Assembly (NCBI GenBank): GCA_003388505.1
Contig: QQVO01000033.1
Coordinates: forward strand, 1-64,000
Direction of reading: 5' to 3'
Length of the DNA stretch: 64,000 nucleotides
From: Planctomycetota bacterium
GTDB lineage: Bacteria > Planctomycetota > Planctomycetia > Planctomycetales > Planctomycetaceae
Under the pieces are notes generated by a model. It was not told where the DNA came from. It made no database searches and saw only the letters and a program-made list of their open reading frames with translations. Shown here in pieces: positions 1 to 64,000 of the stretch (positions are counted from its first letter, which is position 1; the number at the start of each line of letters is the position of its first letter). Made by a program: the position numbers and the translations under genes.

Positions 1-452
1 AGGCGACCGGAAAGGAACAGAAAGTCCGTATCGAGCAGTCGAGCGGTCTCTCCAAGGATGAGATCGAGCAGATGCAGAAGGACGCCGAGGCACACGCCGC
101 CGAGGACAAGCAGAAGCGCGAACTGGCCGAGACCAGAAACAAGGCGGAAACGCTTGTCTACGAAACCGAGAAGCTCATGAAGGAGCACGCCGATAAGCTC
201 GACGAGGGCGCCAAGTCGGCCGTCGAATCTGCGATGGAACGCGTCAGGGAAGCGGAGAAAGGCGAAGACGTCGCGGCGCTCAAGTCGGCCATCGAAAACC
301 TCGAACAGGCCATGCACGGCCTCTCGAAGCACATGTACGACGCCGCCCAGCAAGCCGCCGGCGGCGACGCCTCCGCGCCACCGGAAGAACCCACAACCAG
401 TTCCACGTCTGATGAGGACGTCATCGATGCGGAGTTTGAGAAGAAGGAGTGA
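1..452 (+). CDS. dnaK: Chaperone protein DnaK (Hsp70), C-terminal fragment
   Basis: The frame is open from base 3 and stops at 450-452, giving about 149 residues of the helical lid and disordered tail of Hsp70. The visible part begins with [17 protein letters not shown], the conserved end of the substrate-binding domain. It continues with a charged alpha-helical lid and ends in [13 protein letters not shown], close to the usual acidic DnaK tail. The ATPase domain lies outside the window. DnaK folds and holds client proteins with DnaJ and GrpE and hands aggregates to ClpB. clpB follows on the same strand at 1826, with two defence-like genes in between, so the chaperone genes may have formed one transcription unit. 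Confidence 0.95.
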
Positions 453-500
453 CGCTCATCGCGTTCATTCGCAAAGGAGTCGTACAGTGACGGACCGAGA

Positions 501-1292
501 ATGCCCAAGACGCTAACTTCCGATCCATCCATTTCCGAGATACGGCGGCATGTGCGGGTTCGCATCGGCTTGGCTTGCGCAGCTGCGGAGGACATGCAGC
601 TATCTGCAAAGAATGCGAGTCTCCGTGAGAGCCGCGCGGAGCCATCGGAAATAATCCATGAGATCGATGTATTCCGCGAACTTCCGCTTGGTTTTGGAAG
701 GAAACTGTTTGCGTGCATCATCTTCGTAGATCTCCGGGACTCAAGCAAACGCGCGTTCACGGTTGGAGAGAGGGAAACATATCTGACGATGCATGCGCTC
801 TTGCATGGTTTATCGTTTGTCGTGAAGCAATTTGGCGGAATCATCGTTGGCTTCCGCGGAGATGGGTTGTTCGCAGCGTTCGGGATGAATGAGCGAGGTG
901 AGACCGTGCCTCCCAACGAACTTGGTTCTGCCGTGCGCGACGCAGTGAGATGCGGGAAAGCCATGATTGAGGCGGTCGATCACGCAGTTGAACCGGAACT
1001 AGCCGAATTTGGCGTTACCGGCAACCTTCGAATCGGTGTAGGCATCGACGCCAATAATCTCGTTGTGACAAACATCGGTCTCTTCACGGCTAATGAGATT
1101 ACTGCGTACGGCAACCCGGTGAACAAGTCGGCAAAGCTTGCGGACGTCACTTACGGTAAGGTCATGATTACGAATGGAGCTTGGAAATTGGTTCCCAAAT
1201 CGAAGGACGGCAGGTGGTCAGCAAAAGCATACCTTCACGAGAAGGACGCACTGCACGTTCACTTTCCCAGCGATTACTCCGTTCTGACATAA
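501..1292 (+). CDS. pycC: Class III nucleotide cyclase, probable Pycsar pyrimidine cyclase (PycC)
   Basis: This 263-residue soluble protein has a single class III cyclase domain at about residues 68-225. The two metal-binding aspartates are visible: D77 in FVDLRDSS and D121 in GFRGDGLFAAF. RIGVGIDANNLVV and AYGNPVNKSAKL match the later cyclase motifs, with N208 in the catalytic Asn position. The transition-state Arg position is Lys (K212). There is no receptor, HAMP or transmembrane part, unlike most housekeeping cyclases. The next gene, 8 nt downstream, encodes a PycTM-like membrane effector. In known Pycsar systems such a cyclase makes cCMP or cUMP on phage infection. The pair therefore suggests a pyrimidine cyclase, but the base specificity cannot be read here. 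G+C is visibly lower than in dnaK and clpB. The only Shine-Dalgarno-like AAGGAG (474-479) is about 21 nt from the ATG, so the start is not certain. Confidence 0.8.
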   Translation: MPKTLTSDPSISEIRRHVRVRIGLACAAAEDMQLSAKNASLRESRAEPSEIIHEIDVFRELPLGFGRKLFACIIFVDLRDSSKRAFTVGERETYLTMHALLHGLSFVVKQFGGIIVGFRGDGLFAAFGMNERGETVPPNELGSAVRDAVRCGKAMIEAVDHAVEPELAEFGVTGNLRIGVGIDANNLVVTNIGLFTANEITAYGNPVNKSAKLADVTYGKVMITNGAWKLVPKSKDGRWSAKAYLHEKDALHVHFPSDYSVLT

Positions 1293-1300
1293 GCATACTC

Positions 1301-1822
1301 ATGTCCCACGAACATCGCGAATTTGCATGGAATGTGCACTCATACATCAATGAGCACATTCGATTTGGTGATGCGAAGGCCCTTGTAATTGTGGCATGGT
1401 CGTCGGCATTGATCGGCGCCCTGTACGGCGTTAACGCACACTCCGCCTTTATGGATAAGAAATTCTCCACAAATGTTGATTGGTCAGCCACGGGTTGGGC
1501 GCTGATGTCTCTGCTGAGTTTCATCATTTTGGTCGTTTCGTTTGTGCTTGCGATAATTGCAGTCCGCCCCAACCTTCGGAGTTCGCAAAAACTGGGCCTA
1601 GTCTTCTGGGAGTCTGTCCTCGGTTATAGGACCGGGGCCAATTACCACGAAGCTTTCACCGGCACCACCGAAAATGACCTCGTTCAGAATTTGACACATC
1701 ACATTTTCGACCTGTCTGGAGTTGCAAGCAGCAAATTCCGCTGGGTCAATGTCGCCATAATCTTCGCTGTCTTGGGAAGCATCTTCGCGCTCATTACTGC
1801 GCTAGGATATAAGTCCAACTGA
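1301..1822 (+). CDS. pycTM: Pycsar transmembrane effector, PycTM/DUF5706-like
   Basis: This 173-residue membrane protein starts at the ATG 8 nt after the cyclase stop; an upstream in-frame ATG lies inside the cyclase gene and is unlikely. The N-terminal helix carries YINEHIRFGDAKAL, the D-x-KA signature I know from Pycsar effector (DUF5706) proteins, leading into a first membrane span (about 26-45). A second span (about 66-90) ends in AVRPN. A soluble segment with LVFWESV and a conserved-looking NLTHHIFDLS...KFRW stretch follows, then a third span (about 148-168). In the known family the effector binds a cyclic pyrimidine nucleotide and damages the inner membrane, stopping phage growth. The stop is only 3 nt before clpB. 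Function is inferred from family resemblance and from pairing with the cyclase. Confidence 0.8.
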   Translation: MSHEHREFAWNVHSYINEHIRFGDAKALVIVAWSSALIGALYGVNAHSAFMDKKFSTNVDWSATGWALMSLLSFIILVVSFVLAIIAVRPNLRSSQKLGLVFWESVLGYRTGANYHEAFTGTTENDLVQNLTHHIFDLSGVASSKFRWVNVAIIFAVLGSIFALITALGYKSN

Positions 1823-1825
1823 ACT

Positions 1826-4471
1826 ATGCCATTCCGTCCCGACAAACTGACTGTCAAATCGCAGGAGGCCGTGCAGGCTGCGCAGCAGAGTGCGGAGTCG
1901 GCCGGGAACCCGCAGGTCACGCCGCTCCATCTGCTGAAAGCGCTCTTGGGCGAGCAGGAGGGCATCCCCCGCGCCGTGCTGCAGAAGATCGGCGCGAACG
2001 TCGGCCAGTTGGAAACGATGGTCGACGGGGAACTCGATCGGCTGCCCAAGTCGAGCGGCGCCGGCACGCAGGTCGGGGCCAGTCCCGAACTGATGCGCGT
2101 CCTCGAAGCCGCCCAGAAGCAGGCCGACGACATGCAGGATCAGTTCGTCTCGACGGAGCACCTGCTGTCTGCTCTCACGAAGGTCGAGGACGCAGCCAAG
2201 CGCCTGCTGGCGATCAACGGCGTTGAGGAAAACGACATCCTTGAGGCCCTCAAGGCCGTTCGCGGCGGACAACAGGTCACCGACCAGCATCCCGAGGACA
2301 AGTTCCAGGCGATAGAGAAGTACGGCAAGGATCTCGTCGAACTGGCCCGCAAGGGCCGCATCGATCCGGTCATCGGCCGCGACGCCGAAATCCGCCGTGT
2401 CGTGCAGGTTCTCTCGCGAAGGCAGAAAAACAACCCGGTTTTGATTGGCGAACCGGGCGTCGGCAAGACAGCCATCGTCGAGGGACTGGCCCACCGCATC
2501 GTGCTCGGCGACGTTCCCAACGTCCTCAAGAACAAGAAAGTCGTCGCGCTTGACATGGGGGCCCTCGTCGCCGGCGCGAAGTATCGCGGCGAGTTTGAAG
2601 ACCGCCTCAAGGCCGTGCTGCGAGAAGTCGAAGAAGCGCGGGGCGAAGTGATCCTCTTCATCGACGAACTGCATACGGTCGTCGGCGCCGGCGCGGCCGA
2701 GGGCGCGATGGACGCCTCCAACCTTCTGAAGCCGGCGCTGGCCCGCGGCGACCTGCATTGTGTCGGAGCCACGACGCTCGACGAGTACCGCAAGCACATC
2801 GAAAAAGACGCCGCGCTCGAACGGCGCTTCCAGCCGGTGATGGTCCGCGAGCCCAGCGTGGAGGACACGGTCGCCATTCTGCGCGGACTCAAGGAGCGCT
2901 ACGAGAAGCACCACAACATCAAGATCCGCGACGCCGCCCTCGACGCCGCGGCGACCCTCTCGGACCGGTACATCACCGACCGGTTCCTCCCCGACAAGGC
3001 CCTCGACCTCGTCGACGAGGCCGCCAGCCGCGTGTCGATGGAACTGCACAGCGTGCCGACCGAGATCGACGAGGTGCAGCGGCGGCTTACCCGGCTGGAA
3101 CTCGCCGCCCGGCAATTGCAGGATGAGAAAGAAGAGCACGCCGAGAGGGAACTGGCCGAGATCAAGGCCGAAATGGAGGAGCAGCGCAAGAAGCTGGCCA
3201 GCCTGACGGAACAATGGGAGGCCGAGAAGCTCGGTCTGGGCGACGTCCAGAGCGTGCTCGAAGGGCTGGAAGCGGCCGACCTCGAATACCAGCAGCTTGA
3301 AGCGGCGATCCGCGAGAAGACCGCATCCGGCCAGCCGGTTGACGAAGGGGACTACCAGAAGCTGTACGAACTCGAAACCCGCCGCCAGCAACTGCGGAAC
3401 CGCGTGGCGGAGCAGGAGGCGGCCAGCGAGGAACAGGCGGGCGAGGGCGAACAGAAGCCGCGGCTCTTGCGGCAGGAGGTCGGTCCGGAAGAAATCGCCG
3501 AAGTCGTCTCCGCCTGGACCGGCATTCCGGTCACGCGGATGCTGCAGACCGAGCGCGAAAAGCTGCTCCGCATGGAGGACGGCCTGCATCAGCGGATGAT
3601 CAACCAGGAGGAGGCCGTCACGGCCGTCGCCAACGCCGTGCGGCGGTCCCGGTCCGGCTTGCAGGACCAGAACCGGCCGATCGGGTCGTTCATCTTTCTC
3701 GGGCCGACCGGAGTGGGAAAAACCGAACTTTGCAAGGCGCTCGCCGAGTTCCTGTTCGATGACGAGCGGAACATGGTCCGCATTGACATGAGCGAGTTCA
3801 TGGAACAGCACTCGGTCGCCCGGCTGATCGGCGCGCCGCCGGGTTACATCGGCTACGAAGAAGGAGGCCGGCTCACCGAGGCCGTCCGCCGGCAACCGTA
3901 TTCGGTGGTGCTCTTCGACGAGATCGAAAAGGCCCACCGCGACGTGTTCAACGTCCTGCTGCAACTGCTCGATGACGGCCGGCTGACCGACGGGCAGGGC
4001 CGCACGGTCGACTTCACCAACACCATCGTCGTGATGACGTCCAACCTCGGCAGCCAGTCAATCGTCGAACTCTCCGGAACCGATCAGGAATCGGAGATCG
4101 AATCGCGCTGCATGGACGCGCTGAAGCACGCGTTCCGGCCGGAGTTCCTCAACCGCATCGATGAGGTCATCGTCTTCCACCCGCTGGGCAGAAGCGAAAT
4201 CCGCAAGATCGTCGACCTCCAACTCGCCCGCCTCGAGCGTCAGATGGAAGACCACGGCTACGGACTGGAAGTGACCGACGAAGCGAAAACGCTCCTCGCC
4301 AACCAGGGCTACGACCCGCAATACGGCGCCCGGCCGCTCAAGCGGGTGATCCAGCAGCGCGTCCAGAACTCCCTGGCCAACGCCATCCTCAGCGGCGAAT
4401 TTCCCGAGGGGAGCACAATCCGCGTCGACGCGCAGCACGGTGAATTCGCTTACTCGCGGATCGGCGGCTGA
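1826..4471 (+). CDS. clpB: ATP-dependent disaggregase ClpB (Hsp100)
   Basis: This 881-residue protein (E. coli ClpB has 857) has the full Hsp100 layout. It has an N-terminal double Clp_N repeat (1-150) and a first AAA+ module with Walker A GEPGVGKT (208-215) and Walker [10 protein letters not shown] long coiled-coil middle domain (about 410-545, rich in Glu/Lys/Arg) follows, which sets ClpB apart from ClpA. The second AAA+ module has GPTGVGKT (626-633), Walker [12 protein letters not shown] and a C-terminal D2-small domain with YGARPLKR. It pulls polypeptides out of aggregates with DnaK. The ATG lies 3 nt after the pycTM stop and has no well-placed Shine-Dalgarno (an AGGA is about 18 nt upstream), so initiation may depend on translation of pycTM. 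Confidence 0.97.
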
Positions 4472-4816
4472 CGGATCCGTCCGGCGTTGCCTTCATTCGG
4501 TTTCGGGAGCAGGGCTCCCTGTTCGTCTTTTCGCGTTTCTTGCGGCGATTCCTCCGAGAATGTTCTGCTGCCGTCTCTCGCTGCCTTGCCGGCGAACTTG
4601 CCGCCGTCTGAGAGAAAAAAGTGGGCCGGCCGGCCCGGGGTGAAGGGCAAACCTACGCTCGCAGGTGCTCAAGGACCGCTCCTGCTGCCAGCGATGACGC
4701 GTCGGTATCCCGGACGAACCTTGCTCCAGTTCCGGGAGGATCCAGGCGGACAGACGGAGGCCGCACGAACGTTGTTGTTCGCGCCTTCTACCTGTGGGGG
4801 CCGTGGTGCGCGGAAG

Positions 4817-4962
4817 GGTTTCGCTTCGAGCAATCGGCAGGAATTGGGAAGGCACTGGCGGAACGCCAGTGGCACCCGGCGCGCTTCGTCTGCGGGCGGT
4901 TTCGGGTTGAGCAATCGGAAGGAGTGGGGAGGGCACTGGCGGGACGCCAGTGGCGCCCAGCG
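4817..4962. repeat. Tandem repeat carrying CACTGGCG/CGCCAGTG palindromes
   Basis: Two diverged units of about 81 bp follow one another. Each contains GAGCAATCGG and a perfect 8-bp inverted repeat: CACTGGCG-GAA-CGCCAGTG at 4853-4871 and CACTGGCG-GGA-CGCCAGTG at 4934-4952. The same palindrome type recurs at 56759-56775 and 56806-56822, so this is a dispersed REP-like family. Confidence 0.75.
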
Positions 4963-5212
4963 ATGCAGGAGGGATGGGGCACGCGAAGGCGCGAAGACGC
5001 AAAGATGAGAGGGCGTGGTTTGAGAGCTGTCGATTGCACCCATCTCTCGATCCCCATTCGAGTGACTCTTCGAGAGATTCGAATGGAACGCGGATGACCA
5101 CGGAATGGACCGATTTTCGCTGATTGCTTTCTGTGGAGCGCAGAGTATTCACTCCTGGATCGATGCGGTCTCGTCGCTGCCACCTCTTGAAGAAATTTCC
5201 CGCGAAATCCGT

Positions 5213-5290
5213 TTTGATCCGCCAAGTCCGCGAAAATCTGTGTCCTGTTCGAGAATTCCTTGGGCCCGGTTTCTCGGGGCCGGGCCCCAG
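5213..5290. repeat. Dispersed repeat, copy 1 (ATCCGCCAAATCCGCG type)
   Basis: The stretch ATCCGCCAAGTCCGCGAAAA, then TCTGTGTCCTGTTC and GGGCCCGGTT, matches the segment near 13257-13330 with scattered changes. The boundaries are approximate. There is no coding content. Confidence 0.55.
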
Positions 5291-5351
5291 CCGAGTTGTG
5301 TGTAACCGGTCGCTCCTCAGAGAATCGTGGGGCGTTGCGCTGGGTGAGTGA

Positions 5352-6782
5352 TCAGGATGATCGGGTGGGAGAGGGGGGGCTCGCGAAGGCGCTCAGGCGT
5401 TGCTTCAATTGGTCGAGCAGGGCTGCGGCGAGGATCAGGCCGCCGAAGACGACTTTCTGCTCGTAGGAGGCGACGCCCGACATATTGAGGCCGTTCTCGA
5501 TGACGGCGATGATCAGCGCACCGACGAGGGTTCCGAACACGCGTCCTTCGCCGCCGGAGAGACTGGTGCCGCCGACGACGACGGCGGCGATGACCTTGAG
5601 TTCGTAGAGTTCGCCGGCGTTGGGCCTTCCGCCGACGAAGCGGGATGCGTCAAGAACGCCGGCGAGTCCTGCGAGCGCGGCGCAGACGGCGTAGACGAAG
5701 AGGGCGATGCGGGTGACGCTGATGCCGGAGAGATGGGCCGCCCTGGGGTTTCCGCCGACGGCATAGATGTATCGTCCCAGCCGGGTTCGGGTCATGAGGA
5801 CGTGGGCGGCGAGGTAGAGTGCGAGCATGAGCCAGATTGGATTGGGAACTCCCATTAACGTTCCGTTGCCGAGTTCGGCGAAACCGAACGGCTCGCCGGA
5901 GTCGTTGAATCCGGCGGCTTCGATGCGGATGGCTTCGGGCGTGGCGGAGGCGCCCTCCGTCAGCGAGCGCTGGTAGCCGACGGCCAGGATCAGCGCGAGG
6001 CCCCGGCCGATCATCATCACGGCGAGAGTGACGACGAACGCGGGGACGCGGGCGATGGCGGTCACAGCGCCGGTTCCGACGCCGCAGAGAGTGCAGAGTC
6101 CGACGGCGGCCAGGGGGGCGAGGATCATGCCGACGGGTGAGGCGTTCCCCCCGCCGGCCCAGGTCTGGAGCAGGATCGCCGTGACGACCCCGCTGAGAGC
6201 GAGGACGCTGCCGACCGAGAGATCGATGCCGCCGGTGATGATGACCATCGTCATGCCAATGGCGATGATCGCGATGTCGGCGTTCTGATTGATGACGTTG
6301 AGCAGATTGCCGCGCGTGAGGAAGCTGGGCCAACGATAGCTTTGCGGCTTGTAGACCCGTGTCCCGGCGACAGAGGGAAATTCGGCGGCGAGCCGATCAA
6401 GGCCCCTTGGCTGCAGGGGCCCCCATTTCGTGCCGGGGTCGTGCGTGGCGACGGCGTCGATGCGGGGATTCGCGGAGGCGATTCGGGAGAGGGCGCGGCG
6501 GGCGTCGGCCGGGGTGCGGGCCGTGACGGTTTCCAGCACCTGCGCTCCCTGGTCCTGGAGTTCGTCGGCGACGGCCTCGGCGAAGGCGCGATCCTGGTTC
6601 GATTCGCCGACAATGACGACGACGGCGGCGGCTGGTTCGTGAGTCGCGGCGATCGTCCGCGCCAGCTTGCGGCCGGCGGCCGGGGTGATTGGCTGGTGCT
6701 CGCTGATGGTGACGATGCTGTAGTAGATGCACAGCAGCAGCAGGACGAATACCGATCCGTACCGGGAGAGCAATCGCTTCAT
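5352..6782 (-). CDS. ABC transporter permease, RbsC/branched-chain type, with an extra N-terminal extracytoplasmic domain
   Basis: This is about 476 residues from ATG 6782 (an in-frame GTG at 6794 is possible). The part from about residue 155 is a typical BPD_transp_2 sugar permease. It has GMTMVIITGGIDLSVGSV, the hallmark of ribose-type permeases, then RVPAFVVTLA, GRYIYAVGGNPRAAHLSGI and GGTSLSGGEGRVFGT, in about nine membrane spans. Between the first span (about 8-26) and this core lies a soluble insert of about 120 residues with VVVIVGESNQDRAFAEAVAD and an Asp/Arg-rich alpha/beta-like pattern. The usual permease has no such insert. No ATPase or sugar-binding partner gene is adjacent, so its partners must lie elsewhere. 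The substrate is unknown; a sugar is likely by family. Confidence 0.85.
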   Translation of the reverse strand: MKRLLSRYGSVFVLLLLCIYYSIVTISEHQPITPAAGRKLARTIAATHEPAAAVVVIVGESNQDRAFAEAVADELQDQGAQVLETVTARTPADARRALSRIASANPRIDAVATHDPGTKWGPLQPRGLDRLAAEFPSVAGTRVYKPQSYRWPSFLTRGNLLNVINQNADIAIIAIGMTMVIITGGIDLSVGSVLALSGVVTAILLQTWAGGGNASPVGMILAPLAAVGLCTLCGVGTGAVTAIARVPAFVVTLAVMMIGRGLALILAVGYQRSLTEGASATPEAIRIEAAGFNDSGEPFGFAELGNGTLMGVPNPIWLMLALYLAAHVLMTRTRLGRYIYAVGGNPRAAHLSGISVTRIALFVYAVCAALAGLAGVLDASRFVGGRPNAGELYELKVIAAVVVGGTSLSGGEGRVFGTLVGALIIAVIENGLNMSGVASYEQKVVFGGLILAAALLDQLKQRLSAFASPPSPTRSS

Positions 6783-7187
6783 GCCGCGCGTCACCGCCCA
6801 GACGTGGGGAACGGGGGAGTCAGGTTTCGTCAGGACTGGCGTGTATTCTCCTGCGGTGCGGTGGGCCGTGCAACCTGATGGAGGGGGCTGAGGGGCGTTC
6901 GAGAGGTGTTGCCGTGATCGGGGGCGTGCTGTCGCCGCGTTCGCGGCTCTGCGAATTGGTTCGGGACGCGGACAGCGGGCTTACGCCCGCTGCTAAATGC
7001 TTTCGCGGCTTCGCCGCTGTTTGCTCGCTTGAGTCGGAGTTGATTCTCGCAGTTGGGGCTCGCGCAAGTTGCTCTGCCATGTGTCTCCGGCGATTCCGGG
7101 AAACAGATCGAGAAGACTGGTCTTCAAGGCCGTCGCGATGCTCTGCGGGGGGCGATTCGGGATCGAGCGCTCCCCTGCGGGTCGCGG
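6783..7187. other. Intergenic stretch with palindromes and a decayed repeat
   Basis: No gene is supported. Near 6968-7016 are the hairpins AGCGGGCTTACGCCCGCT and GCGGCTTCGCCGC. Around 7063-7125 is a decayed relative of the 105-bp repeat that starts AGAGCAAATTGCTCT (AGTTGCTCTGCCATGTGTC is recognisable). Promoters for the divergent permease and TPR genes must lie between here and 7623, but none can be picked with confidence. Confidence 0.5.
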
Positions 7188-7355
7188 CTAGCCCGGATTA
7201 TTCATGACGAGGGCCCGGTTCACTATAAGCGTTTGCCAAACAGCAGGTTATCGAGAAGTTGCCCAAAGCGCCGCGCTTTTCGAACGCATTACACGCCGAC
7301 GCCAAGTCAACGGTGACGCACGCTGGCAGCGTGCGCTACGAATAATCCGGGCTAG
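7188..7355 (+). mobile_element. 160-bp MITE, copy 1, with 12-bp TIRs and CTAG target duplication
   Basis: The element proper is 7192-7351. Its ends are the perfect inverted repeats CCCGGATTATTC and GAATAATCCGGG, and it is flanked on both sides by CTAG (7188-7191, 7352-7355). It carries the palindrome GCACGCTGGCAGCGTGC and no coding capacity. The sequence is identical by eye over all 160 bp to the inverted copy at 60921-61080. Four-base YTAR target duplications are known for IS5-group transposases, which could move it in trans; no such transposase is in this window. Confidence 0.85.
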
Positions 7356-7456
7356 AGCAAATTGCTCTACCATGTGTCCGCGTCGAGCGGTGTTCGGACT
7401 GTCGGGAACGAGAATCCGCGAGACAGATCGCCAACACTGATTTGCAAAGCGCTATA
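7352..7456 (+). repeat. 105-bp YTAG-bounded repeat (family A), copy 1
   Basis: It begins CTAGAGCAAATTGCTCT, an odd-centred palindrome, and ends GATTTGCAAAGCGCTATA. Other copies are at 18489-18593 (plus) and at 31996-32100, 38571-38676 and 60816-60920 (minus). The right end read backwards (TATAGCGCTTTGC) resembles the left end (TAGAGCAAATTGC), as degenerate terminal repeats would. The 160-bp MITE is inserted exactly at its left YTAG. Confidence 0.8.
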
Positions 7457-7623
7457 AACGGCGGGGTGGGGATTGACGGAAATCGTGTGAGAACCCCGAT
7501 TTTCGATTCGATGCTGATCTGGTATCGTGGGTAACGATATAATGGCGAGTGAAGCCGCTCGGCCGGTCGCCGTTCGGTCGAACGTTCTGTGGATTTCCGA
7601 CTCCCACTTCGGCTGAAACAACC

Positions 7624-8988
7624 ATGGACAAAAAGAAGCACGCCTCCAATTGCTACCGCAAGGGCGTTGAAGCGATGGAGAAGCAGAACTGGGATCTTTC
7701 GGTCGAGATGTTCCTGATGTGTGCGAAGTTTGTGCCGGACAATCTGATGTACCGGCAGTTGCTGCGCCGCAGCGAGTTCAAGAAGTACAACGACAACGGG
7801 AGCGGTGCGGGCCGGCTGGCGAAGGGGAAACTGCTGGGGATACGCAGCCGGGTCAAGAAAGCCAGAGCCAAGGAGGAATGGGACGACGTCGACGTGGCTT
7901 GCGAAGAAGGCCTCGCGCTGAACCCGTGGGACGTGCAACTGAACGTCGACCTGGGCGAGGCGGCCGAAGCCCGCGACTACACCGAGGTCGCCAAGTTCGC
8001 CTTACAGACGGCTGTGGAGGTCGACCGGAACAACAAGAACCTGTGCTGGCGGCTGGCGGAATTGCTTGAAAACCGGGGCGAATACGACGAGGCGGCGCAG
8101 GTGTGGCAACATATCTGCAAGCTCGATCCCAACGACGGGGCGGCGCGGTCGCGGCTGACGGGCGCGCACACAAAGAAGACGCTCGACCGCGGTGGCTATG
8201 AGAAGGCGGACTCGACGCAGAAGGTGAAGGCGGGCAAACCGACTTCGGACGGGGAAATGGCCGCGCCGGGAGAATCGCGGGAAGCCGACCTCAAGCATGC
8301 GATCCGCAAGGCTCCGGAGAACGTCGAAAGTTATCTGAAGCTGGCCGACTATTACAAACGGACGAAGGAACTCGACAAGGCGCACGAGACGCTCGAACAG
8401 GCGATGCAGGTGGCGGGGTCGGACCCGAGCGTGCGCGAGCAACTGGAAGACGTCGAACTGGCCCGCATGAAGCAGAATCTGGAGCGGGCGAACGAGAGGG
8501 CCACCAAGGACGGCGACGAGAAGGCGAAGCAGAACGTGGTGGCGTTGTCGCAGGAGTACCACAAGCGGAAGCTGCAGGTGCTCGTGGCGCGCGTGGAACG
8601 TTACCCGCAGGATCTGACGCTCAAGTTTGAACTGGCCGACCTGCACATGAAGTTCAAGAAGTGGCCGCAGGCGATTCCGCTCTTGCAGCAGGCGGCGCAG
8701 AACCAGCGGTTGAAGGCGCGGGCGCTGATTATGCTGGGGAAGTGCTTCGTGTTCGACAAGAAATTGCAACTCGCGCGGGGCCAGTTGCAGCGGGGGGTCG
8801 CCGAGATCAACCCGGCCGATCAGCCGAGCCTGTTCGTCGACGCGCATTACCACCTCGGCCGTATTTGTGAAGAGTTGGGAGACGCGGCGGCGGCGGAGAA
8901 CCATTACGGCGAAGTGCTGGTTGTCGATTACGACTTCAAAGACGCGCGGGAGCGATTGGAGTCGCTCCAGACCGGCAGCAGCGCCTGA
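7624..8988 (+). CDS. Tetratricopeptide repeat protein
   Basis: This is 454 residues from ATG 7624; the frame is open to 7549 but the first 25 codons look non-coding. The protein is strongly charged and helical, with TPR-like units such as the one around WDVQLNVDLGEAAEARDYTEVAKF, LCWRLAELLENRGEYDEAAQVW, ESYLKLADYYKRTKELDKAHETL and HYHLGRICEELGDAAAAENHY. It has no signal peptide or membrane span, so a cytoplasmic scaffold or adaptor is likely. A Lys/Glu-rich linker (about 175-225) separates two TPR blocks. The secreted DUF4159 protein begins 60 nt downstream on the same strand. Confidence 0.85.
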   Translation: MDKKKHASNCYRKGVEAMEKQNWDLSVEMFLMCAKFVPDNLMYRQLLRRSEFKKYNDNGSGAGRLAKGKLLGIRSRVKKARAKEEWDDVDVACEEGLALNPWDVQLNVDLGEAAEARDYTEVAKFALQTAVEVDRNNKNLCWRLAELLENRGEYDEAAQVWQHICKLDPNDGAARSRLTGAHTKKTLDRGGYEKADSTQKVKAGKPTSDGEMAAPGESREADLKHAIRKAPENVESYLKLADYYKRTKELDKAHETLEQAMQVAGSDPSVREQLEDVELARMKQNLERANERATKDGDEKAKQNVVALSQEYHKRKLQVLVARVERYPQDLTLKFELADLHMKFKKWPQAIPLLQQAAQNQRLKARALIMLGKCFVFDKKLQLARGQLQRGVAEINPADQPSLFVDAHYHLGRICEELGDAAAAENHYGEVLVVDYDFKDARERLESLQTGSSA

Positions 8989-9048
8989 GATCGAAGAAAC
9001 GCTTTGGTGCTGAAGCCAGCGGCGGCTCACGATCCGAAGGAGCGAGCG

Positions 9049-11472
9049 ATGCAGCGAATTCCGGGTGTGTTGTTGGTCACGGCGGCGTGTCTTGCGTCGG
9101 CCTGTTCGCGCCCGGTCTCGGCGCAGGAGATGGACGACGCGGAGCTTCGCGAGGGGGTGCTGGCTTCGATCGAACGGGCGCAGCAGTTTCTGATCAGCCG
9201 GCAGCTTGGCAACGGATCGTGGCAGCCTTCGATCGTGGCCAAGTGGGAAGCAGGCGTGAGCAGCCTCGCTGTGCTGGCGTTGCTGAACTCCGGGCTGCCG
9301 GCAGATCATCCGGCGGTGGCGAAGGGGCTGGACCATCTTCGGCGTCGGAACATTCCGGACCAGACCTACGAGCTGGCCATGATGATCATGGCGTTCTCTG
9401 CGGCCGGCGACCCGCGGGACGACGGCCGGATCGGCACGCTGGCGGACCGGCTGGCGTCGTACCAGCACTCCACGAACAATCGGGACGGCGTCGGGAAGGG
9501 GGCGTGGGGGTACGGGAGCGAGGAAGGCTGGTGGGACAACAGCAACACGCAGTTCGCGCTGCTCGGTCTGCGTGAGGCGGCCTACGCAGGCATTCCGGTC
9601 GACGAGCAGGTGTGGCGTCTCGCGCAGGAGCATTGGATGCGACCGCAGGGGGGGCCCAGGCCGATCCCGGCCGGAGGGGAGTTCTCGAACGGCTGGGTCT
9701 ACACCGGCGGACGGAGCGCTCAAGGGTCGGGCAGCATGACCGTGGCCGGCGTGGCGGCGCTCACGATCACCTCCGATTTTCTACGAAGCGGAGACGGGGA
9801 AGGGCCGCAGGGGATCACCGATTGCTGCGAGGTCGATCCGCAGGACGCGGAGGTCCGGCAGGTGATTGACGGGGGAATCCGCTGGTTGTCGCAGCACTTT
9901 CAGGTGCGGAGCAATCCGGGGGCCGGGGCCTGGCTGCTGTACTACCTGTACGGACTGGAGCGGGCGGGGCGTCTGACCGGGACGCGGTTTTTCGGCGACC
10001 ACGACTGGTACCGGGAGGGGGCGCGGCACCTTGTTTCGCATCAGGACATCCGTTCCGGAAGCTGGGTCAGTCAGAATGAGCAGGACCCGGTGGTCGGCAC
10101 GAGTCTCGCGCTGCTGTTTCTCTCAAAGGGGCTCTCTCCGGTCCTGATCAACAAGATCCAGTTCGGGCCGCGGCGAAGTGATGACGGCGCCCCGGATGCC
10201 TCCTTCTGGAACGTGCATCCCCGGGATGTGAGCCACCTGACGACTTACATCAGCGGCCGGGAGGGCTGGCCGCGGCTGGTGACCTGGCAGTCGCTCGACC
10301 TGGAGGTGGCAGCCCGCGAAGAGGGGGTTGCCGCGCTGTTGCAGGCCCCGGTGCAGTACATGAGCGGAGCGCAGGATCCGGGCGTCCTGAGCGACGAGGA
10401 AGTGAATCTGCTGCGGGAATACATCTCGCAGGGGGGATTTCTGTTCGCCGTGCAGGGCTGCGGCAGTGTTGACTTCGACATCGGGTTCCGGGAACTGATC
10501 ACGCGGATGTTTCCGGCCGGGGAGTTCCAGCTCGAGCGATTGCCGGCGACGCACGACGTGTATCGCAGCGAGTTCGTCTGGGAGGCGGACGAGAATGCTC
10601 CGGAATTGTGGGGCGTCGACGTGGGCTGCCGGACGGCCATCATCTACGCGCCGTACGACCATGCCTGCCGGTGGGATCGCTGGATGCGAATCGATCCCCC
10701 GCGACGTCCGGCGGCCGTGAAGTTGGAGATCGCCAAGTCGATGCAGGTCGGAGTGAACGTGGTGGCCTACGCGACGGGGCGCGAACTGGCGGACAAGCTG
10801 CGGACGCAATCGGTGGTCGACCTGGAAGAAGACGATCCGCTGAACCGGGGACGGACGACGATCGCCCGCATCCGGCACACCGGCGGGTTCGACACGGCTC
10901 CGAATGCGCTGCAGCATCTGAAGCTGGCGCTGGAGGAGCACGGCATTGACCTGTCGCCGCTCTCGCCCACGATTCCGACGACCGATCCGACGCTGTTCGA
11001 CTACGCGATGGTCTACATGCACGGCCGCAAGAACTTCGCATTGACCGAAGAGGAGCGGGACAAGCTGCGGGCCTATCTGGAGAACGGCGGGTTTCTGTTC
11101 GCCGACGCCTGCTGCGGCGCACGGCAATTCGACGACAGCTTCCGCAAGCTGGTCGAGCAGATATTCGGGCGGCCGCTGGAGCGGATTCCGGTGGAGCACG
11201 AACTGTTCAATAATCCGCTGGCCAACGACATCCGCGAAGTCCGGCGGCGAATTCCGCAGGCGGACGGGAATGAGGCGCTGACTTTGCAGGAATCGGTGGG
11301 AGAACCGGTGCTGGAAGGGATTCAGATCGACGGCCGGTATGCGATCATCTACAGCAAGTATGACCTGAGCTGCGCGCTGCAACGACAGGCGACGGTGGCG
11401 TGCGCGGGGTATCCGACGGAGGACGCGGCGAAGATCGGTGTGAATATTGTGTTGTATGGGTTGATTCAGTAG
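9049..11472 (+). CDS. Secreted prenyltransferase-like/DUF4159 protein
   Basis: This is 807 residues from ATG 9049, chosen because GAAGGAG (9036-9042) sits 6 nt upstream and MQRIPGVLLVTAACLASACSR is a signal peptide. Residues about 30-390 form an alpha-toroid of terpene-cyclase/prenyltransferase-like repeats (GNGSWQPS, GKGAWGYGSEEGWWDNSNTQ, GSWVSQNEQDPVVGTSLAL). Two DUF4159-like domains follow. The first, about 405-590, has EYISQGGFLFAVQGCG. The second, about 615-807, has YLENGGFLFADACCGA and ends in GVNIVLYGLIQ. Both end with a parallel segment (IIYAPYDHACRW, IIYSKYDLSCAL), so the domain is duplicated. The function is unknown; it is probably periplasmic. ispG starts 25 nt after its stop. Confidence 0.88.
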   Translation: MQRIPGVLLVTAACLASACSRPVSAQEMDDAELREGVLASIERAQQFLISRQLGNGSWQPSIVAKWEAGVSSLAVLALLNSGLPADHPAVAKGLDHLRRRNIPDQTYELAMMIMAFSAAGDPRDDGRIGTLADRLASYQHSTNNRDGVGKGAWGYGSEEGWWDNSNTQFALLGLREAAYAGIPVDEQVWRLAQEHWMRPQGGPRPIPAGGEFSNGWVYTGGRSAQGSGSMTVAGVAALTITSDFLRSGDGEGPQGITDCCEVDPQDAEVRQVIDGGIRWLSQHFQVRSNPGAGAWLLYYLYGLERAGRLTGTRFFGDHDWYREGARHLVSHQDIRSGSWVSQNEQDPVVGTSLALLFLSKGLSPVLINKIQFGPRRSDDGAPDASFWNVHPRDVSHLTTYISGREGWPRLVTWQSLDLEVAAREEGVAALLQAPVQYMSGAQDPGVLSDEEVNLLREYISQGGFLFAVQGCGSVDFDIGFRELITRMFPAGEFQLERLPATHDVYRSEFVWEADENAPELWGVDVGCRTAIIYAPYDHACRWDRWMRIDPPRRPAAVKLEIAKSMQVGVNVVAYATGRELADKLRTQSVVDLEEDDPLNRGRTTIARIRHTGGFDTAPNALQHLKLALEEHGIDLSPLSPTIPTTDPTLFDYAMVYMHGRKNFALTEEERDKLRAYLENGGFLFADACCGARQFDDSFRKLVEQIFGRPLERIPVEHELFNNPLANDIREVRRRIPQADGNEALTLQESVGEPVLEGIQIDGRYAIIYSKYDLSCALQRQATVACAGYPTEDAAKIGVNIVLYGLIQ

Positions 11473-11497
11473 GGCTGATGGCTGATAGCAAAGAGGA

Positions 11498-12649
11498 GTG
11501 AACGGGGTGGAGCTTCCACGTAATCCAACGCGGGCTGTTCGGATCGGCCGGGTGACGATCGGCGACGGCAATCCGATCGCGGTGCAGAGCATGACGGCGA
11601 CGCACACGCAGAATATCGAGGCGACGTGCGCGCAGATTGATGCGTTGACGGCGGCCGGCGCGGACATCATTCGCGTGGCGGTCGACAGCCGCAAAGATGC
11701 CGACGCACTCGCGGAGATCAGCCGGCGGACTGCAGCGAATCTGTCGGTCGACCTGCAGGAGAATTATCGTCTGGCGGAAGTAGTGGCGCCGCATGTGGCG
11801 AAGATCCGGTACAACCCGGGGCACCTCTATCACCACGAGCGGAACAAGCCGTGGCAGGAGAAGGTGAAGTACCTGGCTGGAATCGCGGCGGAGAATGACT
11901 GCGCGATTCGGGTGGGCGTGAACTGCGGTTCCGTCGACCCGGCGAAGAAGGAGAAATACGACGAACGCGATTCGATCTCGCCGATGCTGGAGAGCGCGTT
12001 CGATCACTGCGCGCTGCTGGACGACATCGGCTTCACCCGATATTGCGTGTCGCTGAAGGACTCCGACCCGCAGCAGGTGATTGAGGTCAACCAGCGGTTC
12101 GCGGCCGAGCGGCCGGAAATTCCGTTGCACCTGGGCGTGACGGAGGCGGGGATGCCGCCGGACGGAATCATCAAGACGCGGATCGCCTTTGAGCAACTCG
12201 TGAGCCGCGGCATTGGAGATACGATTCGCGTGTCTCTGACGGTGCCGAACGACCGCAAGCCGGAAGAGATCGTCGCCGGACGCGAGATTCTCGCCGACAT
12301 TGCGGAAGGGCGGGTTCGCAGCGTTGTGGATTACGGCCTGAGCACGTTGAACATCATCAGTTGTCCGAGTTGCTCGCGGGTGGAGAACGAGGCGTTTATC
12401 GATCTGGCGGAGCAGGTTCGCGACATGACGGAGTATGCGCGGGAGCACAAGATCACGATCGCCGTGATGGGCTGCCGGGTGAACGGGCCGGGCGAGACGG
12501 ACGACGCGGACCTGGGGCTGTGGTGCGGACCGACGTACGTCAATCTCAAGCGGGGCAGCGAGGAACTCGGGGCGTTTCCCTACGACGCGATCCTTCCCCG
12601 GCTGCGGGAGGAACTGGACGCCCTGATCGCCTGCGGTGATCGCCGCTGA
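11498..12649 (+). CDS. ispG: 4-hydroxy-3-methylbut-2-en-1-yl diphosphate synthase
   Basis: IspG (GcpE) reduces ME-cPP to HMBPP in the non-mevalonate isoprenoid pathway using a [4Fe-4S] cluster. The 383-residue protein has the N-terminal TIM barrel ([23 protein letters not shown]) and the C-terminal cluster-binding part with ISCPSCSR (C289, C292) and GCRVNGPGE (third cysteine and catalytic Glu). It is the short two-domain bacterial form, without the insert of plant and some bacterial enzymes. GTG 11498 is the longest start, but AGAGGAG (11492-11498) is better spaced for the in-frame GTG at 11507 ([11 protein letters not shown]). The stop TGA overlaps the start of a dispersed repeat. Confidence 0.96.
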
Positions 12650-12772
12650 GTGCCCTGCGAGGGCTGTTTTTCGGGGTCGGCTGGACTGCAGATCCGCACG
12701 AAACCCTGCGGGATTCGTGCTCGCGTGAGAACCCTCAACTCAAGAAAATCTGAATCGACGGACTACCGAGGC
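12648..12772 (+). repeat. Dispersed repeat family C, copy 1
   Basis: It opens GAGTGCCCTGCGAGGGCTG (a GCCCTG/CAGGGC palindrome) overlapping the ispG stop codon. The core is CACGAAACCCTGCGGGATTC followed by GTG, in which CACGAA/TTCGTG and CCC/GGG pair. It ends near AAAATCTGAATCGACGGAC. Related copies are at 17877-18003, 19288-19406, 23579-23696 and 62836-62925. Confidence 0.75.
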
Positions 12773-12805
12773 CTGTCCATTACACACGCCTCGATCGCAC
12801 ACTGG

Positions 12806-12965
12806 CGGGGATTATTCATGACGAGGGCCCGGTTCACTATAAGTGTTTCTGAAACAACAGGTTATCGAGAAGTTGCCCAGCGCGCCGCGATTTTCGAACG
12901 GATCGCACCGCGATGTCACGTCAACGGTGACGCACGCTGGCAGCGTGCGCTACGAATAATCCGGG
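12806..12965 (+). mobile_element. Diverged copy 2 of the 160-bp MITE
   Basis: The interior matches the copies at 7192 and 60921 with many substitutions (ATTATTCATGACGAGGGCC at the left, GCACGCTGGCAGCGTGC and GAATAATCCGGG at the right). The left terminal repeat is decayed and no flanking duplication is left, so this is an older insertion. Confidence 0.75.
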
Positions 12966-13340
12966 CTGGCGGCGTCAACGCGGTCCACGCGGGTGCGGTT
13001 CGTACGCTGAAGGCGTACGACAATCAGAGCCCAGGGTCAGCGGCGCAGCCGCGCCCCCCTGGGTTGCCGTGGGCGACGTTGTCGCATGAACTCTGAAAGA
13101 GTTCCACAGCCGCCTGTCGAACGCCTTCAGCGTTCCTGCAAGTGCGCGGCCCGTCGACCGGGGGTGCGCTCCTGTCGTCGCGACCCCCGGCTTTGCTGTA
13201 TGACGCTTGCAGCGTCGTCCCCAGTGCTGCAACCTGTTGAGGAATACCCTGTCGAATCCCTGCTGATCCGCCAAATCCGCGGAAATCTGTGTCCTGTTCT
13301 CGAATCCCGAGGGCCCGGTTCCACGGGCGAGCCCCATTCG
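12966..13340. repeat. Cluster of short palindromes plus dispersed repeat, no gene
   Basis: Hairpin-forming units follow closely: CGTACGC/GCGTACG (13001-13019), a CCCAGGG/CCCTGGG pair, AACTCT/AGAGTT (13089-13103), GAACGC/GCGTTC (13119-13135) and GACGCT/AGCGTC (13202-13216). After them, 13257-13330 repeats the ATCCGCCAAATCCGCGG unit also seen near 5213. Open frames here are repeat artefacts. The rest of the gap up to 13615 shows nothing recognisable. Confidence 0.6.
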
Positions 13341-13615
13341 ACAGTTTGAAACCGAATGGTGTGTAAGCGACAGCATACTGAGGCGGGTGTTCTTGTTTGC
13401 CCTTAACTCATTGTCTGGACTGTGGATAGGCCGAGGCGGCCGGCGTGCGGAAATCGTGTTGGTCATGGTGGTTACCCCGGCTATACTCCCCGCCCTCCTC
13501 TCCTCTGCTTCCCTGTTCACAATTCATTCGGCGGCGGACGCAAATTCGCAGGATCGCGGTTTGCGCCAGATGCCTGCGGGCCGTCCTGCCGGGCCGTTCC
13601 AGATTCACGACTTCC

Positions 13616-14479
13616 ATGTTCCGTACGGTTCTCATTCTGCTGCTGATGCTGCCGGCGGTTGCGGCCGGGTGCGGCACAACGAAGCAGTCGGAGGCGAAGC
13701 AGCAGTTGCTGGCCTCGGACGCCGTCGATCGTTCGATCGCGCGGATTGATTTCACGCCGTTGAGCGGTCAGACGGTTTACTTCGATACGTCGTATATCAC
13801 GAACTACAAGGGGATCGGCTTCGTCAACGCCGAGTACGTCGTCAGCTCTTTGCGGCAGCAACTGTTCTCGGCCGGATGTCTGGTGCAGGAGAAGCGGGAG
13901 GACGCCGAGTATGTTGTGGAGGCTCGCATCGGGACGCTGGGGAACGACGAGCACGACATCGTGTACGGCGTGCCGGCGAATAATGCGCTTTCGGCCGCTT
14001 CGTCGGTCGTGCCGAACACTCCGCCGCTGCCGACGATTCCCGAGATTTCATTTGCCCGGCGCGAAGATCAGGCGGCGGCGGCGAAGATTGCGGCGTTCGC
14101 CTATCATCGTGAGTCGCGCGAGCCGGTATGGCAATCGGGCCTGTCGCTGGCCCGCAGCACGTCGAAGGACACGTGGCTGTTGGGCGCCGGACCGTTTGAG
14201 CGGGGCACGATCCACGATGGCTGGTACTTCGCCGGATCGCGATTTCGATTTCCTTTGCTCAGGCGAAAGCCGAAGCCTCTCCCCGCGCCTGTGGCGGCCT
14301 ACTCGAAGGAGATGTTGTTTCAGCGTCCCCCCGCCGCAGACGAGACCCCAGACGAGGCGGAGGCGATCGCGGCGGACAGCGAGTCGGCCGAGGCCGAAGA
14401 GGGGGTCGAGCAGGCCTCTGCGGAGGAGACCGAATCGGAGGTGCAGCAGGCGGACGCGAGCGAGGAGCAGGCGGAGTAA
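13616..14479 (+). CDS. Putative lipoprotein, planctomycete-type
   Basis: This is 287 residues from ATG 13616; the open frame runs upstream, but only this start gives the lipoprotein signal MFRTVLILLLMLPAVAAGC with the lipid-modified Cys at 19. After GTTKQSEAKQQLLASDAVD comes a compact domain (about 35-215) with VYFDTSYITNYKGIGFVNAEYV and a segment expected to sit beside the membrane. The C-terminal 50 residues are a very acidic, low-complexity Glu/Ala tail. It resembles a lipoprotein family common in planctomycetes (possibly DUF6655), for which I know no function. The location is probably the outer or inner membrane facing the periplasm. Confidence 0.75.
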   Translation: MFRTVLILLLMLPAVAAGCGTTKQSEAKQQLLASDAVDRSIARIDFTPLSGQTVYFDTSYITNYKGIGFVNAEYVVSSLRQQLFSAGCLVQEKREDAEYVVEARIGTLGNDEHDIVYGVPANNALSAASSVVPNTPPLPTIPEISFARREDQAAAAKIAAFAYHRESREPVWQSGLSLARSTSKDTWLLGAGPFERGTIHDGWYFAGSRFRFPLLRRKPKPLPAPVAAYSKEMLFQRPPAADETPDEAEAIAADSESAEAEEGVEQASAEETESEVQQADASEEQAE

Positions 14480-14670
14480 CCTTGTTTTCGCGGATGTCCC
14501 CCCGGGGGCCGCTGGGCGGGAACCATTTCGGGCGGCGCACTTTGCAATGTCCGGCCGTGTGCCTAGGATGACTCGGGAGGCTGTGGCGCGCTGCCGGATT
14601 CCGCTGTTATCGGGTGGACGTCGCCGCTTCCGGAGAACCCCCGAATCCGCCGAGACTTTGTGTGCTGCCG

Positions 14671-15726
14671 ATGGACGCGATGCGTGACGATGATCCCGAT
14701 TTCCCTCCGTTTGCCGGCGACGAGGTCGAGGAGAGGCGGGAGACCCCGGACGTGCTGCCTCCGGTTGAGCCGCCGTCGGCGGGATTCATCGTCCAACTGT
14801 TTCTGATTCCGGCGCTCATTGTCGCGGTGGTAGTGGGCGTCTATCTGCTGTTCGGACAACTGGCGTCGGGCGAGGTCGACTGGCGGCGTCAGGTCGACAA
14901 TGTCCGCAGCCAGAATCCTCACGTGCGGTGGCGCGGGGCGCTGGCGCTGGCGCAGATGCTCGACGCCGACGCGCAGAGCAGCGGAACAGAAGAACGGCTG
15001 GCGGAGAATCCGGAGATCGCGGAGGCGCTGACTGAGTTGTTCGTTGAGACGAGACAGAAAACGCCTTACGACGAGGAGACGTCGGCGCAGCTTGATTTTC
15101 TGTCGAAGGCGCTGGGACGGCTAGATGCTCCGGGGGTCGTCTTTCCGGCGCTTGAAGATGCGATTGAGACGGAAGAGAACGCCGAACTCCGCAAACACGC
15201 TTTGACTTCGGTGGCCATGATTGCCGGACGGGCGTACGAACGGGGGGCGCCTCTGAACGACTCGACGCTGACTTCCGCCATCATCGATGTGTCGCATAGC
15301 GGCAATTCGCTCGACCGCCATCAGGCGGCGTTCATCCTCGGGCTGATTCCGTCTCCGGAAGCGGACGCGCGGCTGGACGCGCTGGTGCAGGACGGCGACT
15401 TGATGACGCGGGCCAATGCGGCGGTCGGTCTGGCTCGCAACGGGTCGGTGCGCGGGCTGCCGGTTTTCGAGGAGGCGTTCGCCGACGCGATTGCGCAGCC
15501 GCTCGATCCGGCGGTTGTGCAGAACGACGCGCAGGCACAGGAGTTTTTTGAGCGGTCCATCCTGCTGCGGAACTGCATCAAGGCGGTCGACGTGCTGCGT
15601 GACGAGTTGAGCGCGGATCGCCGGCAGCGGCTGTTGAAATTGACCACCCAACTGGCCGATGCGACGCAGGATCCCAAGCTGAAGAACCAGGCCCGCGAAC
15701 TGCAGTTTGCGCTGGCTGGTGAATGA
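14671..15726 (+). CDS. Membrane-anchored HEAT-like repeat protein
   Basis: This is about 351 residues from ATG 14671; an in-frame GTG at 14614 and an ATG at 14680 are alternatives. A short acidic/proline-rich cytoplasmic head (DDDPDFPPF, PPVEPPSAG) leads to one membrane span (about 40-62, rich in Val/Leu/Ile). The large remaining part is all alpha-helical with HEAT-like units (VRWRGALALAQML, AELRKHALTSVAMI, RHQAAFILGLI, TRANAAVGLARNG). HEAT arrays usually mediate protein contacts. No enzyme motif is visible. It sits between the lipoprotein and nnrD on the same strand. Confidence 0.75.
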   Translation: MDAMRDDDPDFPPFAGDEVEERRETPDVLPPVEPPSAGFIVQLFLIPALIVAVVVGVYLLFGQLASGEVDWRRQVDNVRSQNPHVRWRGALALAQMLDADAQSSGTEERLAENPEIAEALTELFVETRQKTPYDEETSAQLDFLSKALGRLDAPGVVFPALEDAIETEENAELRKHALTSVAMIAGRAYERGAPLNDSTLTSAIIDVSHSGNSLDRHQAAFILGLIPSPEADARLDALVQDGDLMTRANAAVGLARNGSVRGLPVFEEAFADAIAQPLDPAVVQNDAQAQEFFERSILLRNCIKAVDVLRDELSADRRQRLLKLTTQLADATQDPKLKNQARELQFALAGE

Positions 15727-15842
15727 CGGCGGTTGCGGGTTTCGCGCTGGACTCCGGTGTCAGACGACGGGCGGAGAGATCAGGCGGCAGTCTGTATACT
15801 CGTGCGCGGGACGCTCGGAACAATCCTGGGAACACGACGACG

Positions 15843-16703
15843 ATGGGACTCGACCTGCCTTCCCTTCCGGAACGTCCTCACGACGCGCACAAGGGAACCT
15901 TCGGCCGCGTGGCGGTTGTTGCGGGCAGCCGCGGGATGAGCGGCGCGGCGACGCTGGCGGGGCTGGGCGCGCTGCGGGGCGGCGCAGGTCTGGTGTATGT
16001 GTGCGTTCCGGAGGGGATTCTCCCGATCGTGGCGGGATTCGAACCGTCGTTTCTGACCGTTCCGCTGGCCGAGGATTCGGAAGGACGCCTGACGGCGGCA
16101 GCCTGCGGAGCGATTGAGGAGAAGCTTGCCGACATGGATGCGGCGGCGGTCGGTCCCGGCTGGGGACAGTCTCAGGAGATCCGCGAGTTGACGGAACGGC
16201 TCTATAAGGAGTCATCGCTGCCGATGGTCGTCGACGCCGATGCGCTGAACGCGTTAGCGACGGCGCCTGCAGCGCTGGCGGACCACGCGGGTCCGCGCGT
16301 CGTCACTCCGCATCCCGGCGAATTCGCGAAATTGACCGGACGGGAGATCGCCGAGATTCAGAGCAACCGGGAGCAGTCCGCTGCGGAGTTCGCCGCGGCG
16401 AATCGGGTAGTGGTGCTGCTGAAGGGAGCGGGGACGGTGGTCACGGATGGGCGAGACACGTTCGTTAACTCGAGCGGGAACAGCGGGATGGGGACGGGCG
16501 GCACGGGGGACGTGCTGACCGGATTGATCGCGGCGCTGCTGGCGCAGGGGATGTCGGCGGTGGACGCGGCGCGGCTGGGCGCTTACCTGCACGGTCTGGC
16601 GGGAGATCTGGCTGCGGCTGTGCATTCCGAGCCGGGATTGATTGCGTCCGATCTGCCCCGTTACCTGGGCATGGCGTGGATTCGGACGGCCACCGAGAGG
16701 TGA
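15843..16703 (+). CDS. nnrD: ADP-dependent NAD(P)H-hydrate dehydratase
   Basis: This enzyme repairs damaged NAD(P)H hydrates using ADP. The 286-residue protein covers the ribokinase-like carbohydrate kinase domain: KGTFGRVAVVAGS near the N-terminus, GPGWGQ, VVDADALNAL, TPHPGEFAKLTG, VLLKGAGTVV, and the phosphate-binding GNSGMGTGGTGDVLTGLIAAL. ATG 15843 starts the family-typical LPSLPERPHDAHKGTFG. The N-terminal epimerase domain found fused in many bacteria (as in E. coli NnrD) is absent, so a separate epimerase would be needed. Confidence 0.93.
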   Translation: MGLDLPSLPERPHDAHKGTFGRVAVVAGSRGMSGAATLAGLGALRGGAGLVYVCVPEGILPIVAGFEPSFLTVPLAEDSEGRLTAAACGAIEEKLADMDAAAVGPGWGQSQEIRELTERLYKESSLPMVVDADALNALATAPAALADHAGPRVVTPHPGEFAKLTGREIAEIQSNREQSAAEFAAANRVVVLLKGAGTVVTDGRDTFVNSSGNSGMGTGGTGDVLTGLIAALLAQGMSAVDAARLGAYLHGLAGDLAAAVHSEPGLIASDLPRYLGMAWIRTATER

Positions 16704-16889
16704 CAGCCGGAATTCGACTCGGCCGCAGATCAATCGGAGGGACGGAGTTGGTAAACTCTGACGCGGCCGCCGTAAGGGGCACAGTCATGGCGAGTTGACA
16801 GGCCGACAGGAGGTACTATTTGAGGACAGGGAAGGCGGTCGTTGCGGTCGACGGTAACCGGATGAATGACTCTCGAAGCGAGACGCACC

Positions 16890-17867
16890 ATGGGCAACAT
16901 TCTTGATGACGATGCAACCGGGGCCGATCCGGTGTCTGCCAAGCTGGAGTCGCTGGGCATCCACCTCGATCCCGGCATCCCTTACCGGCTGGAGTCGATG
17001 TTTCCGAGGTTGGAGGGCTGGGGGGCGAAGGGCGAACTCAAGCGAAAAGGGAAGATCATCCGGAACGTCGAGCCGAAGCTTGCGGAGATGCTGCGGGACG
17101 GTGAGGAAGTGCTCTACATCGCGAAGGGCGTGCAGTATTCCTTCGCGGAGCACTATTTCATGGGGGTGTGGGCGATGACGATCAACCAGACGGTGTTCGT
17201 GCTGACGAACGTCCGGTTGATCATGCTCCGCACCAACTCATCGGGCGTTCCGAAGGAAACCGCATGGATGGTCTACTACAGCCAGATTGAGAAACTGAAG
17301 GGGGGCTGGACCGGCATGATGTCGCTCAAACTCGACGACGGCCGCAAGCTGCAGTTTTCGGGGTTTTCCAAGCTCGATCGGTCGACGATGCCGCAGGTGT
17401 TTGAGCAGGCGCTGGAGAAGTACCGGGAGCACGGCTTCGAACCGGAGGTGACGCAGTCGCTGGAGAATCTGTGCGGTTATTGTCATGGCCGCGTTCCCAA
17501 GGATGAGTACGAATGCCGCCGTTGCGGCGCGGAGTTCTGGAAGCCTTCGGCGGTGGCGCTGCGGAGTCTGGTCTTTCCCTCCTGGGGGGATTTCGTTTTG
17601 AAGCATTACGTCGTAATGGGCGTGGAGTTGATCGGATACGCGGTGACCTGGATTGTGGCGGGCGTGCTGGTGATCGCCGCATTGAGCGGCGGCGGGGATC
17701 CGCTGGAACTACTGATCGCCGTGGGGCTGGGAGCGTTCTTCATCGCGATCGCCCACACCGTCGATGGCGCCGTGACGTACTTTGTGGCCAAGAAGGGGCT
17801 TCATCCCCGGCGGGGACCGACCCACGAGACGGTGGAGGACATCGACGAGGTTCTCGTTGAATCGTGA
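16890..17867 (+). CDS. PH-like domain, zinc-ribbon and membrane-span protein
   Basis: This is 325 residues from ATG 16890 (ATG 16866 is an alternative). The order of parts is as follows: an acidic N-terminus; a bacterial PH-like domain (about 70-190) with VFVLTNVRLIMLRTN and YSQIEKLKGGW; a four-cysteine zinc ribbon (CGYCHGRVPKDEYECRRCGAEFW, about 197-219); two hydrophobic spans (about 245-265 and 270-295); and a short polar tail. PH-like domains of this kind often sit at membranes. The function is unknown. It stands alone on the strand, 160 bases downstream of nnrD. Confidence 0.75.
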   Translation: MGNILDDDATGADPVSAKLESLGIHLDPGIPYRLESMFPRLEGWGAKGELKRKGKIIRNVEPKLAEMLRDGEEVLYIAKGVQYSFAEHYFMGVWAMTINQTVFVLTNVRLIMLRTNSSGVPKETAWMVYYSQIEKLKGGWTGMMSLKLDDGRKLQFSGFSKLDRSTMPQVFEQALEKYREHGFEPEVTQSLENLCGYCHGRVPKDEYECRRCGAEFWKPSAVALRSLVFPSWGDFVLKHYVVMGVELIGYAVTWIVAGVLVIAALSGGGDPLELLIAVGLGAFFIAIAHTVDGAVTYFVAKKGLHPRRGPTHETVEDIDEVLVES

Positions 17868-17876
17868 GACGCGGCG

Positions 17877-18003
17877 GTGAGTGCCCTGTCAGGGCTGTCT
17901 TGCGGGGTTGGATGGACTGCCCGTTCGCACGAAACTCTGCGGAATTCGTGCTCCCGTGAGAACCTTTCAATTCCTAGTATCTGTATTGACGGACCACTGA
18001 GGT
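17877..18003 (+). repeat. Dispersed repeat family C, copy 2
   Basis: GAGTGCCCTGTCAGGGCTGT, then CACGAAACTCTGCGGAATTC followed by GTG, and a right end at GTATTGACGGACCACTGAGG. It starts 10 nt after the preceding stop codon. Confidence 0.75.
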
Positions 18004-18030
18004 CAGAGGGAACGAAACAGGAGGGTTGCC

Positions 18031-18492
18031 GTGCAACGCAAAACGAGCCGCCGAAATCTTTGGATCGCGCTGTCGCTTCTGCTGATCGGACAGACTTCCG
18101 ACCCGGGGTACGCACAGAAGAACGTTCAGCGAAACGTCACACCGGCGGGTGTGTGGGATTTACGTGGAGTTGATGAAGTTGACGGAGAAGAAACGACTTT
18201 TCTGGCGACGCTCGTGCTCAGGAAGAGCAAGCAGGGGGGATTCGAGGGGCACTGCGACTGGCTGGGGAGCAGCGGTTCATGCGGCCGCGAGCACGTAAGA
18301 TGCCAGTTCGATGCGGGCACCCGGGAGATCAAGCTGGTTGGCACAAAACTCGAGCAAGTCACCGGCGGCCTGGCGTTGGGGAACTACCGGGCCCGCGTCT
18401 CTGAAGACGGGCAGAGGCTGGAGGAAGGGGCGTGGAGCGGGGAAATCGCGGTGCCCGGTGAGTGGTCGGCCAAGCGGATTCGGGTCCGTTAG
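18031..18492 (+). CDS. Small secreted protein of unknown function
   Basis: This is 153 residues from a GTG start with a near-ideal AGGAGG (18019-18024) 6 nt upstream. A signal peptide (RRNLWIALSLLLIGQTSDPGYAQ) precedes a small domain with GVWDLRGVD...TFLATLVLRKSKQGGFEGHCDW and GNYRARVSEDGQRLEEGAWSG. That pattern resembles a lipocalin-like or META-like small beta-barrel, but I cannot name the family. Three cysteines are grouped around CDWLGSSGSCGREHVRC. The TAG stop codon is part of the 105-bp repeat that follows. Confidence 0.75.
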   Translation: MQRKTSRRNLWIALSLLLIGQTSDPGYAQKNVQRNVTPAGVWDLRGVDEVDGEETTFLATLVLRKSKQGGFEGHCDWLGSSGSCGREHVRCQFDAGTREIKLVGTKLEQVTGGLALGNYRARVSEDGQRLEEGAWSGEIAVPGEWSAKRIRVR

Positions 18493-18593
18493 AGCAAATT
18501 GCTCGACCATGTGTCCGCATCGAGCGGTGTTTGGACTATCGAGGACCAGAATCCGCGAGACAGATCGCCAACACTGATTTGCAAAGCGCGATC
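18489..18593 (+). repeat. 105-bp YTAG-bounded repeat (family A), copy 2
   Basis: It begins TTAGAGCAAATTGCTC; its TAG is the stop codon of the preceding gene. It continues ATGTGTCCGCATCGAGCGG and ends ACTGATTTGCAAAGCGCG. It has the same orientation as the gene it follows. Confidence 0.8.
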
Positions 18594-18668
18594 ATCGATG
18601 GAGCGCACACGCGACTCGCGAGCGAGTCGCCTACATTGGATGCGGCAGCCGGCGACTGCGCGCACGAA

Positions 18669-18696
18669 GAGCCCACGGGATGCCTGCCGTGGGCTC
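18669..18696 (-). terminator. Hairpin downstream of the 18763-19257 gene
   Basis: GAGCCCACGG (18669-18678) and CCGTGGGCTC (18687-18696) form a perfect 10-bp stem with an 8-nt loop. It lies 67 nt beyond the stop of the minus-strand gene. There is no clear U-tract, so termination is plausible but not certain; the hairpin could also serve the plus-strand gene. Confidence 0.5.
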
Positions 18697-18762
18697 TCGG
18701 GAAGGAGATCGGAGAGTTCCAGATCTCTGAACGGAGACGCGAAACGATCGCGTTTTCGTCCT

Positions 18763-19257
18763 TCACACAGTCACATAGCTGCCGTCGCTGAATCGTTTGA
18801 GAGCAGGTCCGGCGGTTTCGGGCGGACCGGCGTGAATCTGCAGGCTGACTTCCGCGCCCTTGACGAGGCCTTCTGCGACGATGAACGACAGGTCGATCAC
18901 GTCTTCGCCGCAGACGTGACAGTCGGGGAAGGCGTTCCACCGCAAGTTCTGCAGTTGCTCGAAGTGGTGGGCGAGGTCTTTCAGGTCGAACTGAAAGTTG
19001 ACCGGCAACTGGCAGCCGTCGCGGGCGCCGCCGACCATCTCGGTCTTGCCCAGGAACAGTGCCACCTCCCAGCGGTCACCGCTCCGCATGCATTCGAATC
19101 CGGGTCGCGCCACGCCGCTGAACGGTTCGAACAACTCGGCGACGCCCTGGATGAATTCATTCAGCCAGTCGGGAGTCGGCTGTTCGGAGGCGGTGCGTTC
19201 CCCGGACTTTTCAATCTGTCGAATCAGATGGCGAACCGCCAGGTGCGAGTGGCTCAC
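18763..19257 (-). CDS. Conserved-looking cytoplasmic protein of unknown function
   Basis: This is 164 residues from a GTG start, with AAAGGA about 9 nt upstream. There is no signal peptide or membrane span. It has an N-terminal helical part (SHLAVRHLIRQIEKSGE, DWLNEFIQGVAELFEPFSGV), then CMRSGDRWEVALFLGKTEMVGG and a C-terminal part with a CHVCGEDVIDLSFIV segment. Base composition matches the neighbours. I do not recognise the family, and no partner gene is obvious. Confidence 0.7.
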   Translation of the reverse strand: MSHSHLAVRHLIRQIEKSGERTASEQPTPDWLNEFIQGVAELFEPFSGVARPGFECMRSGDRWEVALFLGKTEMVGGARDGCQLPVNFQFDLKDLAHHFEQLQNLRWNAFPDCHVCGEDVIDLSFIVAEGLVKGAEVSLQIHAGPPETAGPALKRFSDGSYVTV

Positions 19258-19287
19258 GGTGGTGTGTCCTTTAGCGATGCAATCGAG

Positions 19288-19406
19288 AAGTGCGCTGTCG
19301 GGGCTGTTGTCGGGGATTGGTGGGACTGCCGGTTCGCACGAGACCGAGCGGGATTCATGCTCCCGTGAGAACCACTCAACCCCAAAAATCTGAATTGACG
19401 GACCAG
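19288..19406 (+). repeat. Dispersed repeat family C, copy 3; rest of gap empty
   Basis: TGCGCTGTCGGGGCTGTT, then CACGAGACCGAGCGGGATTC and AAAAATCTGAATTGACGGAC. It is more diverged than copy 1. The remaining intergenic bases 19407-19811 show no gene; a weak echo of the same family may lie near 19720-19780. Confidence 0.65.
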
Positions 19407-19811
19407 TCGGCGGAACTCAGGACGGGACGGCGATCATTCCCGGCGTTTCCGGCTGAGGGCTTCGGCAGACCTCAATCGGCCCACCGGCCTGCAACCGGCG
19501 TTGAAATTGATATCGGGGCCTTGCGAAAAATTCTCCCCATGATTCCCGCTGTGCGTCGTTGCACAGCGTTCGCTGCGCTGGCGGGACAGGTCATGTGGAC
19601 GGTAGCGGAAGGGCTGTGACAGCCATGCCGGTTGCAGCCGTTTTTGACGAAAGTCGCGCCTGTTCCCGAGGCGCGGCGTCTGCCGGGCCGGCGTTCTGTC
19701 AGGACTCTTGTTTCCGGTGGGCCGGACCGCGAATTGGCACTCAACGCTCAGGAATTCACGCTTTGATCGGAACCGGCTTGCACCACATCAAGGCAGATTC
19801 AAGACAGACAA

Positions 19812-20345
19812 ATGGATGATCCTCGCCTACAATCCCGGCCCGCTCCCGCCGATCCGACCGAATCCCCCGTGCCGTTTGCGTCCATGAGCGTGAATCCCGG
19901 AGTGACGTTGTTTTTTAACCGTCTGGTCCGCTTGACCCGTTTGACCGGGGGGCGGCTGCTGACCGGAGACAAGGTTGACAACAGCGGCTTCAACGGCGCT
20001 GTGAACCTGGTGTTCGGCCCGTCGGCCGAGGACGCGTGGCATTGCCTGCTGTCTGAGAGCCGATTTCGCTTTGTCAAAGGCCGGCACGCGGCGCCGATTG
20101 GCACGGTGACGCTGGAGCCGGACGTCTTCCTGAAGCTGTTGGCCGGTCATACGTCGTACACGACGGCCGAGATGACGGGGAAGATCCGCGTGGAGGGGGA
20201 GGGGCATTGCTCGTTCATTCTGTCGAGCACGGTTCTTCAGTTTCGGACTCAGGCCCGCCGCAAGGGGCCGATCGGTTGGATCGCCCGGTATTGGATCAAG
20301 TCGGCACTCAAGCGATCTGCGACCGGCTACGAACTGGCTTTGTGA
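19812..20345 (+). CDS. SCP2 sterol-binding-like domain protein
   Basis: This is 177 residues from ATG 19812. It has no signal peptide. The segment FLKLLAGHTSYTTAEMTGKIRVEGEGHCSFIL matches the end of the SCP2/sterol-carrier fold, in which a glycine-rich turn and the TGK-x-x-VEG motif are typical. The preceding part, VNLVFGPSAEDAWHCLLSESRFRFVKG, fits the beta-sheet that lines the lipid tunnel. The ligand is unknown. It lies 63 nt upstream of an LLM-class oxidoreductase on the same strand, so the two may be co-transcribed. Confidence 0.7.
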   Translation: MDDPRLQSRPAPADPTESPVPFASMSVNPGVTLFFNRLVRLTRLTGGRLLTGDKVDNSGFNGAVNLVFGPSAEDAWHCLLSESRFRFVKGRHAAPIGTVTLEPDVFLKLLAGHTSYTTAEMTGKIRVEGEGHCSFILSSTVLQFRTQARRKGPIGWIARYWIKSALKRSATGYELAL

Positions 20346-20408
20346 TGCACGCAACAGCGGGCGGTGGCATGTCGCCACTCGCCCGCCGCACAATGGATTT
20401 CCCGGACC

Positions 20409-21479
20409 ATGAAATTCTCGTTGATGTATGAGATGCAGATCGCCGGCCCGACGCGGGCGACCGAGCGGCAGATGTTTCACGACTGCGTGGAGCAGGTTGT
20501 GCTGGCGGAGGCGGTCGGATTCGACGGAATCTGGGAGGTTGAGCATCACGGGTTGTACGAGTATTCCCACTCGTCGGCCCCGGAAGTGTTTCTATCGTTC
20601 GTGGCGGCGAAAACGAAGCGGATCCGTCTGGGGCACGGAATCACGCTGACGCCCCATCGCTACAATCATCCGATCCGCATCGCCGAGCGGATCGCCACGC
20701 TCGACATTCTCTCCGAGGGACGCGTGAACTGGGGGTCGGGCAAGAGTTCCAGTGCGGTGGAGAAGTTCGCGTTCGAGAACCGGGTCAATGAACTGCACGA
20801 GCAGTGGCTGGAGGCGTTGCGGATGATCCCGAAGATGTGGAGTGAAGAGGTGTTCGAGTGGAAGGGGCGGTTCTTCAAGATTCCGCCGACGCAGGTCGTC
20901 CCGAAGCCGGTGCAGCAGCCCCATCCGCCGGTGTTCGCCGCCTGTTCCAAACCGGAATCGGCCAAGGCGGTGGGGGCGCTGGGGTGCGGGGCCCTGAATT
21001 TCGCGTTGGGGACAGACGACTTCCTGAAGCAGAAGGTGGGGGACTACCGGGAGGCGGTCGCCGGCGCACAACCGGAGGGTTTTCAAGCCAACAACCACTT
21101 CGCCTGCACGCCGCCGACGCTGGTGCTGACGGACGACCGGAAGGCTTGCCGGTATGGATTCCGGGGGGCACGGTTCTTCGCGGAGAGTATGGCGCGGTAT
21201 TACCTGGGGAGTGAGCGGCCGATCGGCCGGCTGAACGTGCCGCGAGATTTTCTCGAGGAGGACGATCTCGACGCCGCAATGGCGTTTCGCACGGCGCCGG
21301 GTTCTCAGTGCAATGCGGTGATCGGCGATCCGGCGGCGGCAAAAGAACTGGTGCAGCGGTTCGTGGACGTGGGAGTGGATGAACTGATCTGTGTGATGCA
21401 AATGGGAACCGTGCCGCACGAACTGGTGATGGAATCGATTCGCACCTTCGGCGAGCAGGTGATTCCGGAGTTTGGTTGA
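20409..21479 (+). CDS. LLM-class flavin-dependent oxidoreductase
   Basis: This is 356 residues from ATG 20409 (MKFSLMYEMQIAGP). It is a luciferase-like TIM barrel. Family motifs include VVLAEAVGFDGIWEVEHHGLYEYSH, IRLGHGITLTPHRYNHPIRIAERIATLDILSEGRVNWGSG and the C-terminal FVDVGVDELICVMQMG. These enzymes use reduced FMN or F420 with oxygen to oxidise organic substrates. The substrate cannot be read from sequence. The frame is open a further 15 codons upstream, but that part does not look coding. Confidence 0.9.
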   Translation: MKFSLMYEMQIAGPTRATERQMFHDCVEQVVLAEAVGFDGIWEVEHHGLYEYSHSSAPEVFLSFVAAKTKRIRLGHGITLTPHRYNHPIRIAERIATLDILSEGRVNWGSGKSSSAVEKFAFENRVNELHEQWLEALRMIPKMWSEEVFEWKGRFFKIPPTQVVPKPVQQPHPPVFAACSKPESAKAVGALGCGALNFALGTDDFLKQKVGDYREAVAGAQPEGFQANNHFACTPPTLVLTDDRKACRYGFRGARFFAESMARYYLGSERPIGRLNVPRDFLEEDDLDAAMAFRTAPGSQCNAVIGDPAAAKELVQRFVDVGVDELICVMQMGTVPHELVMESIRTFGEQVIPEFG

Positions 21480-21800
21480 TGTTTGCCTGGGCTTTTTTCG
21501 CACACCGCCGGACTGGTCATCCAGCGGTAGCTGCGGAGGCGTTCGACGCCCGGCGCGCAGGACGATTCACTTCGGGAGAGCGGGGCTCGGAAATCGCGTA
21601 CCGGATTCGCAAGTCGGTCCAGCGCATATTGTCGTCAGCGATCAGGCAAGGTCTTGCGGGTCGCCTTTGTTCGGCTTGTCGGCGGAGCCTCGGCAAACGC
21701 GAAACCGACAATCGGTTGTTGCGGGCGCTCAAACGGCCGCTTAATCTGGAGGGACGCATGGTGTCACGCACAGTTTGAGGTCCGAGCCAGCGAAGCGGAT
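21480..21800. other. Intergenic, nothing recognised
   Basis: The frames here (for example 21654-21800) are extensions or shadows with no family resemblance. A CTGGGCTTTTTTCG run at 21488-21501 is T-rich but has no clear stem. Confidence 0.4.
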
Positions 21801-23351
21801 ATGTCGACCGGCGAATCTTCCACCAGCCTGCGAACAGCGGGATCCTCCCTGGCGGAGCGGCTGCAGTCGTTTGCCGACGCCTGCGGGATGCCGGGGACGA
21901 TGCGGCTGAACGTCCGGAATCTCGAAACGGGCGAAGTGACCAAGCATGACTTCGCGACACCGTTCGTCCTGGTCGGCCGGGACCCCGCCTGCCAGATCGT
22001 GCTTCCGAATCCGGACGTGAGCGCGCGGCATGCTTATCTGCAGGTGATCGACGGTCGATTGCACTGTTTCGACGTCGGCAGCCGGACCGGCATGCGGCTG
22101 AATGACGTGCTGCTCACTGAAGGCATTCTGAACGCCAGGGATTCGCTGCTGGTCGGACCGTACCAGGTCCAGCTTTCGCAGGCTCCGGCCTACTGGACGC
22201 CGGAGGCGAACGGCGAGATGCCGCAGTTCGACAACAGCGTCGTGGATGGTGAGCTTCTGAAATTCGGAAACGCGCGGGGTCGGTCTCGGAAGGATCCTGT
22301 GAAACGCCTGCGGCGCAAACTGACGCTGCTGGGGCGGAACAAACAGTGTCACATCAAACTCTCGCATGACAGCGTGGGACGGATTCACGCGGTCGTGGTG
22401 CGGACGAGAATGGGGAAGTGGTTTGTCAATTTGCGGCAGGACCGGGCGACGCTGGTCAATGACCGTCCGCTCGCGGGGCCCTGCGCTCCGCTGGGCGAGT
22501 CGGACCGGATCACTCTGGGCCGGTTCAAAATGACGCTGACGCACAATGCAGAGTCCGGGGCGCTCCGGCCCGATGACTCGACGACCAACCTGAAGGGGAG
22601 ATCGTTCGCTTCAGTCCCCGAGATGTTCGACGACGAACAGATGGGGCGGGCCGATGAATTGCAGCGCGACGAAATCGCTGAAGGATATCGAACGCATCCG
22701 GGGGGCGCGATTGAAGCGGCGTCGCGAGAAGCGGCATCGCGATCCATCGACCCGACCGTGATGGCCCTCATCAATGAATTCGGGCGGATGCATCGGCAGG
22801 TGCTCGAACAGACGCACCAGCAGAATCTGATGATGGCGCAGGTGATGGGGGCGATTCAGCAGAGCCAGGACGCCACGATCCATCAGCAATTGGCTCAGAT
22901 TCAGGCGATTACCGAAGAGTTGAACGTTCTGCGCCGCCCGCGCATTGAGCATTCGGACGCCGAGGCCGCGTCCGATGGACGAGCCGTTTCGCCGCAACCG
23001 GACACCGGCCCGACGATCGACGCGGAGCATGAACCGAAGCGGGAGGATCAAGTCGCGCCGGTTGCACCCCCGCCGCCGCATTCCACTCCAAACGCCGCAG
23101 GTTCGGACCTATCCGGTGCAGCAGACCGTGAGTCGCCGCAGGAGGTTTCGCAAGAGGCGGTGTTCGCAAGTGCGTCGCAGGAGGAGGACTGGGAGGAGGA
23201 GATTCCTGAAACCGCCTCAGACCGTGCGGCACGGAATCCCGCGGAGATGTACCGGGACATCACATTCCGGATCAACGAGCTGGAGCGTCAGCGTTCGAGC
23301 AGTTGGCAGCGGATCATGTCGCTGCTGGGGAAGCAGGATTCTGTGAATTAG
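21801..23351 (+). CDS. Protein with two FHA domains and a coiled-coil tail
   Basis: This is 516 residues from ATG 21801. FHA domain 1 (about 45-115) has LVGRDPACQIVLPNPDVSARHAYL and FDVGSRTGMRLND. FHA domain 2 (about 170-245) has TLLGRNKQCHIKLSHDSVGRIHAVV and VNLRQDRATLVNDRPL. FHA folds bind phosphothreonine, so a Ser/Thr kinase client is likely; one kinase lies 2.7 kb downstream. A helical Gln/Met-rich stretch (about 315-375) may form a coiled coil. After it comes a disordered acidic/proline region and a final helix with INELERQRSSSWQRIMSLL. No catalytic motif is visible. Confidence 0.85.
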   Translation: MSTGESSTSLRTAGSSLAERLQSFADACGMPGTMRLNVRNLETGEVTKHDFATPFVLVGRDPACQIVLPNPDVSARHAYLQVIDGRLHCFDVGSRTGMRLNDVLLTEGILNARDSLLVGPYQVQLSQAPAYWTPEANGEMPQFDNSVVDGELLKFGNARGRSRKDPVKRLRRKLTLLGRNKQCHIKLSHDSVGRIHAVVVRTRMGKWFVNLRQDRATLVNDRPLAGPCAPLGESDRITLGRFKMTLTHNAESGALRPDDSTTNLKGRSFASVPEMFDDEQMGRADELQRDEIAEGYRTHPGGAIEAASREAASRSIDPTVMALINEFGRMHRQVLEQTHQQNLMMAQVMGAIQQSQDATIHQQLAQIQAITEELNVLRRPRIEHSDAEAASDGRAVSPQPDTGPTIDAEHEPKREDQVAPVAPPPPHSTPNAAGSDLSGAADRESPQEVSQEAVFASASQEEDWEEEIPETASDRAARNPAEMYRDITFRINELERQRSSSWQRIMSLLGKQDSVN

Positions 23352-23876
23352 AGCGCTCTGCAGAACTGTGTTTGTGCTGAGGGGACAGGTTGGCTGGAGT
23401 TCGTCATCTCCGGCACAGCAGCGGGTCGAGAGCCGAGAGTCAAGGGTCGAGGGGCCGAATCTTTGACGCGTCGTTGGATAGGTCTCTTGACTCTCAGCCC
23501 TCAATTCATCTTCGGTCATGCATTCCCGAATCAAGAATGGATTGTTCTTGGGACCATATACCGAACTGCAGAGCGCTATAGTGCCTTGTCAGGGCTCTAT
23601 TCTTGGGTTGGCTGGAGCGCAAATCCGCAAGAAACCCTGCGGGATTCGTGCATCCGAGCGAACCGCTTAACCCTCAATTGACGATTAACGGGCTACTCGT
23701 CCGCGCTTCAGGCTTGAGAGTAGGACGGCAGGGTGTGAAAATTGCGGTCAGATCCTTCAGGCCGATGGCGGAGTTTCCGTGACGCCGTTCGACCGGAGGC
23801 CGGCGGCAAACCGACTTGCGAGCAGGAGTTCTTGCGTTATCGAGCGTTACGACGTCTCCAGGCTGGCGGGCTGAGA
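23352..23876. repeat. Intergenic region with dispersed repeat family C, copy 4
   Basis: Repeat C lies at 23579-23696: AGTGCCTTGTCAGGGCTC, AGAAACCCTGCGGGATTCGT and a degenerate right end ending near GATTAACGGGCTACT. Just before it, GCAGAGCGCTATA recalls the right end of family A. The rest (23352-23578, 23697-23876) holds nothing recognisable. Confidence 0.6.
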
Positions 23877-24524
23877 ATGAACGAGTCCCACTATCTGCCT
23901 CCGAACCTCGCCGACACGACCTCCACGCGGCTGTTGCGGGGGGCGGCGGCGGGGGATGCGGCGGCGTGGCGGAAGCTGGTCGATGCCTATGGGCCGGTCG
24001 TCCGTTACTGGGGCCGCCGGGCCGGGCTTAACAAGGCCGACCTGGCCGATGTCTTTCAGGAGACGTTCCTGGCCGTCTCCAAAAGTCTGCCGAAGTTCGA
24101 GCGGCAGGACGGGCAGGCAAAGTTTCGCGCGTGGCTGAAGACCGTGACGCTCAGCAAGGTGAGCAACCACTACGAGCGGAAGGGGAAGCAGCCTGCGGCG
24201 TTCGGCGGCACGACGGCGATGGCGCAGATGGGCGACGTCGCGGCGGCGTTCGACGTCGAAGAATCGGGCGAGGAAGACGCCGCGCTGGCCCATTCGGAAG
24301 CGACCTTCCTCGTCCAGCGCACGCTGCAGGTCATCCGCCAGGAGTTCCGCGAGAACACCTGGCAGGCCTTTTACCGCACCACCATCGAAGGCTGCACGTC
24401 TTCGCAGGCCGCGGAGGAGCTTGGCATGACGGCACTGGCGGTGCGGAAGGCCAAGTCGCGCGTCATGCAGCGGCTGAAAGACGCGCTCGACGGGCAGGCC
24501 GCAGATCCGCCTCAATCGGTCTGA
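23877..24524 (+). CDS. ECF sigma factor of the planctomycete kinase-linked type
   Basis: This is 215 residues from ATG 23877. Region 2 is TSTRLLRGAAAGDAAAWRKLVDAYGPVVRYWGRRAGLNKADLADVFQETFLAV, followed by WLKTVTLSKVSNHYERKG. Region 4 has WQAFYRTTIEGCTSSQAAEELGMTALAVRKAKSRVMQRLK. Between them is a longer acidic linker (EESGEEDAALAHS). It should direct RNA polymerase to an alternative promoter class. No anti-sigma gene is adjacent; instead a secreted protein, and then a kinase with an anti-sigma-like zinc finger, follow on the same strand. This arrangement matches the ECF/Ser-Thr-kinase pairs described in Planctomycetes. Confidence 0.9.
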   Translation: MNESHYLPPNLADTTSTRLLRGAAAGDAAAWRKLVDAYGPVVRYWGRRAGLNKADLADVFQETFLAVSKSLPKFERQDGQAKFRAWLKTVTLSKVSNHYERKGKQPAAFGGTTAMAQMGDVAAAFDVEESGEEDAALAHSEATFLVQRTLQVIRQEFRENTWQAFYRTTIEGCTSSQAAEELGMTALAVRKAKSRVMQRLKDALDGQAADPPQSV

Positions 24525-24601
24525 GCCACGCCCAGCGCGCGGGTGTCCCTGCTGGCTTGCCGGGTTTGGGGTGTCCTCGCATGCAAGCGGCCCGCCCCCC
24601 C

Positions 24602-24630
24602 AAAAAACTGTCACACGCTTCGGTTCTCTC
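24602..24630 (+). promoter_or_regulatory. Shared upstream motif, copy 1 (candidate ECF promoter)
   Basis: TGTCACACGCTTCGGTTCT, preceded by a run of six A and one C, lies 56-84 nt upstream of the secreted-protein ATG. The same sequence with one change in this core is found at 25915-25943 upstream of the kinase. It is the only long match between these two leaders. A role as promoter or leader element for the adjacent sigma factor is an inference. Confidence 0.5.
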
Positions 24631-24685
24631 CACAGCGGAATTGGCCGCTTGATTCACTGGAACCGGATTGACAGGGAGCGAAGCG

Positions 24686-25009
24686 ATGTTGAAGCGAACC
24701 GTTGTGACGTCCGTAAGCAGTTTCCTCCTGCTGAGCGCAGCCGCCCTCGGCCAGCAGGCGGGGCCGGAACCTGAGGCGACACGCTACGTCCTGGAATTCC
24801 TCGATGAACAGGGCAATGTCGAGCTGAGCGAGGATTTCGCGACGCGCGCCGAGGCAGAGAACGATCTGAAGAATTGGCAGGAGATGCATGACGAACTTGG
24901 CTGGGGAGCACTCAACGCAGAGATTCGCCCGGAGGCCGACATCGTCGCAGGCAAGGTCGGCAAGTTCCGCCCGGAGCCGAAAAAGCCGTTGAAACTGCGA
25001 GTGGCCTAG
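24686..25009 (+). CDS. Small secreted protein, possibly the N-terminal part of a broken gene
   Basis: This is 107 residues from ATG 24686, with a GGGAG-type Shine-Dalgarno about 9 nt upstream. A signal peptide (LKRTVVTSVSSFLLLSAAALG) precedes a short domain with TRYVLEFLDEQGNVELSEDFATRAEAENDLKNWQEMHDELG. The TAG at 25007-25009 is the only stop in a frame that stays open to 25711. The next reading frame (25019) is in the same phase and has no good start of its own, so the two may be one gene interrupted by an amber codon. The function is unknown. Confidence 0.7.
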   Translation: MLKRTVVTSVSSFLLLSAAALGQQAGPEPEATRYVLEFLDEQGNVELSEDFATRAEAENDLKNWQEMHDELGWGALNAEIRPEADIVAGKVGKFRPEPKKPLKLRVA

Positions 25010-25018
25010 TTCCGTGAA

Positions 25019-25711
25019 TTGCAACTCCAAGGGCAATGGAAAGGATTGCAAGCCGAGTCCGAGTCAATTCTCGGACTCGATGAGCGCCTGAACAAGAGCA
25101 GGGAGGCGGTCGAACAAATCAAACGCGAAGGAGAAATAGAGTTGGGGAATGCGCTTGTGGAGAAAGCAGTGAACGATGCGGAGGAAGAGATTGTCGACCG
25201 CCGCGCGAAGCTCGAAGAACGCCTCACGGCGTTTGAAGAACGACTGCGCGACTTCAACTCCAAGCGTACAAAACTCGGCTACGGCGGTACGTACGAGCCG
25301 GATGTCGTCTCGTTGCGCGAGCAGGCGGGGATTGCGGTTGCCAAGGGTTCAGACGCGGAGCGGCAGTCGCAATCGCAAGCTGAGCAAGAAAGGACTCTCG
25401 CACGAGATCAACTTGTTGGGTCAAAGTGGCATTGGGACAATCGCATGTGGTTCGTCGTCGAGTTCAAGGCAGATGGAATTGCACAATTCTACGTTCACGG
25501 TAAACCTGCGAAGCAGCATCCTTGGTCAATGGAAGGCGACACGGTGCGAATCGTAGATATGGATCCAGAAACATATTTCGTTCACTGGTTCCGGTATGAG
25601 GGGCAGCTCGTTGGCGACCGTATCCTTGGTGCACAATGGTGGTTCAGTGATGCGAGGACGGGGAAGACCAATCCAAGAAAGTCGACTGAGAACCTCACAC
25701 GAATTGAGTGA
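25019..25711 (+). CDS. Coiled-coil protein in frame with the upstream secreted protein (possible pseudogene half)
   Basis: There are 230 codons from TTG 25019. No Shine-Dalgarno and no signal peptide are visible. Residues about 1-90 form a charged coiled coil (DERLNKSREAVEQIKREG, EERLTAFEERLRDFNSK). Residues about 130-230 form a small beta-rich domain with LVGSKWHWDNRMWFVVEF, GKPAKQHPWSMEGDTVRIVD and ILGAQWWFSDARTGKTNP. The frame joins the 24686 gene directly through one TAG. G+C is lower than in the flanking sigma factor and kinase. It could be a genuine second gene, a nonsense-mutated gene or, less likely, a readthrough product. Confidence 0.6.
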   Translation: MQLQGQWKGLQAESESILGLDERLNKSREAVEQIKREGEIELGNALVEKAVNDAEEEIVDRRAKLEERLTAFEERLRDFNSKRTKLGYGGTYEPDVVSLREQAGIAVAKGSDAERQSQSQAEQERTLARDQLVGSKWHWDNRMWFVVEFKADGIAQFYVHGKPAKQHPWSMEGDTVRIVDMDPETYFVHWFRYEGQLVGDRILGAQWWFSDARTGKTNPRKSTENLTRIE

Positions 25712-25914
25712 GGTCCGTGAGTATGGACGCCCCCGACGGGTGGTGACTTCATGCAGTTTAATTGCTCTGTGCTACACCGCCCCCAACCTAGGCCGATCGA
25801 CCACCCTTCCCACGCCCCGGGGAGCGGGCCAACCCGGGGCGTGTTTCTTCTTGTCTGGGAACCGTTTGCGGCAGCGGAAACACATCGCGCGCCGTCGGTT
25901 GCGCCGATTCTCGG

Positions 25915-25943
25915 AAAAACTGTCACACGCTCCGGTTCTATCT
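25915..25943 (+). promoter_or_regulatory. Shared upstream motif, copy 2 (candidate ECF promoter)
   Basis: TGTCACACGCTCCGGTTCT, preceded by five A and one C, lies 75-103 nt upstream of the kinase ATG. It differs from the copy at 24602-24630 by one base in this core. The rest of the 25712-26017 gap shows no gene. Confidence 0.5.
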
Positions 25944-26017
25944 CCTGGACCGGGCGGCCTGACGCTGCTCGCCTGCGAACATCTGTCGTGCGAAGATGTG
26001 AATCCGAGGAACCAACC

Positions 26018-29000
26018 ATGACCGTCAAGCAATGCTGCACCGATCGGGAACTGAGCGACTTCGATCTGGGGGAACTGCGGGGAGACGAGTATGAGCAGAT
26101 CGCCCGGCACCTGGAGGAGTGCCCGAGTTGTGCGACGCGATTTGAGAACCTGCCCGAGCAGGCCGACCCGGTGAGAGAGCATCTGCGGCTGTCGTTGCCG
26201 GAAGAGATCCTGGTCGACGACCCCGAACTGAAGCAGTTGTCCGAAAGGGCCGCCGCATTGCTGGACACGGGCCGGCCCGCCTCGGCTGAGACATCGCTGA
26301 TCGCGGCCGCGCGGCCGCAAGACCTGCAAGACGCGATCGCCGGGATGCTGAGTCCTCCCGAGTCGGAGGACGAACTGGGACGTCTCGGGGGTTACCGCGT
26401 GCAGGAAGTGCTTGGCGTGGGTGGGATGGGGATCGTCTTTCGGGCGGAGGATCCGGTGTTGCACCGCACCGTGGCGCTGAAAGTGATGAAGCCTGCGATC
26501 GCCTCCGACGCGGCGGCGCGTGAACGGTTTCTCCGCGAAGCGCGGGGGATGGCAGCGGTGGAGCACGATCACATCGTGACCATCCACCAGGTGGGAGAAG
26601 AGCGCGACGTGCCGTTTCTGGCGATGCCGCTGCTTAAAGGAGAGTCCCTCTCCGCGCGATTGCAGCGTGAAGGGCGATTGGAGAGCGGCGAAGCACTGCG
26701 GATTACCGCCGAGGCGGCCCGCGGACTGGCGGCTGCGCACACCCAGGGACTGGTCCATCGGGATATCAAGCCGGACAACATCTGGTTGGAGGAGGGAACG
26801 GGGCGGGTCAAGATCCTCGACTTCGGACTGGCTCGGGCCGTCGACGCGCCGTCCGAGGTGACGCAGTCGGGTCAGGTGCTCGGCACGGCCTCGTATCTGT
26901 CACCAGAGCAGGCAAGTGGAGAGACGGTTGACGCGCGAAGCGACCTGTTCAGCCTGGGGGTCACGCTCTACCAGATGCTGACCGGTCGGCGGCCTTTCGA
27001 TCGTCCGAGCCTGATTGCGACGCTCAAAGCAATCGGCGCCGACGAACCACAACGGCTGGATGAGGCCGATTCTGAAACACCACCGGGTGTTCTTCCACTC
27101 GTCGGGCGGTTGCTGGAAAAGAATCCGGAATCACGGTTTCAGACGGCCGAAGAGGTGGTGCAGGCGATCGAGGATGTCCGAAGCACGGACGAGCGGCCGC
27201 GTGTCGCATCGGCAGCCGGCGTGGTTCCGCCCCGCAAGCGGTTGCTGGTCGCCGCGTCCGGTTTGCTGGCCGCCGTGCTGCTGGCCGGGATCTTTGTGAT
27301 CGTGCGGGACAAGGACGGCAATCCCATCGCCCGGCTGTTCTTCCCGGACGGCGCCTCGGCGGATGTCTCTCGGGAGGGTGAGGAAGCGCAGCCCGCACCG
27401 GTTGTGCCGCATCCCGCAGTCGTCTCAACCGATCCCGACTACGAACATCGTCCCTGGCTGCCCGAGGGACTCGTGGCAGTCATCGGAGACGAGCGCGGGC
27501 GGCATTGGGGGCGGCGCGACGGGGTGGGCGGCTCGGCCATCAATGGGTTCGAGGTGAGCCCGGATGGGGCAACGCTCGCGACCGGTGATCAGCACGGCGT
27601 ACATCTCTGGGAGATTGCCACGCTGCAGGAGCAGGCGTTTGTTCCCACACCGACCGGGCCGGTCGCCTATTCGCCCGATGGACGCCTGCTGGCGACCGGC
27701 AGCGGGAACCGGCTTGTCGTCTACGAAGTTTCGGGCGCCGAACTGCGGCCGATCGTCGACCGCGAGATCTATCCGGCCGAGACGACCGTTTTCTCGGTCG
27801 CGTTCTACGACGACGGCAAGCGTTTGATCACCGCATCGCACAACGAGTTCCGTCTCTGGGACATGACGGGAGACGAACCACGTCTGGCAAACTCGATTGG
27901 ACACTTGGGCGCGGGCGCCCCGGTGGCGGTCTCCCCTGACGGTAGAACGCTTGCCTCGATGTCGGCGGAAGACACGATCCAGCTGTGGGACATTGCGGGC
28001 GAAGCTCTCCGGGAGACTGTGCTCTTGGAAGGTCACGAAGCGCCCGTTACGTCGCTGATGTTTGCTCCCGACGGCAAGACGCTCGCCTCGGGCAGCCGTG
28101 ATGACACCGTACGAATCTGGGATCTGAACGGTGCGGAACTGCACAAGCTGCGGCCGTTCGAGCACGCCGGCGGGCAAAACCATAGCGTCTCCTTCTCTCC
28201 AGATGGACGCTACCTCGCCGCCAGCCTGGATGGCGGCGACCGACTGCAGGTGTGCCTGTTCGATCGGGACGATCCGACGTATTCGATCAAGACGTTCATC
28301 GAGGCACGGCAGGGACAACTCGAATTCAGTCCGGACGGCAAGACTCTGCTCGTCGGTCAACAGTCCGGACTGGTGCGATTGTTCGACGTCTCGGGCCAGC
28401 CGCGCGAACTCCACGAACCTTCCAGTCTGCTGCCGGGGCCGGGGAGTGTGGCGTACTGTCGTGATGGGAAGACTCTCGCCACCGTCGGTCCCGACCGGAA
28501 AGTTCATTTGTGGGACGTCTCGGAACGGCTGCCGACGTTGGAAACCGTTCTGAGCGAAGAACTGCCCAGCAGCGTGAGTCCTCGGTTGCGCTGCTCTCCC
28601 GACGGCCGCTGGCTGGTTGGAGGAGGGGACGTCGTATGGGATCTGTCAGGCGACCAACCACGGTCGGTCGCGATGCCGTCGTACCACAGGTTCGCCTTCG
28701 CAGCCGTTGACGGCGAGCTGGCCACGCTGGGAGACGGTCAACTGCGAGTCTGGGACATGAGTGGAGACGAGCCTGTGGAGCAGTTCGCACAGGAATTGCC
28801 GGAAGGCACTGATCTCCTCGCATTCTCGCCTGACGGAGATCTTCTGGTCTCCGCAGTGGAGGGGTCGAAACAGGCAACCATCTGGCGGGTTGCCGAAAGT
28901 GCGATTGAGCAGGGCGCGACCTTGGAAACCCGTCCGCTGAGAGACCTCTCCTTTACAACAGATGGTCGGCTCATCACGCCCAAGCATTACGGCCCAACGG

Positions 29001-29275
29001 GAGCCGATGTCTGGGATGTGCGCGGGTCGGAGGCTCGACTGTTGGACGAGTTGCCGACATCTTACACACTCAGCGTCACTCCCATCGACGAGGATCGTTT
29101 CCTCACCAGCGAAGAGACAGGCCGGGTCACGGAGTGGAGGGATGGGCAGCCACAGCGCGAGTGGCAGTTGCCGGGCACCGTGCACGACCTGTCTGTCTCT
29201 CCCGACGGCGGCTACCTCGCAACCGCCAACGGGAATGGAACGGTCTACATTCTTCGACTGGATGGGAATCCGTAA
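26018..29275 (+). CDS. Membrane Ser/Thr protein kinase with N-terminal zinc finger and C-terminal WD40 repeats
   Basis: This is 1085 residues from ATG 26018 (AGGA 7 nt upstream); the frame is open to 25751 but the extra 89 codons look non-coding. Residues 8-50 are an anti-sigma-like zinc finger with HLEECPSC. The kinase domain (about 126-390) has the glycine loop GVGGMG, VALK with K155, HRDIKPDN with D249, DFG (268-270) and YLSPEQ. One membrane span lies at about 409-428. The rest is an extracytoplasmic WD40 propeller with repeated SPDGxxLA and WDxxG units (for example FAPDGKTLASGSRDDTVRIWD). It probably senses something outside the membrane and signals to the ECF factor encoded 1.5 kb upstream; the target is an inference. 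Confidence 0.92.
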   Translation: MTVKQCCTDRELSDFDLGELRGDEYEQIARHLEECPSCATRFENLPEQADPVREHLRLSLPEEILVDDPELKQLSERAAALLDTGRPASAETSLIAAARPQDLQDAIAGMLSPPESEDELGRLGGYRVQEVLGVGGMGIVFRAEDPVLHRTVALKVMKPAIASDAAARERFLREARGMAAVEHDHIVTIHQVGEERDVPFLAMPLLKGESLSARLQREGRLESGEALRITAEAARGLAAAHTQGLVHRDIKPDNIWLEEGTGRVKILDFGLARAVDAPSEVTQSGQVLGTASYLSPEQASGETVDARSDLFSLGVTLYQMLTGRRPFDRPSLIATLKAIGADEPQRLDEADSETPPGVLPLVGRLLEKNPESRFQTAEEVVQAIEDVRSTDERPRVASAAGVVPPRKRLLVAASGLLAAVLLAGIFVIVRDKDGNPIARLFFPDGASADVSREGEEAQPAPVVPHPAVVSTDPDYEHRPWLPEGLVAVIGDERGRHWGRRDGVGGSAINGFEVSPDGATLATGDQHGVHLWEIATLQEQAFVPTPTGPVAYSPDGRLLATGSGNRLVVYEVSGAELRPIVDREIYPAETTVFSVAFYDDGKRLITASHNEFRLWDMTGDEPRLANSIGHLGAGAPVAVSPDGRTLASMSAEDTIQLWDIAGEALRETVLLEGHEAPVTSLMFAPDGKTLASGSRDDTVRIWDLNGAELHKLRPFEHAGGQNHSVSFSPDGRYLAASLDGGDRLQVCLFDRDDPTYSIKTFIEARQGQLEFSPDGKTLLVGQQSGLVRLFDVSGQPRELHEPSSLLPGPGSVAYCRDGKTLATVGPDRKVHLWDVSERLPTLETVLSEELPSSVSPRLRCSPDGRWLVGGGDVVWDLSGDQPRSVAMPSYHRFAFAAVDGELATLGDGQLRVWDMSGDEPVEQFAQELPEGTDLLAFSPDGDLLVSAVEGSKQATIWRVAESAIEQGATLETRPLRDLSFTTDGRLITPKHYGPTGADVWDVRGSEARLLDELPTSYTLSVTPIDEDRFLTSEETGRVTEWRDGQPQREWQLPGTVHDLSVSPDGGYLATANGNGTVYILRLDGNP

Positions 29276-29424
29276 ATGGACCCGGTCGTATCCTCGTGAA
29301 CGGCGAAGATGGCGTGGCGGGAATTCTTTCGGCGACAGCCAGTGGACACTCGGCCAATGCTCCACGTGCACCTGCGCGTGCGGGCGCTGGGTCGTCGTCC
29401 TCTTGGTTCCTGCGGCGCCGGAGA

Positions 29425-31452
29425 TTACGTGCCGATGGCCAGTTCCGTTTCCGGCGCTGCCTCGGTTTCCGGGGTGACCGACTCGGCGGGCGCTGAAAAG
29501 ATGGGAGTGATCCGCAGGTCATCCAGAGCCTTGAAAGCGCTGCGAAGATCCGCTTCCAAGTCTTGCAGTTCCGGATTCTCGTTCGTCGGCACCAGAAAAT
29601 GGCTGCAACCAAGATTCTTGAAGCGAATGGCGTCGAAGATCACTTCCCGCAGCGGGCAGTGTCTGCGATATGTGGAAAGGGCGCCCAGGACCACCTTGTG
29701 CCGCGGATAGCTGCCTGTCGCCAGCGCCAACTGACAACTCTTGAACATCAGATCAACGAAAACGTCGTTGCCTGACGGCGGTCCGACAATCGGACTGACA
29801 TAAACACCGTCTGCCTGAAGGTCTGCCAGCGCCTGCAGCGGCCGGTCGCCTTTGAGTCCCTGGGGCGCGGAATAGATCGGTACTCCGACGACTTTCGCCC
29901 ACCCCTTCTGACCGAAGACCATGCGCGCTTGATTCGGCGTCAGCTCATACGCCTCATAGGCGGATGGAACCGGGGCAAGCAGCTCAACTTCGCCGGCCAG
30001 CGCATAGTCGCCGCGACCCAGAACCGCAGCGACTCCCGGATGACTGGACAGCGTCGTGCCGAACCAGTTTGTGACCAGCTCATCCAGATCGAGTGGATAC
30101 AGGTCGCTGACGCACAGCGTCGCGTACTCGTGACCGGCCTGGTCGGTCAGCACGATCTTTTCGCCGACAGAAAACTGCTCTGACCGGTCCACCTGCAGAA
30201 TCAGGGGCATGGTCCACGGGAGGTCGCTCAAGAGCCGGTTGCGCCGCAGCACGCTGTCGAGTTCGTCGCGCCCCATGAACCCCGTCAGCGGTGAACATAA
30301 GCCGCTCCCGATCTGCGCACAGTCCAGTAACTCCGCGGGAGACAACGCGAGCCGCCGGAGCCCGGCGACACTCACGCCTGACGCGTCCCTCGGTCCTCTT
30401 CCGACCAGCATGCCGCCGTGAGGTTCCACCAGGGACGAGAGGGGCGTTCCTGAGAATCGGACGCGCTTCCAACGTGACGTCTGCTCGTATTCATTGATGA
30501 CGCGGCGAACCATCATTGCGGCGCCGACAGGGTAGTCTCCGACGGCCGTTTCAGCCGCGAGCACGAGCCCGTCCGCACCGTCCACCAGTGTATTGAAGAC
30601 GTCGTTGACCTCGGCGCGGGTCGGCGTGGGAGCCGTGATCATCGACTCCATCAGGTTGGTTGCGACGTAGACGGGAATGTCCGCGTCCCTGGCGTACCGA
30701 ATGATCTCCTTCTGGACGATCGGGATCCGCTCAATGTTGACCTGCCGCGACAGATCCCCGCGGTCGATCAGCAGCGCGTCGGACTGATCGGCAATCTCCG
30801 GGAGATTCGCGAGCCCGTTGAGACATTCGATCTTCGAGACGATTTTCGTCGATTCATGCGTCAGCGCCCTGACGGCATCGACGTCTGACGCCCGATTGGC
30901 AAAGGACAGCGCCACGTGCCGCACGCCCATTTCGGTGCCGATCACCAATGCCTGGCGATCCTTCTCGGTCAGCGGGGACAGCGGGATCTCCCGCTCCAGC
31001 ACGGTGACAGCCTTGCTCTGGCCGATCGTACCGCCGTTCAGAACGCGGACAACGACGCCTTCCGCCTCCCGCGCAACAACTCGCACGAGCACATCGGCGT
31101 CGATGCGAATCAGGTCTCCCACCACCAGCAAGTCGACGACTCCCGGCGGATAGAGGCTCATGCAGTTCGCATCGCCCGCCAACTGATCGCGCGACAATCG
31201 CATCGTGTGATTCTCGCGGACTGACACGCTGCCCGCCTGCAAGATGCTCGTCCTGACCTGTGCGCCCTCGGTGTCCAGACAGATCGGCACGTCGGTGCGG
31301 GCCTGGATGAATTGGACGACCTGCGCCACGTCCTCCGCCCGCGTGTGCGACAAGTTGATGCGGAACAGACTCACGCCCAGTTCCGCAAGCCGCGTGATCA
31401 CATGGTCATTCATCGACGACGGGCCCAGCGTGGACCAGATCTCTTTCTTCAT
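29425..31452 (-). CDS. Pyruvate kinase-like/ATP-sulfurylase-like fusion protein
   Basis: This is 675 residues from ATG 31452. Residues 1-325 follow pyruvate kinase: KKEIWSTLGPSS, FRINLSHTR (R31), LDTEGAQVRT (normally DTKGPEIRT), SKIE (K207, E209), RGDL (D233) and PTRAEVNDV plus ETAVGDYP. The PK C-terminal allosteric domain is missing. Residues about 338-628 follow sulfate adenylyltransferase: EPHGGMLVGR, CSPLTGFMG, HPGVAAVLGRGDYALAGEVELL, YELTPNQARMVFGQKGWAKVVG and PLREVIFDAIRFKNLGCSHFLV. The ATP-binding QTRNPxHRxHE is replaced by VPIYSAPQGLKGD and GRDHAG by PTNENP, so this half should not make APS. A regulatory or moonlighting pyruvate kinase is the best guess. The adenylate-kinase-like gene lies upstream on the same strand. 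Confidence 0.85.
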   Translation of the reverse strand: MKKEIWSTLGPSSMNDHVITRLAELGVSLFRINLSHTRAEDVAQVVQFIQARTDVPICLDTEGAQVRTSILQAGSVSVRENHTMRLSRDQLAGDANCMSLYPPGVVDLLVVGDLIRIDADVLVRVVAREAEGVVVRVLNGGTIGQSKAVTVLEREIPLSPLTEKDRQALVIGTEMGVRHVALSFANRASDVDAVRALTHESTKIVSKIECLNGLANLPEIADQSDALLIDRGDLSRQVNIERIPIVQKEIIRYARDADIPVYVATNLMESMITAPTPTRAEVNDVFNTLVDGADGLVLAAETAVGDYPVGAAMMVRRVINEYEQTSRWKRVRFSGTPLSSLVEPHGGMLVGRGPRDASGVSVAGLRRLALSPAELLDCAQIGSGLCSPLTGFMGRDELDSVLRRNRLLSDLPWTMPLILQVDRSEQFSVGEKIVLTDQAGHEYATLCVSDLYPLDLDELVTNWFGTTLSSHPGVAAVLGRGDYALAGEVELLAPVPSAYEAYELTPNQARMVFGQKGWAKVVGVPIYSAPQGLKGDRPLQALADLQADGVYVSPIVGPPSGNDVFVDLMFKSCQLALATGSYPRHKVVLGALSTYRRHCPLREVIFDAIRFKNLGCSHFLVPTNENPELQDLEADLRSAFKALDDLRITPIFSAPAESVTPETEAAPETELAIGT

Positions 31453-31995
31453 CGACCGAGCCTCTGCAAGAAATGATAAACGTTTGGACGTCCGTTGAAT
31501 GAGGTGATCCTCCCTGGCCGTGACAAGTTCACTCTGCATCACACGGCAGCGAAACTCCTACAGGAGTCTGCTGACGACGATCCGCCTCGTTCCGGTCTGA
31601 TGCACCGCGCTGCGACTCATTGGTTTGCAGCAGTCTCACCCGTGGCAACTTCACTCGGAGTTGTTTCCAGGTGTTTCGGGCTGTTTCCAAAGGGATACAC
31701 CCGCTCTCGAAATCGCTGTTTCCACTCCGCAAGCTGCGGCGCGGAACGCGAATCGCCACTTGCGGTCCCACGAAGTCTTTCTGACGGATTCCCCTTCACA
31801 GGGAGGGTTGGGGGTGAACAGTTTGTGGCAACGACGCCTATTCCGCCGCAGCGAGCGCACACCGGATCCATTGCGACTTGGAACGCTGCCCACGGAACTC
31901 ACGAATTCTTCACGGAATTCGCCGGTGAAGATTCAGAATTGCAAAGAGCGTGCCGGGATCAGCTTCCGGCCGGATCGACGAAGCTCGAACCGGTT
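31453..31995. other. Intergenic, nothing recognised
   Basis: About 540 bases lie upstream of the pyruvate-kinase-like gene. Overlapping frames on both strands (for example 31495-32085) have no family resemblance and run into the family A repeat. The region must hold the promoter of 29425-31452 if that gene is not co-transcribed with the gene at 33302. Confidence 0.4.
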
Positions 31996-32100
31996 TATAG
32001 CGCTTTGCAAATCAGTGTTGGCGATCTGTCTCGCGGATTCTCGTCCTCGACAGTCCAAACACCGCTCGACGCGGACACATGGTAGAGCAATTTGCTCTAA
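31996..32100 (-). repeat. 105-bp YTAG-bounded repeat (family A), copy 3
   Basis: Read on the minus strand it begins TTAGAGCAAATTGCTCTACC and ends GATTTGCAAAGCGCTATA. Its TAG (32097-32099) is the stop codon of the adenylate-kinase-like gene. The orientation is the same as the gene it follows. Confidence 0.82.
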
Positions 32101-33302
32101 CGGCGGATCCGCGACCCGGTGAAGCGGATCTGGAATCGGTAGATGCACTTGGTCGAGCAGGTGATCCGACCCGTCTGCAAGTCAACGCTTTCCGGAATCT
32201 CGGCGAGGTTGACGTCGGCCACTGCCCGATATCCGCGTTCGGCGAAAATGTCGATCATCATCGCCAGGGCCAGCGGGTCGTCGAGCAACTTGTCCTCGGA
32301 ATTCACAATGGCCATTCCGGGGATGGAGTGCCGGGCAACGATCGGCATGAAACGTTCGTCGATCAATCGGATGACGTCGTGAAAAAGCTGCCGGTTTTCA
32401 AGTTCGTAGCTGTCCATGCGTTTGACGAGTTCCTGCCGGGCATGCGTGACCAGCTCACTGGCGAGTGGCAGGTGCCGGACGGCGTCGAATGTCTCGGGGT
32501 CGAGTTCCAGCGACGACTGATAATCGAGTTCCCGTCGGATATTGCGTTCGACGCTCTCAAGGTCTCCCTGCGCGTTGATGAAGTGATAGTGAAACACCTC
32601 CTTGAGCGACTGCAGCGCTGCCCAGGTTTGCTCCTTGAAAACGCGATACCGTCGTCTGGCCGTTTCTGGATCCTGATCGGTTGCCCGTTCTTCGAGCAAC
32701 TCGACATCGCCTTCCGCGCGTGCTCTGGCATTCCGTTCGGCGACTTCGCGGCCCCGTTTCAGTTGACGTTCGATGCTGGTCTTTTCGTCAACAAACAGGA
32801 CCATCACGTGAATCGTCGGCTTGCGAAACTGGGTCGCCAGCGGCGTCTCGTGATATTCGCGATAAAGCTGGTTCATCTTGAGAACCAGCCGCTTGAGGCA
32901 TTCCACCTGAACCTGGGTCCGCGGGAAACCGTCGAGCAGGCAACCGTCGCGGTATTCTTCCTCCAGAAGCTTCCGGAAGACGAGGCCGACGACTTCGCGG
33001 TCGCCCACCATCCCGCCGGCCTGCTTGATGCGCCGCGCTTCGGGAGTGTTCAACAGGGAACTCACGACGATCGGAGCGCATGTCAGATCGCGAGCCTGCA
33101 TGATGAACTCGGTGTTGGTGCCCTTCCCGGCTCCAGGCGCACCGCCGAGCAGAATCAGTTCCTTCGAAAAGCGAAGGTTTTCGTGTCCGAACTCGGCTTC
33201 GAGTTCATTCCACACGTTTGTGAAGATGACCTGGGCGTCCTTGACCTCGAGGGTTTCGACAGAACCCGGAGCAGCCTGCGGCTTGTCTTGTCCACCTTCC
33301 AT
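32097..33302 (-). CDS. Adenylate kinase-like protein with long C-terminal extension
   Basis: This is 401 residues. The P-loop GGAPGAGKGTNT (53-64) and LLDGFPRTQ (122-130) are the classic adenylate kinase signatures. VVSSLLNTPEA and GGMVGDREVVGLV fit the AMP-binding part, and VMVLFVDEKTSIERQLKRGRE the following strand and LID hinge. The core is preceded by about 45 residues and followed by about 180 residues (from about 215) with no family I recognise, so it is nearly twice the length of ordinary Adk. It is probably a nucleoside monophosphate kinase. The pyruvate kinase-like fusion gene lies about 645 bases downstream on the same strand, which links two ATP/ADP-handling folds. Confidence 0.85.
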   Translation of the reverse strand: MEGGQDKPQAAPGSVETLEVKDAQVIFTNVWNELEAEFGHENLRFSKELILLGGAPGAGKGTNTEFIMQARDLTCAPIVVSSLLNTPEARRIKQAGGMVGDREVVGLVFRKLLEEEYRDGCLLDGFPRTQVQVECLKRLVLKMNQLYREYHETPLATQFRKPTIHVMVLFVDEKTSIERQLKRGREVAERNARARAEGDVELLEERATDQDPETARRRYRVFKEQTWAALQSLKEVFHYHFINAQGDLESVERNIRRELDYQSSLELDPETFDAVRHLPLASELVTHARQELVKRMDSYELENRQLFHDVIRLIDERFMPIVARHSIPGMAIVNSEDKLLDDPLALAMMIDIFAERGYRAVADVNLAEIPESVDLQTGRITCSTKCIYRFQIRFTGSRIRR

Positions 33303-33448
33303 TGTGCGTTCCAGTCAGATGCAGCAGCGAAATTCAGAGACTTCACCAAGATACCCCGAATCCAACTCAATGCCGAGGGAAGGGAGTGACAACGAATAGA
33401 GGAGGCCCGACGTCATGCCCTAGTCGGCCAACCTTCGCGTCTCGGCAT

Positions 33449-33901
33449 TCAGGAAACGGCGGTGATTTGAAGGGACGGATGCGCCTTCCGCCACTCCTTC
33501 ACCGCCGCCAATCCACTCGCAACCAGGATCACCAACAGGCTGCTCAGCCAGAGTGAGTATCCCGGATACCTGAACAGGGCCTTGCTCAATTCGCCCATCA
33601 TGAGGATGCCGATTGCCCAACTGGTTCCGCAGGCCGCCAACAGAAACGCAACCCGGTGCCGGCCGGAAACGAAGCAAACCGTTGCCGTCCACAGCGCGGG
33701 GTTGGCGAGCCAAGAACCACCGATGATCCACCAGTCCAATTGGCCCCAGGCGAGAGCGCGGAACGTCCTATACGCATGCGCAAATGCCGTGTGGCCCGGC
33801 ATGGCGTCGCTCGCGAAAATCGAAATGGTCGGCGCAAAAAGTGATGCGCCGTAGATCGCGAGCGCAGCCGCCGCAGTCACACATCGCCATCGCAGGCTCA
33901 T
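33449..33901 (-). CDS. Small multi-span membrane protein
   Basis: This is 150 residues with about four hydrophobic spans: about 5-28 (TAAAALAIYGASLFAPTI), 57-78, 84-103 (RVAFLLAACGTSWAIGILMM) and 115-135 (SLWLSSLLVILVASGLAAV). A short polar tail ends it. No motif identifies a function. It lies between the kinase-like gene and the phosphatase gene on the same strand, with gaps of about 150 and 40 nt. Confidence 0.65.
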   Translation of the reverse strand: MSLRWRCVTAAAALAIYGASLFAPTISIFASDAMPGHTAFAHAYRTFRALAWGQLDWWIIGGSWLANPALWTATVCFVSGRHRVAFLLAACGTSWAIGILMMGELSKALFRYPGYSLWLSSLLVILVASGLAAVKEWRKAHPSLQITAVS

Positions 33902-33941
33902 CGTGACATCTCACGTCGCGTGATTTCACATGTTTTCTCAG

Positions 33942-35000
33942 TCAGTCAGCGACCAGCGAACTCCGCTTCACCCGGTGCTGAAGCACGACTTCGCCTGCGA
34001 TGTCTCGCACCTGGCACCGAACCGTGGGATCGGGTTCGCTCCAGTCGATCGTGATCAGGCCGAAGTTCTCGCCGGTGTACTTTGTGCCGCGGCGGTGCCG
34101 GTTGGGTTCGGTGTGCCACTCGCTCGGCCGGTTGAGGCTGCTGGAAGTGACATCGATCAGTTCGTAGCCGACGCCCGGGTCGAACGCGGAGATTTCAGCC
34201 GAGTGCCGGTCGCCGCTGATGAAAATCACGCCGTCCGCCTCGGTGCAGCGGATCAGCTCGAACAGGCGCTGCCGTTCGAGCGGGAAGTTGCCCCACTTTT
34301 CCCAATGATGGCCGTCCGGAATCACCTGAATGCTCGAGGCGATAATTCGCACTTCGGCCGGCTCTCGCAGTTTCTCCTCCAGCCAGGCCCACTGCTGCTC
34401 GCCGAGGATTGTGGCGGCCGGTTCGATGTTGCGGTCGTAAGGGCCCTTGTCTCCTTCGCCCGGTTCGGGGCGCCAGTCGCGGCGGGTGAGCGGACTACGG
34501 AAGTAGCGGGTGTCGAGCAGGATGATCTGGACGCGCTCTCCCTCCGGTCCGAAATGTTCAGCATCGTAAACGCCTTCGGTCTTTCGTCGAGGAGACTCGG
34601 CCGGCTCGTCAAAGAAGTCGAGAAAGATCTGTTGCGACTCATGTTTCTTCGGATATTCGAGACCGGCGTCGTTCGCGCCGTAATCGTGGTCGTCCCAGGT
34701 GGCGAGAATCGGGCAGGTCTCCTTCAGCTTCTGGTAGCCCGGCTGTGCGCCGAGCAGGTTCCACTTCTGTTTCAGCACCTGCATGTCTTCGCTGTCGCCA
34801 TAGATGTTGTCGCCGATGAACAGGAAAACGTCGGGTTCGGTCGCAACGACGGCGTCCCAGATCGGTTGTGGCTCATCCTGCTTGGCGCACGATCCGAATG
34901 CGATGCGGGACAGCGTCTGGTCGTCGGCGCGGGCGCCGGAAAGAGCACACAGGCAAACGACAGTCGCAGCGAATGCGCGGCAGGCGGGGAATAAACGCAT
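33942..35000 (-). CDS. Secreted PhoD-like alkaline phosphatase/phosphodiesterase
   Basis: This is 352 residues from ATG 35000, chosen because it starts a signal peptide (MRLFPACRAFAATVVCLCAL); the frame is open 40 codons further. PhoD metallophosphatase motifs in order are IAFGSCAKQDEPQPIW, FLFIGDNIYGD, LATWDDHDYGAND, ILLDTRYFRSP and ISGDRHSAEIS. The family hydrolyses phosphate esters outside the cytoplasm with Fe/Ca metal centres. The alpha/beta hydrolase gene ends 31 nt upstream on the same strand, so they may be co-transcribed. Confidence 0.9.
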   Translation of the reverse strand: MRLFPACRAFAATVVCLCALSGARADDQTLSRIAFGSCAKQDEPQPIWDAVVATEPDVFLFIGDNIYGDSEDMQVLKQKWNLLGAQPGYQKLKETCPILATWDDHDYGANDAGLEYPKKHESQQIFLDFFDEPAESPRRKTEGVYDAEHFGPEGERVQIILLDTRYFRSPLTRRDWRPEPGEGDKGPYDRNIEPAATILGEQQWAWLEEKLREPAEVRIIASSIQVIPDGHHWEKWGNFPLERQRLFELIRCTEADGVIFISGDRHSAEISAFDPGVGYELIDVTSSSLNRPSEWHTEPNRHRRGTKYTGENFGLITIDWSEPDPTVRCQVRDIAGEVVLQHRVKRSSLVAD

Positions 35001-35031
35001 CGTCCGACTCCAGGTGTGAATCAACAGAACG

Positions 35032-35832
35032 TCAGTACGCGTTATCAAGCAGAAACGTCTCAATCGCCGAATTGACTGCTGCGGGGTCTTCGAGCGGCGC
35101 CATGTGGCCCGCCGCCTCAATCACCTTGAACTCAGCGGCGGGCATCCGGGTTGCAATCTCCAGCATCTCGTCCACGGTCGAGATCGCGTCCTCCTCGCCG
35201 ACAATCAACAGCGCCGGCAGGTCAATCTGCGGCAGCAGTCCGGTTGCGTCAGGCCGCTCGGCCATGCCGCGCGCGGCGGCGGCAATCCCGGCCGAAGAAG
35301 TCGAACGAATCACCGCCTGGACGGTATCGACGATGTCCGGCCGTTCTTCCCTCGTTCTGGTCGAGAACAGTTTGGCCGGCATCGTGCGGGCGATGAAATC
35401 CGGCCCCTCTTTCAGAACCTTTGCCGCCAGACCATGCCGCGTCGACTGCGCCTCTTCGGTATCCGCTTCGGCGCGAGTGTCGCACAGAATGAGCGAGCCG
35501 AGACGATCCCGGTGTCGCTCAAAGAACTGCCAAGCGATGTAGCCGCCCATCGAGAGTCCGCAGAAGCTGACCGGCTCCGTGACTTCCAGTTCCGTCAAGA
35601 GAGCCCCAAGATCGTCGGCGAACTGTTCCATCCCGACCGTTCCCTCGGTCACGTCGCTCCCCCCGAACCCGCGGAGGTCCGGCGCGATGACGCGATGGGT
35701 GTTCGCGAAATGCTCGATCTGCGCCCGCCACATCGTGTGGTCGAGCGGAAACCCGTGGACGAACAGGAGCGGACGTCCACTTCCTTCCTCGACGACATTC
35801 AGGCGGACGTCGCCGATCGAAACGGTGGGCAT
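35032..35832 (-). CDS. Alpha/beta-fold hydrolase
   Basis: This is 266 residues. HGFPLDHTMW holds the oxyanion region, GLSMGG the nucleophile Ser94, LLIVGEEDAIS the acid and AAGHMAPLE the catalytic His, in the normal order for the fold. It has no signal peptide. It resembles 3-oxoadipate enol-lactonase/haloperoxidase-type hydrolases, but the substrate is open. It is followed 31 nt later by the PhoD-like gene and preceded by the thioredoxin-like gene, all on the minus strand. Confidence 0.9.
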   Translation of the reverse strand: MPTVSIGDVRLNVVEEGSGRPLLFVHGFPLDHTMWRAQIEHFANTHRVIAPDLRGFGGSDVTEGTVGMEQFADDLGALLTELEVTEPVSFCGLSMGGYIAWQFFERHRDRLGSLILCDTRAEADTEEAQSTRHGLAAKVLKEGPDFIARTMPAKLFSTRTREERPDIVDTVQAVIRSTSSAGIAAAARGMAERPDATGLLPQIDLPALLIVGEEDAISTVDEMLEIATRMPAAEFKVIEAAGHMAPLEDPAAVNSAIETFLLDNAY

Positions 35833-35864
35833 GGAGATCAGTCGCGTTAGTCGAATAGCGGGAG

Positions 35865-38420
35865 CTACTCTTGGTCAGCAGGCTTGAACAGCGATTCGTT
35901 GACTCTCCGCACGCGTTGCCCTCGTTCCGCCACGGGAACCTCCGCGGTCATTTTGAGGTTCATCGGGCGGAGGCAGGTCTTGTCGTTGCAGGTCTGATAT
36001 CGCACGGTCAATTCAAGCGTTTCGGTCTTTCCCGCAGCCGACGCCGGCACGCGCAGCGTTCCCCTCAGAACGACCCGCTCTTCGTAGACGGAAAGCGGCT
36101 CGTCGAATCCCTTGACCTCGAATGCGTGTCCCTCGGGGTAGACCGGATCTTCCAGCGCCGTTTTCAGTTTCCCCGCCGCCTTGATTTCCGTGGCGATCAG
36201 AAACTTCGGCTGCGCCGGGTTGGCGTTGATGTGCCAGCCGTCAATGATGTCGATCACGACCGCGACCTCGCATTCTCCTCCGGCGGGGAGCCGATCGACG
36301 GAGAGATAGGCTTTGGCCGAGACTTTTTCGTGCTTTTTGGCCTCCTCATCCGTGAGTTTCGCCGCGGGCGTGAGATTCTTGTCTTCTTCGTCGCCTTGCG
36401 CGGGGGCTGCTCCGGTTTCGGCGACTGCCACGGCCGCCGTAACTCCGGGCGGACCGAACGCAGTCAGGTAACGGTCGAGTGCGAGAGTCAAGTACGCCAT
36501 CGAAGCGGGAGATTCGGTCAACCGGCCCGCGAACGTGTTGAGCGTCTTCGCCGCGTACTCTTGATAGGCGTCCTCTCCGGTCAACACGGCCAGCTTGACG
36601 AGGTTGTCCACGCTCACGCTGTTTCCTGAAGGAATCACGGAATCGTAGGCGTCCCTGGCCCTGGCGAGCAGTTGCTCGTGGTCTGTCGGGGTAAAGTAGA
36701 AGCCCCCGCGATCATCACGGAACAACTCGATCTGTTCCTCGGTCAACCGCCGCGCCGAGTCGAGCCAGGCGTCCTCGCCGGTGACATCATGCAGCGCGAG
36801 CAGGCCGGCGACGAGAAACGCGTAGTCGTCGAGGTAGGCGTACAGAGGCGCCTGGCCCGGCCTGAGCGTGTGCAGCAGACGTCCCTCCTGGCTTCGCATT
36901 TCATCGAGCAAGAACTGCGCAGACCTTTCCGCGGCGGTGATGTAATCCTCGCGGTCCAGCGCCCGGCCGGCGCGGGCCAGCGCACGGATCGTCAGGCCGT
37001 TCCATCCGGTCAGGATCTTGTCGTCGCGGAGCAACGCGGGCCGCTCCCTGCGAACGTGCAGGAGCTTGTGCCGCATCATCTGAATGCGATCGCTCAATTC
37101 GTCCTGGGAAATCCCCAGTTCGGCTGCGGCGGCGTCCAGCGGTTGCGGGAGATAGAGGACGTAGCCGTGTTCAAAGATCTGTTCGCCGTCCATTCCGTAC
37201 ACAAACCGGAAGAGATCGGCGTCCTCTTCACCGAGCGCTTGCGTGATTTGCTCCTGAGACCAGACGTAGTACTTCCCTTCGACGCCGTCGGTCTCCGCGT
37301 CGAGGGCGGAGTAGAATCCGCCGCGGGGATCGGCCATCTCGGCAAGCAGGAAGTCGAGCGTTTCCTCGGCCACGACGCGGTACTCTTCCCGACCGGTGCG
37401 TGCATAGGCGGCTGCGTAGACTTCGGCCAGTTGGGCATTGTCGTAGAGCATCTTCTCAAAGTGCGGGACGCGCCACTCCCGGTTGACGCTGTAGCGATGA
37501 AAGCCGCCGCCGAGGTGATCCCGCAGTCCGCCGGCGGCCATTCGCTGAAGCGTGTGGTCGAGCGCTTCGAGGGCCGCGGTGTGGTCGCCATCGTCGTGCG
37601 TCTGGATCAACATCAGGCGGCTGGGAACCGGAAACTTGGGGCCGATCGGGGCGTCGGCGTCAAAGTCGAATCCGCCGTGCTGCGGATCATAGTGCTCCAT
37701 AACGGCTGCGAGCCCGGCGTCGACCACCGAACGATCCAGTTCAGCTGCGTCCAGCACCAGCGACGGTTGCGCCAGCCGGCGGACTTCGCGGGTGATGACC
37801 TCCGCGTTCTGTTTCAGATTGTCCGCACGCGTGGCCCACAAATCCTGAATCTGCTTCAGCACCGTCATGAATCCGGGGCGTCCCGGCAGATCTTCCGGCG
37901 GGAAGTAGGTGCCGCCGGCGAACGGCTTGCCATCGGGTGTCAGGAACATCGACAGCGGCCAGCCGCCCCCCTGATTGGACCCGATTGCACTGTGGTAGAC
38001 CTGCAGGGCGAGCATGTACAGGTCGTCGATCTCCGGGCGCTCCTCGCGATCAACTTTGACGTTCACGAAGTATTCATTCATGTACGCGGCGATCTCCGCG
38101 TTCTCGAACACCTTGCGCTCCATCACATGGCACCAGAAGCAACTGCTGTAGCCGATCGAAAGAAAGATCGGCTTGTTCTCCCTCTGCGCCTTTTCAAACG
38201 CCTCCTCGCCCCACGGGTACCAGTCGACCGGATTGTGAGCGTGCAGTCTCAGGTAGGGGCTGGTTTCATCCGCCAGTCGGTTCTGCGTCTCGGCAGGTTC
38301 GGCGGCGTCCGGATCCGGGGTATCGTCCGCAAAGGAGGACTGAGGAGCGAATCCGCACAGCAGCAACAGGGAAAACGCGGCCAGACGCATGATGTGGCAA
38401 GGGACTTTTCGAGAGTGCAT
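35865..38420 (-). CDS. DUF255 thioredoxin-like protein fused to a DsbD-like domain
   Basis: This is 851 residues from ATG 38420 (AAGGA about 7 nt upstream); the longer frame to 38666 starts inside a repeat and is not real. The signal peptide ([21 protein letters not shown]) may begin at ATG 38390. A DUF255/spermatogenesis-associated-20-like domain (about 45-215) carries [29 protein letters not shown] and C94-F-W-C97. An alpha/alpha-toroid glycosidase-like domain (about 225-690) with [32 protein letters not shown] follows. The last about 130 residues resemble the DsbD N-terminal domain ([12 protein letters not shown]), a second redox pair. It may be a periplasmic thiol-exchange protein. The DsbD-like fusion is not in the classic family member. 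Confidence 0.88.
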
Positions 38421-38527
38421 TTCAGTTCCTTCTGAGACATCGATTCCGCACACGCGGTCGTGCGATCCTACCAGAATCCCGGAGCCTTCACACGCGGATT
38501 TCCTGCTGCAGGCCGTGTTTCTTTCGG

Positions 38528-39145
38528 CTACGGCCAGTGCCATCCGGTGTGACCGCACAACAGAGGCAGAATAGAGCGCGTTGCGAATGAGTGTCGGCGA
38601 TCTGTCTCGCGGAATCTCGGGGTCGACAGTCCGCAAACCGTTCGACGCGGACACATGGTAGAGCAATTTGCTCTAGCGAAATGATGCGCCAGATCGCTGA
38701 GGATGAAACCGATCCCGATCCCCAGCAGCGACCCACTCAACCGCGGCTTCCTCCAGCACAGCGGCAGCAGCATGAACAGCGGAACGGCCCAGAACATGTG
38801 GTGGATCTGCAGGAGCAGGGGCGCCGTCTTGTTGAACTCGACGGCCGTCCGCCCCTGCCCGAAGCGAAGCTGAAGCGTAACCGCTTCGGTGAGCACGGTG
38901 ACGCCCGCCGCCCACCCCCAGAGCCACTGGCGGCGTTTGATGCGTGCGCGTTCGCTTTTCTGACTCGCCCAGTCCATATCCAAAGTGAGGCGGATGCAGC
39001 CGAGAAACATCACGCAGAAAAAGGCACAATCAAAAAGAAAACTCGGGTCCGCGCGATCGTTCTGCAGTCTTGATTCAGATTCGCGCAGAAGTGTATTCTG
39101 GACGTCCTGTGGTGGTCTCCCCAGAGAGTATTCGGTTGCAGTCAT
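38528..39145 (-). CDS. Membrane protein whose C-terminus is encoded by a repeat
   Basis: This is 205 residues from ATG 39145. About four hydrophobic spans are visible: [20 protein letters not shown] (about 36-56), [37 protein letters not shown] and [19 protein letters not shown] (to about 155). The tail after HHFA ([13 protein letters not shown]...) is translated repeat A and is unlikely to be ancestral. The start codon overlaps the ATG of the divergent gene at 39144. I do not recognise the family. Confidence 0.6.
38571..38676 (-). repeat. 105-bp YTAG-bounded repeat (family A), copy 4
   Basis: Minus-strand CTAGAGCAAATTGCTCTACC at the left and CATTCGCAACGCGCTCTAT at the right. Unlike the other gene-abutting copies, its TAG is out of phase with the gene before it, so that gene's frame continues through the repeat to 38528. 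Confidence 0.78.
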
Positions 39146-39491
39146 GTTGTCACGGTTTTCGGACGTCTGCCTCGGATGCCTCGCATCGGCCTATCTGTGG
39201 AATAGGCGGATACTTCGCTGGTCGATGCCGGCCGGCGTTGTCACGTGTGTTGGCGGCAGCATTCTTCAGGCCAGTCTGATAGTCGAGTTTGGGATCGCGA
39301 TGCTATTTGCGCCTGTAGTCATCGCAGCGGCTTTGGTTTTCGCGGTCATTGCCCGTGGATGGCTGGTCGAGATCTGGACGCACCGGGCTCAGATCGAGAA
39401 CTGTGTGAGCAACCTCACTGCCCGATCGCCTGACGGCGCAATCGAGTCAACGCTTGAGGCTATCTTGGATGAAGCGATTCGCTCATCCTGA
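39144..39491 (+). CDS. Small membrane protein of unknown function
   Basis: This is 115 residues from ATG 39144; the frame is open to 38985 but that part overlaps the divergent gene. It has two hydrophobic stretches (about 30-50, MPAGVVTCVGGSILQASLIV, and 50-75, AMLFAPVVIAAALVFAVIA). A polar helix with WTHRAQIENCV and AIESTLEAILDEAIRSS follows. The ATG overlaps the minus-strand ATG by two bases, so one of the two starts is probably misplaced. Confidence 0.5.
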   Translation: MLSRFSDVCLGCLASAYLWNRRILRWSMPAGVVTCVGGSILQASLIVEFGIAMLFAPVVIAAALVFAVIARGWLVEIWTHRAQIENCVSNLTARSPDGAIESTLEAILDEAIRSS

Positions 39492-39785
39492 ATCCCCGAA
39501 CGCCGCCGCCAGCACTGCAACTGGTTTCCGTTCGCCTGCAATCAGTTTCTTGTGCTACCTTCCGCAGCGCGTCAGCCGCTGAAACCGCGACCGCAGATCT
39601 TGCGTCACCGGTTCCGGCTTCCCGTCCCCGATCTGGCGGCGGTCGAGGGTAGCCCTCCCGCGTCCGCGGCTTGTTCCCGATCGTCCGGCCGCTTTTCGAA
39701 TCGCCATTCCCACATATCGCCGGATCGGATACACAACTCTCCTCGAAGCAACTCCTATCATCGGGACGAATGGAATCGAACCCGG

Positions 39786-40928
39786 ATGACGCCTGGTGAG
39801 ACAGTTCGACGATTGCCCTGGGTCATGGTTCTGGCCGTGATCGGGCTATTGGCGATCGGGTGGTCGGGGATTGCGCGGGGGGATGAACTGGCCGGGGGGG
39901 GCGTGTTTGCGACCCGGCAGGCGGTGTGGATTGTGCTGGGGATTCCCGCCATGCTGGCGGCGTTGTGGGTTCCTTACCGGGAACTGAAGCCGTGGGCCTA
40001 TGGTTTTTTCGCGGTCTGCCTGTGTCTTCTCGTGGCGGTCTACTTTTTTCCGGCGAAGAACTACGCCCATCGCTGGATTCCGCTGGGGTTCGCCGACTTG
40101 CAGCCGTCGGAGCTGGCCAAACTGGCCTACATTCTGGCGCTGGCGCATTACTTGATGCACCGGCGGAACTACCGGCGGCTGACCGGTCTGATTGCACCAT
40201 TCGTCATCACGGCGATTCCGGTGCTGTTGATCGTCCGCGAGCCGGATCTGGGCACGTCGCTGCTGTTCTTCCCGGTGCTGTTTTCCATGCTGTTTGCCGC
40301 CGGGGCGCGGCTGCGGCATCTGCTGCTGATTGCGATGCTGGGCGTGGCGATGCTGCCGGTGATGTGGTCGGTGATGAGCGCCGAACAGCGGTCGCGGGTG
40401 ACGTCGGTCTTCACGCAGAAAGACGGCGGTCCCGCCCCGCGCGGCGACGGCTATCACCTGCATCAGTCGAAGCAGGTCATCGCGCTGGGGGGCGTGTGGG
40501 GCAGTGAGATGTCGGGCATGCCGGTGAGCGACCCGAGGGCGTACCGGTTGCCGGCCGGCCGGACCGATTTTGTATTTTCTCTCGTCAGCGAGCGGTGGGG
40601 CCTGTGGGGGGCGATCGCGGTGTTTCTGCTGTACCTGCTGCTCATCGGCCGCGGACTGATCGTGGCCTCGGCGACGCACGAACCGTTCGGGCGGCTGCTC
40701 TGTGTGGGGGTGATGGCGCTGCTGGCAGCGCAGGTTGTCATCAACACCGGCATGACGGTCGGGCTGATGCCGATCACCGGTCTGACGCTCCCCCTGATGA
40801 GCTACGGCGGCTCCAGCCTGGTGACGACCTGCTTTGCCATCGGGCTGGTGCTCAACGTCGGCCTGCGGCCCGGCTATGAGATGACCGGAGAACCGTTCCG
40901 GTTTGGTCGGTCGGCGAAAGCCGCATGA
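39786..40928 (+). CDS. FtsW/RodA/SpoVE family peptidoglycan polymerase
   Basis: This is 380 residues from ATG 39786, with about ten membrane spans. SEDS family motifs are present: the W-I-P-L-G...QPSELAK segment ([20 protein letters not shown]), [14 protein letters not shown], the large loop with [19 protein letters not shown], and the signature [10 protein letters not shown] near the end. SEDS proteins polymerise glycan strands with a partner class B PBP. No PBP gene is adjacent. Planctomycetes lack FtsZ, so a RodA-like elongation role is more likely, but sequence alone does not separate RodA from FtsW. Confidence 0.9.
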
Positions 40929-41272
40929 CGGGCACCCGGCCTCGAAGGACGCAACGATCGGGTCGTGGGTTTCCTCGGGGCTCTGTTCGACCAAAGGGAG
41001 CCCGCAGCACGCCGGTTCATGGAACCCGATCGCGAATGTTTCTGAGCACGCGGGGGGAGTGCCGTTTCGCCGTTTCGGCAATTGGGCAGATCGGTCTTGA
41101 CATGCCAGCCCTTTCCAATAAAACGAAGTAGCTCTTTGAAGGAATCTGCGTCAGGGAAGACGATTGGAACAGGCGCCGATTGAGCAGTGCGTTGCGCTGC
41201 CGGCCTGGCTCCTGCGACGCCCGCTCTCCCTGTCGCCGGTTCAAAACGTCTGTTGATTAAGGAAGGGAATCC
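40929..41272. other. Intergenic, nothing recognised
   Basis: About 340 bases without a gene on either strand. A promoter for the 41273 gene is expected here but none is clear; AAGGAAGGG sits just upstream of its ATG. Confidence 0.4.
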
Positions 41273-42064
41273 ATGCGCCCCCAGTCCGGATTCACAACGG
41301 AGACTCCAGGCGTCCAGACGCTGGACGAGCCGACCGGCGTCCGCTGCGAAGCCGCGCCGCCAGGAGCGGATCGCCCGGCGAGTGCTATGATTGGAATTCT
41401 TGAGAAGGAGATCGAACGGTCGGTCCGCGAACTCATGATTCCGGCTGAGGAGGTGGAGAGGCTGCCGTCACAGGAACGGCATGACGTCAGAAACGACATG
41501 CAGGCGATCTCGTTCGCATTGCACCTGTTCCGCGGCCATGTCAATCGCGGGGGATATTCTCAGGCCGCCCAGACGATGAATTCTCTGGTCGCAACGCTGC
41601 ACAAGCTGCTGGGCCGCATGGGCGTCGGCTCGGCGGAATCGGAAGTGCCGGCAGAAAGAACGCTGGTCGTCAGCGACGAACCGGCCGAGCGCGAGTTGCT
41701 GGCCGGGTTGCTCAGGATTCACGACTTCGAGGTGGTGACGTCCGACGGGGAATGCGCCTGCGATCAGCTTCAACAAGCCTCGCCGTCTGTTGTGATATTC
41801 GACTTGCACGGGGGGAAACTGTCCGGGTTGGATGTGGTCGAGCAAGCCTCGTCACTCGCGGGCAGGGGAGATCTTCGCGTGTTCGTGCTTGGGAGCCCGC
41901 AATACGGCGTCTTCACCGGGTTGGAAACCTCTTCCGAGGGAGTTTTTGACAAGCCGTACGATCCCCAGGCGTTGGTCCGCGCGATGCTGCAGCAAGCCGG
42001 TTCAAGCAGCAGGCCGGTTGAAGTCGCCCCGGCTCGAATCGTACGTCCGCACGCACGGTTTTGA
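41273..42064 (+). CDS. Response-regulator-like protein with a helical N-terminal module
   Basis: This is 263 residues from ATG 41273, with AAGGAAGGG about 5 nt upstream. Residues about 128-245 form a REC domain: VVSDEPAERELL replaces the usual acidic pair (only D135-E136 remain), VVIFDLHGGK holds the phospho-acceptor Asp, and FDKPYDP holds the conserved Lys. The N-terminal half (about 45-120) is helical with ERHDVRNDMQAISFALHLFRGHV, which recalls the phospho-acceptor helix of histidine-kinase dimerisation domains (H-D-x-x-N), but no ATPase domain follows. It could be an HPt-like plus REC relay protein. No kinase is adjacent. Confidence 0.75.
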   Translation: MRPQSGFTTETPGVQTLDEPTGVRCEAAPPGADRPASAMIGILEKEIERSVRELMIPAEEVERLPSQERHDVRNDMQAISFALHLFRGHVNRGGYSQAAQTMNSLVATLHKLLGRMGVGSAESEVPAERTLVVSDEPAERELLAGLLRIHDFEVVTSDGECACDQLQQASPSVVIFDLHGGKLSGLDVVEQASSLAGRGDLRVFVLGSPQYGVFTGLETSSEGVFDKPYDPQALVRAMLQQAGSSSRPVEVAPARIVRPHARF

Positions 42065-42953
42065 AGTGCGTGTGAGCGACGGAACCTCCGACTGTTGCAG
42101 TGGTTCGGACCGGCCCGCCGTTCAGCGAGACACGGTTCTCGAAAAAACTTCGAGGATGTTCCGGAAAAAACCGAACCAACGCTAAGCGCCGGGGGTCACA
42201 AGACGTACAACATGGTGTGCAGGTTCAGTCCGCAACCGGTTCATCTCCGGCCGGGCGGACCCGCTGACGAATGTCTCCTCGCCCTCTTGATGAAGTCAGG
42301 GCATTCTCTTTTGTGTTTTCCTGGAGGCTGCAGCAGAAGGCTGCAGGAAGGTGCAGTGATGGTGAATCAGAGCACGATCAACGTCGCGCAGGTCTTTGGC
42401 GGCTCCGTCAATACGACGGACGTCCAGCCCGAGATTGCCGTGAGCGTCTGCCGTGCTGATTCCCTGTCGAAGCACCCGGGGAAACCGCTCCCTTTGGGAC
42501 GCAGCCCGCGCGCGCTACGGCGTTTCGAACGCCGTCCTGCCGGCGGCGTGTATTCAGCCGGGATCGACGCCGAGTCGACAGCCTGGCGAATGCACCCAGC
42601 CACAGGCGGAGGCGCGGCGCATTACGCGTCCGAGCTTCCGGCCCGAGCCTGGGCGTCGCTCGTCGCAGCCAGATCGGCCTGACGACGCGACACGAAGTCC
42701 GGTTCCTCCGGGAACCCGAAATCGACCGGCTCGACGGGCGTCGGCACGACCGCAGGCAAATGCTGCGCACGTGCTGTCGTTGAGGCTGTTTGATCGACGT
42801 GTCTACGCCGATCAACCTCTACGCCCGTAGCGGGCAGTTGTGAAGACTCCTGCGACTGTCGCCGTGTGTCGCTCGGACTGCGTTGTGAATCCCAGAGGCG
42901 CTTTCATTACGAGAATCCGGTTTCTTCATTTCCTCCCGAAGGAGGGCGATCTC
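42065..42953. other. Long intergenic region with one weak small-ORF candidate
   Basis: Almost 900 bases. The only supported hint of coding is ATG 42359 with AGGAAGG 7 nt upstream (MVNQSTINVAQVFGGSVNT...), open to 42682. After about 40 residues, however, its composition turns Arg/Ala/Gly-rich and another frame looks equally open, so it may be decayed or frameshifted. No repeat family of the window is found here. Confidence 0.35.
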
Positions 42954-43505
42954 ATGGAAGACATTCAGTTCATCAATCTGGTTCGGCTTGCTCAGGCGGG
43001 CGATCGGGACGCCATGGGCCGGTTGGTCGAGGCGTTCGAGCCGACGGTCTTTGGAATCGTACTGCGCCGGCTGCGGAACCGGGCCGAAGCGGCCGAGGTG
43101 ACGCAGGAGGTCTTCCTGCGGGCGGTTCGCAAGCTCGACCAGTTGCGGGATCCGGCGCGGTTCCCGGGCTGGTTGAAGCGGATCGCGGTGCGGCTGGCGA
43201 TCAACCGGGCCGTGCGACGCCCGAAGGAGACGATCAGCGCTCCGGAGACGTTTGACGGCGTGAAGTGCGCACCGGATCACCCGATCGACGGTCTGATGCG
43301 CGTGGAACGGGCCGATCGGGTTCGCAGCGGGCTGTCCCGGCTGCGACCGCTTGACCGGGACACGCTGATCGCCTTCTACTTCGAGGGGCAGTCGCTCAAG
43401 GAGATGAGCGACCGGTTCTCGAGCCCGGTCGGTACGATCAAGCGACGGCTGCACACGGCGCGGCATCGCCTGAAGGCGGCTTTGACGGACGTCCAGCCGG
43501 CCTGA
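42954..43505 (+). CDS. ECF-type RNA polymerase sigma factor
   Basis: This is 183 residues from ATG 42954, with a strong GAAGGAGGG (42938-42946) 7 nt upstream. Region 2 is FINLVRLAQAGDRDAMGRLVEAFEPTVFGIVLRRLRNRAEAAEVTQEVFLRAV, followed by FPGWLKRIAVRLAINRAVRR. Region 4 is RLRPLDRDTLIAFYFEGQSLKEMSDRFSSPVGTIKRRLHTARHRLK. The RPPREAFYLxxFE-type core fits SigW/RpoE-like ECF factors. No anti-sigma gene is adjacent on either side. Confidence 0.9.
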   Translation: MEDIQFINLVRLAQAGDRDAMGRLVEAFEPTVFGIVLRRLRNRAEAAEVTQEVFLRAVRKLDQLRDPARFPGWLKRIAVRLAINRAVRRPKETISAPETFDGVKCAPDHPIDGLMRVERADRVRSGLSRLRPLDRDTLIAFYFEGQSLKEMSDRFSSPVGTIKRRLHTARHRLKAALTDVQPA

Positions 43506-43558
43506 TGGAAGCCGGCGGCGACAACCGCAGCCGTGCGGTATCGGTTGCCATCATGCAG

Positions 43559-43591
43559 CCGGCCCGCGAAGGAACGTCCTTCGCGGGCCGG
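43559..43591 (+). terminator. Strong hairpin downstream of the ECF sigma gene
   Basis: CCGGCCCGCGAAGGA (43559-43573) pairs perfectly with TCCTTCGCGGGCCGG (43577-43591) across a 3-nt loop, 54 nt after the sigma stop. A TATTGTGTTG tail and a later T run (43611-43616) follow. It lies between convergent genes, so it may terminate both. Confidence 0.7.
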
Positions 43592-43739
43592 TATTGTGTT
43601 GTCAGGTTACTTTTTTCCCCGGAAGTTGTTTCAGTTGAGTCAAGTTTCAGCGACCCGGCGAGCGGCAGGGCGTAAGCCCGCCGATTCGTTCTCCCACCGG
43701 ATAGCTCGGATGGTTTGACGCACTGCCTCGTCCGCCCGA

Positions 43740-44495
43740 CTATGGCAACTCGGCGGCGACGGCTTCGATCATGTCGGCTGTGACGTCGCGCCGGCCGTCT
43801 GCGTCGGCGGCCAGGCCGGCCAGTTGAAGTATCCGATCGATCGACCGCAGCTCCCCGCCCGTTCGTTCCCGGACCACGTCGACGGCGTCCGGCTCAAATT
43901 GTGGTCCCGTTCCATTCGCGGCGAGTTGTCGCTGCTGGAGATACGCGTCGGTTTCTCCGGGAGTGAGCAGGGGCCTGTCGATCCGCAACCGGGTCCGCGG
44001 CAATAGATCTTCGCGCAGCCACGCAGCGAACGGGGTGCGGGCCGTCCAGATGATCGTCAGGCCGGATCGTCCTTCGGCGTCGTCGATTAACCGCACCAGC
44101 AGCGAACGTGCGGACGACTCAAGCCGATCTGCATTGTCGAGGAGGAGCACCACTCGCCGCCCGGATTGCCTCATTCCGGCCAGGTGGGCCCAGACCGCCC
44201 GCTGAATTTCCCGGGGCGAGTCCGCCGCCGACACCCCCAGTCCGAAAGCGGCTCCCAACTCCCACGCCAGTTCGATATCGTCCAGTCGGCCGGCGTCGAG
44301 CAGGTGGCACAGGGCGGTCTTTCTCTGCATCTGCTTGTAAAATGTGCGGAGCAGATCGGTCTTCCCGCAACCGGCGGGGCCGGCGATTACACCGCATCCA
44401 AACGGTTGGCCGACGAGGAACTCCAACCTCGCCAGCGCCTCTTCATCGCGAGCGGAAAGCAGCGGTGCGTCGATGCGGTGATCGGACTGGAGCAT
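43740..44495 (-). CDS. AAA ATPase of the ExeA/MSHA-type
   Basis: This is 251 residues. Walker A GPAGCGKT (39-46), Walker B RRVVLLLDNADRL, sensor-type TIIWTARTPF and a C-terminal helical part with RTGGELRSIDRILQLAG match the AAA_22/ExeA group. It starts with DAPLLSARDEEALARLEFLV, typical of these proteins. It lacks the peptidoglycan-binding C-terminus of full ExeA. No secretion-pilus genes are nearby, so its process is not known. It is divergent from rsmE. Confidence 0.85.
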   Translation of the reverse strand: MLQSDHRIDAPLLSARDEEALARLEFLVGQPFGCGVIAGPAGCGKTDLLRTFYKQMQRKTALCHLLDAGRLDDIELAWELGAAFGLGVSAADSPREIQRAVWAHLAGMRQSGRRVVLLLDNADRLESSARSLLVRLIDDAEGRSGLTIIWTARTPFAAWLREDLLPRTRLRIDRPLLTPGETDAYLQQRQLAANGTGPQFEPDAVDVVRERTGGELRSIDRILQLAGLAADADGRRDVTADMIEAVAAELP

Positions 44496-44675
44496 GGTCA
44501 GGGCCCTGGAAAGGGGGAGTGCTTCGGAAGGGGTGTCAGCCGTGATCTGCGGCAGGTGTGCTGCGGACAGACTCGTTTCTTATGATCGGAAATTCGCCGG
44601 GTTCAGATTGACTGCCCTATCGGCCGATTCCGCCGGTCGGAACCTGTTGGCCGCTCTCAGGCAGGGGATTTCAGC

Positions 44676-45410
44676 GTGTCGGACAGGTTTTACGTTCCTG
44701 AGAATCTTGATCGAACGGAACTGGAATTGCCCGCCGACGAGGCGCATCACGCCCTCCACGTTCTCAGGAAGCGGGAGGGTGACCGAATTACGCTGTTCAA
44801 CGGGCGGGGCTGTTCAGCCGAAGCACGGATCGTCTCAACGGGGCGGAAATCGGTTCGTGTCGCCATTGAGACGACCTCAAAGCGGGCTGAACTTCCACGT
44901 TGGACGGTCACGTTGGGCGTCGCCTTTCCCAAGGGCGAGCGGACCCGCTGGCTGGTGGAAAAGGTGACCGAGATCGGGGTGGCGCGGTTGATTCCTCTTA
45001 AGACTGAACGGTCGGTCGTCGAACCCGGGCCGCAGCGGATCGAGAAACTGCGGCAGTCGGTGGTCGCCGCCTGCAAGCAATGCGGGCGGGACCGGCTGAT
45101 GGAGATCGAAGGGCCGCATGAGTGGACGGAGTGGCTGGGACGGCATCGCCCTCCGGCGGTTCACGTGGTGTGTGACGCGAGTGGCGAACGGTTCGTGGAC
45201 TATCTCCGCGACATGTCTGCTCGCGCGGACAACCCGTCCGGCGGGGAGATCGTCCTTTCGATCGGACCGGAAGGGGGCTTCAGTTCGCACGAACTGGCGG
45301 CGGCGCAAAGCGCGGGCGCGGAGTTGGCGGCGCTGGGGGAATCGATCTTGAGAGTTGAAACGGCGGCCATCGTGGCGGCGGGGACGCTCATACATTGCCT
45401 TCCTGGTTGA
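44676..45410 (+). CDS. rsmE: 16S rRNA (uracil1498-N3)-methyltransferase
   Basis: RsmE methylates U1498 of 16S rRNA. The 244-residue protein has the N-terminal PUA-like RNA-binding part (DRFYVPENL, HHALHVLRKREGDRITLFNGRG) and the SPOUT domain with the deep knot: KGERTRWLVEKVTEIGVARLIPLKTERS, QSVVAACKQCGRDRLM, LSIGPEGGFSSHEL and LGESILRVETAAIVAAG. The start is GTG 44676 with AGGGG about 9 nt upstream. Confidence 0.95.
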   Translation: MSDRFYVPENLDRTELELPADEAHHALHVLRKREGDRITLFNGRGCSAEARIVSTGRKSVRVAIETTSKRAELPRWTVTLGVAFPKGERTRWLVEKVTEIGVARLIPLKTERSVVEPGPQRIEKLRQSVVAACKQCGRDRLMEIEGPHEWTEWLGRHRPPAVHVVCDASGERFVDYLRDMSARADNPSGGEIVLSIGPEGGFSSHELAAAQSAGAELAALGESILRVETAAIVAAGTLIHCLPG

Positions 45411-45532
45411 ACCGGCCTCGTGCGACCGGGGAGAATCAATCATGTGAACCGGCGTTGAGCGCCGGGCCGGTCTGCGGATAGAATCGGCGAACGACGTTTG
45501 CGGAACACCGCAACTGAGAGGTTCCCTGCGAC

Positions 45533-46087
45533 ATGGTCGGGTTTACTCCGCCGGATGCCATCGTGAATCGAGTCCTGATCGTCGAAGACGATCGGGACGA
45601 GGCGGACTTTCTGCGCGACTATCTGCAGCGTCAGGGAATGACGGTCGACGTCGCGCGGGACGGGGGACAGGCGCACGCCTCGTTCTCGATGCATTTGCCC
45701 GACCTTGTGCTGCTCGATGTGATGCTGCCGAACGTATCGGGGTTCGAGGTCTGCGAACAGTTGAAGCGGATCAACGATACGGTGCCGGTCATGTTTCTGA
45801 CGGCGGTCGACATGGACGACGCTCGCGACCTGGCCCGTCGGGTCGGGGCGGACGAATACATGACGAAGCCTTACGATCCCGATGAGTTGCTCTCGACAAT
45901 CCACCAGGTGTCCAACACCGTCTGGTCCCGCGTCCATCAGGAGAGCGACTCGGGGGTGGAAGGTGAGAAAATCCGATTCGAGTGTGGAGAGTGCGGCAAA
46001 CGCCTGAGGGTCAGCAGCGCCCATCGGGGCAGGACCCTCAATTGTCCGCGTTGTGGTCAATCGGTCATTGTTCCACGTCATGTGTAA
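45533..46087 (+). CDS. Response regulator with C-terminal zinc ribbon
   Basis: This is 184 residues. A complete REC domain (about 12-130) has VEDDRDE, phospho-acceptor LVLLDVMLPN, FLTAVD and MTKPYDPDEL. No classical DNA-binding domain follows. Instead, residues about 148-182 form a four-cysteine ribbon, FECGECGKRLRV...LNCPRCGQSVIVP, of the MJ0042-like type also seen at the start of the 50053 protein. The output could be protein or nucleic-acid contact. GTG 45563 is an alternative start. No kinase is adjacent. Confidence 0.85.
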   Translation: MVGFTPPDAIVNRVLIVEDDRDEADFLRDYLQRQGMTVDVARDGGQAHASFSMHLPDLVLLDVMLPNVSGFEVCEQLKRINDTVPVMFLTAVDMDDARDLARRVGADEYMTKPYDPDELLSTIHQVSNTVWSRVHQESDSGVEGEKIRFECGECGKRLRVSSAHRGRTLNCPRCGQSVIVPRHV

Positions 46088-46169
46088 CGGATGAAGCAGG
46101 CGGCGGCTGCGGTTGTGCACAACCGGCAGTTATGATTCGGAGTCGCGTTGAGAAAGGCGATTGCCCGCC

Positions 46170-46745
46170 ATGTACGTGCTTGTCGTTCAGACCGGAAAAT
46201 ACAAAGGGAAGCGGATCAAGGTAAGCGGTCCGGAAGTGCTGATCGGCAGGGATGAGAAGGCCGGGATCCGCATCGGCTCCGACGACGTCAGCCGGCAGCA
46301 CTGCCTGCTGACTCCGACCGATGAGGGAGTCGCCGTGCGCGACCTCGACAGCCGCAACGGGACGTTCGTGGACGGCGTTCCAATTCCGCACACCGAGGAC
46401 GCGCTGCTGACGCCGGGCAGCACGCTTTCGGTCGGTCCGATGACGTTTCAGTTGGCGACGACCGAGACGGCCCGGCCGAAACGGGGGGGGAAGGCGGCTG
46501 CGGATGGCGCCCTTTCGGACGACGACATCAGCGCCTGGCTGACCGAAGGCGATACGAGCGACGCGATGCAGGCGGCTGACACGACCATCATCAAGGGCCG
46601 TTCCGCGCTGAGCACAGCCGCGGCGCCGATCAAGCCCGCCCTCAAGAGGGAATTCAAGTCGGTGGCGGAAGAGGCCGAGGACATCATCCGCCGGTACCGC
46701 GAATCGCTCGGTGAAGACTCGGCGGACGCCGACCCGGACGCGTAA
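46170..46745 (+). CDS. FHA domain protein
   Basis: This is 191 residues from ATG 46170 (a TTG three codons upstream is possible; AAAGG precedes). The FHA domain (about 20-90) has LIGRDEKAGIRIGSDDVSRQHCLL, RDLDSRNGTFVDGVPI and PGSTLSVGPMTFQL. The remaining about 100 residues are acidic/Ala-rich and end in a helix with EEAEDIIRRYRESLGED. It should bind phosphothreonine peptides. It is 1 nt upstream of rsmD, so the two are probably translated together. Confidence 0.88.
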   Translation: MYVLVVQTGKYKGKRIKVSGPEVLIGRDEKAGIRIGSDDVSRQHCLLTPTDEGVAVRDLDSRNGTFVDGVPIPHTEDALLTPGSTLSVGPMTFQLATTETARPKRGGKAAADGALSDDDISAWLTEGDTSDAMQAADTTIIKGRSALSTAAAPIKPALKREFKSVAEEAEDIIRRYRESLGEDSADADPDA

Positions 46746-46746
46746 G

Positions 46747-47355
46747 ATGCGGATTATCGCCGGCAGGTATCGCCGCAGAAAGCTGCGCACCCGTTCCGGC
46801 CTTGTCACCCGGCCGATCACAGATCGCGTCAAAGAGACGCTCTTCTCGCATATCGAGCCGCTCGTCGACGAAGCGCGGATCGCGGACGTCTTTTCGGGAA
46901 CGGGGACACTCGGGCTCGAATCGCTCAGTCGCGGCGCGCGGAGCGTTGTCTTCATCGAACAGGATCGGCGGGCGGCCGAACTGCTCCGCGAGAACGTCGA
47001 GATGCTCGGCGTCCAGGAACGCGTTGTGTGCTGGCAGACTTCGGCTCTGCGTACGTCCTTCCGGCCGAAGGGCGTTGACCGGTTTTTCCCGTACGACGTG
47101 GTGTTTGTGGACCCGCCCTATCGCATGATTCCGGGGCTCTTGCCCGGCTCTCCCCTGTTTCAGTCGTTGCAGCGGCTGGCCCGTCCGGATGTCTCGTCGG
47201 AGAACTCGCATCTGATCCTTCGCGTGCCGGAACATGCGGAGTTCGTGCTGCCCGGACTCTGGGCGCCCCAACAAGCGCTGCGACTGTCCAACATGAGAAT
47301 CCACATTTACACGAAGCAGCAGATCACCGACGATTCCCACGAAGGCGACGAGTAG
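46747..47355 (+). CDS. rsmD: 16S rRNA (guanine966-N2)-methyltransferase
   Basis: RsmD methylates G966 in 16S rRNA. The 202-residue protein starts MRIIAGRYRRRKL, typical of the family. TRPITDRVKETLFSHI is the conserved RNA-side loop, DVFSGTGTLGLESLSRGA the SAM motif I, and VVFVDPPY the catalytic DPPY motif. The start lies 1 nt after the FHA stop. The C-terminus is a little long with an acidic tail (DDSHEGDE). Confidence 0.94.
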   Translation: MRIIAGRYRRRKLRTRSGLVTRPITDRVKETLFSHIEPLVDEARIADVFSGTGTLGLESLSRGARSVVFIEQDRRAAELLRENVEMLGVQERVVCWQTSALRTSFRPKGVDRFFPYDVVFVDPPYRMIPGLLPGSPLFQSLQRLARPDVSSENSHLILRVPEHAEFVLPGLWAPQQALRLSNMRIHIYTKQQITDDSHEGDE

Positions 47356-47410
47356 ACCGCACCCGCCGGCCGTTCCGATCGATCGACATCCAGGCACAGG
47401 AGGCTGCCAG

Positions 47411-48493
47411 TTGACTGCCACCGCGACACACAACATGACGGCTCCTCCTCCCACCGTTGCCTGGGAGAACGGGGTCGACGGCGCGCTGCGGATGCTGGAC
47501 CAGACGCTGTTGCCCCTTGAGGAACGAGAAATCACCTGCCGGACTGTGGAGGACGTGTGGGAGGCGATTCGGTCGCTCCGGGTCCGCGGGGCGCCGGCGA
47601 TCGGCGTGGCGGCGGCCTACGGAATCGTGCTCGGAGTTCAGTCCGCACTGGGCGACGATCTCGAAACGTTCCACCGGCGGCTCGCCGAGGTGTCGGAGTA
47701 TCTGGCGACGAGCCGTCCGACGGCGGTCAACCTGTTCTGGGCGATCGACCGCATGGGGCAGGTCGCCGCGAGTTCCGACAGCGACTCGGCGAGAGAACTG
47801 GCGGAACAACTGCTCGAAGAGGCCCGCGAGATTGAACGCGAAGACCGCGAGATGTGCGCGGCGATCGGCCGGCACGGTGCAGAACTGCTGGAAGAGGGCA
47901 GCGGAGTGCTGACGCACTGCAATGCGGGCGGTCTGGCGACCGCCGGAGACGGAACGGCGCTGTCGGTCTTCTTCGCGGCCGCAGCCGCCGGGAAGTCGAT
48001 TCACGTTTACGCCGACGAAACCCGGCCCCTGCTGCAAGGGGCGCGGCTCACAACCTGGGAGTTGCAGCGGCGCAGGATTCCGGTGACGCTGATCTGCGAC
48101 TCGATGGCCGGCTGGGTGATGAAAGAGGGCAAGGTGCAGGCGGTGGTGACCGGGGCGGACCGCATCGCCGCCAACGGCGACGCGGCGAACAAGATCGGAA
48201 CCTACTCGGTGGCTCTGCTGGCGCGGGCCCACGGCATCCCGTTCTACGTGGCGGCGCCGTCCAGCACGTTCGACTTTTCTCTCGCAACCGGGGCCGACAT
48301 CCCGATCGAGCAGCGCAATGCGAAAGAGATCACGAACGGGTTCGGCAAACAGACCGCGCCTGTCGACGTGGACGTGTACAATCCTGCGTTCGATGTCACG
48401 CCGGCCGAATACATCGCCGCGCTGATCACCGAGCGCGGCCTGATTCGGCCCGTGACCGCGGAAAACATCGCGGCCGTCCTGGAGCCGGCGTGA
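47411..48493 (+). CDS. mtnA: S-methyl-5-thioribose-1-phosphate isomerase
   Basis: MtnA interconverts 5-methylthioribose 1-phosphate and methylthioribulose 1-phosphate in methionine salvage. The 360-residue protein has RVRGAPAIGVAAAYG, LTHCNAGGLATAGDGTAL (catalytic Cys), VYADETRPLLQGARL, VTGADRIAANGDAANKIGTY (catalytic Asp) and YVAAPSSTFD. TTG 47411 is preceded by AGGAGG 7 nt upstream and is preferred; ATG 47435 is the alternative. No other salvage genes are adjacent. Confidence 0.95.
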   Translation: MTATATHNMTAPPPTVAWENGVDGALRMLDQTLLPLEEREITCRTVEDVWEAIRSLRVRGAPAIGVAAAYGIVLGVQSALGDDLETFHRRLAEVSEYLATSRPTAVNLFWAIDRMGQVAASSDSDSARELAEQLLEEAREIEREDREMCAAIGRHGAELLEEGSGVLTHCNAGGLATAGDGTALSVFFAAAAAGKSIHVYADETRPLLQGARLTTWELQRRRIPVTLICDSMAGWVMKEGKVQAVVTGADRIAANGDAANKIGTYSVALLARAHGIPFYVAAPSSTFDFSLATGADIPIEQRNAKEITNGFGKQTAPVDVDVYNPAFDVTPAEYIAALITERGLIRPVTAENIAAVLEPA

Positions 48494-48760
48494 CGCGGCC
48501 CGGCGACGCCCATCGGAGCGGCCGGGGCTGGAGCAACCAACGGGAGCGGATTCGGCTCGGCAGAGCCTCGAAGGCGTCCTCATGGACGCCCTCCCCAGGC
48601 GTGCCCAGTTTGAAAAACCCGATCGCCCTGCCTTCCAAGACCGACTGGGATGGCGGAGGCTTTCGCTTTTTGACAAGATTTGAAGGAGGTCGATCGAACC
48701 GGCGGGCGGTGAGGCGACCCGTTCGATGACGATTCGTTCTCCGAACAGAGAGCACGGTTC

Positions 48761-49891
48761 GTGAAAAAGTACCCAGCAGGACGCAACATTCTGAATCCGC
48801 GTCGGAGGATCACTTCCGCGGTGGTGTTGGGGGGGATCGCGATGCTGTCTGGCCTGTCGGCGATTGCCGCAGAGACGGCGAGCAGCGACCCAGCCTCGGA
48901 CCCTTCCATCCTGCGTCTGATTTCCCGCCTGGGCGATGATGAATTCCAGGTCCGGCGGCAGGCGGAGCGCGACCTCCAGCAACTGGGGGCGGCTGCCATC
49001 GATCCGCTGGCCGCGGAAGCGGTTCGACAGGATCCTGTGATCGCCCGCAGCGCGGTCTCCCTGCTTGAGAAACTGTTTGTTGACGGCTGCATCGATGTCG
49101 CCGACCGCGCGGAACGCGCCCTGGAAAGTCTGGCCGACTCGCAACACCCCTATGCCGGCGAAATGGCCCGGTCCGCATTGGCGGGCAACCAGCAGTTGCG
49201 AGAGCGACGCGCAGTCGCCGCGATTCGCGAACTGGGCGGTAAAGTCGAGTACCAGTCGCCGAGCGACGCGCAACTGGCCAACATGCAGTTCGGATGGAAC
49301 TTCTCGCTCGATGACAACCGCATTCCGGGGGTGCCCCTCGCCGTTGTTCATGTCTGGTTGCTCAAGGGATGGCAGGGAGGTGAAGAGGGGTTGTGGCATG
49401 TTCAGAGACTGGAGGACAGTTGGAGCGCGCGGTTGTGGGGCGTGGAAGTCACCAACGTGCGAGGCAGCGGCGTCACGACCGAGCAGGTGCAGTCGCTGGC
49501 TGCGAGCATCCCGAATCTGACGGTGCACGAACGCGGGGCGGGCCTGGGAATCAAGGCCAGCCCGGTCGGTGAGTGCATCGTGAGCGATGTGCTCGCCAAC
49601 GGGGCCGCTGAACACGCGGGGATTATGCGGGGCGACGTGATCGTCGGGTTCGATGACAAACCGATCGAGTCATTCAATGATCTCGTGAGCCTGTTGCTGG
49701 AACGAACCCCCGACGAAGTCGTCGAGATCGACGTCCAGCGGGGGCTGGAACGGGTCACGCTTCCGGTGACTTTGCGCGGCTGGCGCGACATGGACACGGG
49801 GGGCCGGAAGGATCCGCCGCCGCTTTCGCCGGACCCGGCCGAGACCGACCGACCGATATTCGTTCCGTTCCAGCCGCCGCGCGAACGCTGA
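48761..49891 (+). CDS. Secreted PDZ-domain protein with N-terminal helical repeats
   Basis: This is 376 residues from GTG 48761. A signal peptide (RRRITSAVVLGGIAMLSGLSAIAAE) leads to an alpha-helical part (about 45-165) with HEAT-like units (LGDDEFQVRRQAERDLQQLG, DVADRAERALESLADS). A poorly defined middle domain (about 165-265) follows. The last third is a PDZ domain (about 275-350): GLGIKASPVGECIVSDVLANGAAEHAGIMRGDVIVGFDDKPIESFNDL. There is no protease domain. The C-terminus is proline-rich. It is probably a periplasmic adaptor. Confidence 0.82.
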   Translation: MKKYPAGRNILNPRRRITSAVVLGGIAMLSGLSAIAAETASSDPASDPSILRLISRLGDDEFQVRRQAERDLQQLGAAAIDPLAAEAVRQDPVIARSAVSLLEKLFVDGCIDVADRAERALESLADSQHPYAGEMARSALAGNQQLRERRAVAAIRELGGKVEYQSPSDAQLANMQFGWNFSLDDNRIPGVPLAVVHVWLLKGWQGGEEGLWHVQRLEDSWSARLWGVEVTNVRGSGVTTEQVQSLAASIPNLTVHERGAGLGIKASPVGECIVSDVLANGAAEHAGIMRGDVIVGFDDKPIESFNDLVSLLLERTPDEVVEIDVQRGLERVTLPVTLRGWRDMDTGGRKDPPPLSPDPAETDRPIFVPFQPPRER

Positions 49892-50052
49892 CGCCGAAAA
49901 ATGGCACGGCCCCCGATGACTGTGGTTGACTTTTCAACTGCCCGGTGATCTCTTACATTTGTCACCATTCATTGGGGCGCCGGGGCACATGCCGACGCCC
50001 CGCCCGACGGCTCACGAGTGTTCTCCGAGACCCGCCTGCTGGGGAAGTTCCA

Positions 50053-53000
50053 ATGCCCATTACCTGTTCCTGCAGTCGCTGCGGCGCGTCGCTGCAGGTG
50101 AAACACGAGTTCGCCGGCCGTCAGATCAAGTGCCGTGAGTGCGGCGCCGGAATTCGGGTTCCGTCGCGGAAGAAACGACGAAAGAAATCTTCGGGCGGTT
50201 CCAATACGGCGCTGATTGTCGGCGGCATCATTGGGGCCGTGCTGCTCGTCTGCGGCGGGGGCGTGGCGGTGGTCGCGATGATGGTGATGCGGGCCGGCGG
50301 CGACGCTGTGGCCGAGGCGGACTTTGCTCCCGGGGGTCAACCGGTCGATCCATCGCCGCGGCCGAACGCGGCGCCCGGCGAACCTGCCGCGCCGTCCCGG
50401 TTCGATGCTCCGGCCGTCGACTCGTCCGGCGCGACAACGCCGGGATCGCAGACGTCCGGTCCGGTCAATCCGAGCGCGGGGACGGGATTGGGTGCGACAA
50501 TCTGCGTGGCCGATTACTGGAGCGGGCAGTCTCAATTCGGGCAGGAGGATGAGGTGGAAGTCCTCAATCAGGAACCGGATGTGCTGCCCCCGGACGACTG
50601 GAACGTACGAGTCGATCCTCCCGGCGCGCCGCTCGAGTTTTCGCCCGGGGCGTCGACGCGGCGCGTCAAGGTGCCCACCGGTTCGCAGCGGGCGACGGCG
50701 GAAGACATCGTCTTTTCGGCGGTTCCCAGCGGTATTGCGGCCTTGGGACAGAACGCGACCGAGAACGACCGCCGCGAGGTGTGGGATCTCACTCGCATGG
50801 AAAAGATCGGCACCATCACGGGACTCGGCGTCGAGACGACCATGAACGCCGTCGGTCCCGACGGCCGGTATTTCGCAGGCGTCACCGGCCGCATCGACCA
50901 GGTCATCGGCGTGTGGGACGTCGAAGAGAAGAAGGTCGCGGTCGACATCCCGGTCTCCGAGGACGCCAAGCGGATCGAGTTTCTCGGGATTCCCAGTCCG
51001 GAACGACTCGTGGGGCGGGGCTGGTGGAACAGCACCTATTACGTCTGGTCGCTCCCGGAGGGCAGCGTCAGGCAGGAGATCAAGGTCGACTGGCCGAGCA
51101 CAAATCTGAAAGCGCCTGCCTTCACGCCGGGGGGACGGTACATGGCGGTTGTCGTCCGGGACCGGGGCGACGAGAAGATCAAGCTCTACGACCTCGACTC
51201 GGGCAGAGAGGCGGGCGCGCTGTCGCTCCCTGATTACGGAGTGCATTTCCGCTTGAGCGTGCACGGCATCGCGTTCTCTCCGGACGGAACTCTGCTGGGG
51301 GCCATCGTCAACGGTTGGTCGGCCTCGAAGCTGCTGGTGTGGGACGTCGAGAGTGGCGAGATTGTCGACCACATGACGTTCGAAAAAACGCTCAAGGAAC
51401 TCGCGTTCGGGGACAGCCACTTCGGCAAGGAAGCGACTCCGCTCGTCTGGTTTCCCGGCAACGAGTTGCTGCTGGCGTTCGAAATGCTGGTCCTTGATCG
51501 CCGGGTCGACGCAGCCATCTGGAAACTCTCGGGAGGCGAACTCCGCGACAGTTTTCCCGGCAACCGCAGGCCGGTCGGCGACCATCAGTTGACGACGCTC
51601 AGTACGGCCGGCCGCGACGGCTTCATCGAAATTCAAACGCTCGAAGAAGATGACCTGCAAGAGGCGCGGGACAAGGTGCAGGCCGACGACTCCCGCGCGC
51701 CAAAGGTCCCTTCGCTGCTGGTTGATTTCGGACGCGCCGCAGCGGTCGATCTCTCCTCCGTCCGGCGGCCGGAGGCGGGTGACATCGCCTGGTCCGCCGG
51801 TCCCGATCCGGCCCCGTCGAATGCCGGCGCCGCCCGCACGACGGAACTGGCGATTCCCAAAGGAACAATCCGGCAGGTCGGCCTCTCCCGCACCGGTGCG
51901 GCTCGCGCGGTGGTTTTGCGGGGCACTTCGCATGTTCCTTGGAGCCGGATTCCTGACGGCAACACGCCGCCCAGTGAACTCGAAACGTCGCGCTGGCACG
52001 CCGGCGCCGGAGGGAACGAGCAACGCGCGTCGGCAGGCTCAACGCAAGGCCGGGCCTGGATCGACGTCTATGAACTCTCGACCGGAGAGCGAATGCGAGA
52101 ACTGCGGCTGCCGCAGGATGCCGACCTGTTGGCGGTCAGTCCGGACGGCGGACACTGCCTGGCGATGACCTACGAGTCGGGAAGCAACCGGCTGCTGGTG
52201 CTCTCGACCGAGGACGGCGAGTGTCTGGCCAACTGGATTCCATACAACGTGGGCGGCGACGACGCCAGGCTTCTTGTGTCGGCCGAATTCGCCGGGGCGG
52301 AGCACGTCGTCACGCTGAGCGGGACGGGCGTCCTCATGATCTGGCGAATCCCCGACGTGAAAGCGATCTTCGAGGTGGGGAACGCGTCACAGCCGGCGAG
52401 TTCGGCCGGCGGCCGATTTGTCAGCTACTCCGACGGGTCGCAATGCCACTTTGTTGAGGTTGCCTCCGGTTCTGTGGTCGGCCGCATCCCGGATGTCGGC
52501 GACCTGCAGGCGACGGCCTACCATCCCGACGGTTCGCGCGCGGCTTTGCTCTCCAGACACAAGGCCGGCTATTACCTGTTCACCGTCGATCTGGCGAGCG
52601 GAGAGGTGTCGCCTCCCTTCCCGGTGCCGATCACGTCCGGCTTCCTGCGGTGGTTCGGGGATCGCTATCTGCTCGTGGACAATCAGAAACTCGTCGACGT
52701 CGAGCAGAAGACCGTGGCCTGGTCGTATCAACTGGACGGCGGTGACCATGTTCCGCACGCCCCGGATGAGAGGCACTGGTTCGTTGCGGACAGCGACGGC
52801 AAGGCGATTCTGGCGGCCGCCTCTCTGCCCGATTCCACAGCCGAACGGCAACTCGCCGGCGCCAGCCTGCAGCCTGAATTCCTGGTCCAGCCCGGCGACG
52901 CGGTGAGCCTCTCCGTCCAACTCAATCATCCCGCCTTCACGGCGTCTGTTCAAAGCGACATTGAGGGGCGTTTGCAGTCGCAACTCGAGAGCAACCGCAT

Positions 53001-53364
53001 CAGCATCGCCTCCGGTCAGCCGGTCACGTTGCACGTGACGGCCGCAGAACAGACCGGTGAAACGGTGACCCGCCAATACAGCCCGTTCGGCGTCGGAGAC
53101 ATGCAGGAAGTGACCTTTACGATCAGGAACATGCACTGCCGGGCATACTTTATGGCCAGCGGAGAAGCGGCGTGGGCCTGGGAGAACTGGGTCAGCAATG
53201 ACTCCTGGTTCGTCTCGTACGAAGAAGGGGAATCGATTGCCAACGTTCTGGAGGAGTCGTATCGCGACTCGCTGCCGGGCGCGTTCGACGGCGTCGTTCT
53301 GCCGCCTTATGTGTTCACACCCACCGCGGCGAACGGTCTGGGATCAACGAAGCTTTCACCGTGA
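50053..53364 (+). CDS. Membrane-anchored WD40-like beta-propeller protein with zinc ribbon
   Basis: This is 1103 residues from ATG 50053; the open frame continues upstream but this ATG begins the family-typical zinc ribbon CSRCGASLQV...KCRECGAGIRVPS (8-38). A Lys/Arg-rich stretch and one membrane span (about 52-79) follow, then a proline/Ala-rich linker. From about residue 215 to 930 is a WD40/YVTN-like propeller region with WDLTRMEKIG, GVWDVEEKKVAV, FSPDGTLLGA and LLVWDVESGEI. The C-terminal about 150 residues are a separate beta-rich domain. The cytoplasmic ribbon and extracytoplasmic propeller recall a kinase without the kinase. The function is unknown. Confidence 0.85.
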   Translation: MPITCSCSRCGASLQVKHEFAGRQIKCRECGAGIRVPSRKKRRKKSSGGSNTALIVGGIIGAVLLVCGGGVAVVAMMVMRAGGDAVAEADFAPGGQPVDPSPRPNAAPGEPAAPSRFDAPAVDSSGATTPGSQTSGPVNPSAGTGLGATICVADYWSGQSQFGQEDEVEVLNQEPDVLPPDDWNVRVDPPGAPLEFSPGASTRRVKVPTGSQRATAEDIVFSAVPSGIAALGQNATENDRREVWDLTRMEKIGTITGLGVETTMNAVGPDGRYFAGVTGRIDQVIGVWDVEEKKVAVDIPVSEDAKRIEFLGIPSPERLVGRGWWNSTYYVWSLPEGSVRQEIKVDWPSTNLKAPAFTPGGRYMAVVVRDRGDEKIKLYDLDSGREAGALSLPDYGVHFRLSVHGIAFSPDGTLLGAIVNGWSASKLLVWDVESGEIVDHMTFEKTLKELAFGDSHFGKEATPLVWFPGNELLLAFEMLVLDRRVDAAIWKLSGGELRDSFPGNRRPVGDHQLTTLSTAGRDGFIEIQTLEEDDLQEARDKVQADDSRAPKVPSLLVDFGRAAAVDLSSVRRPEAGDIAWSAGPDPAPSNAGAARTTELAIPKGTIRQVGLSRTGAARAVVLRGTSHVPWSRIPDGNTPPSELETSRWHAGAGGNEQRASAGSTQGRAWIDVYELSTGERMRELRLPQDADLLAVSPDGGHCLAMTYESGSNRLLVLSTEDGECLANWIPYNVGGDDARLLVSAEFAGAEHVVTLSGTGVLMIWRIPDVKAIFEVGNASQPASSAGGRFVSYSDGSQCHFVEVASGSVVGRIPDVGDLQATAYHPDGSRAALLSRHKAGYYLFTVDLASGEVSPPFPVPITSGFLRWFGDRYLLVDNQKLVDVEQKTVAWSYQLDGGDHVPHAPDERHWFVADSDGKAILAAASLPDSTAERQLAGASLQPEFLVQPGDAVSLSVQLNHPAFTASVQSDIEGRLQSQLESNRISIASGQPVTLHVTAAEQTGETVTRQYSPFGVGDMQEVTFTIRNMHCRAYFMASGEAAWAWENWVSNDSWFVSYEEGESIANVLEESYRDSLPGAFDGVVLPPYVFTPTAANGLGSTKLSP

Positions 53365-53451
53365 CGATCAAGACCCTGCGAAGGATGACAGCGGAGGGCT
53401 GCGTTCTGCGCGCTCCCTCGAACAGACGACGGCGCACCGTTGAGGGAACGG

Positions 53452-54309
53452 TCAGTACCAGAGGCGGAGGCCGATGATCGGTCCGTGCAGGTCAGCGCTG
53501 CCGAATCGTTGGTAGTCATAGCCGGTGAACAATTCGGCGCATTTCCAGACCACTCCGACGCTGCCCCGTGCGCGAAACAGCACAGCGTCGCCCAGCGTGC
53601 CGCAGTCGAACGTACTCGAGACGACCCAAGGGCGGGCCGGGAACAGGTCGACGCCGTATGTCAGATTGACGCCGAAATCAGAGTCGTGCGAATCAGCCAG
53701 CCAGTTGAAGCCGATTCCGCTGCGAAACTGGACCCGCTCGCTCTGGGCGAACCGGAGGATGGCGTTGAAGTCTCCCGTCGAGAGTGAGTCGTGTCCTCCG
53801 CGGACTTCTTCCGTCCACTGACTCCACTCCGCGTCAAAGCCGATGCGGGACGAGGTGTCGACGAGCAACCGCGTGCCGACCCGTGAAAGTCCGCTCAAGT
53901 CGTTGCCGTACTCCGTCGAGAATCTGCCCGCCACCGACCGGCCGGCGCCGGGCGAGTTGATCAGCAGATAGCCGTTGTGATGATCGCTGTAGGGGGCGTC
54001 CGCAAACTCCGCCCGAAAGCCCCATTGGTCGTTCAGAGCGGTGTGCGGCCCCCACCACGGAGAACTGACGGTATACAAGATCGGCGGTCCGAATATCTCG
54101 CCGATCATTGCTCCGAAGACAGAGGGTTCGTCGTCGCAATCATCGTCCCAATGATCGCCCCAGTCGTCGTCGTCATCCTCGTTCCGGGACGAGTCGCGCA
54201 CTTCCTCGCGCACCGCCTCCAGCGCGCCGCCGGCTTCGACGACGGCGGGCAATGCCAGGAGAACGATCGACATCGCGAACGACGCCGTGAGTCGAACGAG
54301 CGACGACAT
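53452..54309 (-). CDS. Secreted beta-barrel-like protein with an Asp-rich tract
   Basis: This is 285 residues. The signal peptide (SSLVRLTASFAMSIVLLALPAVVEA) is followed by a very acidic stretch (NEDDDDDWGDHWDDDCDDE, about 43-61). Then come alternating beta-strands (GFRAEFADAPYSD, GYLLINSP, GRFSTEYGN, RLLVDTSSRIGFDAEWSQW, SERVQFRSGIGFNW, GVNLTYGVDLFPA, SVGVVWKCAELFTGYDYQRF) ending in an aromatic Tyr (LRLWY), typical of outer-membrane barrels. Eight to ten strands would fit. The acidic tract could bind metal ions. I do not recognise the family. Confidence 0.72.
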   Translation of the reverse strand: MSSLVRLTASFAMSIVLLALPAVVEAGGALEAVREEVRDSSRNEDDDDDWGDHWDDDCDDEPSVFGAMIGEIFGPPILYTVSSPWWGPHTALNDQWGFRAEFADAPYSDHHNGYLLINSPGAGRSVAGRFSTEYGNDLSGLSRVGTRLLVDTSSRIGFDAEWSQWTEEVRGGHDSLSTGDFNAILRFAQSERVQFRSGIGFNWLADSHDSDFGVNLTYGVDLFPARPWVVSSTFDCGTLGDAVLFRARGSVGVVWKCAELFTGYDYQRFGSADLHGPIIGLRLWY

Positions 54310-54490
54310 GCGGGCGGCCCGATTCGGGCGGAAGTGAGGTTGGGGGGCGGAGACTACGCCAGATGGGAAATCGGGGTCAATGGGGGATCATCAAGCGCTG
54401 ATCCGCCGGGTGCGTACTATGCGTTTCACAGCGTCGGGCTCTGCACGCAAAGCCGCCGAGGCGCGAAGGGCCGCGAAGAAGAGTTGGAGA

Positions 54491-55585
54491 TCACCGCAAC
54501 GAAACGAAATCCTGCTCGCGCAGCCGGAGCCTGAGGCCGCCCTGCATCGTCGTCAGCCAGATTTCGCCCGGTTCGAACTCGAACGCATACGGATATGCGA
54601 GCCAAGTTCCGGGCTGACGGGCGATGACCACCGGATCGGTCCAGGTGAGTCCCTCGTCGCTGGAGAACGCAAGCGACAGCTCTTCCCTGTGGTTGCTGAC
54701 CGGCGTGTCGGACCAGAGGCCGTCGCCTCCGCTCAGCGGCCATTCGTCCTTGCCTTCGGGAAGCGGCCGGTTCCACAGCAGCATCAGCCGGCCGCTCTCC
54801 AACCGCTTGAGGAGCGCGGGCGCGCTGCTGGCTTCGATCCCGGAGGGCTGGAGCACCCGCCAGAAGCGGCCGCCGTCGTGGGAGTACGCCGACCAGAACT
54901 CGCCCCAATTGGTCCGGATCAGCATCCAGAGACGTCCGTCCTCGAGTTCGGTCAGTGTCGGTTCGGTCACGCCTCCATGATGACCGCGGCCTCCCAGGTC
55001 AATCAGATTGCTCGCCCGCCAGGTGACCCCGTCGTCAGTTGAGGAATACGTCAGCACCGAGTGCCGGCCGGGATCGTGCCGCATCTTCATCGCGGTGAAG
55101 ATCACGCGGCCGTCGCGGGTTTCGATCATGTCCCGTACCGCGCCGGACCAGTCGTCGTGCATCTTCTGCACGTCCTGCCAGGTTCGGCCTTCGTCGAGAC
55201 TGCGCATCACATAGGTCGGCAGCACGGCGCCGGGAGCGTCGTGCAGTTCGTTCTGCCAGGTCCAGTTCCGCTCGTTGAGATTCATGAACGCGGCGATGAT
55301 GACGCCGCTTTCCGTCCGCAGCAGCGCCCGTTCGTTGCTGACCTTGATCGGCTGATCCTCGCTAAAGAGCGGTCGCGGATCGGACCAGGTCTCGCCGCCG
55401 TCGGAACTCACATACGTGGCGTTGCTGTCGATCGCGAGCACCTCGCCGCTCGCCAGCTTCACGAACGGGCCGAGCAGGTCAGACGGGAGTTTCTCACAGC
55501 GGGGGTCAACGACCGGACCATCGGCGGCGATCGCGTGCGAGACTGCCGGCAGGACCGCCAAACACATCAGCAATCGACACATCAT
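54491..55585 (-). CDS. Secreted sialidase-like BNR-repeat protein
   Basis: This is 364 residues with a signal peptide (MMCRLLMCLAVLPAVSHAIA). Five Asp-box-like turns are visible: SSDGGETWS, SLDEGRTWQ, SSTDDGVTWR, SHDGGRFWR and SSDEGLTWT, which fit a six-bladed neuraminidase propeller. GVTEPTLTELEDGRLWMLIRT and SNERALLRTESGVIIAAFMN follow the pattern of exo-alpha-sialidase-like glycosidases in planctomycetes. Catalytic Arg/Tyr/Glu positions cannot be fixed by eye. It probably acts on exopolysaccharide or host glycans outside the cytoplasm. Confidence 0.85.
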   Translation of the reverse strand: MMCRLLMCLAVLPAVSHAIAADGPVVDPRCEKLPSDLLGPFVKLASGEVLAIDSNATYVSSDGGETWSDPRPLFSEDQPIKVSNERALLRTESGVIIAAFMNLNERNWTWQNELHDAPGAVLPTYVMRSLDEGRTWQDVQKMHDDWSGAVRDMIETRDGRVIFTAMKMRHDPGRHSVLTYSSTDDGVTWRASNLIDLGGRGHHGGVTEPTLTELEDGRLWMLIRTNWGEFWSAYSHDGGRFWRVLQPSGIEASSAPALLKRLESGRLMLLWNRPLPEGKDEWPLSGGDGLWSDTPVSNHREELSLAFSSDEGLTWTDPVVIARQPGTWLAYPYAFEFEPGEIWLTTMQGGLRLRLREQDFVSLR

Positions 55586-55621
55586 TGTCTTCGTCTCCCT
55601 TCTCTCAACGCTGGACCCAAC

Positions 55622-56554
55622 TCATGAATCGTTTTTGAAGGCGCGCCCGGCCTCCGACGTCTCACCCGTTTGAATCTCCAGAATGACGCCCAGGCTATCG
55701 CCCTGCAAGACTCGGGAGAACGTGCGCAGCGTGAGGACGATGCCGTTCTGATTCGACGGAACCTCAATCGAGGAGTTGCCGGAGACGTCCGTCACGACGC
55801 CGATCGGCCGGCCGGCTTGAATCGCCTCACCGAGAGTCACGGACGGCTCAAAGAACCCGGTCTGCGGGGCGGGGTTCTGAATCTGCATGTGGCCGGAATT
55901 CGGCCGGCTGTCTTCCACAAAGTGCTCCACAGCCGAGTCGGGCGCCGTCTGTTCGATCATCCCCAGCAGGCCCATCACGTTGCGGCATCCCTGAACGTAG
56001 GCTCGCACTCCGTCCGGGTCGCACACTCCCGAACCGAGGTATTCCGTGTAAATCGCCGGCACGCCGGCGTCGCGGGCGACCGACAGCGAACGCCCGTTGA
56101 GTGTGGGGGACGTCCCCCAGATCACCGGCAGATTGAAGGCCCGCGCCATCTCCCGCTGCCTTTCGAGTACCGCGGCGTCCGGGTGCAGCGTGTAGCCCGC
56201 CAGCGGGTAGACCGCGTCGGTGGTCGATCCGGTATGCAGATCGATGTAATAGTCGGCCGATCGAATCAGTTCGCTCAAGGCATGGGCCGTCCGTTCAGTG
56301 ACGGAACCGTCGGCGCGGCCGGGACAGACCCGGGCCAGATCGAGGCCGTCGTCTGCCGTCCGGTGTCCATTCAGAAACGCCGCCTCGTTGACGATCGGAA
56401 CCAGCGTCAGCCGCCCGCACAGACCAGCGGGGTTCACCTGCTGCGAAAGCTCCCGGACGGCCGCCATCGGCGTAAATTCGTCACCGTGGACGCCCCCCGT
56501 AATCAACAGATGGGGTCCGTCTGCTGCGCCGTTGATCGTGATTGTGTTCAGCAT
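55622..56554 (-). CDS. Succinylglutamate desuccinylase/aspartoacylase family zinc hydrolase
   Basis: This is 310 residues from ATG 56554 (MLNTITINGAADGPHLLI); a longer start at 56611 is less likely. Zinc ligands are in GGVHGDE (His and Glu) and DLHTGS (second His), with CPGRADGSVTERTAH and AIYTEYLGSG around the active site. The C-terminal barrel-like part has PNQNGIVLTLR. Members deacylate N-acyl amino acids such as N-acetyl-diaminobutyrate or succinylglutamate; which substrate applies is open. It has no signal peptide. Its start is about 37 nt from the sialidase start on the same strand. Confidence 0.85.
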   Translation of the reverse strand: MLNTITINGAADGPHLLITGGVHGDEFTPMAAVRELSQQVNPAGLCGRLTLVPIVNEAAFLNGHRTADDGLDLARVCPGRADGSVTERTAHALSELIRSADYYIDLHTGSTTDAVYPLAGYTLHPDAAVLERQREMARAFNLPVIWGTSPTLNGRSLSVARDAGVPAIYTEYLGSGVCDPDGVRAYVQGCRNVMGLLGMIEQTAPDSAVEHFVEDSRPNSGHMQIQNPAPQTGFFEPSVTLGEAIQAGRPIGVVTDVSGNSSIEVPSNQNGIVLTLRTFSRVLQGDSLGVILEIQTGETSEAGRAFKNDS

Positions 56555-56893
56555 TGGTGAGAAATCCGAATTCGCATGCGGGGATGATACAACCCCGAAG
56601 AAACGTCTCAACAGTGTTCCGGCCCGGTGACTCAGTCTCCTTTTTCGAGGTACTTGTGCTCAAGTTGCAAGACTTTGGTAGAATCGGGAATGGAGCCCTC
56701 CCCCCTGGTGGCCCTCCCCCCTGGTGATTGTGCAATACTGAATGGACGGGTTGGGTGCCACTGGCTTTGCCAGTGCATCGCGGAGAAGACACCCTTTCTG
56801 GTTCGCACTGGCGGAGCCAGTGGCGCCCGTCAAGTCAGCCCGAATGAGCCAATAGATCCGACCTGTTTGTCCCGCCAGACTGATGATTCGTCA
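56555..56893. repeat. Intergenic region with CACTGGC/GCCAGTG palindromes
   Basis: CACTGGC-TTT-GCCAGTG (56759-56775) and CACTGGC-GGA-GCCAGTG (56806-56822) lie 31 nt apart, followed by GCGCCC. The family also occurs at 4853-4952. A CCCCCTGGTGGCCCTCCCCC run is at 56701-56720. The frame open from 56627 through this region is an upstream extension of the next gene. Confidence 0.7.
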
Positions 56894-59287
56894 ATGATCG
56901 CGGTTCGCAGCCATCCCCAGACCACGACGCAAGGGCGACGTCCACGACGCGCGCTCAGTTTGTTTGTTGGGCTCATCACGTCGCTGGGGATCACGGCCGG
57001 CGACTCACCGGTCGTCGCGGACGATGCTGCGCAGGCGGCCGGCGAATCCGCGGAACTGTTTGAGCGGCATGTCCGCCCGCTGCTGATCGACCATTGTGCG
57101 GAATGCCATTCCGCCGAGGACTTGCAGGAAGGGGAACTGGCGCTCGACGCTTCCGCTGGCCTCAAGGAGGGGGGAAGCCGGGGGCCGCTGTTTGTAGCCG
57201 GCAAGCCGGACGAAAGCTTGTTGCTCCGGGTGCTGCGTTACGAGGACGAGGACCTCCAGATGCCGCCCTCCGGCAAGCTGGACGACGCACCGATCGCCCG
57301 GGTCGAGGAGTGGATCCGCAGCGGGGCGGTCGTGCCGGAATACGGCGCGGGAACGATCCGCAAGGAAGACGAAATCGACTTCGCCGCCGCCCGTGAGTTC
57401 TGGTCGTTTCAGCCGCTCGATCCACAGCCTGCGCCGATCGTCGAGGGCGACGACTGGTCGCGGGAACCAATCGACCGGTTTGTCTTCCAGAGACTTGCGG
57501 AGGAACAACTGACGCCGAGTCCCGAGGCGTCTCGCCCTACGTTGATCCGGCGCGCCACCTTCGACCTGATCGGTCTCCCGCCGACTCCCGACGAAATCGA
57601 ACGGTTTGTCAGCGACGAATCCCCCGACGCGTACGAGCGCCTGATTGATCGTCTGCTGGCCTCTCCGCATTACGGCGAGCGGTGGGCCCGGCACTGGCTC
57701 GACGTCGCCCGCTACACGGACCAGACGCCGGAATGGCTCTCCTCAACAGACCGCGCCTGGCTCTACCGCGACTGGGTCGCCCGCGCGTTGAACGAAGACC
57801 TGCCGTACGACCGGTTCGTGACATTGCAACTTGCCGCCGACATGACGGGCGATGCACAGCCGGAGGATCTGGCGGCGCTCGGATTCCTCGGGCTGAGCCC
57901 GACCTACTGGAAGGAACTGAAGCTCGCCCCGGATGTCATCATGACGGTGGTGGCCGAGGAGTGGGACGAACGCGTCGACGCCGTCAGCCGGTCGTTCCTC
58001 GGTCTCACCGTCTCCTGCGCCCGCTGTCATGACCACAAATTCGACCCGGTGTCGATGGAGGACTATTACGCGCTGGCGGGCGTGTTCGCCAGCACCCAGT
58101 TGACCGACCAGCCGCTGCTCCCCTCGGCCGAAGCGGATGTCGTCCGCACGGCCCGCAAACAGGTGGCCGACCTCGAAGCGCAACTTGCGAAGATCGAGGA
58201 CAAGGAATCTGAAGCAGCGAAGACGATCACGGCTCAAATCGAGTCGATCCAGCGCGAGACGCCGCACTACGATGCGCCCTGGGTGCACGCGGTCGAAGAG
58301 GCGAGCCTGTATGTCCTGCCCGATGGAACGGATGCGACGCGGCTGGAGACGCGGCCGAACGAACCGCGCGATCTGCCGCTCTTCCGCAGAGGGAATCCGA
58401 GCAATCCCGGGGAGGTCGTTCCCCGCAGATTCCTGGAAGTGTTGGCCGCCAGCGACGCACACGCTTTCAAAGAGGGCAGCGGCCGTCTCGAACTCGCCGA
58501 ATCGATCCTCAGCGACGCACAACCGCTGGCCGCACGGGTGATCGTCAACCGCGTCTGGCGGCATCACTTCGGACGCGGCATCGTGAGCACGCCCAGCAAC
58601 TTCGGCACGCAGGGGAGCCGGCCGACGCATCCGGAACTGCTCGACGACCTCGCCGCCCGCTTTGTCGCTGCCGGCTGGTCGCTGAAGTGGCTGCACCGGG
58701 AGATCATGCTTTCCGCCGCGTACCGGCAGTCGAGCGCGCATCGATCCGACGCAGGAGACATCGACCCGGACAACCACCTTCTGTGGCGGATGAACAGGCG
58801 TCGTCTGGAGATCGAACCGTGGCGCGACGCGATGCTGGCCACCGCCGGAAACCTGGACGAACGTCTTGGCGGGCCATCGTCGAGCCTGGCGGACGCCGCC
58901 AACGTCCGCCGCACGCTGTACGGCACCATCGGACGGCAGGAAATGGACGACATGCTGCGGCTGTACGACTTCCCACAACCGGACGCGCACAGTCCCGGCC
59001 GAGAACCGACCACAACGCCCCTGCAGCAACTCTTTGTGCTCAACAGTGATTTTCTTTACAGGCAGTCGGAAACCCTGCTGTCACGGCTCGAAACCGACTT
59101 CCCCGACGCCTCGGACGAAGAGAAAATCAACGCCTGTTACCGGCTGCTGTTCGGCCGACCGGCCGGCCAGGAAGAGACGCAGCTTGCCCTGAAGTTCCTT
59201 GCGGCAGGCGGAGCCGACCCTCGTGAGCAGTGGCGGGCCTATGTGCATTCCCTGTACGGCTTGAACGAGTTTCTGTTCGTTGACTGA
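56894..59287 (+). CDS. Planctomycete cytochrome c/DUF1549/DUF1553 protein
   Basis: This is 797 residues from ATG 56894. After a signal-like segment (LSLFVGLITSLGITAG), a Planctomycete-type cytochrome c domain has the haem motif CAECH and the axial ligand region LQMPPSGKL. DUF1549 (about 180-400) contains PIDRFVFQRL, RRATFDLIGLPPTPDEIERFV, YGERWARHWLDVARYTD and a second haem-like CARCHDHKFDP. DUF1553 (about 510-780) contains FGRGIVSTPSNFGTQGSRPTHPELLDDLA and HREIMLSAAYRQSS. The function is not established; it is often linked to polysaccharide or secondary-metabolite breakdown. The DUF1501 gene starts 7 nt later. Confidence 0.92.
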   Translation: MIAVRSHPQTTTQGRRPRRALSLFVGLITSLGITAGDSPVVADDAAQAAGESAELFERHVRPLLIDHCAECHSAEDLQEGELALDASAGLKEGGSRGPLFVAGKPDESLLLRVLRYEDEDLQMPPSGKLDDAPIARVEEWIRSGAVVPEYGAGTIRKEDEIDFAAAREFWSFQPLDPQPAPIVEGDDWSREPIDRFVFQRLAEEQLTPSPEASRPTLIRRATFDLIGLPPTPDEIERFVSDESPDAYERLIDRLLASPHYGERWARHWLDVARYTDQTPEWLSSTDRAWLYRDWVARALNEDLPYDRFVTLQLAADMTGDAQPEDLAALGFLGLSPTYWKELKLAPDVIMTVVAEEWDERVDAVSRSFLGLTVSCARCHDHKFDPVSMEDYYALAGVFASTQLTDQPLLPSAEADVVRTARKQVADLEAQLAKIEDKESEAAKTITAQIESIQRETPHYDAPWVHAVEEASLYVLPDGTDATRLETRPNEPRDLPLFRRGNPSNPGEVVPRRFLEVLAASDAHAFKEGSGRLELAESILSDAQPLAARVIVNRVWRHHFGRGIVSTPSNFGTQGSRPTHPELLDDLAARFVAAGWSLKWLHREIMLSAAYRQSSAHRSDAGDIDPDNHLLWRMNRRRLEIEPWRDAMLATAGNLDERLGGPSSSLADAANVRRTLYGTIGRQEMDDMLRLYDFPQPDAHSPGREPTTTPLQQLFVLNSDFLYRQSETLLSRLETDFPDASDEEKINACYRLLFGRPAGQEETQLALKFLAAGGADPREQWRAYVHSLYGLNEFLFVD

Positions 59288-59294
59288 CGGACCT

Positions 59295-60695
59295 ATGAAG
59301 ACATCTTGTGACTCCAGCCCGCTGTTCGACTCCGCAAGTCTCATCTCGCGGCGGCGGATGGTCAATTCGTTAGGCGGGGGATTCGGCGCCCTGGGGCTGG
59401 CCGGCTTGCTGGGCGACACGGCTCAAGCGGATGCCGGCCGAGCGGCTCATTTTCAACCGCGCGCAAAACGGATCATCCATCTGTTCATGAACGGCGGCCC
59501 CTTTCAGGGCGATCTGTTCGACCCCAAGCCGCTCACCGCCAAATATGCCGGCCAGCGCCCGGACGCAGTCAATCTTCGCACCGAACGCCCCACCGCCGGG
59601 CTGCTCCCCTCGCCGTACAAGTTCACAAACAGCGGCGAGAGCGGCGTGCCCGTCAGCGAACTGCTCCCGCGCTTTGCGCAGGTGATCGACGACGTCTGCG
59701 TCCTCCGGTCGGTTTACACCGACAACCCCAATCACGGACCCGCGCTGCTGTTGATGAACAACGGCACGATCATCCCCACGCGGCCCAGCATGGGCTCGTG
59801 GCTCTCTTACGGACTCGGCACGGAGAACCAGGATCTGCCCGGTTACGTCGTCCTCTGCCCCGGCCGGCCGGTCCGGTTTTCGATCCTCTGGACCAGCGCC
59901 TTCCTGCCGGGTGAGCACCAGGGCACATACATCAACCATTCGCAGATCGCTCCCGACAAGCTGATTCCCTATCTGCACAGCGACCAGAGCGCGAGCGACC
60001 TGCAGGTCCGACAACTCGAACTGATGCGCCGCCTCGACCGCGCCCACCAGGAGCAGCGGGGCGGCGACCCGCAACTCGAAGCCCGCATTCGCGCGATGGA
60101 GACCGCCTTCCGCATGCAGTCTTCCGCCACCGAGGCGTTCGACATCTCGGCCGAACCCGAGTCGGTCCGGGAAGCGTACGGAAACACCCATTTCAGCAAC
60201 GGCTGCCTCCTGGCGCGGCGCCTCGCCGAGCGCGACGTGCGGTTCATCCAGGTCTATTACGGCAACGGCCAGCCGTGGGACACCCACAACGACCACAGCA
60301 AGCAGGTCGTCCCGCTCTGCGAGGACGTCGACCGGGCCATGTCCGCGCTCCTGGTCGACCTCAAGCAGCGCGGCCTGCTCGACGACACGCTCGTTGTCTG
60401 GGGCGGAGAATTCGGCCGCACGCCCACCTCAGAGAACGGCGACGGGCGCGACCACAACCACTACGGCTTCTCGATGTGGATGGCCGGCGGCGGCGTCAAG
60501 GGCGGCATGACCTACGGCGAAACCGACGACTTCGGCTTCCGCGCCGTCCAGGACCGCGTCCACATCCACGACCTGCACGCCACCATCCTCCACCTGATGG
60601 GCCTCGACCACGAACGCCTCACCTACCGCTACGCCGGCCGCGACTTCCGGCTGACGGACGTCGAAGGGCGGGTGATTAAAGAGATTCTGGCCTGA
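59295..60695 (+). CDS. DUF1501 family secreted protein (Tat signal)
   Basis: This is 466 residues from ATG 59295. The twin-arginine-like signal SRRRMVNSLGGGFGALGLAGLL is followed by RIIHLFMNGGPFQGDLFDPKP, NPNHGPALLLMNNG, RPSMGSWLSYGLGTENQDLPGYVVL, VWGGEFGRTPTSENGDGRDHNHYGFSMWMAGGGVKGG and the C-terminal YRYAGRDFRLTDV. These are all standard in DUF1501, an alkaline-phosphatase-like fold. The pair DUF1549/1553 plus DUF1501 is the commonest two-gene unit of planctomycetes. Its true substrate is not known. Confidence 0.94.
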   Translation: MKTSCDSSPLFDSASLISRRRMVNSLGGGFGALGLAGLLGDTAQADAGRAAHFQPRAKRIIHLFMNGGPFQGDLFDPKPLTAKYAGQRPDAVNLRTERPTAGLLPSPYKFTNSGESGVPVSELLPRFAQVIDDVCVLRSVYTDNPNHGPALLLMNNGTIIPTRPSMGSWLSYGLGTENQDLPGYVVLCPGRPVRFSILWTSAFLPGEHQGTYINHSQIAPDKLIPYLHSDQSASDLQVRQLELMRRLDRAHQEQRGGDPQLEARIRAMETAFRMQSSATEAFDISAEPESVREAYGNTHFSNGCLLARRLAERDVRFIQVYYGNGQPWDTHNDHSKQVVPLCEDVDRAMSALLVDLKQRGLLDDTLVVWGGEFGRTPTSENGDGRDHNHYGFSMWMAGGGVKGGMTYGETDDFGFRAVQDRVHIHDLHATILHLMGLDHERLTYRYAGRDFRLTDVEGRVIKEILA

Positions 60696-60815
60696 TCGCG
60701 GACAAGCGTCGTTCCCGTAGAGCACGCTGCCAGCGTGCTCCCCTTCGGCGACAGCCACCACCCTGGGAGTGCGGCGACCCGTCGCCGCTTTGGGATGATA
60801 CGAGTCTGATCGCGT

Positions 60816-60920
60816 TATCGCGCTTTGCAGATCAGTGCTGGCGATCTGTCTCGCGGATTCTCGTCCTCGACAGTCCAGACACCGCTCGACGCGGACATAT
60901 GATAGAGCAATTTGCTCTAA
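60816..60920 (-). repeat. 105-bp YTAG-bounded repeat (family A), copy 5
   Basis: Minus-strand TTAGAGCAAATTGCTCTATC at the left and CTGATCTGCAAAGCGCGATA at the right. It differs from copy 1 at several positions, whereas the adjacent MITEs are identical; so the MITE arrived later than the repeat in at least one locus. Confidence 0.78.
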
Positions 60921-61084
60921 CCCGGATTATTCGTAGCGCACGCTGCCAGCGTGCGTCACCGTTGACTTGGCGTCGGCGTGTAATGCGTTCGAAAAGCGCG
61001 GCGCTTTGGGCAACTTCTCGATAACCTGCTGTTTGGCAAACGCTTATAGTGAACCGGGCCCTCGTCATGAATAATCCGGGCTAA
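60917..61084 (-). mobile_element. 160-bp MITE, copy 3, with TTAG target duplication
   Basis: The element is 60921-61080, with terminal CCCGGATTATTC and GAATAATCCGGG perfectly inverted. It is flanked by CTAA on both sides (60917-60920, 61081-61084), which is TTAG on the element's strand. By eye it is identical to copy 1 over 160 bp. It is inserted at the left edge of family A, as in copy 1. It has no coding capacity. Confidence 0.86.
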
Positions 61085-61224
61085 CCGGGTTGAATGGTTC
61101 CCTTCAGCAGTCGTTTCGGTTCATGACGGGACCGCGGGCTGCGCTGTGATCGTCCGAAAGCGGCGACGGGTCGCCGCACTCCGAAGGGTGAAAGTCGCAC
61201 GCAGCCTGCGTGCGCTCGGGGCCG

Positions 61225-62070
61225 CTACGCCCCTGCCACGCGGGACTTCATAAACGACAGCGCCTCTGTCGCCAGGTGCTCTTCGCTCGGGAACATCTTC
61301 CGCCAGATCTTCGTGGCCGCCGCCAGATCGGGCAGCGCCAGTCCGAAGGCTTCGACCACCATCCAGCCGTCGTAGTTGACTTCCTTGAGGGCCTTGAACG
61401 TCGCATCCCAGTTAACCCCCCCTTCCCCCGGAGTGGACCGGTCGTTCTCTGAGATGTGCACGTGCACCATCTGGTCCGCGCAGCTCTTGACCGCTCCGGA
61501 GATGCACTTCTCCTCGATGTTGGCGTGGAACGTGTCGTACATCATCTTCAGGTGAGAGTGGTCCACCTCGCGGCAGAAGCGGGCGGTGTCCTCGGCGCAG
61601 TTGAGAAAGTAACACTCGAAGCGGTTCAGATACTCGACCACGAGGACGACGTTATTCTGTTGGGCGTGGTCGGCCGCCTTGGCCAGGGTCTCCTGCCCCC
61701 ACTTCCATTCGTCTTCCGTGCGGCCCTGGCCGGTGAACTCTCCCAGCGCGGAATGAATCGGCCCGCATAGATGAGTCGCGCCCGCCGCCGCACAGCAGTC
61801 GATTGCTTTCTTCAGCCGCTCCAACCCGGCTTGCCGCTTCGCCGCATCAGAAGAAATCGGATTCTCTTCCGCCGTGCACACCGTCACAGCGGTCGCGCCG
61901 AGCCCCAACTCACTCAATTTACCCCCGATCTTCGAGAAGTTGTCGACATTGAGGTCGAAGATCGGCAACTCGACGCCATCGTAACCCCATCCCTTGACCT
62001 GCTCACACAGCGGGAAGATCGACTCGTCCCCAGCGGTTGTCCACAGGAGCAGGTTCATTCCGTATTTCAT
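61225..62070 (-). CDS. Sugar phosphate isomerase/epimerase, hydroxypyruvate isomerase/ketose 3-epimerase type
   Basis: This is 281 residues, an AP-endonuclease-2-like TIM barrel. The four metal ligands appear in order: Glu in VVEYLNRFE, Asp in MMYDTFHANIEE, His in HVHISEND and Glu in VVEAFG. MKYGMNLLLWTT and GYDGVELPIFD at the N-terminus fit the D-tagatose 3-epimerase branch. It has no signal peptide. Its ATG overlaps the stop of the upstream gene in ATGA (62067-62070), so the two are translationally coupled. The substrate is open. Confidence 0.9.
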   Translation of the reverse strand: MKYGMNLLLWTTAGDESIFPLCEQVKGWGYDGVELPIFDLNVDNFSKIGGKLSELGLGATAVTVCTAEENPISSDAAKRQAGLERLKKAIDCCAAAGATHLCGPIHSALGEFTGQGRTEDEWKWGQETLAKAADHAQQNNVVLVVEYLNRFECYFLNCAEDTARFCREVDHSHLKMMYDTFHANIEEKCISGAVKSCADQMVHVHISENDRSTPGEGGVNWDATFKALKEVNYDGWMVVEAFGLALPDLAAATKIWRKMFPSEEHLATEALSFMKSRVAGA

Positions 62071-62822
62071 GGTTGTCGTTCCCTGCGTCGCGGCCGCTCC
62101 GCGCCGGCAGATGATCGGGCGGAGTCGGCCTGTTCGTGTTCGTGCAGAAGTGAATCAGACTGCTGTGGTCCGAACCGGTGCGGCGGAAGCAGCTCGTCGA
62201 GGCTGCCGGTCACCAGTTCAAGACCGCTCTCAAGGACCGGCAAGGCCCTGTCTGAGAGGGGCTGTAGTTTGACCCGCCTCAGCACCTGATTCAAGCGACC
62301 CAACAGCAGCGGGAATTCGAGATAGTCGTACAGGAACCGGACTTCCCGGAACATCTGAATCACGCCGGACAGCCGGTCGGTCGTATTCCTCGCCGCCCGA
62401 TTCACCACGCGCTGCACGCGCTCGGGGTCGACGTCTTCCAGCCTCCGATAGTATTCGTCGAGCAACTCCGGCTCCCGGCCGATCAGCACGGCGTCGAGCA
62501 GCATCTCGGTGACGATATGCCCCAGAAAACCGGTCCGCATGCCGTCGTCGTCGGGAAACGCCTGCTGGAAACGGCGCGTGAGACCGGCCGACGCCAGCAC
62601 AAAGGCCCGCGTCGAGTGGAACCACTCGTCATCGTGGAAGTGCTGCAGGATGCCGCGCGCGATTGCGGCTTCGTCTCTGTCGCCGTTCTCCAGCACCGGC
62701 CGGACCAGTTTCGGCCGAACGCGACACTTGCGATCGGCGACCGACAACCAGTCGGGCACCGCCGTCCCTGCCAGAAACTCCGGCTGATCGAGAAATCTGA
62801 ATCCGTGGGTGAAGTAGTTCAC
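62067..62822 (-). CDS. Uncharacterised protein, weakly like AcpH/DUF479 phosphodiesterase
   Basis: This is 251 residues from GTG 62822 (VNYFTHGFRFLDQPEFLAGT); the frame open to 62942 begins inside repeat C. NYFTH, AGTAVPDWL, a His-rich ILQHFHDDEWFHSTRAF and GHIVTEMLLDAVLI occupy the positions of conserved segments in ACP phosphodiesterase (DUF479), but identity is low. The C-terminal tail is charged. The stop is coupled to the isomerase start (ATGA). The resemblance is only suggestive. Confidence 0.65.
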   Translation of the reverse strand: MNYFTHGFRFLDQPEFLAGTAVPDWLSVADRKCRVRPKLVRPVLENGDRDEAAIARGILQHFHDDEWFHSTRAFVLASAGLTRRFQQAFPDDDGMRTGFLGHIVTEMLLDAVLIGREPELLDEYYRRLEDVDPERVQRVVNRAARNTTDRLSGVIQMFREVRFLYDYLEFPLLLGRLNQVLRRVKLQPLSDRALPVLESGLELVTGSLDELLPPHRFGPQQSDSLLHEHEQADSARSSAGAERPRRRERQP

Positions 62823-62835
62823 GCCCTCAATCCTA

Positions 62836-62925
62836 ATGCCCTGTGAGGGCTTTGTAGAGCGATGGCGCAAATCGGGCAGACCGCACGAAACCCTGCGGGA
62901 TTCGTGCTCGCTGGATTTCTGTCCG
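62836..62925 (+). repeat. Dispersed repeat family C, copy 5 (shortened)
   Basis: ATGCCCTGTGAGGGCTTT, then CACGAAACCCTGCGGGATTC followed by GTG and CTCGCTGGATTTCTGTC. The right third of the family is missing. It lies between the divergent starts at 62822 and 62990. Confidence 0.7.
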
Positions 62926-62989
62926 CAGCGTTTCACCTTCATAGGCCCGGCAGTTCAAATCCACCCACCCGGCACGGTAGACTGGGCCC

Positions 62990-63850
62990 ATGGCGAAATC
63001 CGATCCCGTCCGCATCGTGGTCCTGGCCCGGCAGAATTCGGCGCGCGTGCAGACGGCGTGCAACGAGCTGGAGACCTTTCTGCGGGAACGGCCCGCCGTG
63101 GAACTGCTGGACGTGATCCGCGACACCGATGACGGGGCGACCGCGCCGCAAGCCGACGTGTGCATTGTGATCGGCGGCGACGGCGCCATTCTCCGCGCCT
63201 GCCGCGAGTACGATCAGCAGCAGATCCCGATTCTGGGCGTCAACCGGGGCCGGCTGGGATTCCTGGCCGACCTGTCGCCGGACGAGTTCCGCAATCAGAT
63301 CGAAGCCATCGAACGCCGTGAATTCCACGTGGTGCACCACCTGATGCTGGACTGCGAACACCAGAGGGCCGGCGGAGAGTCGCAACGGTTTCTCGTGCTC
63401 AACGAAGTCGCAGTGCATGCCGGGGCTTCGCTTTCGATGGTGGACATCGAACTGGAGATCGACGGCGAGCGCGTGACGACTTACAGCGGCGACGGGCTCA
63501 TCATCAGCACGCCGGTCGGCTCGACGGCCCACAACCTTTCGGCGGGCGGCCCGATTCTCAGGCAGGACTTGCAGGCCGTCGTCATCACGCCGGTCTGCCC
63601 CCACACGCTCACCAATCGCCCGCTGGTGGATCATGCCAACTGCAGCTATGTAATGCGCCTGCCCGACGCGCCCGAGGGCGTGACCCTGGTGGTCGACGGC
63701 CAGATCAAGCTGCCGCTGCAATCGGGAGAGACGATTCACGTCAAACGGGCGGAGGTCACGTTTCAGTTGGCGCGGATTCCCGGCCACAGTTACTACGCGA
63801 CGCTGCACCGCAAGCTCGGCTGGGGAGGCCAGCCCCGCTACCAGTACTGA
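62990..63850 (+). CDS. nadK: NAD(+)/NADH kinase
   Basis: NadK phosphorylates NAD to NADP. The 286-residue protein has the GGDG motif in VIGGDGAILRA, GVNRGRLGFLADL, the NE-x-x-VHAG segment (LNEVAVHAG) and the catalytic loop SGDGLIISTPVGSTAHNLSAGGPIL, all in family order. The usual Y in STAYNLS is His here (STAHNLSAGG). The N-terminus is short, as in bacterial enzymes. ATG 62990 has no clear Shine-Dalgarno. Confidence 0.94.
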   Translation: MAKSDPVRIVVLARQNSARVQTACNELETFLRERPAVELLDVIRDTDDGATAPQADVCIVIGGDGAILRACREYDQQQIPILGVNRGRLGFLADLSPDEFRNQIEAIERREFHVVHHLMLDCEHQRAGGESQRFLVLNEVAVHAGASLSMVDIELEIDGERVTTYSGDGLIISTPVGSTAHNLSAGGPILRQDLQAVVITPVCPHTLTNRPLVDHANCSYVMRLPDAPEGVTLVVDGQIKLPLQSGETIHVKRAEVTFQLARIPGHSYYATLHRKLGWGGQPRYQY

Positions 63851-63860
63851 CAGAGTCCCT

Positions 63861-64000
63861 TCACGCCGCCGCTTCGATCGCGGCTTTCTCCGGATCGGGA
63901 AACGCGGGAACCCAGCCATGGTCGACCCCACGCAGGATACGGTCGAGTTTTCGCAGTCGGCCCTGTTCGCCGACTCGTTCTTCGCTCCCCCCTCGGACCC
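63861..64000 (-). CDS. C-terminal fragment of an unidentified gene at the window edge
   Basis: On the minus strand the frame is open from the window edge to a TGA at 63861-63863, giving about 45 residues. The sequence includes ERVGEQGRLRKLDRILRG, then VDHGWVPAFPDPEKAAIEAA at the end, with codon use like the neighbours. It is convergent with nadK. It is too short to name. Confidence 0.45.
   Translation of the reverse strand, partial: VRGGSEERVGEQGRLRKLDRILRGVDHGWVPAFPDPEKAAIEAAA

Follow-up and report, generated by a model that had tools for sequence, protein, structure and literature searches.

A pyruvate kinase-ATP sulfurylase fusion family, with a planctomycete member whose sulfurylase half has lost its active-site motifs

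Results

Domain layout of the fusion gene

The stretch of DNA analysed here, referred to as the window, comprises 64,000 nucleotides from a member of the Planctomycetaceae (contig QQVO01000033.1, assembly GCA_003388505.1). Its minus strand carries a gene in which a pyruvate kinase (PK) barrel is followed, in the same frame, by a degenerate ATP sulfurylase (ATPS). Residues in the list are numbered over 705 amino acids unless stated otherwise.

29425..31452 (-): fusion gene, encoding 675 aa when read from the ATG, its likely start
30520..31449 (-): PK barrel, PF00224 (Pfam E 4.4e-72, residues 32-341 of 705)
30754..30834 (-): PK catalytic stretch with Lys237, Glu239 and Asp263 (207, 209 and 233 in 675-aa numbering)
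30610..30621 (-): PK TRAE motif
29977..30426 (-): PUA_2 (PF14306), the N-terminal part of the sulfurylase (Pfam E 2.3e-33, residues 373-522)
29575..29952 (-): degenerate ATPS catalytic domain, partial PF01747 (E 1.3e-14, residues 531-656)
29842..29886 (-): site of the lost [FL]H[TSG]RNxxHxxH motif, residues 553-567
29566..29595 (-): site of the lost GR[DN]HxG motif, residues 650-659
29425..29496 (-): short, unrelated, low-confidence end, in place of the C-terminal segment kept by other dead members

At its full length the open reading frame spans 29425-31542 and encodes 705 amino acids from a GTG start. The ATG at 31452 is more likely to be used, since it aligns with the first codon of a close relative, L043, and the original prediction, made from the sequence alone, thus had the right coordinates for the gene (29425-31452).

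That prediction of a PK fused to a sulfurylase describes a real protein. Pfam places PF00224, PF14306 and PF01747 in one frame, with the PK barrel scoring 243.4 bits against a cut-off of 30 and the PF01747 match covering 124 of the 212 model positions. Sequence searches of the PDB match PKs with the first half (top match 7oo1, E 1.3e-56) and sulfurylases with the C-terminal half (8a8d, E 1.9e-45; 1v47, E 6.5e-40), so that profile searches and PDB sequence matches both support the sulfurylase assignment. Scores with the NCBIfam PK and sulfurylase models fall short of the full-length cut-offs, the full-length PK models (TIGR01064) aligning over the first ~340 positions only. The PK half was said to lack the allosteric C-domain, and no PK C-domain family is found in the window protein at E<=1 in the Pfam search. 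The GC content of the gene (0.618; GC3 0.758) is similar to that of neighbouring genes. Beside the fusion, and convergent with it, lies a WD40-repeat Ser/Thr kinase of 1174 aa (25751-29275, +), which has a sigma-70-like factor shortly upstream (23742-24524, +).

A widespread family

When species genomes were scanned with a four-row alignment, 188 relatives came up; the best 80 of these, which were returned, all reach both halves at 36-53% identity (one, L111, is cut by a contig end), which rules out that the window fusion is unique or a chimera. By record title, the best 80 of the 188 come from more than ten phyla, with records labelled Pseudomonadota, Omnitrophota, Planctomycetota, Chloroflexi, Nitrospina, Acidobacteria, Gemmatimonadetes, Verrucomicrobia, Elusimicrobia, Marinimicrobia, Actinomycetes, Bacteroidetes and candidate phyla. 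MAGs account for many of the relatives, and the isolates include Methyloversatilis universalis, Mesorhizobium amorphae, Sinorhizobium saheli and Thauera sp. 2A1. Within the phylum of the window, the full protein matches 2 of 392 genomes at E<=1e-60, namely its own and G348 (46% identity). The C-terminal half is matched in 48 of 59 near genomes (its own included), and the subset of those frames that was read consists of ordinary sulfurylases or sulfurylase-APS kinases.

Plasmid records hold two full-length relatives, from Ensifer adhaerens and Sinorhizobium chiapasense, both on plasmids typed as conjugative. Viral contigs gave 119 pattern matches, none of them a relative of the fusion, and a viral origin was rejected. 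One Nitrospina bin (prefix JABHBK) holds two fusion copies on different contigs, L095 and L099.

The search for this domain layout thus shows it to be common, but we found no description of a PK-ATP sulfurylase fusion in the open-access literature, as represented by titles and the beginnings of abstracts, and within that scope the claim that no enzyme of this design has been characterised holds. The singularity implied for the window protein fares less well: the fusion and the dead sulfurylase are there, but the gene is no isolated oddity and belongs to a wide, mostly motif-intact family. We define this family by the signatures DTEGAQ, IDRGD and ATN and by both halves in one frame, and the window protein qualifies. 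Family-wide comparisons used an alignment of 83 distinct rows, a few of which nearly duplicate one another: the window, L037, L040, L041 and 79 scan loci, the eightieth (L061) being left out because it shares a contig with L037.

The PK active site

The catalytic Lys207, Glu209 and Asp233 predicted for the window PK are present; in a 62-row alignment (675-aa numbering), no row departs from K207 or E209, and 90% or more keep D233. The predicted TRAE motif was also found. The window protein has all the counterparts of rabbit PK R72, N74, S76, D112, R119, K269, E271, D295 and T327, the residues for PEP, Mg, K+ and ADP, and these positions are near-constant over the 83 rows, dead rows included, with few exceptions. 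E92, A94, Q95, D260 and N296 are family-wide and differ from six ordinary PKs aligned alongside, all of the Lys117 type; four of the five fall within the scan patterns, CLDTEGAQ and YVATNL[LM]E, and are biased by them, D260 being the one outside.

Family position 95 corresponds to rabbit PK position 117 and is Gln in 82 of the 83 rows (the other has a gap), so the window PK has neither the Glu117 nor the Lys117 of the bacterial and eukaryotic classes. In those classes, according to two papers (PMC4374775; PMC4284704), Glu117 denotes K+-dependent and Lys117 K+-independent enzymes, Thr113 and Lys114 usually accompany Glu117, and rare Ser and Arg at 117 are mentioned. The first paper also reports Gln117 among crenarchaeal PKs and a rabbit E117A mutant that was still K+-dependent (PMC4374775). 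The site of the fusion family reads Thr/Ser113-Glu114-Gln117, and since rabbit E117A remained K+-dependent, we predict that the fusion PK is probably K+-dependent too.

In comparison with ordinary pyruvate kinase, the fusion shares the barrel and B-domain fold and the residues for PEP, ADP, Mg and K+, but lacks the C-domain, carries Glu114 and Gln117 with Thr or Ser113, and has Asp for Ala before RGD and Asn for Gln after AT. It joins known domains in a combination for which we found no description, and its PK site is distinctive.

The sulfurylase half

Homology of the window protein to ATPS extends over the PUA_2 and catalytic domains, and the frame motifs said to be retained (EPHGG, SPLTGFM and LREVIFDAIRFKNLGCSHF) are in place. 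The loss of both active-site motifs is borne out: where intact relatives have [FL]H[TSG]RNxxHxxH and GR[DN]HxG, the window has VPIYSAPQGLK and PTNENP. We take QTRNPxHRxHE and GRDHAG to be the canonical forms of these motifs, and presume their catalytic roles.

Both motifs are complete in 74 of the 83 rows (drawn from the best 80 of the 188 relatives plus the extra rows), and H555, R557, N558, H561, H564, G652, R653, H655 and G657 each occur in 74/74 of these intact rows. His replaces the canonical first Gln of QTRN in all 74, and Thr or Ser replaces the Ala of GRDHAG in 66. The clearly dead rows number seven (the window, L042, L043, L048, L058, L077 and L078), and two more are partly changed (L059 and L102). 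How the pocket residues were lost varies among the dead rows; six of these retain a normal-length C-terminal segment with a changed ISGT motif, and the window copy lacks the segment. Set against archaeal/Thermus-type ATP sulfurylase (8a8d, 1v47), the intact relatives share the fold and, with the changes noted, both motifs, but they are fused to PK and have His for the first Gln, and the window copy is without both motifs and the C-terminal segment.

Single-chain AlphaFold2 models are confident for the window protein (pLDDT 87.0, pTM 0.79) and for an intact relative, L081 (pLDDT 89.8, pTM 0.76). In Foldseek, the matches of the intact model include both PKs and the sulfurylase 8a8d (TM 0.94 by target length), and all 50 matches listed for the window model are PKs. 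The models suggest that the dead half of the window protein has kept its fold while losing its catalytic residues.

Recurrent loss and unequal rates

The dead state of the sulfurylase is derived and recurrent. The dead group was defined by motifs before a tree of the 83 rows was built (short search, SH-aLRT support). In this tree the window groups with L042 and L043 (SH-aLRT 99), and the Thauera pair (SH-aLRT 100), L058 and L059 are placed elsewhere. Forcing the seven dead rows together gave a p-AU of 0.0115, and a single origin is rejected. We claim at least three losses, and not four, because the placement of L048 is uncertain.

With the tree fixed, the ratio of ATPS to PK tip length is 5.1 for the window and 2.2-30 over the seven dead rows, the value of 30 resting on a near-zero PK tip. 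Among intact rows (60 of 74 tips, PK length >0.05) the median is 0.79 and the maximum 2.59 (Mann-Whitney p 4.6e-9, kinship ignored), and the partly changed L059 and L102, at 1.63 and 1.05, are not markedly accelerated. Estimates of dN/dS for two dead pairs were 0.070 and 0.085 in PK and 0.136 and 0.240 in ATPS, as compared with 0.055-0.110 and 0.067-0.153 in three intact pairs (a fourth was saturated); these pairs exclude the window copy, whose relatives are all too distant. Together, the two measures indicate that the PK half is constrained and that the dead half is relaxed, yet not free. The window is the longest-branched dead copy, but its PK identity to ten intact references (0.599) resembles that of its dead sisters (0.608 and 0.610), and at 0.325 its PK tip is close in length to the median of intact rows, 0.264.

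Other sulfurylases in the same genomes

The genome of the window (6.78 Mb, 98.76% complete) contains one further PK and one further PF01747 sulfurylase, which carries QTRNPLHRAHE, each on another contig; one APS kinase and seven Sulfotransfer_3 matches also lie outside the window's contig. A separate PF01747 sulfurylase occurs in four of the six other dead-copy genomes as well, giving 5/7 dead against 2/23 intact genomes (p 0.0027, kinship ignored), the only comparison of gene content in which dead and intact copies clearly part; the intact sample covers 23 of the 74 loci, hand-picked for spread. The two Thauera genomes have CysN. When any other sulfurylase is counted (PF01747, or CysN over the curated cut-off), the figures are 7/7 and 16/23 (p 0.15, kinship ignored). 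Of the remaining seven intact genomes, G466 has a CysN just under the cut-off, G459 a partial one, and five have nothing near, so that in 5/23 the fusion is the only sulfurylase found by the PF01747 and CysN searches, genome gaps being possible.

The separate sulfurylases of the window genome and two relatives (L003, L011, L018) read GRKHAD at the canonical GRDHAG. Among the relatives of the window, L014 (G046:C35) is another dead-sulfurylase fusion, a sulfurylase-APS kinase with the degenerate motifs HADEPVHRAQE and GRDLAS.

Gene neighbourhoods

Neighbours were sought in all locus ORFs with HMMs seeded with genes that included Pfam-confirmed ones, and the counts are lower bounds, as many contigs end close by. 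An APS kinase of the PF01583 family lies within 3 kb in 41/74 intact loci, usually directly downstream (36 are within 600 bp), and in 2/9 changed loci; as a yardstick, seven genomes that were counted have 1 or 2 APS kinases each. A sulfotransferase lies within 3 kb in 41/74 intact and 6/9 changed loci. For the clearly dead rows alone, the proportion with APS kinase is 1/7 (p 0.052 by Fisher's test against the intact loci, kinship ignored) and that with sulfotransferase 6/7 (p 0.23, kinship ignored); the six apart from the window account for all of these (1/6 and 6/6). At the window locus the HMM search of ORFs found no APS kinase, sulfotransferase or exchanger gene.

A sodium/hydrogen exchanger (PF00999) lies within 3 kb of 20/83 fusions (15/74 intact, 5/9 changed; for example L043:12560-13825 and L077:13163-14335) and is perhaps relevant to a PK predicted to require K+. 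In 11 apparently rhizobial loci, a protein of ~349 aa without a Pfam match is directly upstream of the fusion (for example L064:8849-9898).

Near the window fusion is an adenylate-kinase-like gene (32097-33302, -; 401 aa, PF00406 at residues 54-226, with a C-terminal extension of ~150 aa that has no Pfam match), a candidate ATP-recycling partner of PK and sulfurylase that we judged incidental. The protein is found in 8/60 other genomes of the same family at 63-85% identity, 14-20 kb around it in four of those eight contain neither a fusion nor the other seven window genes tested, and a search of the ORFs at the fusion loci gave no match to it at E<=1e-3.

Discussion

We put at about even the chance that intact members of this family perform PEP-fuelled sulfate activation and that the window copy is an active PK with a dead sulfurylase scaffold. 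In such a scheme the intact sulfurylase half would make APS from ATP and sulfate, the APS kinase that is often the next gene would convert APS to PAPS with release of ADP, and a sulfotransferase, often nearby, would consume the PAPS. The fused PK would use PEP to regenerate ATP from the ADP of the APS kinase, and PEP would thereby help to pull an unfavourable pathway. PK is used in vitro for ATP regeneration, and GTP via CysN is another way of driving APS formation.

The formation of APS from ATP and sulfate is strongly unfavourable, and organisms are described as pulling it by pyrophosphatase, APS kinase or APS reduction (PMC13213808, PMC3734648), with the first two sometimes fused (PMC13213808). 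In multidomain PAPS synthases, sulfurylase is likewise joined to a reaction-pulling enzyme (APS kinase, plus pyrophosphatase in stramenopiles; PMC13213808). In the family described here, by contrast, the partner is PK, which would recycle ADP and not remove APS or PPi.

The PEP-fuelled reading is supported by the kept PK and sulfurylase residues, by the APS kinase and sulfotransferase neighbours and by the five of 23 genomes in which the fusion is the sole sulfurylase found. Against it, the search within 3 kb found no APS kinase at 33/74 intact loci (in some the contig stops nearby), the window locus lacks APS kinase, sulfotransferase and exchanger genes, and another sulfurylase in 16 of the 23 genomes means that the fusion is often not the only source of APS. 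Both active sites also carry family-wide changes, which could mean altered substrates.

As for the window protein itself, we think that it is probably an active PK to which a non-catalytic sulfurylase is joined as a scaffold. It would still run PEP + ADP to pyruvate + ATP, with the dead half serving as a folded scaffold or oligomerisation partner. There is a precedent in the APS kinase of Entamoeba histolytica, in which a dead sulfurylase-like domain is reported to stabilise the oligomer and raise activity, a similar layout occurring in Thiobacillus denitrificans (PMC13213808). Both systems retain a non-catalytic sulfurylase domain on a kinase; the active partner is APS kinase there and PK here, and our protein is known from single-chain models.

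The original prediction had cast the dead half as a ligand sensor. That it is an allosteric domain switching PK in response to, for example, a nucleotide or a sulfated product seems to us unlikely, although the usual C-domain of PK is missing and purifying selection still acts on the dead half in the two pairs measured. A sensor also has precedents, since published accounts describe a dead APS kinase domain of Penicillium sulfurylase that binds PAPS (PMC3734648) and the enhancement of kinase activity by the Entamoeba domain (PMC13213808); the latter, however, is a closer precedent for a scaffold or oligomer role than for a sensor. Pocket residues have gone in different ways among the dead rows, and an unsystematic look noticed no newly conserved pocket. 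The sensor role is further weakened because the window has lost its C-terminal segment and the residues presumed to hold ATP and sulfate.

We also think it improbable that the family performs different chemistry, with altered PK and sulfurylase sites that take substrates other than ADP and sulfate. The five family-wide PK residues (four of them pattern-biased) and the His and Thr/Ser changes in the sulfurylase motifs would fit this, but the classical PK ligand residues are kept, the neighbours are PF01583 APS kinases and sulfotransferase family genes, and no other sulfurylase was found in five of the 23 genomes sampled. Finally, we doubt that the window copy is a decaying orphan without a present role that lost its sulfurylase half first: it is long-branched, C-terminally truncated and without sulfation genes beside it in a genome that has another PK, sulfurylase and APS kinase, but its frame is open over 675-705 codons, its PK identity to intact references is like that of its dead sisters, its PK tip length is near the intact median, and the PK ligand residues are all retained.

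More broadly, and only tentatively, we propose a PEP-powered enzyme with its own class of PK site, present in many phyla and often in sulfation clusters, whose sulfurylase died independently in several lineages, that of the window included, and there may have become a non-catalytic scaffold or controller of PK. If true, a natural PK fusion would be another solution to the problem of unfavourable APS synthesis, would set apart a class of sulfation clusters in little-studied phyla, and would bring the classes of PK site in bacteria to three. That one half has died repeatedly while the other is kept amounts to a natural experiment on the purpose of a fused partner, for which live and dead versions both exist for comparison.
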